DNA from: Acidobacteriota bacterium
GTDB lineage: Bacteria; Acidobacteriota; Terriglobia; Bryobacterales; Bryobacteraceae
Reading direction: 5' to 3'
Assembly (NCBI GenBank): GCA_025353165.1
Contig: JANXRE010000155.1
Span: 1 to 36,843 of the forward strand
DNA length: 36,843 nt
The position numbers and the translations under genes are program-made. This document shows positions 1 through 36,843 of this stretch, in pieces. Numbering within the stretch: the stretch's first letter is position 1; each line of letters begins with the position of its first letter. The notes under the pieces were generated by a model, which had not been told where the DNA came from, did no database searches, and saw nothing but the letters and a program-made list of their open reading frames with translations.

Positions 1-44
1 TCTCGCTTCGCTCGGCCTCACTCCGCTCCGCGCCAGGCGACACC
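1..44. repeat. GAGCG/GAGTG-rich degenerate repeat at left edge
   Basis: Read on the minus strand, the stretch is an iterated purine-rich string of GCGGAG, CGGAGTGAG and CGAGCGAAGCGAG units. It supplies the last residues of the ATPase reading frame that ends at position 18. Such strings are common low-complexity intergenic repeats in GC-rich genomes. The element is cut by the window edge, so its full extent is unknown. Confidence 0.3.
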
Positions 45-815
45 AAAATGCGGGGAGAAGATGCAACACCATTTACCTTCGTCTTCATGAGTATTTCCTT
101 CTCCGCCCCCTACACTAAATCCCGGGTGGGAAGGCGTCTCACTGATCTTGGCACAGAGGGTCTCGGCCGTCCAGGTTCCCACTGCGGCTCGTAGTTCGGC
201 GTCAGCGTACAACAATTGCGCAACCGACTCGTCATTTTCCGGAAGCGCGAGCTGTGAGCTTGCCTGTATCGTGTACGACGGCTGGATCGGGTTGCGCACT
301 GGTTGTAGATGGCAACTCATGTCGAGAAGCTCTCGAGCCTGTGGTCGCAATAATTTGGCCGCTTCCACATCCGGCAGCAATCCCCGAACTATATCAGGAG
401 CGGGATTCTGCAGGCCATTCAGGATCGATCGCCGCAGGACGGGAGGAACGTCGCCTGCGAGTTCTCCCGTTTGAATGAGCTGGGAAACAAGAGTAATACC
501 TGCGCCATCGTCCGAGGTGAACTCAATTTCAAGATCGAGCGGGTTGAAGAAGGTTCCACTGTGCTGAACGTCTCGGAAACTGGCTCCATATGAACGCCGA
601 GGACCCTTCATGGGAAAAGGATCGTTTCCATCAGCACCCAGGGCCACCAGGACATGATGGAATAGTCGAGCCACGGTGCTCTTGCCGCTGTTATTCTTCC
701 CTAGGAGGATTGTGAGGGGCGCTAGATGCAGTCGCTCAAGCGGACGGTTTGGAGCAGCTGGGCTTCGCGCGGCGAATGAGCGATACCCGGCAAAAGCGAG
801 TGAGTTCAGGCGCAT
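18..815 (-). CDS. AAA family ATPase, N-terminal part (probably 3'-truncated)
   Basis: The 265-residue frame starts MRLNSLAFAGYRSF and carries a clear Walker A motif (LGKNNSGKST, about residues 38-47). This is the head of the AAA_15/AAA_21, OLD/RecF-like ATPases used in defence and DNA repair. Family members usually run 400-600 residues, with a Q-loop, an ABC-type signature, Walker B and often a C-terminal nuclease domain. None of these later motifs is visible. After about residue 225 the sequence turns into a low-complexity tail (VGGGEGNTHEDEGKW) and ends inside a GAGCG-rich repeat. I therefore infer a truncated or decayed gene. The ATG at 813-815 lies 3 bp after the TAG of a short upstream frame. 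The function of the intact ancestor cannot be told. Confidence 0.6.
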   Translation of the reverse strand: MRLNSLAFAGYRSFAARSPAAPNRPLERLHLAPLTILLGKNNSGKSTVARLFHHVLVALGADGNDPFPMKGPRRSYGASFRDVQHSGTFFNPLDLEIEFTSDDGAGITLVSQLIQTGELAGDVPPVLRRSILNGLQNPAPDIVRGLLPDVEAAKLLRPQARELLDMSCHLQPVRNPIQPSYTIQASSQLALPENDESVAQLLYADAELRAAVGTWTAETLCAKISETPSHPGFSVGGGEGNTHEDEGKWCCIFSPHFGVAWRGAE

Positions 816-818
816 CCT

Positions 819-1130
819 CTACATTGTCTCCTGTTGTTGACTCATCCGGCGTCGCAATTTCAGCCGGCGGGTGGCCTCGATTCGAGTGCCCTTGGCAGCT
901 ACGTTCTTGGTGCAATACGCCCGTTGGCGAAAACCATGTCGGCTACGAGGGCGGTCGGCTTCTCGGACGAGGCCGCCGACCTGAAGGTCCCTCCAAAAAG
1001 GCGTTCGAGGAAGTAGACGGGGATCAGGACCGAAAAGTCGGCCAGCGTCCGGCAACTTCCTACAACCGGACTTGGAGCCCCTGTGGGCTCGCGTAACTAG
1101 CCAACGCGGAGCCGCGGATATGCCCCACCG
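819..1130. other. Gap between ATPase and permease; possible gene remnant
   Basis: No gene is recognised here. On the minus strand two overlapping frames are open. One (1055 to 819, TTG start, 78 codons) stops just before the ATPase ATG and ends with a basic tail. The other (about 1001 to 861, no good start) reads LADFSVLIPVYFLERLFGG, has GC-rich third positions and ends ANGRIAPRT. The second looks more protein-like. Either could be a decayed upstream partner of the ATPase gene, but I recognise neither. Confidence 0.3.
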
Positions 1131-2996
1131 TCAAGCCTTCAGATGCCACGGCACATTCACCACTATGATCCGCCGGCTGCCGCGCACCAGCAGCCAGGTC
1201 TTCAGGATCTCAGCGCGCTGGTTGTGCATGAAGTAGTGATACCAGTGGCGCTCCACCATTTCCGGCAGGACGACGACAATGTCCCGGTCGGGATTCTGCT
1301 TCTCGACCTCGAGCACATATGCCAGAATTGGCCGTAGAACCCAGCGGTATGGGGATTCGATCACAACCAGCTCGGGTGGCAGCAGGCCGGCCGCTTTGGC
1401 GGGCGCTTCGGCGAGTCTCGCCCAGTCCTGGCAGAAAGTGTCGCTCGTCTCTCCGTCGGTACTGATGTGAACGGCCCGGATTTCGTGGGAAATGTTGTAC
1501 GCAAACCGCAAGGCATTCTCGCTGATCCTGCTCCAACTGGCAACCGGCGCGATCACCAGCGGAACTGTTAGCTGTCTGAAGTTGGCTGGCTCCTGACTAG
1601 CGGTCTCCGCCGCGACACGATCATAGTGGCGGCGAACCCGGTTCATCACCAAGAGCATCACGGGAATGAGCAGTACCGTGATCCACGCGCCTTCGAGGAA
1701 CTTGGCGGCGAGCACGACTACGGTGGTGGCGGCCGTAGCACAGGCGCCAAGACCATTGACCAGCACGCTGTGCCAGTGACCGGGGCCCTGACGTCTCCAG
1801 TGAACCACCATGCCAGCCTGCGAAAGTGTGAAGGCGAGAAATGCGCCGACCGCGTATAGGGGGATCAACCGGTCCGTAACGCCGCCGAAAAGAATCAGCA
1901 AGCCCGCGGTTAACACGGCTAGCGCGTACACGCCCTGCGAATACACAAGCCGCCGGCCGGTGGAGGCAAAGGAGTGCGGCAGATAGTTGTCGCGCGAAAT
2001 GATGCGGCAAAGGCGGGGAAAGTCGGCGAATGCCGTGTTTGCGGAAAGCGAAAGCACCAGTAGGATCGACCCTATGGAGACCCAGTAAAATACGTTTTTG
2101 CCGGCCACGGCGCGCAACAGCATCGAGAGCACACTCTCGTAGTTCTTCTCCGGGTTGGTCGCGCCGATCCCATAGGCGGTGCACAAATAGGCAATCCCGA
2201 GGAGCAGCACCATCAGGATCGCGATGATAATGGTGAGGGACCGCTGGGCGTTGGGAGCCGTCGGCTCCCGGAAAGCCTTGACGCCATTGGAGACGGCCTC
2301 CACGCCCGTCATCGCCGCGCAGCCGCTTGAAAACACCTGCAACATCATCCAGGCTCCGACCATGGCGGTGGCGGAAGGCATCGCCGGCATCGCTTCGACA
2401 GGGGCAGGATGACCGCCCGCTGCGAGCGCCTTCACCACGCCGATGCCGATCATGGCCACCATGCAGCCGATGAATAGACACGTGGGAATCATAAACAGTA
2501 TTCCCGATTCACGGAGTCCGCGAAGGTTGACAATCGTAATGACCAGCAGGATGGAGAGACAGATGGCCAGCCGGTGGGGATCGAGACTTGGGACGGCGGA
2601 AACCAGCGCCCCAACGCCCGCGGAAATGCCGACCGCGGCGGTGAGCACGTAGTCGATCATGAGCGCAGCGGCAGCCAGGACTCCGGCGCCTTCCCCGATG
2701 TTTTCCCGCGCGACCGTATAGGAGCCGCCCCCGCCCGGGTAAGCGGCAATCGTCTGGCGGTACGAAAAATAGAGGACCATCAGCAAGGCGACGATGCTGA
2801 TACTGATCGGCAGGATGTAAGCGACGCCCAACGCTCCCAGGGGGATTAGCAACGTAAGCGCAGCTTCCGGGCCGTAGGCCGCCGAGCTCAACGCATCCAG
2901 TCCGAAGATGGGGATGCCCGCCGCGGAGCCGATTTTCTCGGCACGTTCCTCTTTGGAGGCCATGGGGCGTCCGAGCACAAAATCGAGAAGGGACAT
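1131..2996 (-). CDS. APC superfamily permease, KimA-like potassium/amino acid transporter
   Basis: This 621-residue inner-membrane protein has about 12 hydrophobic segments (residues 25-460) followed by a soluble C-terminal domain of about 130 residues. The N-terminal FGLDALSSAAYGPE signature and the later MIDYVLT place D34, Y41, D115 and Y116 where KimA (B. subtilis, 607 aa) has the residues D36, Y43, D117 and Y118 known to bind potassium. The C-terminal domain, with ESPYRWVLRPI, VVLPEMVERHWYHY and a terminal VPWHLK, also follows the KimA plan, where it is a cytosolic regulatory domain. Proton-coupled potassium uptake is therefore the best guess; amino acid transport by a related APC member is the alternative. 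KimA genes in Firmicutes often carry a c-di-AMP riboswitch; I see no such fold in the 435 bp upstream. No strong ribosome binding site precedes the ATG at 2994-2996. Confidence 0.8.
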   Translation of the reverse strand: MSLLDFVLGRPMASKEERAEKIGSAAGIPIFGLDALSSAAYGPEAALTLLIPLGALGVAYILPISISIVALLMVLYFSYRQTIAAYPGGGGSYTVARENIGEGAGVLAAAALMIDYVLTAAVGISAGVGALVSAVPSLDPHRLAICLSILLVITIVNLRGLRESGILFMIPTCLFIGCMVAMIGIGVVKALAAGGHPAPVEAMPAMPSATAMVGAWMMLQVFSSGCAAMTGVEAVSNGVKAFREPTAPNAQRSLTIIIAILMVLLLGIAYLCTAYGIGATNPEKNYESVLSMLLRAVAGKNVFYWVSIGSILLVLSLSANTAFADFPRLCRIISRDNYLPHSFASTGRRLVYSQGVYALAVLTAGLLILFGGVTDRLIPLYAVGAFLAFTLSQAGMVVHWRRQGPGHWHSVLVNGLGACATAATTVVVLAAKFLEGAWITVLLIPVMLLVMNRVRRHYDRVAAETASQEPANFRQLTVPLVIAPVASWSRISENALRFAYNISHEIRAVHISTDGETSDTFCQDWARLAEAPAKAAGLLPPELVVIESPYRWVLRPILAYVLEVEKQNPDRDIVVVLPEMVERHWYHYFMHNQRAEILKTWLLVRGSRRIIVVNVPWHLKA

Positions 2997-3431
2997 CGAC
3001 GCTATTGTCGCCTATATCCCAGGCAGCTCATTCCTCACCAGGCACGCGCCGAGCTTGGCGGGGACCAGGAGCACGGAATCACGGTGGTATTGCGCCAGTC
3101 TGGCCCGCGCGTCCTCGATCGCGGGCTTGCGGTTCAAGATTTCGGAGAAGGAGACGACAGCCCCCATCTTCGAGAATCAGTGCTTTCGTTATGGTCATTC
3201 CGATTATCCGAAAGACCCCAGGCTACTGCCGCTTTTCACGGGATCGCTTACCTACCGGAAGGCCATCGCCGACCGCCAAGGGCCTTTCAGTGAGCGCATC
3301 AAAACGTTAGCAATTACCTGTTCTGACGCCGCCAGGCCGGACCCGTGCCAGGGCGTGTGGACTGGCCCCAAACGGTAGAAGTCCCGGCGGGGTCCAGCCT
3401 GCACGCCGGTAGCGGGGCATCGGTTGCCTAC
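2997..3431. other. Intergenic region upstream of the permease
   Basis: This is mostly unassigned sequence between the permease start and the end of the SenB-like gene. It holds one short minus-strand frame with genome-like codon use (3012-3167, listed separately). I find no tRNA, no riboswitch core and no strong terminator hairpin. It must contain the permease promoter, but no convincing -35/-10 pair stands out. Confidence 0.4.
3012..3167 (-). CDS. Hypothetical 51-aa protein or gene remnant
   Basis: The short frame starts ATG at 3165-3167 and stops at 3012-3014. It reads MGAVVSFSEILNRKPAIED and ends LVPAKLGACLVRNELPGI. Third codon positions are mostly G or C, as in neighbouring genes, which argues against a chance frame. 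There is an in-frame stop five codons upstream of the ATG and no clear ribosome binding site. It ends 15 bp before the permease ATG on the same strand, so it could be a leader cistron of that gene or the tail of a decayed gene. No family is recognised. Confidence 0.35.
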   Translation of the reverse strand: MGAVVSFSEILNRKPAIEDARARLAQYHRDSVLLVPAKLGACLVRNELPGI

Positions 3432-4400
3432 TCATTTGGCACTGGAACCAACACCTTCCAGCAATTGCTTCCAGCTTTGAAGCTCGCGGCCGGGATCGAA
3501 GAGCGGTTGTAATTTCAAGCAGCGGTTCTTCAACTCGTCGTAAAACGAGCCATCTGTTTCCAGGCGGCTCATGAGACGGGCGAGAGACTGCGTGTCGCCG
3601 ACATCGAAAAGCCCCGGGTATTCCGGCCCCAGCAATCCCACCGAACCATCAATCCGCGAGGCGATTACGGGCACACCGTCTGCAATGGCCTCAGAGATGA
3701 CGTTGGCGCCGCCTTCCATCAGCGAGGTCACCGCGACCACTTTGCTCAATGCCGTAATGCGCCGCGAGTTCCGGCGTGACAGCTCACCCAGCCAGCGGTA
3801 GCGCGGGTTCCCGGCCTCCTCCTGCCGCGCCTGCATCTCGTAGTCGACAGTCAGCGCGCGGCCTATCTGGAGAATACGCACCCGGGACGAGGGCGGCAAG
3901 AGCCGAGCCGCGGCCGCCGCCCGCAGCGGATCCTTTACCTCCCGCAGGTGCCCCGGAACGGCGATGTCGAAACGATCGATGTCGAAAACAACGTCCGGCC
4001 GATTCGAGTCTCGCGTGGACTCCGCCGACTGATAGATCACGCGGGCCTTCGGGTGGTACTTCTGCGGCAGCGCTTGCAGCGCCAAGGGTTGCAGCACGAC
4101 GATCCGCCACGCAATGTCCAGCGCCGTTTGTGCCGCACCGCTGCCGGGCAGGTCGCGATACAGATCCGTGCCGGTCAGCGCGACCACAACTGGGCGCGCC
4201 GGACAGGTCTGGTAGGAGCGCGAGACCGAGGCAGCACTCTTATGGGCGTGCAATGCAATCAGCACATCGCACTGCTCGCCGCGGTACGCCCCGGCGATCC
4301 TAACCCGGTTCCCTAACGCCCGTAACCTGGCTGCCCAGCGCAATGCAGTGGTCCGGTTTCCCGCGCGGCTGCCCGGCGCCGCCGGACATAGAATGAGCAC
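3432..4400 (-). CDS. senB: Glycosyltransferase SenB-like (selenosugar synthase, TIGR04348 type)
   Basis: This 322-residue GT-B fold glycosyltransferase opens LILCPAAPGSRAGNRTTALR, the typical start of the TIGR04348 family. The C-terminal half has the nucleotide-sugar E-x7-E motif EGGANVISE (E229 and E237) followed by ADGVPVIASRIDGS. Members of this family next to EgtB-like enzymes were shown to be SenB, which joins a UDP-sugar with selenophosphate to give a selenosugar, the selenium donor for selenoneine. The neighbour 24 bp away on the other strand is the matching SenA-like enzyme, which strongly supports the call. The start is GTG at 4398-4400, with a GGGGGAT ribosome binding site about 7 bp upstream. 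In the described clusters sen genes are usually codirectional; here they diverge. A role with sulfur rather than selenium cannot be excluded from sequence. Confidence 0.85.
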   Translation of the reverse strand: MLILCPAAPGSRAGNRTTALRWAARLRALGNRVRIAGAYRGEQCDVLIALHAHKSAASVSRSYQTCPARPVVVALTGTDLYRDLPGSGAAQTALDIAWRIVVLQPLALQALPQKYHPKARVIYQSAESTRDSNRPDVVFDIDRFDIAVPGHLREVKDPLRAAAAARLLPPSSRVRILQIGRALTVDYEMQARQEEAGNPRYRWLGELSRRNSRRITALSKVVAVTSLMEGGANVISEAIADGVPVIASRIDGSVGLLGPEYPGLFDVGDTQSLARLMSRLETDGSFYDELKNRCLKLQPLFDPGRELQSWKQLLEGVGSSAK

Positions 4401-4424
4401 TCACATATCCCCCATAATGGCTCC
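4401..4424. promoter_or_regulatory. 24-bp divergent spacer between senB and senA
   Basis: Only 24 bp separate the GTG of senB from the ATG of senA. A full promoter for either gene cannot fit, so the core promoters must lie inside the opposite coding sequences, or senA must be translated from a very short or absent leader. No Shine-Dalgarno sequence precedes the senA ATG, whereas senB has one. This arrangement predicts coordinated or mutually interfering transcription. Confidence 0.5.
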
Positions 4425-5717
4425 ATGGACCGTCCGTGGCAAACCGCCCGTTATCTGACGTCGGCGCTGAAGGACTCCCGCAAGCGTACGCTGGAACTGG
4501 TGAGCGACCTGAGCGACGAGCAACTCCGCGTGCCGTTGCTGCCCACCATCAACCCGGTTATCTGGGAGATGGGACATGTTGGCTGGTTCCAAGAGAGATG
4601 GGTCCTGCGCCACTCACGAAAACAGGCTCCGCTGCTGGAACACGCGGATGTGCTTTGGGACTCGGCGGCGGTGCCGCACGATACGCGCTGGGAGTTGCCG
4701 CTGCCTGCGCGCTCCGAAACGCTGGACTTTCTCACGCGCGTTCTGGATCGTGTCCTGGATGGGCTTGAATCGCGATTCGACGAAGAAGATCGATATTTCT
4801 GCTGGCTGGCGGTTATGCATGAAGACATGCATGGCGAGGCTCTGACGTATACCCGCCAGACACTCGGTTTCCCTCCGCCGGTGGGAAGCAAACGCGCCGC
4901 CGTTAATGGGCCTCCACCCAAGGGCGATGCGGAGTTTTTAGGAGGCCCGTTCCCGCTCGGAGCAAGGCGGGGTGAGAGCCTCGTTTTCGACAACGAGAAA
5001 TGGGAACATGCCCGCGAGATACAACCTTTTTCGATGTCGAAGTCCGCGGTCACGCAGGGCCAGTTCGCCGAATTCGTGGACGATGGGGGCTATACCAGGC
5101 CGGAGTTCTGGACCGGTGAAGGCTGGCAATGGCGCACTCTTGTGGACGCCGTTCACCCCGTGTACTGGATCCGGGATGGGCAACGGTGGCTGACGCGGTG
5201 GTTTGACGAGACGGTGGCGCTCGCTCCCGACGCGACCTTGATTCACGTGAACTGGTTTGAGGCTGACGCATATTGCCAATGGGCGCGGCGCAGGCTGCCG
5301 GCCGAAGCGGAGTGGGAATTCGCGGCTGCCGGACCCGGAAAGCGAGCGTACCCGTGGGGTGACGACGCTCCCGCGGAGGACGTTCTTTCGGCGAGTTCTC
5401 GAGCGAATCTGGATTTCTCCGTGGCGGGTTGCGCGCCGGCGGGCGCCTTCGCCGGGGGCGATACCCCGGAGGGCGTCCGGCAAATGATCGGCAACGCCTG
5501 GGAGTGGACGTCCGACGACTTCGGCCCTTACCCCGGCTACGTGCGCGACCCCTACAAGGAATACTCCGAGCCGTGGTTCGGGCCGCCGCATAAGGTCCTG
5601 CGCGGGGGCTGTTGGGCCACTCGCTCGCGACTGATTCGGAATAGCTGGCGTAATTTTTATCCCAAGCACCGGCGCGACGTTTTCGGAGGGTTTCGCACCT
5701 GCGGCCGGATCAGCTGA
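4425..5717 (+). CDS. senA: Selenoneine synthase SenA-like (EgtB-type nonheme iron enzyme)
   Basis: The 430-residue protein has an N-terminal DinB-like helical domain (about 1-160) and a C-terminal FGE-sulfatase/SUMF1 domain (about 170-428), the EgtB architecture. The three iron ligands are visible: H51 in WEMGHVGWF, and H132 and H136 in MHEDMHGE, matching H51/H134/H138 of EgtB. The C-terminal domain shows VNWFEADAYCQWA, RLPAEAEWEFAAAG, GNAWEWTSDDF, VLRGGCWAT and a final FGGFRTC. EgtB forms the C-S bond on hercynine; the SenA branch forms the C-Se bond using a selenosugar. Divergent pairing with a SenB-type glycosyltransferase is the main reason for choosing SenA over EgtB. No hercynine-forming EgtD and no SelD/SenC selenophosphate synthetase is in the window, so those steps must be encoded elsewhere. 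Start ATG at 4425 has no clear ribosome binding site. Confidence 0.87.
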   Translation: MDRPWQTARYLTSALKDSRKRTLELVSDLSDEQLRVPLLPTINPVIWEMGHVGWFQERWVLRHSRKQAPLLEHADVLWDSAAVPHDTRWELPLPARSETLDFLTRVLDRVLDGLESRFDEEDRYFCWLAVMHEDMHGEALTYTRQTLGFPPPVGSKRAAVNGPPPKGDAEFLGGPFPLGARRGESLVFDNEKWEHAREIQPFSMSKSAVTQGQFAEFVDDGGYTRPEFWTGEGWQWRTLVDAVHPVYWIRDGQRWLTRWFDETVALAPDATLIHVNWFEADAYCQWARRRLPAEAEWEFAAAGPGKRAYPWGDDAPAEDVLSASSRANLDFSVAGCAPAGAFAGGDTPEGVRQMIGNAWEWTSDDFGPYPGYVRDPYKEYSEPWFGPPHKVLRGGCWATRSRLIRNSWRNFYPKHRRDVFGGFRTCGRIS

Positions 5718-5750
5718 CGCTTTTCAGCTTCCGCATCTTCGCAGGGAAGA

Positions 5751-5800
5751 CAGGCGTCGCCAGGAGTGGCGACGCGGCACGCACGAGTGCGTGCGCCACG
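5751..5800 (+). repeat. REP-like double palindrome, family A, copy 1
   Basis: There are two adjacent hairpins. The first has arms GCGTCGCCA and TGGCGACGC around loop GGAG (5754-5775). The second has a 7-bp core GCACGCA/TGCGTGC around loop CGAG. It lies between senA and the prolyl oligopeptidase gene. Three more copies in the same orientation sit at 11064, 13194 and 15517. Confidence 0.85.
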
Positions 5801-5914
5801 TCGGACTGAGAGTGTCAACGCCAAGGCTGTAATGCTTTCCCTCCGCGTCCATTGTGTAGAAAGTCGGACTGAAAGTTGCGGGACGCGGATGCCCGTGGTA
5901 GCATCAACCGCATC

Positions 5915-8008
5915 ATGCCTTTCCGCCCGCTGCTTCTGGCCGGGCTGTTCGCAGCCATGGGAATATTCGCTCAAACACCGCCAACCGCGCCGCGCGTCGC
6001 ACATCGCGAGATGAGGCATGGAGCCACCGTGATCGACGACTATTTCTGGCTCCGCGAAAAGTCCAACCCCAAAGTCAGGGAGTACCTGGAGGCGGAAAAC
6101 GCCTACACGGCCGCCATGACCAAGGACCTGCAGCCATTCAGCGACGCTCTCTACAAAGAGATGTTGGGACGCATTAAACAGACCGACCTCTCCGTACCCA
6201 CACCGCACCACGGATACCTGTATTATTCGCGCACCGAGGAGGGCAAACAGTACCCTATCCACTGCCGCCGCAAAGGAACCATGGAGGCGCCCGAGGAGGT
6301 GCTGGCCGACCTCAACGAGCTGGGCAAGGATAAGAAGTTTGTTGGTCTGGGCAGCTTTGTGGTGAGCGACGACCAGAATCTGCTGGCATACACCATCGAC
6401 TACACCGGCTTCCGCCAGTTCGCGCTGCGCGTGAAAGATCTCCGCACCGGGCAGGTCCTGCCCGACACCACCGAGCGAGTCACTTCTCTTGAGTGGGCGG
6501 CGGACAACAAGACCCTTTTTCTGGTGACCGAGGACGAGGTCACCAAGCGCAGCGACAAGCTGTGGCGCCACGTGCTGGGCAGTGAGAAGTTCGAAGAAAT
6601 CTACAACGACAAAGACGAACTCTACGACCTCGGTCTTGGCAAGACCCGCGACCTGAAATACCTGTTCCTGCAAAGCGAGTCGAAAGACACCTCCGAGACG
6701 CGCTACCTGCACGCCGACCGGCCGGCGGACCACTTCACCGTGTTTCTACCGCGCGAAAAGGGCCACCGCTATTACCTGGACCACCGCGAAGGATTGTTCT
6801 ACATCCGGACCAACCGCGACGGCCGCAATTTCGCGGTGATGACCGCTCCGGTAAGCGACCCGGCTCCGAAGAACTGGAAGGTGTTCGTGGCGCACCGCGA
6901 CGACGTGCGCATCCAGCAGATCGACGTGTTCCAGGACTTCGCCGTATCCGTTGAGAAAGGCGACGCGCTGGACCATCTGCGCGTCCACGATTTCAAGACC
7001 GGCGCGTGGAAGGAAATCGCGTATCCGGAACCTGTGTACGCAGTTTTCCCGGGGGACACGCCGGATTACGACTCCCGCACCTATCGCTACAACTACCAGA
7101 GTTTCCTGACGCCATCCAGCGTTTTCGACTACGACGCGATCACCGGCCAATCCACGTTGAAGAAGCAGCAGGAAGTGCTGGGCGGATACGACCCCAAGCA
7201 GTATGCCAGCGAGCGGCTCTGGGCCACCGCCCGGGACGGGACCAAGGTTCCGATTTCGATTGTATACAAGAAGGGCTTCGCGCGCGACGGCAAAGGCGCC
7301 CTGTTCCTCTACGGCTACGGCAGCTACGGGCTGGGCACGCCGCCCACGTTTTCCCCCACTCGAGTGAGCCTGCTCGATCGCGGTATGGCATTTGCAATAC
7401 CGCACATCCGCGGCGGCGATGAGATGGGCGAGAAGTGGCGCGAAGACGGCATGCTCATGAAGAAGAAGAACACATTCTTCGATTTCATCGATTGCGCCGA
7501 GTTCCTGATCCGGCAGGGATGGACATCCCAGGGCCGCCTGGTGATTGAAGGCGGCAGCGCCGGCGGCCTGCTGATGGGCGCAGTGGTCAACCTGCGGCCG
7601 GACCTTTTCAAGGCCGTGCACACCGCGGTGCCGTTTGTCGACGTGATGAATACCATGCTGGACGCCACTCTGCCTCTGACCGTGGGCGAGTATCTGGAGT
7701 GGGGCAATCCCAACGAGAAGGCCGCGTATGACTACATGAAGACATACAGTCCTTACGACAACCTGGAGAAGCGCGCCTATCCCGCGATCCTGGTCACTAC
7801 CAGCTTCAACGACAGTCAGGTGATGTACTGGGAGCCGGCGAAGTACGTGGCGCGGCTGCGCCCGTTGAAGACCGATTCCAATCCGCTGCTGCTGAAGATC
7901 AAGATGGATCCGGCCGGGCACGGCGGGGCCAGCGGGCGGTATGACCGGCTGCACGACACGGCCTTCGAGTACGCGTGGTTGCTGACTCAGGTGGGGATCG
8001 CCAGATAG
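5915..8008 (+). CDS. Secreted prolyl oligopeptidase, S9A family serine peptidase
   Basis: The 697-residue protein (from ATG 5915) has a Sec-type signal peptide (MPFRPLLLAGLFAAMGIFA, probable cut before QTPP), then the S9 N-terminal seven-bladed propeller domain (about 30-430, with DDYFWLRE near its start) and an alpha/beta-hydrolase domain. The catalytic triad is visible: S548 in EGGSAGG, D633 in FNDSQV and H669 in GHGGASG. It cleaves short proline-containing peptides, here presumably in the periplasm. Reading can be extended upstream to a TTG at 5876, but that adds residues ahead of a good signal peptide, so ATG 5915 is preferred. It ends 5 bp from the convergent enolase-family gene. It stands alone, with no evident link to the sen pair upstream beyond sharing strand with senA. 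Confidence 0.9.
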   Translation: MPFRPLLLAGLFAAMGIFAQTPPTAPRVAHREMRHGATVIDDYFWLREKSNPKVREYLEAENAYTAAMTKDLQPFSDALYKEMLGRIKQTDLSVPTPHHGYLYYSRTEEGKQYPIHCRRKGTMEAPEEVLADLNELGKDKKFVGLGSFVVSDDQNLLAYTIDYTGFRQFALRVKDLRTGQVLPDTTERVTSLEWAADNKTLFLVTEDEVTKRSDKLWRHVLGSEKFEEIYNDKDELYDLGLGKTRDLKYLFLQSESKDTSETRYLHADRPADHFTVFLPREKGHRYYLDHREGLFYIRTNRDGRNFAVMTAPVSDPAPKNWKVFVAHRDDVRIQQIDVFQDFAVSVEKGDALDHLRVHDFKTGAWKEIAYPEPVYAVFPGDTPDYDSRTYRYNYQSFLTPSSVFDYDAITGQSTLKKQQEVLGGYDPKQYASERLWATARDGTKVPISIVYKKGFARDGKGALFLYGYGSYGLGTPPTFSPTRVSLLDRGMAFAIPHIRGGDEMGEKWREDGMLMKKKNTFFDFIDCAEFLIRQGWTSQGRLVIEGGSAGGLLMGAVVNLRPDLFKAVHTAVPFVDVMNTMLDATLPLTVGEYLEWGNPNEKAAYDYMKTYSPYDNLEKRAYPAILVTTSFNDSQVMYWEPAKYVARLRPLKTDSNPLLLKIKMDPAGHGGASGRYDRLHDTAFEYAWLLTQVGIAR

Positions 8009-8013
8009 CCATC

Positions 8014-9324
8014 TCAGTCGAAAAAGTGACGATCCTCGTCCGCCAGGTGCGACTTAGCTGCCTGAACATGGAACGTGACGCCGAGGCCGGGCCGGTCCCA
8101 AACGTCGATGAAGCCTCGTTTGACGATCGGGTTCGGCAATCCGTCGACAATCTCATACCACCAGTCGGGCTGACCCACCGGATACTCGAAGGCGATGTAG
8201 TTTTGCGGTAAGGCGGCCGCCAGGTGAACATGCGCGGCGAGCCCGATCAGCCCGTCGAAAATCCCGTGGGGGGCGACGAGGATGCCGTGAATGTCGGCGT
8301 ATTCCGCGATCCACTTCAGCTCCGCGATCCCGCCGACATCTTCCGGGTCGGGGCCGATCACATTGACCGCCTGTTTTTCGATGAGATCCTTGAAGTTCTG
8401 ACGGAGATAGATCTGTTCTCCGGTGTGGATGGGGATTGAGGTACTCTGGGTGACCTCGCGAAAAAGGTCGGCGTTGGGGTAAGGCGTGTAGTCGCCGGTG
8501 ATCAGGTCTTCCAGCCACGTGATGTGAAGCGGTTCGACCGCTCGCGCAAATGTAATCGCATCCTTAACCGTCCAGCCCGGTCCGCAGTCCAGGGCGAGCC
8601 CGATGTCCTTGCCCGTGACTTTCTTCATGGCTTCGACACAGGCGATGACATGATCGAGGCCGCGTTCCGTCATGAGACCGCGATCGGCGTGCGATGTTCC
8701 CGTCCGCGGTTCGTCGTACCACCCGTTGGGCATGGCGTGCATCATGGCCGGATTGTGAAAGCCCACGGCCTGCTTGATGAGGGTGAAACCCTCTTTGGAT
8801 TCCTTCATCCTGGCCGTGTTCTCGGCGTAGTCTTGCGGCGTTTGTCCGGTCATGGGGAACCGGACGCCTCCGTTGTAGGCGCGGACGCGATCCCGGATTT
8901 TCCCGCCCAGTAGTTTATATACTGGCACTCCGGCCACCTGCCCGGCGATGTCCCAGAGCGCGATCTCGATGGCGCTCACCGCCGAACCCCAGGGCTTGAA
9001 AGCGCCCAGCCGGCGGATCTTCAGCAACACCTTCTCGACGTCCGTCGGGTCTTCGCCCAGGATGTAGTCCTTGTAGAAGAGCACCATCGGCCTGAGATAG
9101 GCCTTGGTGGACTCGGCTTGCCCGTACCCGGAGATGCCCTGATCCGTGACGATGCGAACTACCGGATTCCGGCCGATGATTGCGCATCTGAGGTCGGTGA
9201 TTTTAATGGATCCATTCCCCGTCCGCTTTTCCGGTTGCGTCAGCCTCTGCTGAGCCGCAAACGACGTTGCTGCCGCCCCGGCCGAGAGCGATCCGAGAAA
9301 TCCTCTGCGCGTCCAATTAGCCAT
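8014..9324 (-). CDS. Tat-exported enolase-superfamily (mandelate racemase/MLE) enzyme, acid-sugar dehydratase-like
   Basis: The 436-residue protein has a twin-arginine signal (NWTRRGFLGSLSAGAAA), an enolase N-terminal capping domain (about 38-160) and a TIM-barrel domain. The metal ligands can be placed at D246 (LALDCGPG), E272 (TWLEDL) and E303 (HTGEQI). H353 in VAPHG is the likely general acid/base, as in galactonate dehydratase-type members; K184 in LIKQ may be the opposing base. Family members dehydrate aldonic or uronic acids or racemise acids; the exact substrate is not readable from sequence. A Tat signal is unusual for this mostly cytosolic family and points to a periplasmic reaction. 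It is the most distal gene of the minus-strand sugar block, separated from the MFS gene by about 490 bp that hold a toxin remnant, so it may have its own promoter. Confidence 0.82.
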   Translation of the reverse strand: MANWTRRGFLGSLSAGAAATSFAAQQRLTQPEKRTGNGSIKITDLRCAIIGRNPVVRIVTDQGISGYGQAESTKAYLRPMVLFYKDYILGEDPTDVEKVLLKIRRLGAFKPWGSAVSAIEIALWDIAGQVAGVPVYKLLGGKIRDRVRAYNGGVRFPMTGQTPQDYAENTARMKESKEGFTLIKQAVGFHNPAMMHAMPNGWYDEPRTGTSHADRGLMTERGLDHVIACVEAMKKVTGKDIGLALDCGPGWTVKDAITFARAVEPLHITWLEDLITGDYTPYPNADLFREVTQSTSIPIHTGEQIYLRQNFKDLIEKQAVNVIGPDPEDVGGIAELKWIAEYADIHGILVAPHGIFDGLIGLAAHVHLAAALPQNYIAFEYPVGQPDWWYEIVDGLPNPIVKRGFIDVWDRPGLGVTFHVQAAKSHLADEDRHFFD

Positions 9325-9811
9325 GAGTTCCTCCTGTTAGAAAGTATGTCCCATCCCAATCCTCATTCTCATCGCTTCCGATACTCGTGGGCGCAAGAAT
9401 GCGGGGACGTCGCGCAAGCCGCGTGTCACGCCCACCATCTGTATTGGTGAGCGCTCGGCTCTGTAAATGATCGGATAGGAGCCAATAGCCCGGAACAAAA
9501 CCGGATGCGCGATCCATCGGTCAGCGGCATCCATACTGTCCACGGCGACTTGTGCACGGCTTCGCCGATGGTCTCGATTCGACGCGCTCTGAATGCTGCC
9601 TATCGGCTCCGCGTGTGGCAGCACTTTGTTGCGAAACCTGGGCGGTAATCCGTTCGGAGTTAAAACAGACATCTGCGTAAGCAAGCTGGTGGATGTTCCG
9701 GGGTCAACCATGCCGCTGACAACCGATCCAAACACGCGGGGGCGCGATAAACCGTAGCGGCTTACAAGCTGCGCAATTCGTCGCGGTGCGCTGTGAGGGC
9801 TTCCGAGGGCT
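9325..9811. other. Gap between enolase-family gene and MFS gene, holding a toxin remnant
   Basis: This 487-bp stretch contains no intact gene. It holds the ParE-like remnant listed separately and otherwise unassigned sequence. An open minus-strand frame of 132 codons spans 9337-9735, but only its C-terminal third resembles a protein family. No RNA gene or strong terminator was seen. Confidence 0.45.
9385..9600 (-). pseudogene. RelE/ParE-type toxin remnant
   Basis: Minus-strand translation gives DSMDAADRWI, which matches the helix of ParE toxins usually read as DAADRWI. It is followed directly by SYPIIYRAERSPIQMVGVTRG and LRDVPAFLRPR, which match the C-terminal strands (Y-x-I-Y-R ... V-x-R-G-x-R-D). 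The 30-40 residues that normally lie between these parts are missing. Upstream, a different frame reads ARRIETIGEAV, like the first helix. I read this as a ParE gene broken by a frameshift and an internal deletion. No antitoxin partner is recognisable. The call rests on short motifs only. Confidence 0.45.
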
Positions 9812-11038
9812 TCATAACGTCTCGCCTCTCAAAGCCTCCTCTGGGACGTTCCGGTGAATAAGCAGGAGCACGCTGACGGTGGCCAGCAGCGGAAGGCAGG
9901 TCACGAAGACAAATGCGGGCACGTAGGAAAACCGGTCCACCATCCACCCCACCGCCAGCGTTACGCCGAGGCCGGCCATGCCGGCGCCGAATCCGCTGAG
10001 GCCGGTTACCGTCCCGACGACTTTTTGATCGAAGAGGTCGGACGGGAAGGTCAGCCCCATGGTGGACCACGCCGCGTAACCCCATAGGGCCACGCAAATC
10101 CAGAAGATGGCCCAGAAGGGACTGTGCACCAGCACGGCGGGGATTCCCGCCATCATCGGCAGGCAGGTGGTCACGCAGATCCACTTGCGCGCGCGGATCA
10201 CCGGCATGCCGGCGCGGATCAGGCGGCCCGAGACCCACCCTCCGGTGAAGTTACCCAGATCGGCGGCCACGAACGGAATCCAGGCAAACCCGGCGATCTC
10301 CTTCAGGCTGAAGTGCCGGGCCTCGCTGAGATACTGCGGGAGCCAGAATACGAAGAACCACCACATGGGGTCGGTCAGCGACCGGCCGAGCAGAATCCCC
10401 CAGGCGTTCCGGCTCTTTAGAACCTCCAGGACAGCCGGGACGAACGGTTGTTTTTCCTCCGCGACGATGGCGTCCGGCGCGCGGTACACGCGCAGCCAGA
10501 GCGCGAGCCAGAACACGCCCAGCAGACCGGAAAAGGCGAAGGCCGCGCGCCAGCCGAACGCGAGAGAAATCAGCGGAATGCTCACCGCCGCGATGGCGCC
10601 GCCGACGCTCGAGCCGCTGTCGAAGATCGCCACCGCCATCCCGCGCTCGCGGGCCGGGAACCACTCGGCGACCGCCTTGCTCGCGCCCGGCCAGTTGACG
10701 CCCTCGCCGATGCCCAGCAGAAAGCGGAAGAAACTGAACGAGGCGACCGAGTTCGCGAAGCCGGTGGCCGCGCTGACGGCGGACCAAAACACCACTGCCA
10801 GAGCGAGACCTAAACGAGTGCCGATCACGTCGAGCAGCATGCCGCCGATGAGCCAGGTAAAGGCGTAGGAAAGCTGGAAGGAGCCGATGATCCGCGACAC
10901 ATCCGTGTGGCTGAAATGCAGTTCCGCCGAGATGACCGGCACCAGCATCGAGAATGTCTGGCGGCTGATGTAGTTGAGGACCGTGGAAAGAAAGAGAACC
11001 CAGACGATCTTCCAGCGAAGGCCAGTTCCGATGCGCAT
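9812..11038 (-). CDS. MFS transporter, ACS (anion:cation symporter) family, hexuronate/sugar-acid type
   Basis: The 408-residue membrane protein has about 12 transmembrane segments. FSMLVPVISAELHFSHTDVS near the start and FRFLLGIGEGVNWPGASKAVAEWFP (TM4-TM5 region) are typical of the ACS family that includes ExuT, GudP and DgoT, which import hexuronates, glucarate or galactonate with protons. Neighbouring tagaturonate epimerase and enolase-family genes fit an acid-sugar substrate. The start is ATG 11036-11038, with GGAGAG 7 bp upstream. A longer frame to 11167 would only translate the REP element at 11064-11113 and is rejected. It follows a Gfo/Idh gene by 98 bp containing that repeat. Confidence 0.87.
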   Translation of the reverse strand: MRIGTGLRWKIVWVLFLSTVLNYISRQTFSMLVPVISAELHFSHTDVSRIIGSFQLSYAFTWLIGGMLLDVIGTRLGLALAVVFWSAVSAATGFANSVASFSFFRFLLGIGEGVNWPGASKAVAEWFPARERGMAVAIFDSGSSVGGAIAAVSIPLISLAFGWRAAFAFSGLLGVFWLALWLRVYRAPDAIVAEEKQPFVPAVLEVLKSRNAWGILLGRSLTDPMWWFFVFWLPQYLSEARHFSLKEIAGFAWIPFVAADLGNFTGGWVSGRLIRAGMPVIRARKWICVTTCLPMMAGIPAVLVHSPFWAIFWICVALWGYAAWSTMGLTFPSDLFDQKVVGTVTGLSGFGAGMAGLGVTLAVGWMVDRFSYVPAFVFVTCLPLLATVSVLLLIHRNVPEEALRGETL

Positions 11039-11063
11039 CAGGGGCTCTCCACGCCACGGAAGA

Positions 11064-11113
11064 CAGGCGTCGCCAGGAGTGGCGACGCGGCACGCAGGAG
11101 TGCGTGCGCCACG
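11064..11113 (+). repeat. REP-like double palindrome, family A, copy 2
   Basis: It has the same two hairpins as the copy at 5751. Hairpin one is identical (GCGTCGCCA GGAG TGGCGACGC). In hairpin two the loop is GGAG instead of CGAG. It lies in the 98 bp between the Gfo/Idh stop and the MFS start within a minus-strand operon, so it would be transcribed. Confidence 0.85.
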
Positions 11114-11136
11114 TTGGTTTGTATATCGACTGGCAC

Positions 11137-12405
11137 TTAGACGATTTCTTCGCGCGCGGCGTCCCACGACAGCTTACGGCCTTCGCGGTAGGACTGCGCC
11201 GCCATGATGACGCCCACGGAATGCGCGAACCCGTCCAGCACCGTGGCGTGCGGCTGCTGGCGGCTGCGCAGGCACTCGAGCCAGTTGGTCATGTGCGACA
11301 GGTCCTCGTCGCCGATTCCGGGCGGGCCGGGTTTGTCGCTGCCGGGCAGAGTGACGTAGCGCGAGGGGCGTTTGACGTACGGATTGTCTTCGTGGTTGCC
11401 GACCTCCTGCTCCAGCCGCCAGCGCGGGCTGCCTTCCCCGCCCTCGTTGTAGAGCGTGGCTTTCTTGCCCATGATGCGCGAGAAGCTGTCGGAGTCGTTG
11501 CCGAAGCTGGTGGAGTAACTGAGCAGGAAGCCCTTCGGATATTCGAGCAGCGCCTGGAAGGTATCCGGATTTTCGCGGCCGTCGTGCCAGGCGTACACTC
11601 CGCCCGCGGCCACGACCGAGCGCGGGAAATGGTCGTCCATGAAGTAGTGCATCAGGTCCAGGGCGTGGCACATCCACTGGCTGGCGATGCCGCTGGAGAA
11701 ATCGCGGTACAGGCGGAACTCGAAATAAGCTCGCGGGTCGAAGGGGCGGTACTTCTTCTTGAGAAGCCACTTTTTCCAATTGGTGTCCTCTTCGCGAATG
11801 TGCTTCACTTCAGGGCGGCCGCGCCAGCGCGGACCGTTATAGTTCCAGACGATCTCGATTTTCGAGATGTCGCCGAGCGCGCCGCTGTCGAGGATTTTTT
11901 TCGTTTCGCGGGAATAGGCTTCGCTGCGGTGCTGGGTGCCGATTTGCACGATGCGGTCGCTTTTGCGGAATGCGTCGCGGGTAGCCTTGGCATCGGCGAG
12001 ATCGGTGGCCATCGGCTTCTCGCAGTAGACGTGCTTGCCGGCTTCCAGCGCCATCTTGAGATGCGGCGAGTGCTGGAAATCCGCGGTCGAGATGATGACG
12101 GCGTCGATGTCGGGCAGCGCCAGCAGCTTCTCCATGTCCTGAAACGCGCGCGGGGCTCGGCCGTATGTCTTTTCGGCGCGAGCCGCGGCGCGATCGCGGT
12201 TGACAGTCCAGAGGTCGCACACCGCCGTCATCTCCAGGTTCTGTTTGTCCTTGAGCCGTCCAGCCATGAGCGCCAGTTCGCTGCCGCGACTGCCGATGCC
12301 GATGTGGCCGAGAGAGATACGATCGTTGGCTCCGATGATGCGGCTGTACGACAAGGCCGCCGTAGCCGCCTGCGCGAGAAACGCACGGCGCGTGGAACTG
12401 CTCAT
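11137..12405 (-). CDS. Gfo/Idh/MocA family oxidoreductase, Tat-exported
   Basis: The 422-residue protein has a Tat-type signal (SSSTRRAFLAQAATAALS), then a Rossmann NAD(P) domain starting ISLGHIGIGSRGSELALM (about residues 30-160), the family's EKP motif (HVYCEKPMAT) and a C-terminal alpha/beta substrate domain. Family members oxidise or reduce sugars and cyclitols at secondary hydroxyls. Exported members usually keep a tightly bound cofactor. The ATG at 12403-12405 is 2 bp after the NagB stop and its GGGAGGTGA ribosome binding site sits in the end of that gene, so the two are translationally coupled. It shares a block with a second Tat-exported paralogue at 13266-14564. Confidence 0.88.
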   Translation of the reverse strand: MSSSTRRAFLAQAATAALSYSRIIGANDRISLGHIGIGSRGSELALMAGRLKDKQNLEMTAVCDLWTVNRDRAAARAEKTYGRAPRAFQDMEKLLALPDIDAVIISTADFQHSPHLKMALEAGKHVYCEKPMATDLADAKATRDAFRKSDRIVQIGTQHRSEAYSRETKKILDSGALGDISKIEIVWNYNGPRWRGRPEVKHIREEDTNWKKWLLKKKYRPFDPRAYFEFRLYRDFSSGIASQWMCHALDLMHYFMDDHFPRSVVAAGGVYAWHDGRENPDTFQALLEYPKGFLLSYSTSFGNDSDSFSRIMGKKATLYNEGGEGSPRWRLEQEVGNHEDNPYVKRPSRYVTLPGSDKPGPPGIGDEDLSHMTNWLECLRSRQQPHATVLDGFAHSVGVIMAAQSYREGRKLSWDAAREEIV

Positions 12406-12407
12406 GC

Positions 12408-13178
12408 TCACCTCCCCAAAAGCGACGCCGATTCCGCGTCGAGATATACGGTCGCGTCCGGATGCGTGCGGACGATAGAGGCCGGGCACGCAGTCGAGAT
12501 CGGTCCTTCCAGCGCGCCTTTCACCGCTTGCGCTTTCCGCGCTTCGGGGACGCAGCACACCCAAGCGGCGGCCCGGAACAGGCCCGGACACGTTATGGTG
12601 AAGGCTTCCTTCGGAACATCGCCGGGTGTTGGGAAGTGGCCTTCGCCGGACTGCTGGCGGCGGCAGGCTTCATCCAGCGTCACGCGTTTCAGGATGACGG
12701 GATCCTGGAAATCGGCGACGTGCGGATCGTTAAAAGCGATGTGGCCGTTCTCGCCGAAGCCGACGAACGCGAGGTCGATGGGCGCCGACATCAGCAGGCG
12801 CGTGTACCGCTCGAGCTCGGCGTCCGGATCCGGCGCGTCGCCCTGGATGTATTGCACCTTCGCGGGATGGACCTTGTCTTCCACCCGATTTTTGATCCAG
12901 AGGCGAAAGCTTGCCGGATGCGTGGAGGACATGCCGGCGTACTCGTCCATGTGAAACACTTCGACGGATCTCCAGTCGATGCCCGGGATCTCCGCGAGCG
13001 CGGTGATCATGTCGAGCTGCGAGTTTCCCGTCGCGACGATGATGCGCGCTTTTCCGCGCTCGCGCACGGCTCGCTGGATGATTTGCGCGGCGTGAGCGGC
13101 CGAGGCCGCGCCGAGTTCCTGGCGCGTGGAGAAGATGCGAACCCGCGCTTTTTCGTATTGGAGTGTAGTTTCAGACAT
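12408..13178 (-). CDS. nagB: Glucosamine-6-phosphate deaminase/isomerase family (NagB-like)
   Basis: The 256-residue cytosolic protein has no signal peptide. Active-site segments are FHMDEYAGM (D78, equal to D72 of E. coli NagB) and GFGENGHIAFNDP, with the catalytic H146 (H143). In that loop N144 replaces D141 and D151 replaces E148. The asparagine occurs in other NagB proteins; the aspartate is a conservative change. The expected reaction is GlcN-6-P to Fru-6-P plus ammonia. No NagA deacetylase or sugar kinase is present, so another 6-phospho-sugar substrate remains possible. The start chosen is ATG 13176-13178; an extension to 13223 would translate the REP element. It is coupled to the following Gfo/Idh gene. 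A gap of 87 bp separates it from the preceding Gfo/Idh gene. Confidence 0.85.
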   Translation of the reverse strand: MSETTLQYEKARVRIFSTRQELGAASAAHAAQIIQRAVRERGKARIIVATGNSQLDMITALAEIPGIDWRSVEVFHMDEYAGMSSTHPASFRLWIKNRVEDKVHPAKVQYIQGDAPDPDAELERYTRLLMSAPIDLAFVGFGENGHIAFNDPHVADFQDPVILKRVTLDEACRRQQSGEGHFPTPGDVPKEAFTITCPGLFRAAAWVCCVPEARKAQAVKGALEGPISTACPASIVRTHPDATVYLDAESASLLGR

Positions 13179-13193
13179 ATGATGTGAAAATAA

Positions 13194-13243
13194 CAGGCGT
13201 CGCCAAGAGTGGCGACGCGGCACGCACGAGTGCGTGCGCCACG
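13194..13243 (+). repeat. REP-like double palindrome, family A, copy 3
   Basis: It has the same two hairpins; hairpin one has loop AAGAG in place of AGGAG at its tip, with the stem intact. It sits in the 87 bp between the upstream Gfo/Idh stop (13266) and the NagB-like start (13178), inside the minus-strand block. Confidence 0.85.
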
Positions 13244-13265
13244 ACGGACGTGTGATTTTTAGACA

Positions 13266-14564
<1,299 letters not shown>

Positions 14565-14568
14565 TTGG

Positions 14569-15582
14569 TCACTTTCCCGCCGCGTACTGCCGATACAATT
14601 CTTCCAGCCGCGCGGGCGTCATCTCGCCATCATAGATCAGCACGCGGTAGCGGAACGCGAGGGATTCTCCTTGCAGTATGGTCCAGCTTCCATCTTTACT
14701 CTTGTCGCTGTTGAATTCGCGCCATCCGAATGGGTTCGCGGCGAACAGTCCATAGGCGCGGGCATGCCACGTCGTGGGGTGGCGGAAACTGGAGGGCGAA
14801 TCAAAAACGGCGATGCCCACGGGTTTGCCCCCGACCGTGCCCGAGTAATTGACCCAATCGGCCGGCTTGCCCCAGATCGCGGCCTCGCCTCGCGCGCCGA
14901 GCGAGTTCAGCATGTGGTCGTGCGGCGCGCTCAGTTCGGCGTTCAGCCGGATTCCGAACGTGCCCTCTTTCGTATCGCCCATGACCACCGGACCGGCTGT
15001 CGCGCGGATGATGAACTCGCAGTCGATGGTTCTCGTATTGTCATCGCCGCGGAAGGTAAACGATTGGGTTTCTTCGCCGACCAGGCGTTGATTCGGGTCT
15101 AGTAGACTGTACTGTGCACGGACTGTCGAACGATCGCTCTCCACGCCCTTTAGCGCGGCGTGGCCGAAAGCCTGATGCCCGTGATCGTCGTAGTAACGAT
15201 TGAACGCGGCCTCGCCCCAGAAGTCCAGGCCGTCGATGTTCCCGTGCCCGAAGTAGAGAGGCCGTTGGTGCGGCTCGAAGGAAGAGTTTTTTGGATTCGC
15301 GCCCTTGATATCGTCGCCCACCGGAAACGGCCTGGTGATGACCACTCCGGCGGGCGTGCTCAGAGGCATCAGGTAGGGCTTGGCGGCGCCGGAAAAGAAA
15401 TATGTCGTGAAGGGTTTGCCCGCGACGATCACGTCGATGCGGTCCGGCCGGCGTTTTAGCTCGACGGAAGCGGAGGCACATCCGGCGAGCAGGAGCGCCG
15501 CGGCGCACGCAGAAGACAAGCGTCGGCATGAGTGCCGACGCGGCACGCACGAGTGCGTGCGCCACGTTGCAATCTGTTTCAT
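14569..15582 (-). CDS. DUF6807 (PmoA-like) lipoprotein
   Basis: The 337-residue protein starts ATG 15580-15582. It has a lipoprotein signal with lipobox LLLAGC (cysteine about residue 34), so it is probably anchored to a membrane. The mature part matches the PmoA/DUF6807 family: GKPFTTYFFSGAAKPYLMPL, ITRPFPVGDD, HQRPLYFGHGNIDGLDFW and PTTWHARAYGLFAANPFG. The Pfam name 'methane oxygenase PmoA' is historical and does not imply methane oxidation. These proteins recur in sugar-processing clusters next to Gfo/Idh genes, but the activity is not established to my knowledge. A REP element is translated in frame inside the signal region (residues about 6-22), giving a very basic, cysteine-containing n-region. 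It lies 8 bp after the receptor stop and 4 bp before the next gene. Confidence 0.82.
   Translation of the reverse strand: MKQIATWRTHSCVPRRHSCRRLSSACAAALLLAGCASASVELKRRPDRIDVIVAGKPFTTYFFSGAAKPYLMPLSTPAGVVITRPFPVGDDIKGANPKNSSFEPHQRPLYFGHGNIDGLDFWGEAAFNRYYDDHGHQAFGHAALKGVESDRSTVRAQYSLLDPNQRLVGEETQSFTFRGDDNTRTIDCEFIIRATAGPVVMGDTKEGTFGIRLNAELSAPHDHMLNSLGARGEAAIWGKPADWVNYSGTVGGKPVGIAVFDSPSSFRHPTTWHARAYGLFAANPFGWREFNSDKSKDGSWTILQGESLAFRYRVLIYDGEMTPARLEELYRQYAAGK
15517..15566 (+). repeat. REP-like double palindrome, family A, copy 4 (inside a coding region)
   Basis: The first hairpin reads GCGTCGGCA TGAG TGCCGACGC. Relative to the other copies one C-G pair is swapped to G-C in both arms, keeping the stem perfect. 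The second hairpin equals copy 1. The copy lies within the first 25 codons of the DUF6807 lipoprotein gene and is translated. Confidence 0.85.
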
Positions 15583-15590
15583 TGCGTCAC

Positions 15591-18500
15591 TCAGAAGATC
15601 AGCTTCAGCGCGAATTGGAGCTGCCGGTTGGACGCGGCCGTGCTGCTGATCGTGTTGAACGAACCGATCTGGCCGATGGTTACCGGACCCGTCGGGTGGC
15701 CGGATGAATCGTAGTTCGGATACGTGTCTTCGTAAGGATTGGGCATCGACAAGAGGGGGTGATTCAGTACGTTGAAGGCTTCGAACCGAAACTGCATTTT
15801 GAGCCGCTCGGTCAAGGCAATCACCTTCTGAGTGGTGAAGTCGATACTCACGAACTTCGGGCCCCGGAGGATGCCCCGCCCGCCATTTCCGAAGACCTCG
15901 ACGTTGTTGGGAGTGGCGAATGCCGCCAGGTTCCAGAAATTCAGGAGGTCTTTCGGACCGTTGTTCGCGTTGCCGACGATATCGCAGTTGTCCTGCTCCA
16001 GGTTGGCGTTGTTCACCGCCGCGTCGCTGCCGTTCAGGCAGGATTGCGGGAAGCCGGTGCGAACGACTGAAATACCGCCGATCTGCCACCCGCCCAGCAC
16101 CTTGTTGACCGGCGAGGACCAGTTCGCCCCCCAATGTCTGCCCTTACCGAACGGGAGTTCGTAGAGAGCGCTGTTCACCCAATTCAACTTTACGTCGAAT
16201 GCGGACGGCCCGTAGTCGAGGCGATAATTCCAGACATGCGGCGTGGAGGGTCCATTGCCGCCGTCGCGCGTCGCCGATGCCGTATCCAGCGACTTACCCC
16301 AGGTGAAGGAACTCAGGAACGTGACTCCCTGGGAATAGCGCTTCTCGATCTTGCTCTGTAGAGAGTTGTAGTTCGCCGAGGTGACGCTCTGAATCTTGTT
16401 GTAGTACGAGGCCAGGGAAGGATATTGAGGACTGGTGTAAACGACGGGTTGCACCAGTTGCGTGCCGGTAAACACCGGCAGCGGCTGGTTCACGTCGGTC
16501 AGGTGCGGCAGATGCGTCGAGGCCGAGGCCACGTAAGACATTTCCAGCACCAGGTTCGGCAGCAACTGCTGCTGGATTCCGAAACTCCACTGCTGAATGC
16601 GCGGCGTTCTGAGGTGCGGGTCGATGGTGAACTGCGAGGGCGACTTGATCAGCTGGGCGGTGTCGTTGAAGATCTGGTCGACCACGCTGTACGTTCCCTT
16701 GCGGATGAGTTTGGCCGATATCGGCGCGCTGCGCGCGAAGTCGAACCAGGGGTTCGCATTCATGGGCGAATAAAAGATCCCCGCGCCGCCGCGGAGAACT
16801 GTTTTGTTGTGGCCCCAGCCGGGCGACCACGCGAAGCCCAAACGGGGCGACCAGTTTCCGAAGTCGGTGAAGACCAGACTCCGGCCCAGAGCATTGCTGC
16901 GGATGAACGGCAGGTAGATCGGCGAAGACGGGTCGGACACAAAACGCGCCGGAGAGAAGCCCTCATACGGATCGCCGCTGCCTGGCCGGATGATGGTTGC
17001 GACACCGTTGATGATGTCCACGTTGGTGATGCGGTTCCGGTTGTCGTACCAGTACGGCGATATTTCGTAGCGCACTCCGAAATTCAAAGTCAGGTTGTGC
17101 GATAGCTTCATGTCGTCCTGAGCGTAGTACGCTTGGGTCCAGCGGAACAGATGGTTGTGGGCGTCGCCGGTCGCGACCTCGGAATCGTGGCTGATGCCAA
17201 GCAGGAAGGAGGCGAGCGAGAGTCCGCCGGATCCGTCCAGAGCGCCAGTGGCAGCGGCCGGCATGGAGTATGCGCCGCGCGCGAGGTTGTGCGAGAGAAC
17301 ATTCAGATACTCATGCCGGAAATCAACGCCGGCCTTAATGACATGCCGCCCCTCAATCAGCGACCAGTCCTCGCCAAACTCCATTGTGTTCTGAATCTTC
17401 TGTAGCGGGTGACCGAATGCATTTTCACCCAGGCCGAGGAAGTTGTCGCCGGCGCCGCCGAAGGACGGCTGGCCGTAATCGATAGCCGCGCCGGACACTC
17501 CCGGGATTCCCAGAACGCTGCCGGCAACGTTGGTCGTGCCTTGGAGGTCCCCCAGGCTGCTGGCATTCGCGCGGATGAAGCTGGCTTTCAGCTCATTGAC
17601 CATCCGGGCGCCGATGGTCCAGGAATGGTGCAGGGTTACGGTATCGGTCTTGACCGAGTTGGTGAGGCCGGTGGAGGGCAGCAGGCCCGGCGATACCTCG
17701 TCCTCCCGTGCGCGGGAGAACCGGCCAAACAGGTTCATGTTTGAATTCAAAAGGTAATCGATCCGGCCGGCGCCTTGATCCCAATCGGTCGGATGTCCCA
17801 GCACGCCGACGTAGTTGTTTCGCAGGCCGGGACGGTTGGGCGAAGGGACGTATGGCGTTCCGAGAAATTTGGCGATCGCCGGATTCCAGCACTGCTGCGG
17901 AATCGTCATGTTCGACCACGGCACATCCGTGGTGGGATCGGGATTGTAGCAGCCAGCCGGCAGGGTGTTGCCCGTGAAAAATTTCGAAGAGCCATCCGCG
18001 TTCGCAATATGCGGCAGGAAAATGGGAATGCCGTAGTCGGAGAAGTTGCCGCTCTTGACGTTGGGCATGGGGACGGTTGCGGTTTGAGCGCTATTCGTGC
18101 GGTCGCGCAAACCTTCGTAGCTGGCAAAGAAGAATAGCTTGTCCCTGAGGATGCGGCCGCCCGTGGTAGCGCCGAACTGGTTCCGGCGGAAAGAGGGTTT
18201 GGGCGCTCCGGAGTAGCTGTTGATGTCGTTGAAGAAGTCCTTGGCGTCCAGGGCGTTGTTGCGCAGGAAGTCGTAGGCACTGCCGTGGAACTGGTTGGTG
18301 CCGCCCTTAGTGACAGCGTTCACCTGCGCCGCTCCGCGCCCGAACTCAGCCGTATAGGCGTTGGTCTGGATCTTGAACTCCTGGATTTCGTCGATGGACG
18401 GAATCGCGGCAATCGTGTTGGAATCGGGCGACGTGTTCGTTGCGCCGTCCAGCAAATAATTGGTGTCCTGAGCGCGGGCTCCGCCGAGCGAGTAGGCTTC

Positions 18501-19058
18501 GTTGGAGCGGCGCCCAATGTTGCGCGCATCCTGGAAGCCGGTATTGCCGTCCTTCGTCGATGTAACACCGGGGCCCAAGGTCGCCAGGTCGAGGAAGTTC
18601 CGCCCGTTCAGCGGCAACTCGACAACCCGCTTGTTATCGATCACCTGTCCCACCGTGCTCGATTCGGTTTCGAGGATTGGCGCCTCGCTGGTGGCGTTCA
18701 CGGTTTCCGTCAATTGGCCGATCTGGAGGGTCACGTCGACGCGGGCCTTCTGGTCCACCTCCAACCGGAAGGCGTCCACGGTGGAGACCCGAAAACTGGT
18801 TTTCTTTACGCTCACGGAGTATTGGCCCGGATCCAGGCTGGTAACGGTATAGTCGCCGGTATTGGTGGTCTTGGTAACATGCCGGGTGTTGCGGTCCACG
18901 TTGGTGACCGTGACTTCGGCGTCGGGAACAATGGCGCCGGTTGAATCATAAATCACGCCGGTGACGGTTCCAGAACCGATTTGGGCGTGGATGTTTGCCG
19001 CAGCCAGCGCAAATAGCGCGACCACGAACAAAGTGCGGATGCTGCTTAGGGAGACCAT
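15591..19058 (-). CDS. Oar-like TonB-dependent receptor with carboxypeptidase-regulatory domain
   Basis: The 1155-residue outer-membrane protein has a signal peptide ([20 protein letters not shown], cut near IHAQ) and a carboxypeptidase-regulatory-like domain (about 28-110, [20 protein letters not shown]). A plug-like region follows (about 115-260, [39 protein letters not shown]), then a long beta-barrel ending [11 protein letters not shown], where the terminal aromatic is usual for barrel assembly. This is the large Acidobacteria Oar/TonB receptor type, probably importing an oligosaccharide for the enzymes encoded downstream. It is the first gene of the minus-strand block. GAGGA 8 bp before the ATG at 19056-19058 is the ribosome binding site, and a promoter candidate lies at 19081-19110. 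Length is in the usual 1000-1200 range. Confidence 0.92.
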
Positions 19059-19080
19059 TGCTGAAGTCCTCGTTGCAGTT

Positions 19081-19110
19081 AGTATGGTACGGAGTGAAAT
19101 CGGACGTCAA
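19081..19110 (-). promoter_or_regulatory. Candidate sigma70 promoter for the receptor operon
   Basis: On the minus strand TTGACG (19105-19110) and CATACT (19081-19086) are separated by 18 bp. This would place the transcript start only about 15 nt before the ATG, just ahead of the GAGGA site. The match is fair (5/6 and 4/6). It is inferred from sequence only. Confidence 0.4.
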
Positions 19111-19122
19111 GAAAAAAGGTGA

Positions 19123-19132
19123 GAAATATTTC
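19123..19132. promoter_or_regulatory. Candidate operator palindrome GAAATATTTC
   Basis: A perfect 10-bp palindrome lies in the 119-bp divergent region between the receptor gene and the LacI-family gene, just upstream of the candidate receptor promoter. A LacI-type dimer could bind here and control both directions. Most LacI operators have a central CG, which this one lacks, so confidence is low. Confidence 0.3.
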
Positions 19133-19177
19133 AGGCAGGCACTTGTAATTTTTCGGACCTTGGCAGAGAATACAAAA

Positions 19178-20191
19178 ATGGCGAAGCGCGTGACTCAGCG
19201 AGACATCGCCCTGGCCGCGAACGTTAGCATCCCCACCGTTTCGCGGGTGCTCAGCCGTTCGGCTAAGGTCACCCCGGTAATTGATAAACGCGTCCGGGAT
19301 GCCGCCGCGCGGCTCGGCATGGACCTGACGTCGCGCGAGCGCCGCCGCATGATTGCGTTCCTTCTTGGCAACCGGCCGATCACTCACCCGTTCCACTCGG
19401 AGGTGATGTCGGGCGCGGAGGCGTACTGCGCCGAGCACGAATACCAGATGCTGTTCTCGACGCTGCGATACCCGCTTCACGCGCGCGTTTCCCAGTTGCC
19501 GATTCCCAGTCTCCTGGAGCGTCCCAGCAAGGTGGATGGCTTGATTGTGGCCGGCGTGAATACTGCGAGCCTGATCGAGAAGCTTGTGCCGACGGGACTT
19601 CCCCTAGCCGTCTACGGAGACACTTTCATGGACGATCCCAGCGGAGTCGCGACCGTTCGCATCGATGAAAAGGGCGGCGCCAGCGAGGCCACGCGCTATC
19701 TGCTGAGCCTGGGCCATACTGCCATTTCCTTCGTCGGGAATGCCCACCTGCCGTGGCTGAAACGCCGCTTCGAAGCGTACCGGAGCACCATGGAGGCCGC
19801 CGGACTCACTCCGTCGCTGGGCGAGTTCGACTCGGAGGACGAACGGCAGGCCGGGTATGTCGCCACCCGATCGATCCTGGACCGGGCGGAGGGCGTCACA
19901 GCGATATTTGCGGGAAACGACCATATCGCCCAAGGCGTGTACGAGGCGCTGCGGGATCGGGGGATCAAGGTGGGAGAACAGATCAGTGTCGTGGGATTTA
20001 ATGACACGATGGAGGCCGTGGTGCTCCATCCGACGCTTACCACCGTCCGGGTCTACGCCGAGCAGATCGGCAGGCGCCTGGCCGAGTTGGTGCTGCGGCA
20101 AATCGAGTCCGGTTCCATGCGGGCGGAGACGATCACGATACCGACCCGCATCATCAAGCGGGAATCCTGCTCGGAGGTGGTGGCGCGATGA
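19178..20191 (+). CDS. LacI family transcriptional regulator
   Basis: The 337-residue protein has an N-terminal helix-turn-helix (VTQRDIALAANVSIPTVSRV, about residues 5-25) and the hinge region. A periplasmic-binding-protein-like effector domain (about 60-335) follows, with GLIVAGVN, GHTAISFVGN and a typical EQISVVGFNDTMEA. It presumably binds a sugar or sugar-phosphate effector and regulates the divergent receptor operon and its own operon. The start is the ATG at 19178 (AAAAATGGCGAAG); longer readings to 18995 would run into the receptor gene. The final codons overlap the UxaE start by 4 bp (ATGA), so regulator and enzyme are coupled. Confidence 0.92.
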   Translation: MAKRVTQRDIALAANVSIPTVSRVLSRSAKVTPVIDKRVRDAAARLGMDLTSRERRRMIAFLLGNRPITHPFHSEVMSGAEAYCAEHEYQMLFSTLRYPLHARVSQLPIPSLLERPSKVDGLIVAGVNTASLIEKLVPTGLPLAVYGDTFMDDPSGVATVRIDEKGGASEATRYLLSLGHTAISFVGNAHLPWLKRRFEAYRSTMEAAGLTPSLGEFDSEDERQAGYVATRSILDRAEGVTAIFAGNDHIAQGVYEALRDRGIKVGEQISVVGFNDTMEAVVLHPTLTTVRVYAEQIGRRLAELVLRQIESGSMRAETITIPTRIIKRESCSEVVAR

Positions 20192-21384
20192 CGCTGTCCC
20201 ATTTTTCTCTCGGCATCGGCGACCGTTTCGCGCGCCAGGGCGTGGCGCAACTGCGGGCGCTACAGGCGGCGCGGGACTCGGGGGTTGAGATCGCGCCGGT
20301 TTGGAACAAGTCGCACCGGGAGCATTCGATCGTCGGTACCCGGCCCGCCGGCACGCGGTTGGCGGCCTCGGCGGCGGTTGCGGCCGCGCGCTGGACCGGC
20401 TCGTACTTTGTCGACGCGGACCACATTTCGCTCAGCACCGCGGCCGGCTTTCTGGACGACTGCGATTTTTTCACGCTGGACGTCGCGGACTCGCTCGGGC
20501 AGATTGCCACTCCCGATGAGGCTCTGGCATTCCTGCGCCACCATCCGGAGTTGACCGGCCCCGACTCTATGCGTGCGGCGGCGCGGTTCCTGCCGGCGGC
20601 GCGCGAGGCCGGCCGGATCTATCGATTTGTCCGCGAGCGGAAAGCAGGAGAGTTCGTCACCGAGGTCTCGATGGACGAGACCGGCACGCCCCAATCGCCG
20701 GCCGATTTGCTGGTGTTTCTGGCTGCGCTCGCGGATGAGAACGTACCGGTAAATACCGTCGCGCCACGATTTTGCGGCGAGTTTCACAAGGGCGTCGATT
20801 ATGAGGGCGATGCCGTTCAGTTCGAGCGGGAGTTCGCGGCGCACGTGGCCACGCTGCGGCAGGCAGTTCAATCGTACGGATTGCCGGCGGATCTAAAACT
20901 CAGCGTGCATTCGGGCAGCGACAAGTTTTCTCTGTACGCGCCGATTCGCCGGGTGCTCCATGCGACCGGCGCCGGAGTGCACCTCAAGACGGCAGGAACC
21001 ACTTGGCTGGAGGAATTGATCGGGCTGGCCGAAGCGGGCGGCGAGGGACTGAATCTCGCGAAGGATGTGTACGCTCAGGCGCACGCCCGCCGCGCGGAAC
21101 TGTGCGCGCCTTATGCGGCGGTGGTCCGCATTCGCGAGGCCGCGCTGCCCTCGCCGGAGGACGTACGGCACTGGCGCGAGGAACAGTTCGCCGGCGCTCT
21201 GCGTCACGACCAATCGAATCCCGCGTTCAACCCGGATTTCCGGCAGCTGTTGCATGTTGCTTTTCGCATTGCGGCCGAGATGGGTCCGCGCTACTTGACT
21301 CTACTCGAACGCTACGCCGAACCGGTCGGGCGGAACGTAACCTTTAACCTTCTCGAACGACATATCAAACCGCTGTTTCTGTGA
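20188..21384 (+). CDS. uxaE: Tagaturonate epimerase family protein (UxaE)
   Basis: The 398-residue protein opens LSHFSLGIGDRFARQGVAQL, followed by VWNKSHREHSIVG and SYFVDADHISL, the conserved start of the UxaE family (first described in Thermotoga). It interconverts D-tagaturonate and D-fructuronate, linking galacturonate to glucuronate breakdown. Later conserved segments include CGEFHKGVDYEGD, LSVHSGSDKFSLY and HLKTAGTTWLEE, likely metal- and substrate-binding parts. Cytosolic, no signal. It overlaps the LacI gene by 4 bp and precedes the TIM-barrel isomerase by 6 bp. No UxaC isomerase, fructuronate reductase or mannonate dehydratase is nearby, so either those lie elsewhere or this member acts on a related keto-acid. 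Confidence 0.85.
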   Translation: MTLSHFSLGIGDRFARQGVAQLRALQAARDSGVEIAPVWNKSHREHSIVGTRPAGTRLAASAAVAAARWTGSYFVDADHISLSTAAGFLDDCDFFTLDVADSLGQIATPDEALAFLRHHPELTGPDSMRAAARFLPAAREAGRIYRFVRERKAGEFVTEVSMDETGTPQSPADLLVFLAALADENVPVNTVAPRFCGEFHKGVDYEGDAVQFEREFAAHVATLRQAVQSYGLPADLKLSVHSGSDKFSLYAPIRRVLHATGAGVHLKTAGTTWLEELIGLAEAGGEGLNLAKDVYAQAHARRAELCAPYAAVVRIREAALPSPEDVRHWREEQFAGALRHDQSNPAFNPDFRQLLHVAFRIAAEMGPRYLTLLERYAEPVGRNVTFNLLERHIKPLFL

Positions 21385-21390
21385 GGTCTC

Positions 21391-22326
21391 ATGAGCCGCT
21401 ACACTCCCGTTCTCCATTCCGTCAGCTATACGGGCGCATGGCCGGGGCAGGCATGCCTGGACGTCGACCAGTTCCTGCAAAAGGCCGTTGAACTGGGATA
21501 CGGCAGCGTCGCCCTGGTGGCGAAGAGGCCGCACGTTTCACCGCTGGATTACGATGACGACGCGCGGCGGAAGTTACGCGGGCGCCTGGAGGAACTGGGG
21601 CTGGAACTCGCGGCGGTGATGGGCTACTCCGATTTCACCGCCGGCCTGGATCATCCCGGAATTCCTTCGGCGGAGATGAATGCCGCATACGTTGGCACGC
21701 TCGCGAAACTTGCGGCGGATCTGGGCGCCACGCGGCTGCGGATCTTCACGGGCTACCACCGGCCGGAGGTGTCTTACGACGTCCAATACAACGAAGTTGT
21801 GAAGGGACTAAGGCTGGCAGGCCGCGAGGCCGCGCGGCACCGCGTCACGCTCGCCGTGCAGAACCATCACGACATTGCCTGCCATCACGACCAGCTTGCG
21901 TGGCTGATGGAAGAGGTGGGTCATCCCAACGTGCGGCTCGCGTTCGACGCGTGGGCACCGCATTTGCAGGGCGTGCGCGGCGAGGCGCTGGTCCGGGCGG
22001 TGGAGAAGATCGGGCCGTACCTGGAGTTCACCACGGTTGCCGATTATGAGGTCCAGGCGCGGTTCCGGTACGATGCGAGCGCGGTCAATTACGTACGAGA
22101 GAATTCTTCTCTGGTGCGGGCGGTCGCCCCGGGCGCGGGCGGAATCGATTACCCGAGCTTCTTCCAAGGACTGGCGAAGGCGGGCTATCGCGGACCCGTC
22201 GCGTATGAAATGTGCGCGCCTCTGCGGGGCGGCGGATCGATCGCGAATCTCGACCGGACGGCTCGGACGTTCCTGGAGTTTCTGCGCCGTGAACAACCAC
22301 TCCCTCACGGTCGCGGCTCGGAATAA
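21391..22326 (+). CDS. Sugar phosphate isomerase/epimerase family (TIM barrel, AP endonuclease 2-like)
   Basis: The 311-residue cytosolic TIM-barrel protein of the xylose isomerase-like/AP2Ec superfamily shows VALVAKRPHVSP, VTLAVQNHHDI, NVRLAFDAWAPHLQG and a terminal strand PVAYEMCAP. These carry the E/D/H residues that bind a divalent metal. Superfamily members isomerise, epimerise or cleave sugars and keto-sugars. Being in one unit with UxaE, it likely acts on a product of the same pathway. The last residues (PLPHGRGSE) come from a repeat, and the TAA falls in the loop of a perfect 10-bp hairpin (22312-22341). The native C-terminus may have been extended by insertion of that element. Confidence 0.82.
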   Translation: MSRYTPVLHSVSYTGAWPGQACLDVDQFLQKAVELGYGSVALVAKRPHVSPLDYDDDARRKLRGRLEELGLELAAVMGYSDFTAGLDHPGIPSAEMNAAYVGTLAKLAADLGATRLRIFTGYHRPEVSYDVQYNEVVKGLRLAGREAARHRVTLAVQNHHDIACHHDQLAWLMEEVGHPNVRLAFDAWAPHLQGVRGEALVRAVEKIGPYLEFTTVADYEVQARFRYDASAVNYVRENSSLVRAVAPGAGGIDYPSFFQGLAKAGYRGPVAYEMCAPLRGGGSIANLDRTARTFLEFLRREQPLPHGRGSE

Positions 22327-22341
22327 CGCTGCCGAGCCGCG
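22312..22341 (+). repeat. Palindromic repeat (family B) containing a stop codon; possible terminator
   Basis: Perfect 10-bp arms CGCGGCTCGG and CCGAGCCGCG surround a 10-nt loop AATAACGCTG that carries the TAA of the upstream gene. There is no run of T after the stem, so it is not a standard rho-independent terminator, though it lies between convergent genes. The preceding CTCCCTCACGGT reads like part of the same dispersed element. Confidence 0.6.
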
Positions 22342-22362
22342 CGCGTTTGCAAGCGGGGTATC

Positions 22363-23196
22363 TCAGGCCGCGTCCATGCCGGCCAGCACGCCGCGCATAT
22401 AAGCGAAGCTTTTTGCCATGCCTGGCAGCGGATTATTCTCGTCGACCTCGTACTCGAGCATGACGCCTCCGCGATAGTTCAGCTTGCGGAGCTGCCGGAA
22501 AATCGCCGGAATTGGCATGCGGCCCTCGCCGACGGGAACCTGAGTAGCCTCGTCCTTCAGATCGCGCTCGTCCTTGATATGCAAATCGAGAAGGCGCGGA
22601 CCGGCCTCGGCGATGGAGGCGACGACATCCACGCCGGCCTCGGCGGTGTGGCCGACGTCCAGGCACAGGCCGCAGCGCGGATCCATATCCTTCACCGCTT
22701 TCAAAACGCTCTGCGGCGTGGGGAAATGCGGGTCCGTCTTTCCGTGGTTGTGGACCGCGATTTTGATGTCATACTCACGGACGAATTTCTCAAGCTTCGG
22801 CAGAGTCCTGGCGGTCGGCGCGCACACCATCAACGGCATTCCCGCGAGCTTCGCGTATTTGAACTTGTGGCGGATGTCGGCCTCATCGTCGTTCTGAAAC
22901 GCGATGTTCCCGCCGCCGAGCACGATCAGTCCGGCGTCCTCAAATTCCTTCCGGCCGGCGGCAATCTGTTCAGGCGTGCTGCGAATCGGCAGGTGAAACT
23001 CCTTTATGTTGATGTAGCGAATATTGAGCTGCTTCACCATGCCGATGGCTGCCGTCCGGCTGAATTTCCGTAGGGAGTAGCTGGCGACGCCGAGCTTGAA
23101 CCCATCCGCCGCCGGGGCAGCGTAAGCACCGCCGGGCCGGTCGATTCCGGCAAGGGCGAGCGCGCCCAGAAATCCGCGTCTTGGAATGCTCTGCAT
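22363..23196 (-). CDS. Tat-exported sugar phosphate isomerase/epimerase family protein
   Basis: The 277-residue protein has a Tat signal (IPRRGFLGALALAG) and a xylose isomerase-like TIM barrel: KLGVASYSLRKF, IKIAVHNHGKTDPHFPTP, CGLCLDVGHTAEAG, LLDLHIKDERD and GVMLEYEVDENNP. The E/D/H metal positions are recognisable. Exported members cluster with exported Gfo/Idh enzymes in Acidobacteria, Planctomycetes and Bacteroidetes, where some act on 3-keto-sugars formed by the dehydrogenase. That role is inferred here, not shown. It is convergent with the preceding isomerase gene and has its own start at 23196, with a TATA-rich 80-bp region upstream. Confidence 0.83.
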   Translation of the reverse strand: MQSIPRRGFLGALALAGIDRPGGAYAAPAADGFKLGVASYSLRKFSRTAAIGMVKQLNIRYINIKEFHLPIRSTPEQIAAGRKEFEDAGLIVLGGGNIAFQNDDEADIRHKFKYAKLAGMPLMVCAPTARTLPKLEKFVREYDIKIAVHNHGKTDPHFPTPQSVLKAVKDMDPRCGLCLDVGHTAEAGVDVVASIAEAGPRLLDLHIKDERDLKDEATQVPVGEGRMPIPAIFRQLRKLNYRGGVMLEYEVDENNPLPGMAKSFAYMRGVLAGMDAA

Positions 23197-23207
23197 AGAT
23201 AGGTATA

Positions 23208-23235
23208 TTCTATAGCCAACAGAAGAGCGTATAAT
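23208..23235 (+). promoter_or_regulatory. Candidate promoter with perfect TATAAT
   Basis: A perfect -10 box TATAAT (23230-23235) lies 42 bp before the ATG of the 88-aa gene. The best -35 at normal spacing (TTCTAT, 23208-23213) is poor. It would give a leader of about 35 nt. Confidence 0.4.
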
Positions 23236-23498
23236 AGCGCGCAGAAACCTGTGACGAGGACGAAGGACTGGCCGAAATGAAAATTGAGACGACCTATGGC
23301 ATGTACAACGCCATCATGAAGGTGATGGATAAGGTAAGTCACCTGGCTCAAGCCGGCGATCCGGAAGCGCTGGAAGTGGTGCATTGGTTGACGCCCGCCG
23401 CGAAAGCCCTGGGCGGACAACTCCGCCGGAAATTGGCTCTTGCGATCGCTGAGATGGAGGCGATTGCCGCCGGCCCGAAGCCGGTCGCCGCCTCCGGA

Positions 23499-25426
<1,928 letters not shown>

Positions 25427-25430
25427 CGCG

Positions 25431-25859
25431 TCAATCCTTGTTCCCGACCGCGATGTCGAACGCGTCGACCATGGCGAGGACGTTCAACAATCCCGCTCCC
25501 ACTAGAAACTTGGTGCCGTAGTCGTGGACGTGGCCCGCGATATCGGGTTGGTTATAGCCGAGCCAGATGGTCACGAAGTAGAAGAGCCCGGCGGCCAGGT
25601 TGCTCAGAAACCCGCCGACATAGATGACCGTGGTCAGGATATCTCCGGTCTGCGGTTGGAACATTGCGCCGCGCATCATCAACCCCAGGAGAAACATCGC
25701 GGCCACGGATGCGAACAGCACGGCGCCCCGCCCGGAGCGCTTCAGCAGAAAGTGCCCGCCTCCGGGCACCACCCAGGCAAGCGCGAGAGCGGGCGCCCAT
25801 TTTCCGATGGGCGGCAGATGGGCGTTGGCGGTATTGGACGTTTCGGCCATTCCCTCCAT
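25431..25859 (-). CDS. DUF6677 family membrane protein
   Basis: The 142-residue protein has four hydrophobic stretches: APALALAWVVPGGGHFLL, GAVLFASVAAMFLLGLMM, a middle stretch around VIYVGGFLSNLAAG, and FLVGAGLLNVLAMVDAFDIA. The N-terminal WVVPGGGHF motif resembles the TM2-type GxGxxY/H segment of small membrane proteins. I recall this arrangement as DUF6677. The start may be ATG 25859 (MEGMAE) or 25850 (MAETS); GGAGGG would be too close to the second, so the first is preferred. It is the first gene of the unit that includes thiC, and its start is only 24 bp from the divergent MscS gene. Function unknown. Confidence 0.7.
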   Translation of the reverse strand: MEGMAETSNTANAHLPPIGKWAPALALAWVVPGGGHFLLKRSGRGAVLFASVAAMFLLGLMMRGAMFQPQTGDILTTVIYVGGFLSNLAAGLFYFVTIWLGYNQPDIAGHVHDYGTKFLVGAGLLNVLAMVDAFDIAVGNKD

Positions 25860-25883
25860 GATAACAAGCTGCAAAATGGAAAC

Positions 25884-26780
25884 ATGCCGAACATTTGGAA
25901 CGCCCTCACCCCGGAACGCTACCTGTCCTGGGTGACCACCGCTATTCACATTCTGATTGTCGTCGCCGGAGGCTATCTGCTTTCGGTTCTGGTGGGTAGA
26001 CTGCTGCGCGCAGTCCGGGCACACGCCATCACCCTGATGGTACGGCGTGGAGACATGGTGGATTTCGAGCTCGAGAAGCGCGCCACGACAATTGTCAAGG
26101 TGATCCGCCGGCCTCTGATGGTGTTGATCTGGGTAGCGGTGGTCCTGACAGTGCTGCAGGTGATCAAGCTCCCCGTCGGACCCGCTCTCGCCGGGGCGGG
26201 CCTCGGGTTAGGGGCGGTCGGTGTCGCTATAGGCCTCGGCGCCCAGAGCCTGATCAAGGACTTGCTCGGCGGCCTGTTCCTGCTGATGGAGAATCAGATC
26301 CGCGTCAACGACGTCGCGGTGATCAACGGGACTGGCGGGCTGGTGGAGGAGATCAATCTGCGGACGACGGTTCTACGAAGCGATAACGGCGCGGTTCACA
26401 TTTTCCCGAACGGATCCATCCAGTCGCTGTCAAACCTGACGCGCGAGTATTCGTTTTATGTGTTCGAGATCGCGCTCGATTATGCGCAGGACCCGGATGC
26501 CGTGCTGGAAACGATGCGCCAGGTTGCCTCGGAGATGCGCACCGATCCGGCCTACGGGCCTTATATCCAGGCCGACCTGGATGTATTGGGAGTGGACCGG
26601 ATGGGAGACTCGAGCGTGACGGTGAAGGCGCGAATCAAGACGGTCCCCATTAAGCAGTGGCTGGTCGGCCGCGAGATGAACCGCCGGTTACGGACGCGGT
26701 TTCTCGCGGAGAACGTGCGCCGGCCCGGCTCAACGACTATCGTTCGCTTCGACCCTCCGTTACCGGGAACCTTAATGTGA
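25884..26780 (+). CDS. MscS family mechanosensitive ion channel
   Basis: The 298-residue inner-membrane channel has three transmembrane helices: about 16-40, 72-92, and TM3 about 95-125 with the glycine/alanine-rich [20 protein letters not shown] packing motif followed by the bend [16 protein letters not shown]. The cytosolic beta domain ([34 protein letters not shown]) and C-terminal alpha/beta part follow. It opens on membrane tension and releases solutes on osmotic downshift. The length is close to E. coli MscS (286). The start ATG 25884 is chosen because it begins the first helix region; longer readings run into the divergent DUF6677 gene. The end overlaps the convergent dehydrogenase remnant by 9 bp. 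Confidence 0.9.
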
Positions 26781-27023
26781 CTCCGTTCTCCGAGAAGCCA
26801 TATCGATGGAGAAGCGGTACTTCACATCCGGCTTGAGTAGTCTTTCGTAAGCTTCGTTCACCTTCTGGATGGGGATGACTTCGACGTCGGCGGTGATGTT
26901 CTGGGCGCCGCAAAAGTCGAGCATCTCCTGGGTTTCGGGGATTCCACCGATGGGCGAGCCGGAGACGCTGCGGCGTCCGAACAGAAGGCCAAAGGCGGAG
27001 ACGGCGAGAGGCTTCTCCGGCGC
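26772..27023 (-). pseudogene. Zinc alcohol dehydrogenase, C-terminal fragment
   Basis: About 83 residues match the end of YahK/AdhA-type NAD(P)-dependent zinc alcohol dehydrogenases: [48 protein letters not shown] and [12 protein letters not shown]. The family normally has about 350 residues; the catalytic zinc domain and most of the Rossmann fold are absent. Upstream in-frame residues to 27143 do not continue the family. This is a 5'-deleted gene. The deletion joint lies near 27023, between it and the CehA/McbA gene. Confidence 0.85.
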
Positions 27024-27127
27024 GCTATAAGCGCCGGAGCGAAAATAGACCAGTAAACGCCGCGTGAGTGGCGTAGTACATTTGCTGGGGGCATCGGTAG
27101 CTCCGTATGCCGAGTGGACCTGGGGAT

Positions 27128-29368
<2,241 letters not shown>

Positions 29369-30440
29369 AAGCACCACATCGCGAACAGAACGGCACAGGA
29401 TTGAGCCACCGGCGCGAAGTCGCCGAGCCACGTAAAGTTTAGCGTGAACACCCCGACCGCGCGGTTCAGCCATCCGCGCAGAACCTGCTCCAGCGAGTAG
29501 ATGAAGATCGAGTTCGAGCCGAACACGACCAGCGGAAACGTCCACTTCCGGTAGCCCATCACTTCCACGAACCAGTAGAAGGCCAGCAGCATCAGAAGGA
29601 CCCATCCCGCGCTGTACAGCGTGAACGAAGTGGTGCAGATCCGTTTGATGATGGGGTTCCAGGGATGAATGATCCATCCGAGCGCAAGACAGGCGACGGC
29701 GCAGACGGCGATGATCCGCATCTTCTCGCCGTGCGACTTCTTACTTTGCAGCAAGAGGCCGGTCCACACGCCGAACAGCGTGGTCACCGTGCTGGTGATG
29801 AAGTTGACGGTGGTCCAGTTGTCCTCGTTTGGATGCCCGAAGACGGCGGTATCGATCACCGCGCCGACATTCGTCGTCATCGACAGGAACGGCCCTTCGG
29901 TTCCCGGAAACGCGACGAACAGCGCCCAATAGCCAACCAGCAGCAGAACCGCAATCACAGCCTGCCAGCGAAACCGCAGTTGCATGATCAGGTAGCAAAG
30001 AAAATAGGTGATCCCGACCTGCGCCAGCACGTTAATCATCTGAAAGCTCATCTTGCCGTTCGAGATCGAGATCAGGATCTGGCTCATCAGGATCAGCCGC
30101 ACGCTCCGCGACGCGACGTGCCAGAAGAGTTGGCGTTTGGTGGCGCCCAATTCCACCCGCCGGGCCAAAGCAAAAGGCATGGCGACGCCCACCATAAACA
30201 TGAACGCGGGCTGGATCAGGTCCCAGAACGCGATCCATTCCCAGGGCATGTGTTCGAACTGGTTGGCGATACCCAGAAATTCCGGACGGTGCTTGGCCAA
30301 CTCCGCCAGGCCGAAACCGCTGGATACAAGAACGAGCATGATGAACCCGCGATAGGCATCCAGGGCCAGGTAGCGTGGTTGAGTAGAAGGCTTCATGATG
30401 GCTTCGCACTAGTGTATACCTGATACCTTGGATTTCGGAT

Positions 30441-30468
30441 GTGGGGCCGACGTCCTGGTCGGCCCCAC
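30441..30468 (+). repeat. Perfect palindrome (family C), REP-like
   Basis: Arms GTGGGGCCGAC and GTCGGCCCCAC (11 bp, perfect) surround loop GTCCTG. It lies just upstream of the first DUF5009 gene. Only one copy is in the window, but the form is that of a dispersed REP unit. Confidence 0.65.
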
Positions 30469-30928
30469 GACAGATCGACGGAAACGTCGGCCGCAGTCCG
30501 GGGGACCGCTCCAAAAGTGCTGGATTAAGGCAGAATTCCGTTCCCAGGCCTCTTTGCTGGCGTCACCAAGTCCGCTTGCACGTTGGCTTCAGCATGAGCG
30601 TTTTACAATCAAGCGGTTTGGCCGGTTAATTTTCAGCATGACTGGTCCAATCTGTGCACGCGCCCCCAATCCGATAGTCTCGAACTTCCCAGCACGCAGG
30701 ATGCAACCGTTAGAAAGGCTACTGGCGTTTTCGCAGGTGTCCGGATGCGGTATTTTGCCAAGCTGCAAGATGGCGATTGAAGCCCGGAACCTTGAAACCA
30801 TCCGCATTCCTGCAAAGCTCACTTGCAGGTGCCAATTCACTACACAGAAATTCGAGTTGCAATCAGAGGCAGGATCGCGATTCGGACGCGCGGTGTTGCC
30901 CGAGAGTCTTCCCTTCGTGCCAACATTC

Positions 30929-31090
30929 ATGAGACAGTTCTGCTCGTAATTACGGAGCAGCGCGAGAACAGGAATTGATGTGAAGGACAATGGAAACTCT
31001 TCGGCCGCTCCCACGGCTTTACCCACCGCCGACCGAAGTACTGAGGGAGGCAAAACCGTGCAGTAATTACGACCAGGAGAACTGTCTCAT
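30929..31090. mobile_element. MITE-like element with terminal inverted repeats
   Basis: The left end (30929-30953) starts ATGAGACAGTTCT and ends CGTAATTAC. The right end (31063-31090), read on the opposite strand, starts with the same ATGAGACAGTTCT and ends CGTAATTAC, with three extra bases between. The 162-bp unit is too short for a transposase. No clear target duplication is visible at the borders. It sits 46 bp from the truncated end of a dehydrogenase gene. The parent family is not recognised. Confidence 0.5.
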
Positions 31091-31123
31091 CACTGTTGTC
31101 ACGGAGACGAGGGCCAGTACGAA

Positions 31124-31458
31124 CTACACACTGAATTCCGCCATCGGCCGAACCACTCCACCGGGTGTGATGTAAACAGCTCTATCGCGATCGGTGCAAG
31201 CGCCAAGGTCGACGTTGTCGTATCCCACGCCGCAGCGGCCGATTGCGCATAGCTTCTCGATGCCGGCCAGCGATGCGGCGGTCAATCTCGGATTCAAGCT
31301 GATGATGACGTCGTACGGCGAGAGCGGGTGTGAAATAGCCGGATCGGCGTCGAGTATCGACAACCCGATATCGGGAAAGATCAGTTGTTTCCGTTCGTCG
31401 ACAAAATCGGCGGAGAAAGCGATTCGGAAGCTCCCGTCTTGAGTCATCTGCGATATCA
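31124..31458 (-). pseudogene. D-2-hydroxyacid dehydrogenase, N-terminal fragment
   Basis: The minus-strand frame from ATG 31458 (or 31447) reads FRIAFSADFVDERKQL, SPYDVIISLNPRLTAASLAG, CAIGRCGVGYDNVDLGAC and ITPGGVVRPMAE. This is the catalytic-domain start of D-isomer specific 2-hydroxyacid dehydrogenases up to the cross-over helix. The family continues with a Rossmann domain (about 330 residues in all). Here a stop follows three codons after PMAE, at 31124-31126. About two thirds of the gene is missing. The joint at about 31136 lies 46 bp from the inverted-repeat element, which suggests insertion or deletion at that element. Confidence 0.82.
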
Positions 31459-31471
31459 TAACCGAACTACC

Positions 31472-33352
31472 GTGTCCGACTCGCGAGCCGCCAAACGCCC
31501 CCCTTCCGAGCGCCTGCGAAACCTCTGGCCGGATATTCGCGACCTTGTTTATCCGCGCCGCCGGTTGCTCCTGTCGGGTTTCCTGTTGATGATGATCAAC
31601 CGGCCGGCGGCGTTGGTATTGCCCGCGTCGACAAAGTTTCTCATCGACGACGTCATCGGGAAGAACCGGCACGATCTCCTCTTGCCAATCGTGCTCGCCG
31701 TGATCGGCGCAACTCTTCTGCAAGGCGGCACTTCGTTCGCGCTCACGCAGCTTCTGTCCAAGGCGGCCCAGCGGCTGATCGCCGAATTGAGGTGCAAAGT
31801 GCAAGCTCACATTGGCCGGCTCCCGCTGCGTTTCTACGACTCCAACAAGACCGGGGCACTGGTCTCGCGAATCATGACGGACGTCGAAGGCATCCGCAAC
31901 CTCATCGGCACCGGCCTGGTGGAATTGGTGGGCGGACTGCTGACCGCATTGCTTTCCATCGTCATTCTGTTTCGGATCAGCGCATGGATGACGGGACTGA
32001 CGCTGCTGTTCATCGCAGTGTTCGGAATCGCTTTGCAGAAGGCGTTCGCTTCCCTACGTCCAAGTTTCCGCGAGCGCGGAAAAATCACGGCCGACGTTAC
32101 CGGCCGGCTGACGGAAACTCTTGGCGGCGTCCGCGTGGTGAAGGGCTACCATGCCGAATCCCGGGAGGAGCATGTCTTTTCGGGCGGGGTGGCGCGCCTG
32201 CTCGCCAATGTCCTGACGACCCTTACCGCGACGTCGCTGATGGGGCTCTCGGCCAGCGTTCTGCTGGGCCTGGTCGGGGGAACCGTGATGTTCGTCGGCA
32301 CCCGCCAGATCTACGCGCATCAGATCACGCTGGGCGGGTTCGTCACTTTCACGGCGTTCATGGCGTTTCTCATTGCGCCGGTTGCCCAAATCGTCTCCAT
32401 CGGCACCCAACTGACTGAGGCGTTCGCGGGCATGGAGCGCACGCGGGAAGTCCTCAACGAATTGCGCGAGGAGGACGATCCCCATCGCACCGTGGCTATC
32501 GGCCGGATCGCGGGGCATGTCACTTTCGAAGACGTCAGCTTCGAGTACGAGCCCTCCAAACCGGTTCTGAAGGGCATCCGCTTCGAGTCGATGCCCGGCA
32601 CGTCGACGGCCCTCGTCGGTCCCTCCGGATCCGGGAAGTCCACGATTATTGGGCTGGTGGCGGGGTTCTACAAGCCCACGAACGGCACGGTGCGGGTCGA
32701 CGGATTGGACCTGTCCACGGCTCAACTGAGCAGTTACCGCACTCAACTCGGCGTCGTCCTGCAGGACACGTTTCTGTTCGACGGAAGCATTCGGGAGAAT
32801 GTAGCGTTCGGGCGCCCGGACGCGACGGAGGCGGATGTCCTGGCAGCTTGCCGCATGGCGCGCGTGGACGAATTCGCGGAACGATTCGACCAGCGGTACG
32901 AAACGATTGTCGGCGAACGCGGAGTCAAGCTGTCGGGCGGGCAACGCCAGCGCGTGTCCATCGCGCGAGCCATTCTGGCCGACCCGCGCATCCTCATCCT
33001 GGACGAGGCTACATCGAGTCTCGATTCGGAGTCGGAAGCGCTAATCCAGGAAGGGCTCAAGGTCCTCATGAATGGACGAACCACGTTCGTGATCGCGCAC
33101 CGCCTCTCTACGATCCGGCGTGCGGACCAGATACTCGTCGTCGAGAATGGCGAGATCCTGGAGCGGGGCGGCCACCAGTCTCTTTACGCCGCGCGCGGCC
33201 GGTACTGGGATCTGTACACGCGCCAGCACGGATTGGAGGCCGACCTCTTCCTGGCGCCGGGCGAGGGCGACGCCGAGCCGGAGTCGCAAGACGCGAAGCA
33301 AGTGAAAGAAGCCAGTGCGGTCGCCGAGGCCATGCGCCTGCTCCGCGGCTAG
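31472..33352 (+). CDS. ABC transporter, fused permease/ATPase (MsbA/multidrug exporter type)
   Basis: The 626-residue half-transporter has an N-terminal six-helix membrane domain (about 25-320) and a C-terminal nucleotide-binding domain with Walker A GPSGSGKST, Q-loop VVLQDTFLFDG, signature LSGGQRQRV, Walker B ILILDEATSSLD and H-loop IAHRLST. It works as a homodimer or heterodimer exporting a lipid, drug or peptide; the substrate cannot be read. GTG 31472 is the likely start, since longer readings run into the divergent dehydrogenase fragment. It ends 1 bp before the convergent DUF5009 gene. A C-terminal extension of about 40 charged residues (GEGDAEPESQDAKQVKEASA) follows the ATPase. It is isolated from related genes. 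Confidence 0.92.
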   Translation: MSDSRAAKRPPSERLRNLWPDIRDLVYPRRRLLLSGFLLMMINRPAALVLPASTKFLIDDVIGKNRHDLLLPIVLAVIGATLLQGGTSFALTQLLSKAAQRLIAELRCKVQAHIGRLPLRFYDSNKTGALVSRIMTDVEGIRNLIGTGLVELVGGLLTALLSIVILFRISAWMTGLTLLFIAVFGIALQKAFASLRPSFRERGKITADVTGRLTETLGGVRVVKGYHAESREEHVFSGGVARLLANVLTTLTATSLMGLSASVLLGLVGGTVMFVGTRQIYAHQITLGGFVTFTAFMAFLIAPVAQIVSIGTQLTEAFAGMERTREVLNELREEDDPHRTVAIGRIAGHVTFEDVSFEYEPSKPVLKGIRFESMPGTSTALVGPSGSGKSTIIGLVAGFYKPTNGTVRVDGLDLSTAQLSSYRTQLGVVLQDTFLFDGSIRENVAFGRPDATEADVLAACRMARVDEFAERFDQRYETIVGERGVKLSGGQRQRVSIARAILADPRILILDEATSSLDSESEALIQEGLKVLMNGRTTFVIAHRLSTIRRADQILVVENGEILERGGHQSLYAARGRYWDLYTRQHGLEADLFLAPGEGDAEPESQDAKQVKEASAVAEAMRLLRG

Positions 33353-33353
33353 C

Positions 33354-34529
33354 CTACAATTGCATGCGAATTCTCATCCTGGTCAGCAGGAAGGCCACCG
33401 CAAGAATGAATCCGGTGAACGCCACCGAACGCGCAACGCCGGGCCATCCGATTGCGAATCGCGCCGCAATCCAGGACGCAGCGCCGCTGAAGTACACGAG
33501 GTCCGGCAGTAAGTAAGTCAGCAGAGTATTGGAGCCTGCCGGCTTGAAGAACGCCGCCCAGCGATACCCCTGCCGCACATCGGCGAGCCAGTATATTGCC
33601 AGGAACAGCACTAAGCTGATGCCCTCGGAAAAGAGACACCAGGCCGGCGTAGCGGCGTTCTTCGAAATGCCCAGTGGAGTCAGCGCCCAGCCGCCCGCCA
33701 ACAGGATGGCCGCAAAGCCGAGCGCGAGCAGCGCCTTTCTCCGAAAGGTACCGGCAATTTTCGAGTCGACGAAAATGAGAGACGCCACGACGCCGGCCAT
33801 CGCGACCGACGGCAGTTCTCCGGAATCGAAGGGCCACAACCAATACGGCAACAGATGCGCCGGAGACGGCATACCGAGGCGGGCAGCAATGCTGAATACG
33901 GTGAGGCCACCGAAGAGCGCGACCGGCGCCCAAACCTTGTTTCGCAGCGGTACGTAGAGAATCGAGACCGCCAGGTAGACTCGCGCGATCAGGCCGAGTA
34001 TCTCCCAGTAACCGAAATCCAGCCACGCGACTTGTCCCGCCGCGGTGGTCCTGCGAAAAATTGCGAGCATCACGATCAGCAGAGCCAGACCGGCGAACTT
34101 CAGTGCCCGATACAGCGTCTGCGCCCGGGGATAGGCCAGCCAGAATAGGATGGCTCCGATCAACGCCAGTGCGGACCACAAATTCGGCGGCATCCCGGTC
34201 AATCGCTGATCCGCGTGGCCGGCATTCGCAAGAATCAGCCCCATGACAACCAGGCTCAGCGCGCGGGTGAGGATGTGGAACCACAAGCGCGCCATGGTGT
34301 CCCCATGCGCGATCCGTCTCCGGATGGCCAGCGGAATGGCCATCCCGACAATGAAAAGGAAAGCCGGGAACACGACGTCCACATAGGTCATCCCGCTGTT
34401 GTCCGGGCTCATGTGATAGGTCCACCAGGGTAGCCCGCGAACGCTCCCGACGTCGTTGACGAAAATCATCACCAACATGGTCAGTCCCCGGAAGATGTCG
34501 ATGGACCGGATTCGCGCCGTCTCGGTCAC
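33354..34529 (-). CDS. DUF5009/HGSNAT-like membrane acyltransferase (second copy)
   Basis: The 391-residue polytopic protein has IRSIDIFRGLTMLVMIFVND at the start and FPAFLFIVGMAIPLAIRRR next. These are the standard opening segments of DUF5009/HGSNAT-like proteins, followed by about ten more hydrophobic helices. The start GTG 34527-34529 shares GTGA with the TGA of the hexosaminidase-like gene upstream, a classic coupled pair. Coupling to a GH20-like enzyme fits a role in acetyl transfer to or from amino sugars, as for human HGSNAT, but this is inference. Longer readings to 34772 only translate the neighbour out of frame. Confidence 0.87.
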   Translation of the reverse strand: MTETARIRSIDIFRGLTMLVMIFVNDVGSVRGLPWWTYHMSPDNSGMTYVDVVFPAFLFIVGMAIPLAIRRRIAHGDTMARLWFHILTRALSLVVMGLILANAGHADQRLTGMPPNLWSALALIGAILFWLAYPRAQTLYRALKFAGLALLIVMLAIFRRTTAAGQVAWLDFGYWEILGLIARVYLAVSILYVPLRNKVWAPVALFGGLTVFSIAARLGMPSPAHLLPYWLWPFDSGELPSVAMAGVVASLIFVDSKIAGTFRRKALLALGFAAILLAGGWALTPLGISKNAATPAWCLFSEGISLVLFLAIYWLADVRQGYRWAAFFKPAGSNTLLTYLLPDLVYFSGAASWIAARFAIGWPGVARSVAFTGFILAVAFLLTRMRIRMQL

Positions 34530-35617
34530 TTTGGCGGATTTCTGTTCGTTGCGCGCATCTCCCGGAACAGTTCGCGGAAGCATTGCACTGCCTCGACGGC
34601 TTCGGCGCTGGGGGCACTTCCTTCGTTGAAGTACGCCTGCACGAAGGGCCCGAATCCCACCCAGGTCGTCTGTAGCATCCCCCGCATTCGCTCGCCGATC
34701 GCCGACGATGAATGCGCCTTGGCGTCCCGGATTTGTTCGAGCTGCGCAAGCGCTACCGACGTCCGGCGCCACGGCGAACTCACGACGGGAAAACCGGAAA
34801 CCGCGAAATGCGCAGCCGTTGGATGAGCCTGGTCGTAGTGCCAGTCGTTTATCACGACGTCTTTCGGAATCAGCCGCAGCGCCGGCTCAGTCTGGTTCTC
34901 GCTGGCTTCCCACTTGCCAATTCCGGTTGTGGTTCCATCCAGAAGGCGATCGCCCCACATCCACATCTCCTTCCCCCGGGAAGCCAGATGGTCGTGAATA
35001 ACTTTGACCTCCTGGGCAAGGAGTTCGGCCTTGTTTTTGCCGCGGCAACGCGGGCAGTCGTCTTCACCCAACAGGAACACTTCGTCCATTCCGGCATGGA
35101 ATGCATCCGCTCCCGTGGCCTCTAACAACTCGTCGATCAAGTCAAAGACGACCTCGTGCACCTGTGGGTGCAGCGGACAGTAACTGCGGCAGTAGATACC
35201 CCGGTTGCCGGCATACTTGCCGGGTGTTTCGTCGAACTCCGGATGGGCGCGCAATAGCCCGAATGTTTTCTTGGCCCACGACTGGTGCCCAAGCAGATTG
35301 ATCATCGGAATCAGGCGGATGTTGGCTGAGCGGCACGATGCAGCCAGTTGCCGCACCTGATCCAACGAGAGTGCGTCTTCGTCGATTACTTCCGGCCTCT
35401 TTGTGAACTGGACGTGGTAGTTGAACTCCAGGACCAGCACGTTCGCGCCTTCCTTGGGCAAGGCCTGTTCAATGAACCTGACGGCCAGGGCCATCTCGGC
35501 GGGGGCCGGTGCTGCCAGATGAATGCCCCGGACCGCCAGTGGTTCGCTGAACAGGGGCAGAGCGAACGAGACGACAACTGCAAATAGGAATGCAGTGGGT
35601 ATTAAGCTTGGTGTCAT
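34526..35617 (-). CDS. GH20-like beta-N-acetylhexosaminidase, secreted
   Basis: The 363-residue protein has a signal peptide (MTPSLIPTAFLFAVVVSFAL, cut near SEP) and a TIM-barrel of the GH20 type. The catalytic pair of substrate-assisted hexosaminidases is visible as D178-E179 in FHAGMDEVFLLG, preceded by LIPMINLLGHQSW (barrel strand with the conserved GH). The usual GH20b N-terminal domain is missing, as in many single-domain bacterial members. It would release terminal N-acetylhexosamine from glycans in the periplasm or outside. It is the first gene of a two-gene unit with the DUF5009 protein. No clear ribosome binding site precedes the ATG at 35617. Confidence 0.83.
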   Translation of the reverse strand: MTPSLIPTAFLFAVVVSFALPLFSEPLAVRGIHLAAPAPAEMALAVRFIEQALPKEGANVLVLEFNYHVQFTKRPEVIDEDALSLDQVRQLAASCRSANIRLIPMINLLGHQSWAKKTFGLLRAHPEFDETPGKYAGNRGIYCRSYCPLHPQVHEVVFDLIDELLEATGADAFHAGMDEVFLLGEDDCPRCRGKNKAELLAQEVKVIHDHLASRGKEMWMWGDRLLDGTTTGIGKWEASENQTEPALRLIPKDVVINDWHYDQAHPTAAHFAVSGFPVVSSPWRRTSVALAQLEQIRDAKAHSSSAIGERMRGMLQTTWVGFGPFVQAYFNEGSAPSAEAVEAVQCFRELFREMRATNRNPPK

Positions 35618-35641
35618 GCCGGCACGGAGGGGAACAGCCGT

Positions 35642-35860
35642 TCAGCGCTTCGCCGCTTTTTTCTGCGCCCAATACCGGCGCATGGCCGCGATTTGTCTCT
35701 GCCGTCCAACTGTGACGTCCTGGGCGCTCCCTTTCGGTCGTCCCGGCCCTCTGGTAACCGGCGCGGCCTGGTCACCGATGCTACTGAGTGCCGCAATGGC
35801 GCTCTCAATGGCTGTCTTCTTCTGCTCTAATCGCGCGATAATGTTTTGGATATCCGTCAT
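35642..35860 (-). CDS. Small coiled-coil, GRPKG-containing basic protein (72 aa)
   Basis: The protein starts ATG 35858-35860 after AGGAG (7-bp spacing). The first half is a helix with heptad-like pattern (TDIQNIIARLEQKKTAIESA). A linker GPGRPKGS resembling an AT-hook core follows, then a basic helix ending RRYWAQKKAAKR. Similar short proteins are very common in Acidobacteria; I know of no tested function, and DNA binding is only suggested by the GRPKG and the basic tail. An upstream reading to 35929 has no ribosome binding site. It lies 24 bp before the hexosaminidase start and may be in the same transcript. Confidence 0.7.
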   Translation of the reverse strand: MTDIQNIIARLEQKKTAIESAIAALSSIGDQAAPVTRGPGRPKGSAQDVTVGRQRQIAAMRRYWAQKKAAKR

Positions 35861-36010
35861 TTGCTCTCTCCTGCCAGTGTAGGATAAGTCCGGTCGTAAG
35901 TGTGAATCGCACCCAGCCAGTTTCCTCAACCGAAACTCACGTGATCGTCACGTGCCCCAATTGTGAAACCGATTTGGTGTCGCGTGTGAAGGGATAAAGC
36001 TGGATCGAAA
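35861..36010. other. Short gap upstream of the 72-aa gene
   Basis: No gene is seen. A tiny plus-strand frame (35941-35997) reads VIVTCPNCETDLVSRVKG and has a zinc-ribbon-like CPNC, but at 18 codons it is only a possible fragment. Confidence 0.3.
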
Positions 36011-36220
36011 GACCCTTGGAGTCCATCGAAGAAGCCATCCGCTGCGAAGCCGCCTGAGGGAGCGGTATTCTTTATCGACAGGTCGCTGGGAATAGAACCA
36101 ATCCGGGCGGAAATTATCAAGGCTGGTCTCGTTGTCGAGATCTACGACGACCATTTCGCGCGTTACGAGGAGGACCGCGTAACAAAGGTGCATTTGCGTG
36201 CGGCGTGCGCATTCCGATGA
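36011..36220 (+). pseudogene. VapC45-like PIN toxin, N-terminal remnant
   Basis: The plus-strand frame reads DPWSPSKKPSAAKPPEG, AVFFIDRSLGIEPIRAEIIK and AGLVVEIYDDHFA. This matches the start of VapC45/PIN_8-type toxins, where the acidic residues after FFID and in DDHF belong to the nuclease site. An in-frame TGA lies just upstream (about 35987), no start codon is present, and after DDHFA the family continuation (a W-L ... VLTKD region) is absent; a stop comes at 36218. I read it as a broken toxin gene of about 50 homologous residues, with no recognisable antitoxin. Confidence 0.6.
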
Positions 36221-36625
36221 TGTCGATCAGTCATTCTAGTCTAGAGTGGCGCTTGCGCAATGGCCGGCTGCAACACTACTGTTCAAGACGGGCCGGGAGT
36301 GAGTGTTTTGGACAAGGTAAGCCCTTTGTTTTTTATAACTTGGCTTCTTTAATGCTTTCTTATTGCTCGCGATAGCGTTGGCTTACTGGGAAGTCAAAAA
36401 GTGGACACCGGGTGGTTAGGCGGCCAAGGGGTGGCTATGGGTAGGCTATGGGTGGCTATTATGCGTGTAGGGAGAGGCTGACGAAACAACGCGGTGACCA
36501 AGATGAGCCACCAGCGGGCGAGTACGAATCCGTACCATTTGAAATCACGGTGTGCTATGGTTACGTGACTGAGGCTTGTCAACTTGACGGCGACGAGGCT
36601 AAATTCGCTCCGCATTACTCCGTTG
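36221..36625. other. AT-richer leader region before cas6
   Basis: This stretch has lower GC than the rest of the window, with runs such as TTTTTTATAA near 36330. It contains a short tandem repeat (36433-36459) and no credible gene. It precedes the cas6-like gene and probably holds its promoter. No CRISPR repeat-spacer pattern is visible in it. Confidence 0.45.
36433..36459 (+). repeat. Short tandem repeat of GGCTATGGGT
   Basis: GGCTATGGGT occurs at 36433-36442 and 36444-36453, and a partial third copy GGCTAT at 36454-36459, so the periods are 11 and 10 bp, about one helical turn. The spacing suits a protein-binding array or simply slippage. It lies about 170 bp before the cas6-like start. 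Confidence 0.6.
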
Positions 36626-36843
36626 ATGTTTCGGCTGGAGACCCTTGGCGCCTTCCGAGTTCCCGAGTACAAGGGCGCGCTATTCAGGGGCGGATTTGGC
36701 CAGTATTTTCGCGACCTCGTGTGCACGACGCGGATGCCGACTTGCTCCGGGTGCCCGCATCTGACTACGTGCGCGTATTCGCTCGTGTTCGAGACGCCGG
36801 TGATTCCGGATCAATTTACGGTGCTGAAGAAGTATCCCAATGC
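36626..36843 (+). CDS. cas6: Cas6-family CRISPR RNA endoribonuclease, 5' part (cut by window end)
   Basis: From ATG 36626 the open frame runs off the right edge (72 codons). It reads MFRLETLGAFRVPEYKGALF, RGGFGQYFRDLVC, CSGCPHLTTCAYSLVFETPV and VLKKYPN. The order R-L-x-x-E, Y/F-K-G-x-L-x-R-G-x-F-G, L-V-C, C-x2-C-x5-C, Y-x-x-x-F-E-T-P is typical of the N-terminal half of Cas6/RAMP proteins with a PF10040 C-terminal domain. These cut pre-crRNA in type I and III systems. The four cysteines may bind zinc. The frame is open upstream to a TGA at about 36567, so an alternative non-ATG start is possible. No ribosome binding site is evident. The subtype cannot be told from this fragment. Confidence 0.8.
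   Translation, partial: MFRLETLGAFRVPEYKGALFRGGFGQYFRDLVCTTRMPTCSGCPHLTTCAYSLVFETPVIPDQFTVLKKYPN

What the first reader, a model, noticed from the sequence alone, without database searches (positions are those of the whole stretch)
3432..5717. Divergent senB/senA pair: selenoneine biosynthesis in a probable acidobacterium
A TIGR04348 glycosyltransferase and an EgtB-like enzyme with an intact iron triad (H51, H132, H136) sit head to head with 24 bp between starts. This pair is the hallmark of the selenoneine route. The usual third gene (SenC/SelD) and hercynine-forming EgtD are missing here, and the divergent layout differs from the codirectional operons described. It may be a rearranged or regulated variant, or one using a different chalcogen donor.
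Basis: partly seen in the sequence, partly recalled or inferred. Interest (0 to 1): 0.8.

Follow-up and report, generated by a model that had tools for sequence, protein, structure and literature searches.

The report
Ordinary selenoneine gene pair, head-to-head
An acidobacterium carries two neighbouring genes that very probably make the selenium antioxidant selenoneine; the genes that seemed to be missing lie elsewhere in its genome and the head-to-head layout recurs in other bacteria, so this is a sound but ordinary example of a known pathway.

Summary
A SenB gene (3432-4400, minus) and a SenA gene (4425-5717, plus) start 24 bp apart, and SenA keeps H51/H132/H136. SenB passes NCBIfam TIGR04348 (357 bits, cut-off 300); SenA passes NF041186 (480, cut-off 420) and fails EgtB (315, cut-off 360). 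NF041186 cannot separate SenA from the histidine-using OvsA (wild type 424), so I tested residues. The three positions that turn OvsA into a hercynine-binding variant (PDB 8ux5 title) read Y380, N410, F411 here, the SenA state. The 'missing' genes are in the genome: one SelD with an in-frame TGA, EgtD beside another EgtB-like gene, and tRNA-Sec. The layout is not unusual: 15 of 60 sampled SenB loci with SenA are head to head, and neither SelD nor EgtD lies nearby in 32 of those 60; RefSeq annotates the same layout on a Methylorubrum plasmid. No other chalcogen donor is needed. Verdict: an ordinary selenoneine module with dispersed partner genes. More curious leads lie outside the window: SenB in genomes without detectable SenA, and a SenA paralogue with a remodelled pocket.

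The parts
3432..4400 (-). senB, selenosugar synthase (Se-glycosyltransferase), 322 aa, GTG start
   Evidence: TIGR04348 357.4 bits, cut-off 300; 184 bits to V. paradoxus SenB 8fbx/8jjn; residues equivalent to N20, T23, H58, T83, T85, R155, K158, E231 kept, R61 is K
4401..4424 (.). 24-bp gap between the two start codons; promoters for the two genes must overlap the opposite gene (inference)
   Evidence: one promoter-like match on the minus strand 4442-4414 inside the first senA codons, CATAAT 7 nt before the senA ATG (by eye); leads only
4425..5717 (+). senA, selenoneine synthase, 430 aa, DinB-like + FGE-like domains
   Evidence: NF041186 480.3 bits, cut-off 420; PF12867 and PF03781; iron histidines 51/132/136; hercynine-type residues Y380/N410/F411

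Best explanation
The pair is the committed module of the selenoneine pathway. SelD, encoded on another contig and read as a selenocysteine protein, makes selenophosphate; SenB couples selenophosphate to a UDP-sugar to give a 1-selenosugar; EgtD, encoded beside an EgtB-like gene on a third contig, trimethylates histidine to hercynine; SenA, an iron and O2 enzyme, joins selenosugar selenium to hercynine, and the selenoxide breaks down to selenoneine. The two genes are probably read from overlapping divergent promoters. Shown here: gene identity, residues, presence of these genes in one genome. Inferred: the chemistry (from the V. paradoxus enzymes), the Sec reading of SelD, and the regulation.
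For: Scores over cut-off for SenB, SenA, EgtD (323.4 bits, cut-off 290.9) and SelD (361.6, cut-off 125). SelD reads ...KAAG-TGA-ASKLSPKVL..., TGA at the Sec/Cys position (position recalled), and tRNA-Sec scores 74.7 bits, gathering 47. SenA triad Y380/N410/F411 equals the state of SenA and of the hercynine-binding OvsA variant, while wild-type OvsA is M/Q/A. EgtB R87 and D416 equivalents are H85 and Y412. 12 of 12 further columns that separate SenA (at least 90% of 52 other rows, and V. paradoxus) from OvsA are SenA-type. SenA over cut-off occurs only with SenB in the order sample (4 of 4).
Against: No expression data, no metabolite. Whole-protein comparisons do not favour SenA over OvsA: identity 40.7% to V. 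paradoxus SenA and 39.3% to OvsA, 53 against 51 shared residues at 227 differing columns, and the predicted structure ranks OvsA (Z 37.2) above SenA (Z 31.1) (mean pLDDT 77.9, residues 362-383 under 50). SenA as a clade without OvsA has only 30 of 100 bootstraps, with one OvsA in the tree. EgtD is not significantly enriched in SenA genomes (3 of 4 over cut-off against 55 of 146; P = 0.30). The genome has an EgtB-like gene beside egtD, so hercynine may serve another product too. No SECIS-like fold stood out after the selD TGA (z -0.56 and -0.81).
Confidence: 0.87

Rival explanations
1. The SenA-like enzyme is an OvsA: it puts selenosugar selenium on histidine and the product is ovoselenol or a relative.
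For: OvsA is the best hit by sequence (variant 8ux5 273 bits, wild type 8u41 263 bits) and by structure (Z 37.2); wild-type OvsA also passes NF041186 (423.9 against 420).
Against: Y380/N410/F411 instead of M/Q/A; TIGR04373 signature 80 bits against a cut-off of 71, wild-type OvsA 44.7; EgtD is in the genome; 12 of 12 diagnostic columns SenA-type.
Confidence: 0.04
2. It is a sulfur enzyme: an EgtB for ergothioneine, with the glycosyltransferase making a thiosugar or serving another purpose.
For: The fold is shared; the genome encodes EgtD; EgtB score is 315 bits.
Against: Below the EgtB cut-off; positions of EgtB R87 and D416 changed (their role in binding gamma-glutamylcysteine is recalled); grouping with SenA+OvsA in 95 of 100 bootstraps; another EgtB-like gene already sits beside egtD, though it is below every curated cut-off; PMC10702425 (part 1 of 3 read) reports 10-20-fold discrimination by SenB against thiophosphate.
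Confidence: 0.05
3. The pair is acquired and silent or non-functional in this lineage.
For: Patchy: 7 of 150 (SenB) and 4 of 150 (SenA) genomes of the order are over cut-off; the one other genome of the genus in the sample (G038) has SenB under cut-off and no SenA match at E <= 1e-60.
Against: Both frames intact with active-site residues kept; GC3 of 0.75 and 0.72 lies within the range of the other called frames, 0.55-0.81; the pair occurs in two families of the order.
Confidence: 0.04

Closest known systems
sen cluster of Variovorax paradoxus (SenA, SenB, SenC)
   Same: SenB and SenA families, residues and predicted chemistry; PMC9814287 and PMC10702425 describe SenC (selenophosphate), SenB (selenosugar), SenA (hercynine to selenoneine) in a three-gene cluster
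   Different: No SelD/SenC next door; the one SelD over cut-off lies on another contig and has an in-frame TGA. The gene orientation in V. paradoxus was not seen in any call
senA/senB of Methylorubrum populi plasmid pMPOP01 (NC_010727.1)
   Same: Head-to-head, 27 bp between starts, no SelD or EgtD annotated in the 11.5 kb shown; named senA and senB in RefSeq
   Different: Alphaproteobacterial plasmid; SenB 42.7% identical over 97%
senA/senB of acidobacteria gp3 AA111, gp3 AA109 and NC_groundwater_990 (L068, L079, L091)
   Same: Head-to-head; SenA 57-59% identical; in one clade with the window and L172 in 74 of 100 bootstraps
   Different: Separate records; no SelD or EgtD found in the flanks held
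OvsA of Halomonas utahensis (8u41, 8u42, 8ux5)
   Same: Fold, iron histidines, selenium branch of the family
   Different: Histidine substrate (PDB titles); M/Q/A where the window has Y/N/F

Membership tests
SenB (selenosugar synthase, TIGR04348) | Equivalog score over curated cut-off | tested here: met
   357.4 against 300
SenB (selenosugar synthase, TIGR04348) | Residues tested by mutation in PMC10891094 (N20, T23, H58, R61, T83, T85, R155, K158, E231) | tested here: met
   8 of 9 identical, R61 is K; K there in 5 of 60 SenA-linked SenB
SenB (selenosugar synthase, TIGR04348) | Makes selenosugar from selenophosphate and UDP-sugar | not testable with these tools
   needs enzyme assay
SenA (selenoneine synthase, NF041186) | Equivalog score over cut-off | tested here: met
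   480.3 against 420; not specific, since wild-type OvsA also passes (423.9)
SenA (selenoneine synthase, NF041186) | Three-histidine iron site | tested here: met
   H51, H132, H136
SenA (selenoneine synthase, NF041186) | Hercynine-type residues (Y, N, F at OvsA 401/430/431) | tested here: met
   Y380, N410, F411; YNF in 52 and YNY in 5 of 58 SenA-clade rows, CCL in 1
SenA (selenoneine synthase, NF041186) | Phylogenetic placement with SenA and apart from EgtB | tested here: met
   SenA+OvsA against EgtB 95 of 100 bootstraps
SenA (selenoneine synthase, NF041186) | Phylogenetic placement with SenA and apart from OvsA | tested here: inconclusive
   30 of 100 bootstraps, one OvsA only
Selenoneine pathway | Selenophosphate synthetase in the genome | tested here: met
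   C12:96638-97546, 361.6 bits, cut-off 125
Selenoneine pathway | Hercynine supply (EgtD) | tested here: met
   C82:21915-22823, 325 bits PF10017; TIGR03438 323.4 against 290.9
Three-gene sen cluster (A, B, C together) | senC/selD next to senA/senB | tested here: not met
   none of the four SelD-model matches of the genome lies on this contig
EgtB (TIGR03440) | Equivalog score over cut-off | tested here: not met
   315 against 360
OvsA | Histidine-type residues M/Q/A | tested here: not met
   Y/N/F

The most novel reading that the evidence does not exclude
A dispersed selenoneine pathway wired into selenocysteine translation: the selenosugar module is driven from one overlapping bidirectional promoter, its selenium comes from the only SelD of the cell, itself a selenoprotein, and its hercynine is borrowed from an ergothioneine-type egtB-egtD pair, so that selenium status sets the split between the sulfur and the selenium betaine.
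Probability: 0.3. Interest if true: 0.4.

Novelty: new member of a known kind. Interest (0 to 1): 0.2.

Why it matters
It adds an acidobacterium to the likely selenoneine makers and shows that absence of SelD or EgtD beside senA/senB says little about the pathway, since in 32 of 60 sampled loci neither partner was found nearby. It also shows that NF041186 does not separate SenA from OvsA while three residues do. I judge that nothing in the window itself would surprise a specialist.

Tried and rejected
Rejected: a different chalcogen donor (SelD present); loss of hercynine supply (EgtD present); a layout unique to this genome; a known RNA element in the window (no Rfam match at gathering score). 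Folding of 57 and 81 nt after the selD TGA gave nothing better than shuffles (z -0.56 and -0.81), so the Sec reading rests on TGA position, its recurrence (about two thirds of the 130 SelD matches listed carry one TGA, counted by eye) and tRNA-Sec. A viral-contig scan with SenB confirmed no relative among 6 candidates. SelA, SelB and SelU were not searched. An IQ-TREE run failed on threads and a second timed out; FastTree with bootstraps replaced it (60 replicates, SenA without OvsA 22, SenA+OvsA 55; 100 replicates). The OvsA row was the triple variant 8ux5, which I noticed only from its title; repeat the score and the tree with the wild-type letters of 8u41; the count was not repeated (the three changed columns are not among its 12). 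Eight short rows and three duplicate contigs were dropped before the tree. An attempt to sample more OvsA failed; a plasmid search with OvsA gave 9 hits at 27-39% identity, not examined further, so OvsA stands on one sequence. Start-to-start distances of the divergent pairs were estimated by script for 11 of 15, some negative; they are not used. A -10-like CATAAT/GATAAT 7-8 nt before the senA ATG was seen by eye in the window, L048 and L049 but not L079; not tested statistically.

Full report
Observation. The window is one whole contig (C71, 36,843 bp) of a 5.77-Mb genome in 200 contigs, 98.4% complete. The SenB frame begins with GTG directly after an in-frame TGA, so its start is fixed.

Identity of the genes. 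SenB reaches 357.4 bits on TIGR04348 (cut-off 300) and SenA 480.3 on NF041186 (cut-off 420), with EgtB TIGR03440 below its cut-off (315 of 360). Pfam gives glycosyltransferase group 1 domains for the first and DinB_2 plus FGE-sulfatase for the second. Residues that PMC10891094 (outline and the sections on SeP binding and on mining SenB-like enzymes read) tested by mutation are kept in 8 of 9 cases, with Lys for Arg61.

Selenium or sulfur. In an alignment of 82 rows the positions of EgtB Arg87 and Asp416 (numbers and role recalled) hold His85 and Tyr412 in the window; His is found at the first in 56 of 58 SenA-clade rows. SenA plus OvsA separate from EgtB in 95 of 100 bootstraps.

Hercynine or histidine. 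OvsA is the closest solved protein by sequence and by structure (Z 37.2 against 31.1 for SenA), and wild-type OvsA itself passes the SenA model (423.9 against 420). Overall identity does not decide (40.7% SenA, 39.3% OvsA). The PDB title of 8ux5 calls M401Y/Q430N/A431F a hercynine-binding OvsA variant with selenoneine-biosynthetic activity. The aligned window residues are Tyr380, Asn410 and Phe411; of 58 SenA-clade rows 52 have YNF, 5 YNY and 1 CCL, and the 21 EgtB rows have YNW (14) or YNF (7). The window therefore carries the hercynine set. In addition, 12 of 12 columns that are at least 90% conserved in 52 other SenA rows, shared by V. paradoxus and different in OvsA, are SenA-type. The tree does not settle SenA against OvsA (30 of 100).

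The missing genes. SelD is on C12 (361.6 bits), with TGA where SelD has its Sec or Cys (position recalled), and is the only match over cut-off. tRNA-Sec is on C156 (74.7 bits, gathering 47). EgtD is on C82 (TIGR03438 323.4 bits), just downstream of a 372-aa EgtB-like protein that is below every NCBIfam cut-off and closest among solved structures to EgtB-IV and OvoA. In 150 genomes of the order SelD is over cut-off in 129 and EgtD in 58. Of the four genomes with SenA over cut-off, three have EgtD over cut-off and the fourth, 81% complete, has fragments; this enrichment is not significant (P = 0.30).

The layout. In the same order, SenA and SenB are head to head in G149 and G001 as well as here, and codirectional with EgtD in G135. 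Of the 80, 60 have SenA of at least 200 bits near SenB: 45 codirectional and 15 head to head; 20 have none. Among the 15, L122 has about 750 bp between the genes and the SenA frame of L131 is interrupted. SelD lies within the flank in 11 of 60, EgtD in 18 of 60, neither in 32 of 60; some flanks are cut by contig ends. RefSeq annotates senA and senB head to head, 27 bp apart, on plasmid pMPOP01. The acidobacterial head-to-head members form a clade with a G135 paralogue (74 of 100), so the layout there is most simply inherited and not a fresh rearrangement.

Regulation. With 24 bp between starts, promoters should overlap the opposite gene. One promoter-like match lies on the minus strand at 4442-4414, inside the first senA codons (1 found, 0.1 expected). 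A CATAAT/GATAAT 7-8 nt before the senA ATG in three of four acidobacterial pairs examined by eye would fit a leaderless senA transcript. Both are leads.

How it probably works. SelD makes selenophosphate, SenB a selenosugar, EgtD hercynine, and SenA joins them; selenoxide elimination gives selenoneine (pathway from PMC9814287, whole text; PMC10702425, part 1 of 3; PMC10903977, passages). Gene presence and residues are shown here; the reactions are inferred from the V. paradoxus enzymes. The original papers (Kayrouz 2022 and 2024) are not held.

Novelty. New member of a known kind. One search for papers with at least three of 'selenoneine', 'gene cluster', 'divergent' and 'Acidobacteria' found 262 papers and listed 15; among those 15 only PMC10702425 and PMC9103826 hold 'selenoneine', and neither holds 'Acidobacteria' (listing only). 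I make no claim beyond that.

Side leads. Of 23 genomes with SenB but no SenA beside it, 18 have no SenA match at E <= 1e-40 genome-wide, while the two positive controls rang; completeness is unknown for 15 of the 18. Those 15 (13 Planctomycetota by title, 2 Rubrobacter) keep the pocket residues, with Lys for Arg61 in 12, and 14 of 15 have SelD over cut-off. Caveats: L145 is cut just before SenB, and L146 has a 40-bit SenA-like scrap beside SenB, so the Rubrobacter cases may be broken loci. Of the three from the window's order, L051 has His for Arg155, L052 has lost N20, H58, T83 and T85, and L053 is cut by the contig end. The planctomycete cases may use selenosugars for something other than selenoneine. 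G135 has a second SenA-like gene (402 bits, below cut-off) with the iron histidines but Ala, Met, Cys, Cys, Leu, Ala at positions 85, 377, 380, 410, 411, 412, which suggests another substrate or lost activity.

Noticed in passing
L071, L090, L098, L100, L105, L108, L110, L112, L126, L133, L135, L137, L138, L145, L146; G056, G053, G116: SenB in genomes without a SenA match (18 of 23 tested), 13 of the 15 loci from Planctomycetota by title; the 15 keep the selenosugar pocket and 14 of 15 genomes have SelD. Possibly an unknown selenosugar product. Among 22 SenA-lacking loci compared, the only clear shared neighbour was SelD, in three.
   Followed up: partly
L172 1492-2748 minus; L178 7016-8605 minus (G135 C79): Second SenA-like gene in a genome that also has senA-senB-egtD; iron triad kept, substrate residues replaced (A85, M377, C380, C410, L411, A412), no SenB among the frames called around it.
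   Followed up: partly
window 5742-5804, 11055-11117, 13185-13247, 15508-15570: 63-nt repeat with inner palindromes (by eye), four copies at 86-100% identity, the first just downstream of senA.
   Followed up: no
L014 8789-9907 and 9904-10833 plus (G000 C82): Short EgtB-like protein closest to EgtB-IV/OvoA structures followed by egtD; a similar pair in G149 (L179 8800-6584). May mean an ergothioneine-type product in the same cell.
   Followed up: partly
L189 4738-6849 (NZ_CP044550.1, Hydrogenophaga plasmid): senB head to head with an EgtB/SUMF1-family gene amid arsenic, chromate and heavy-metal genes.
   Followed up: no
order sample of 150 genomes: About two thirds of 130 SelD matches carry one in-frame TGA (counted by eye); at least 11 genomes of genus g2 have no SelD match at E <= 1e-30 although other g2 genomes do.
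   Followed up: no
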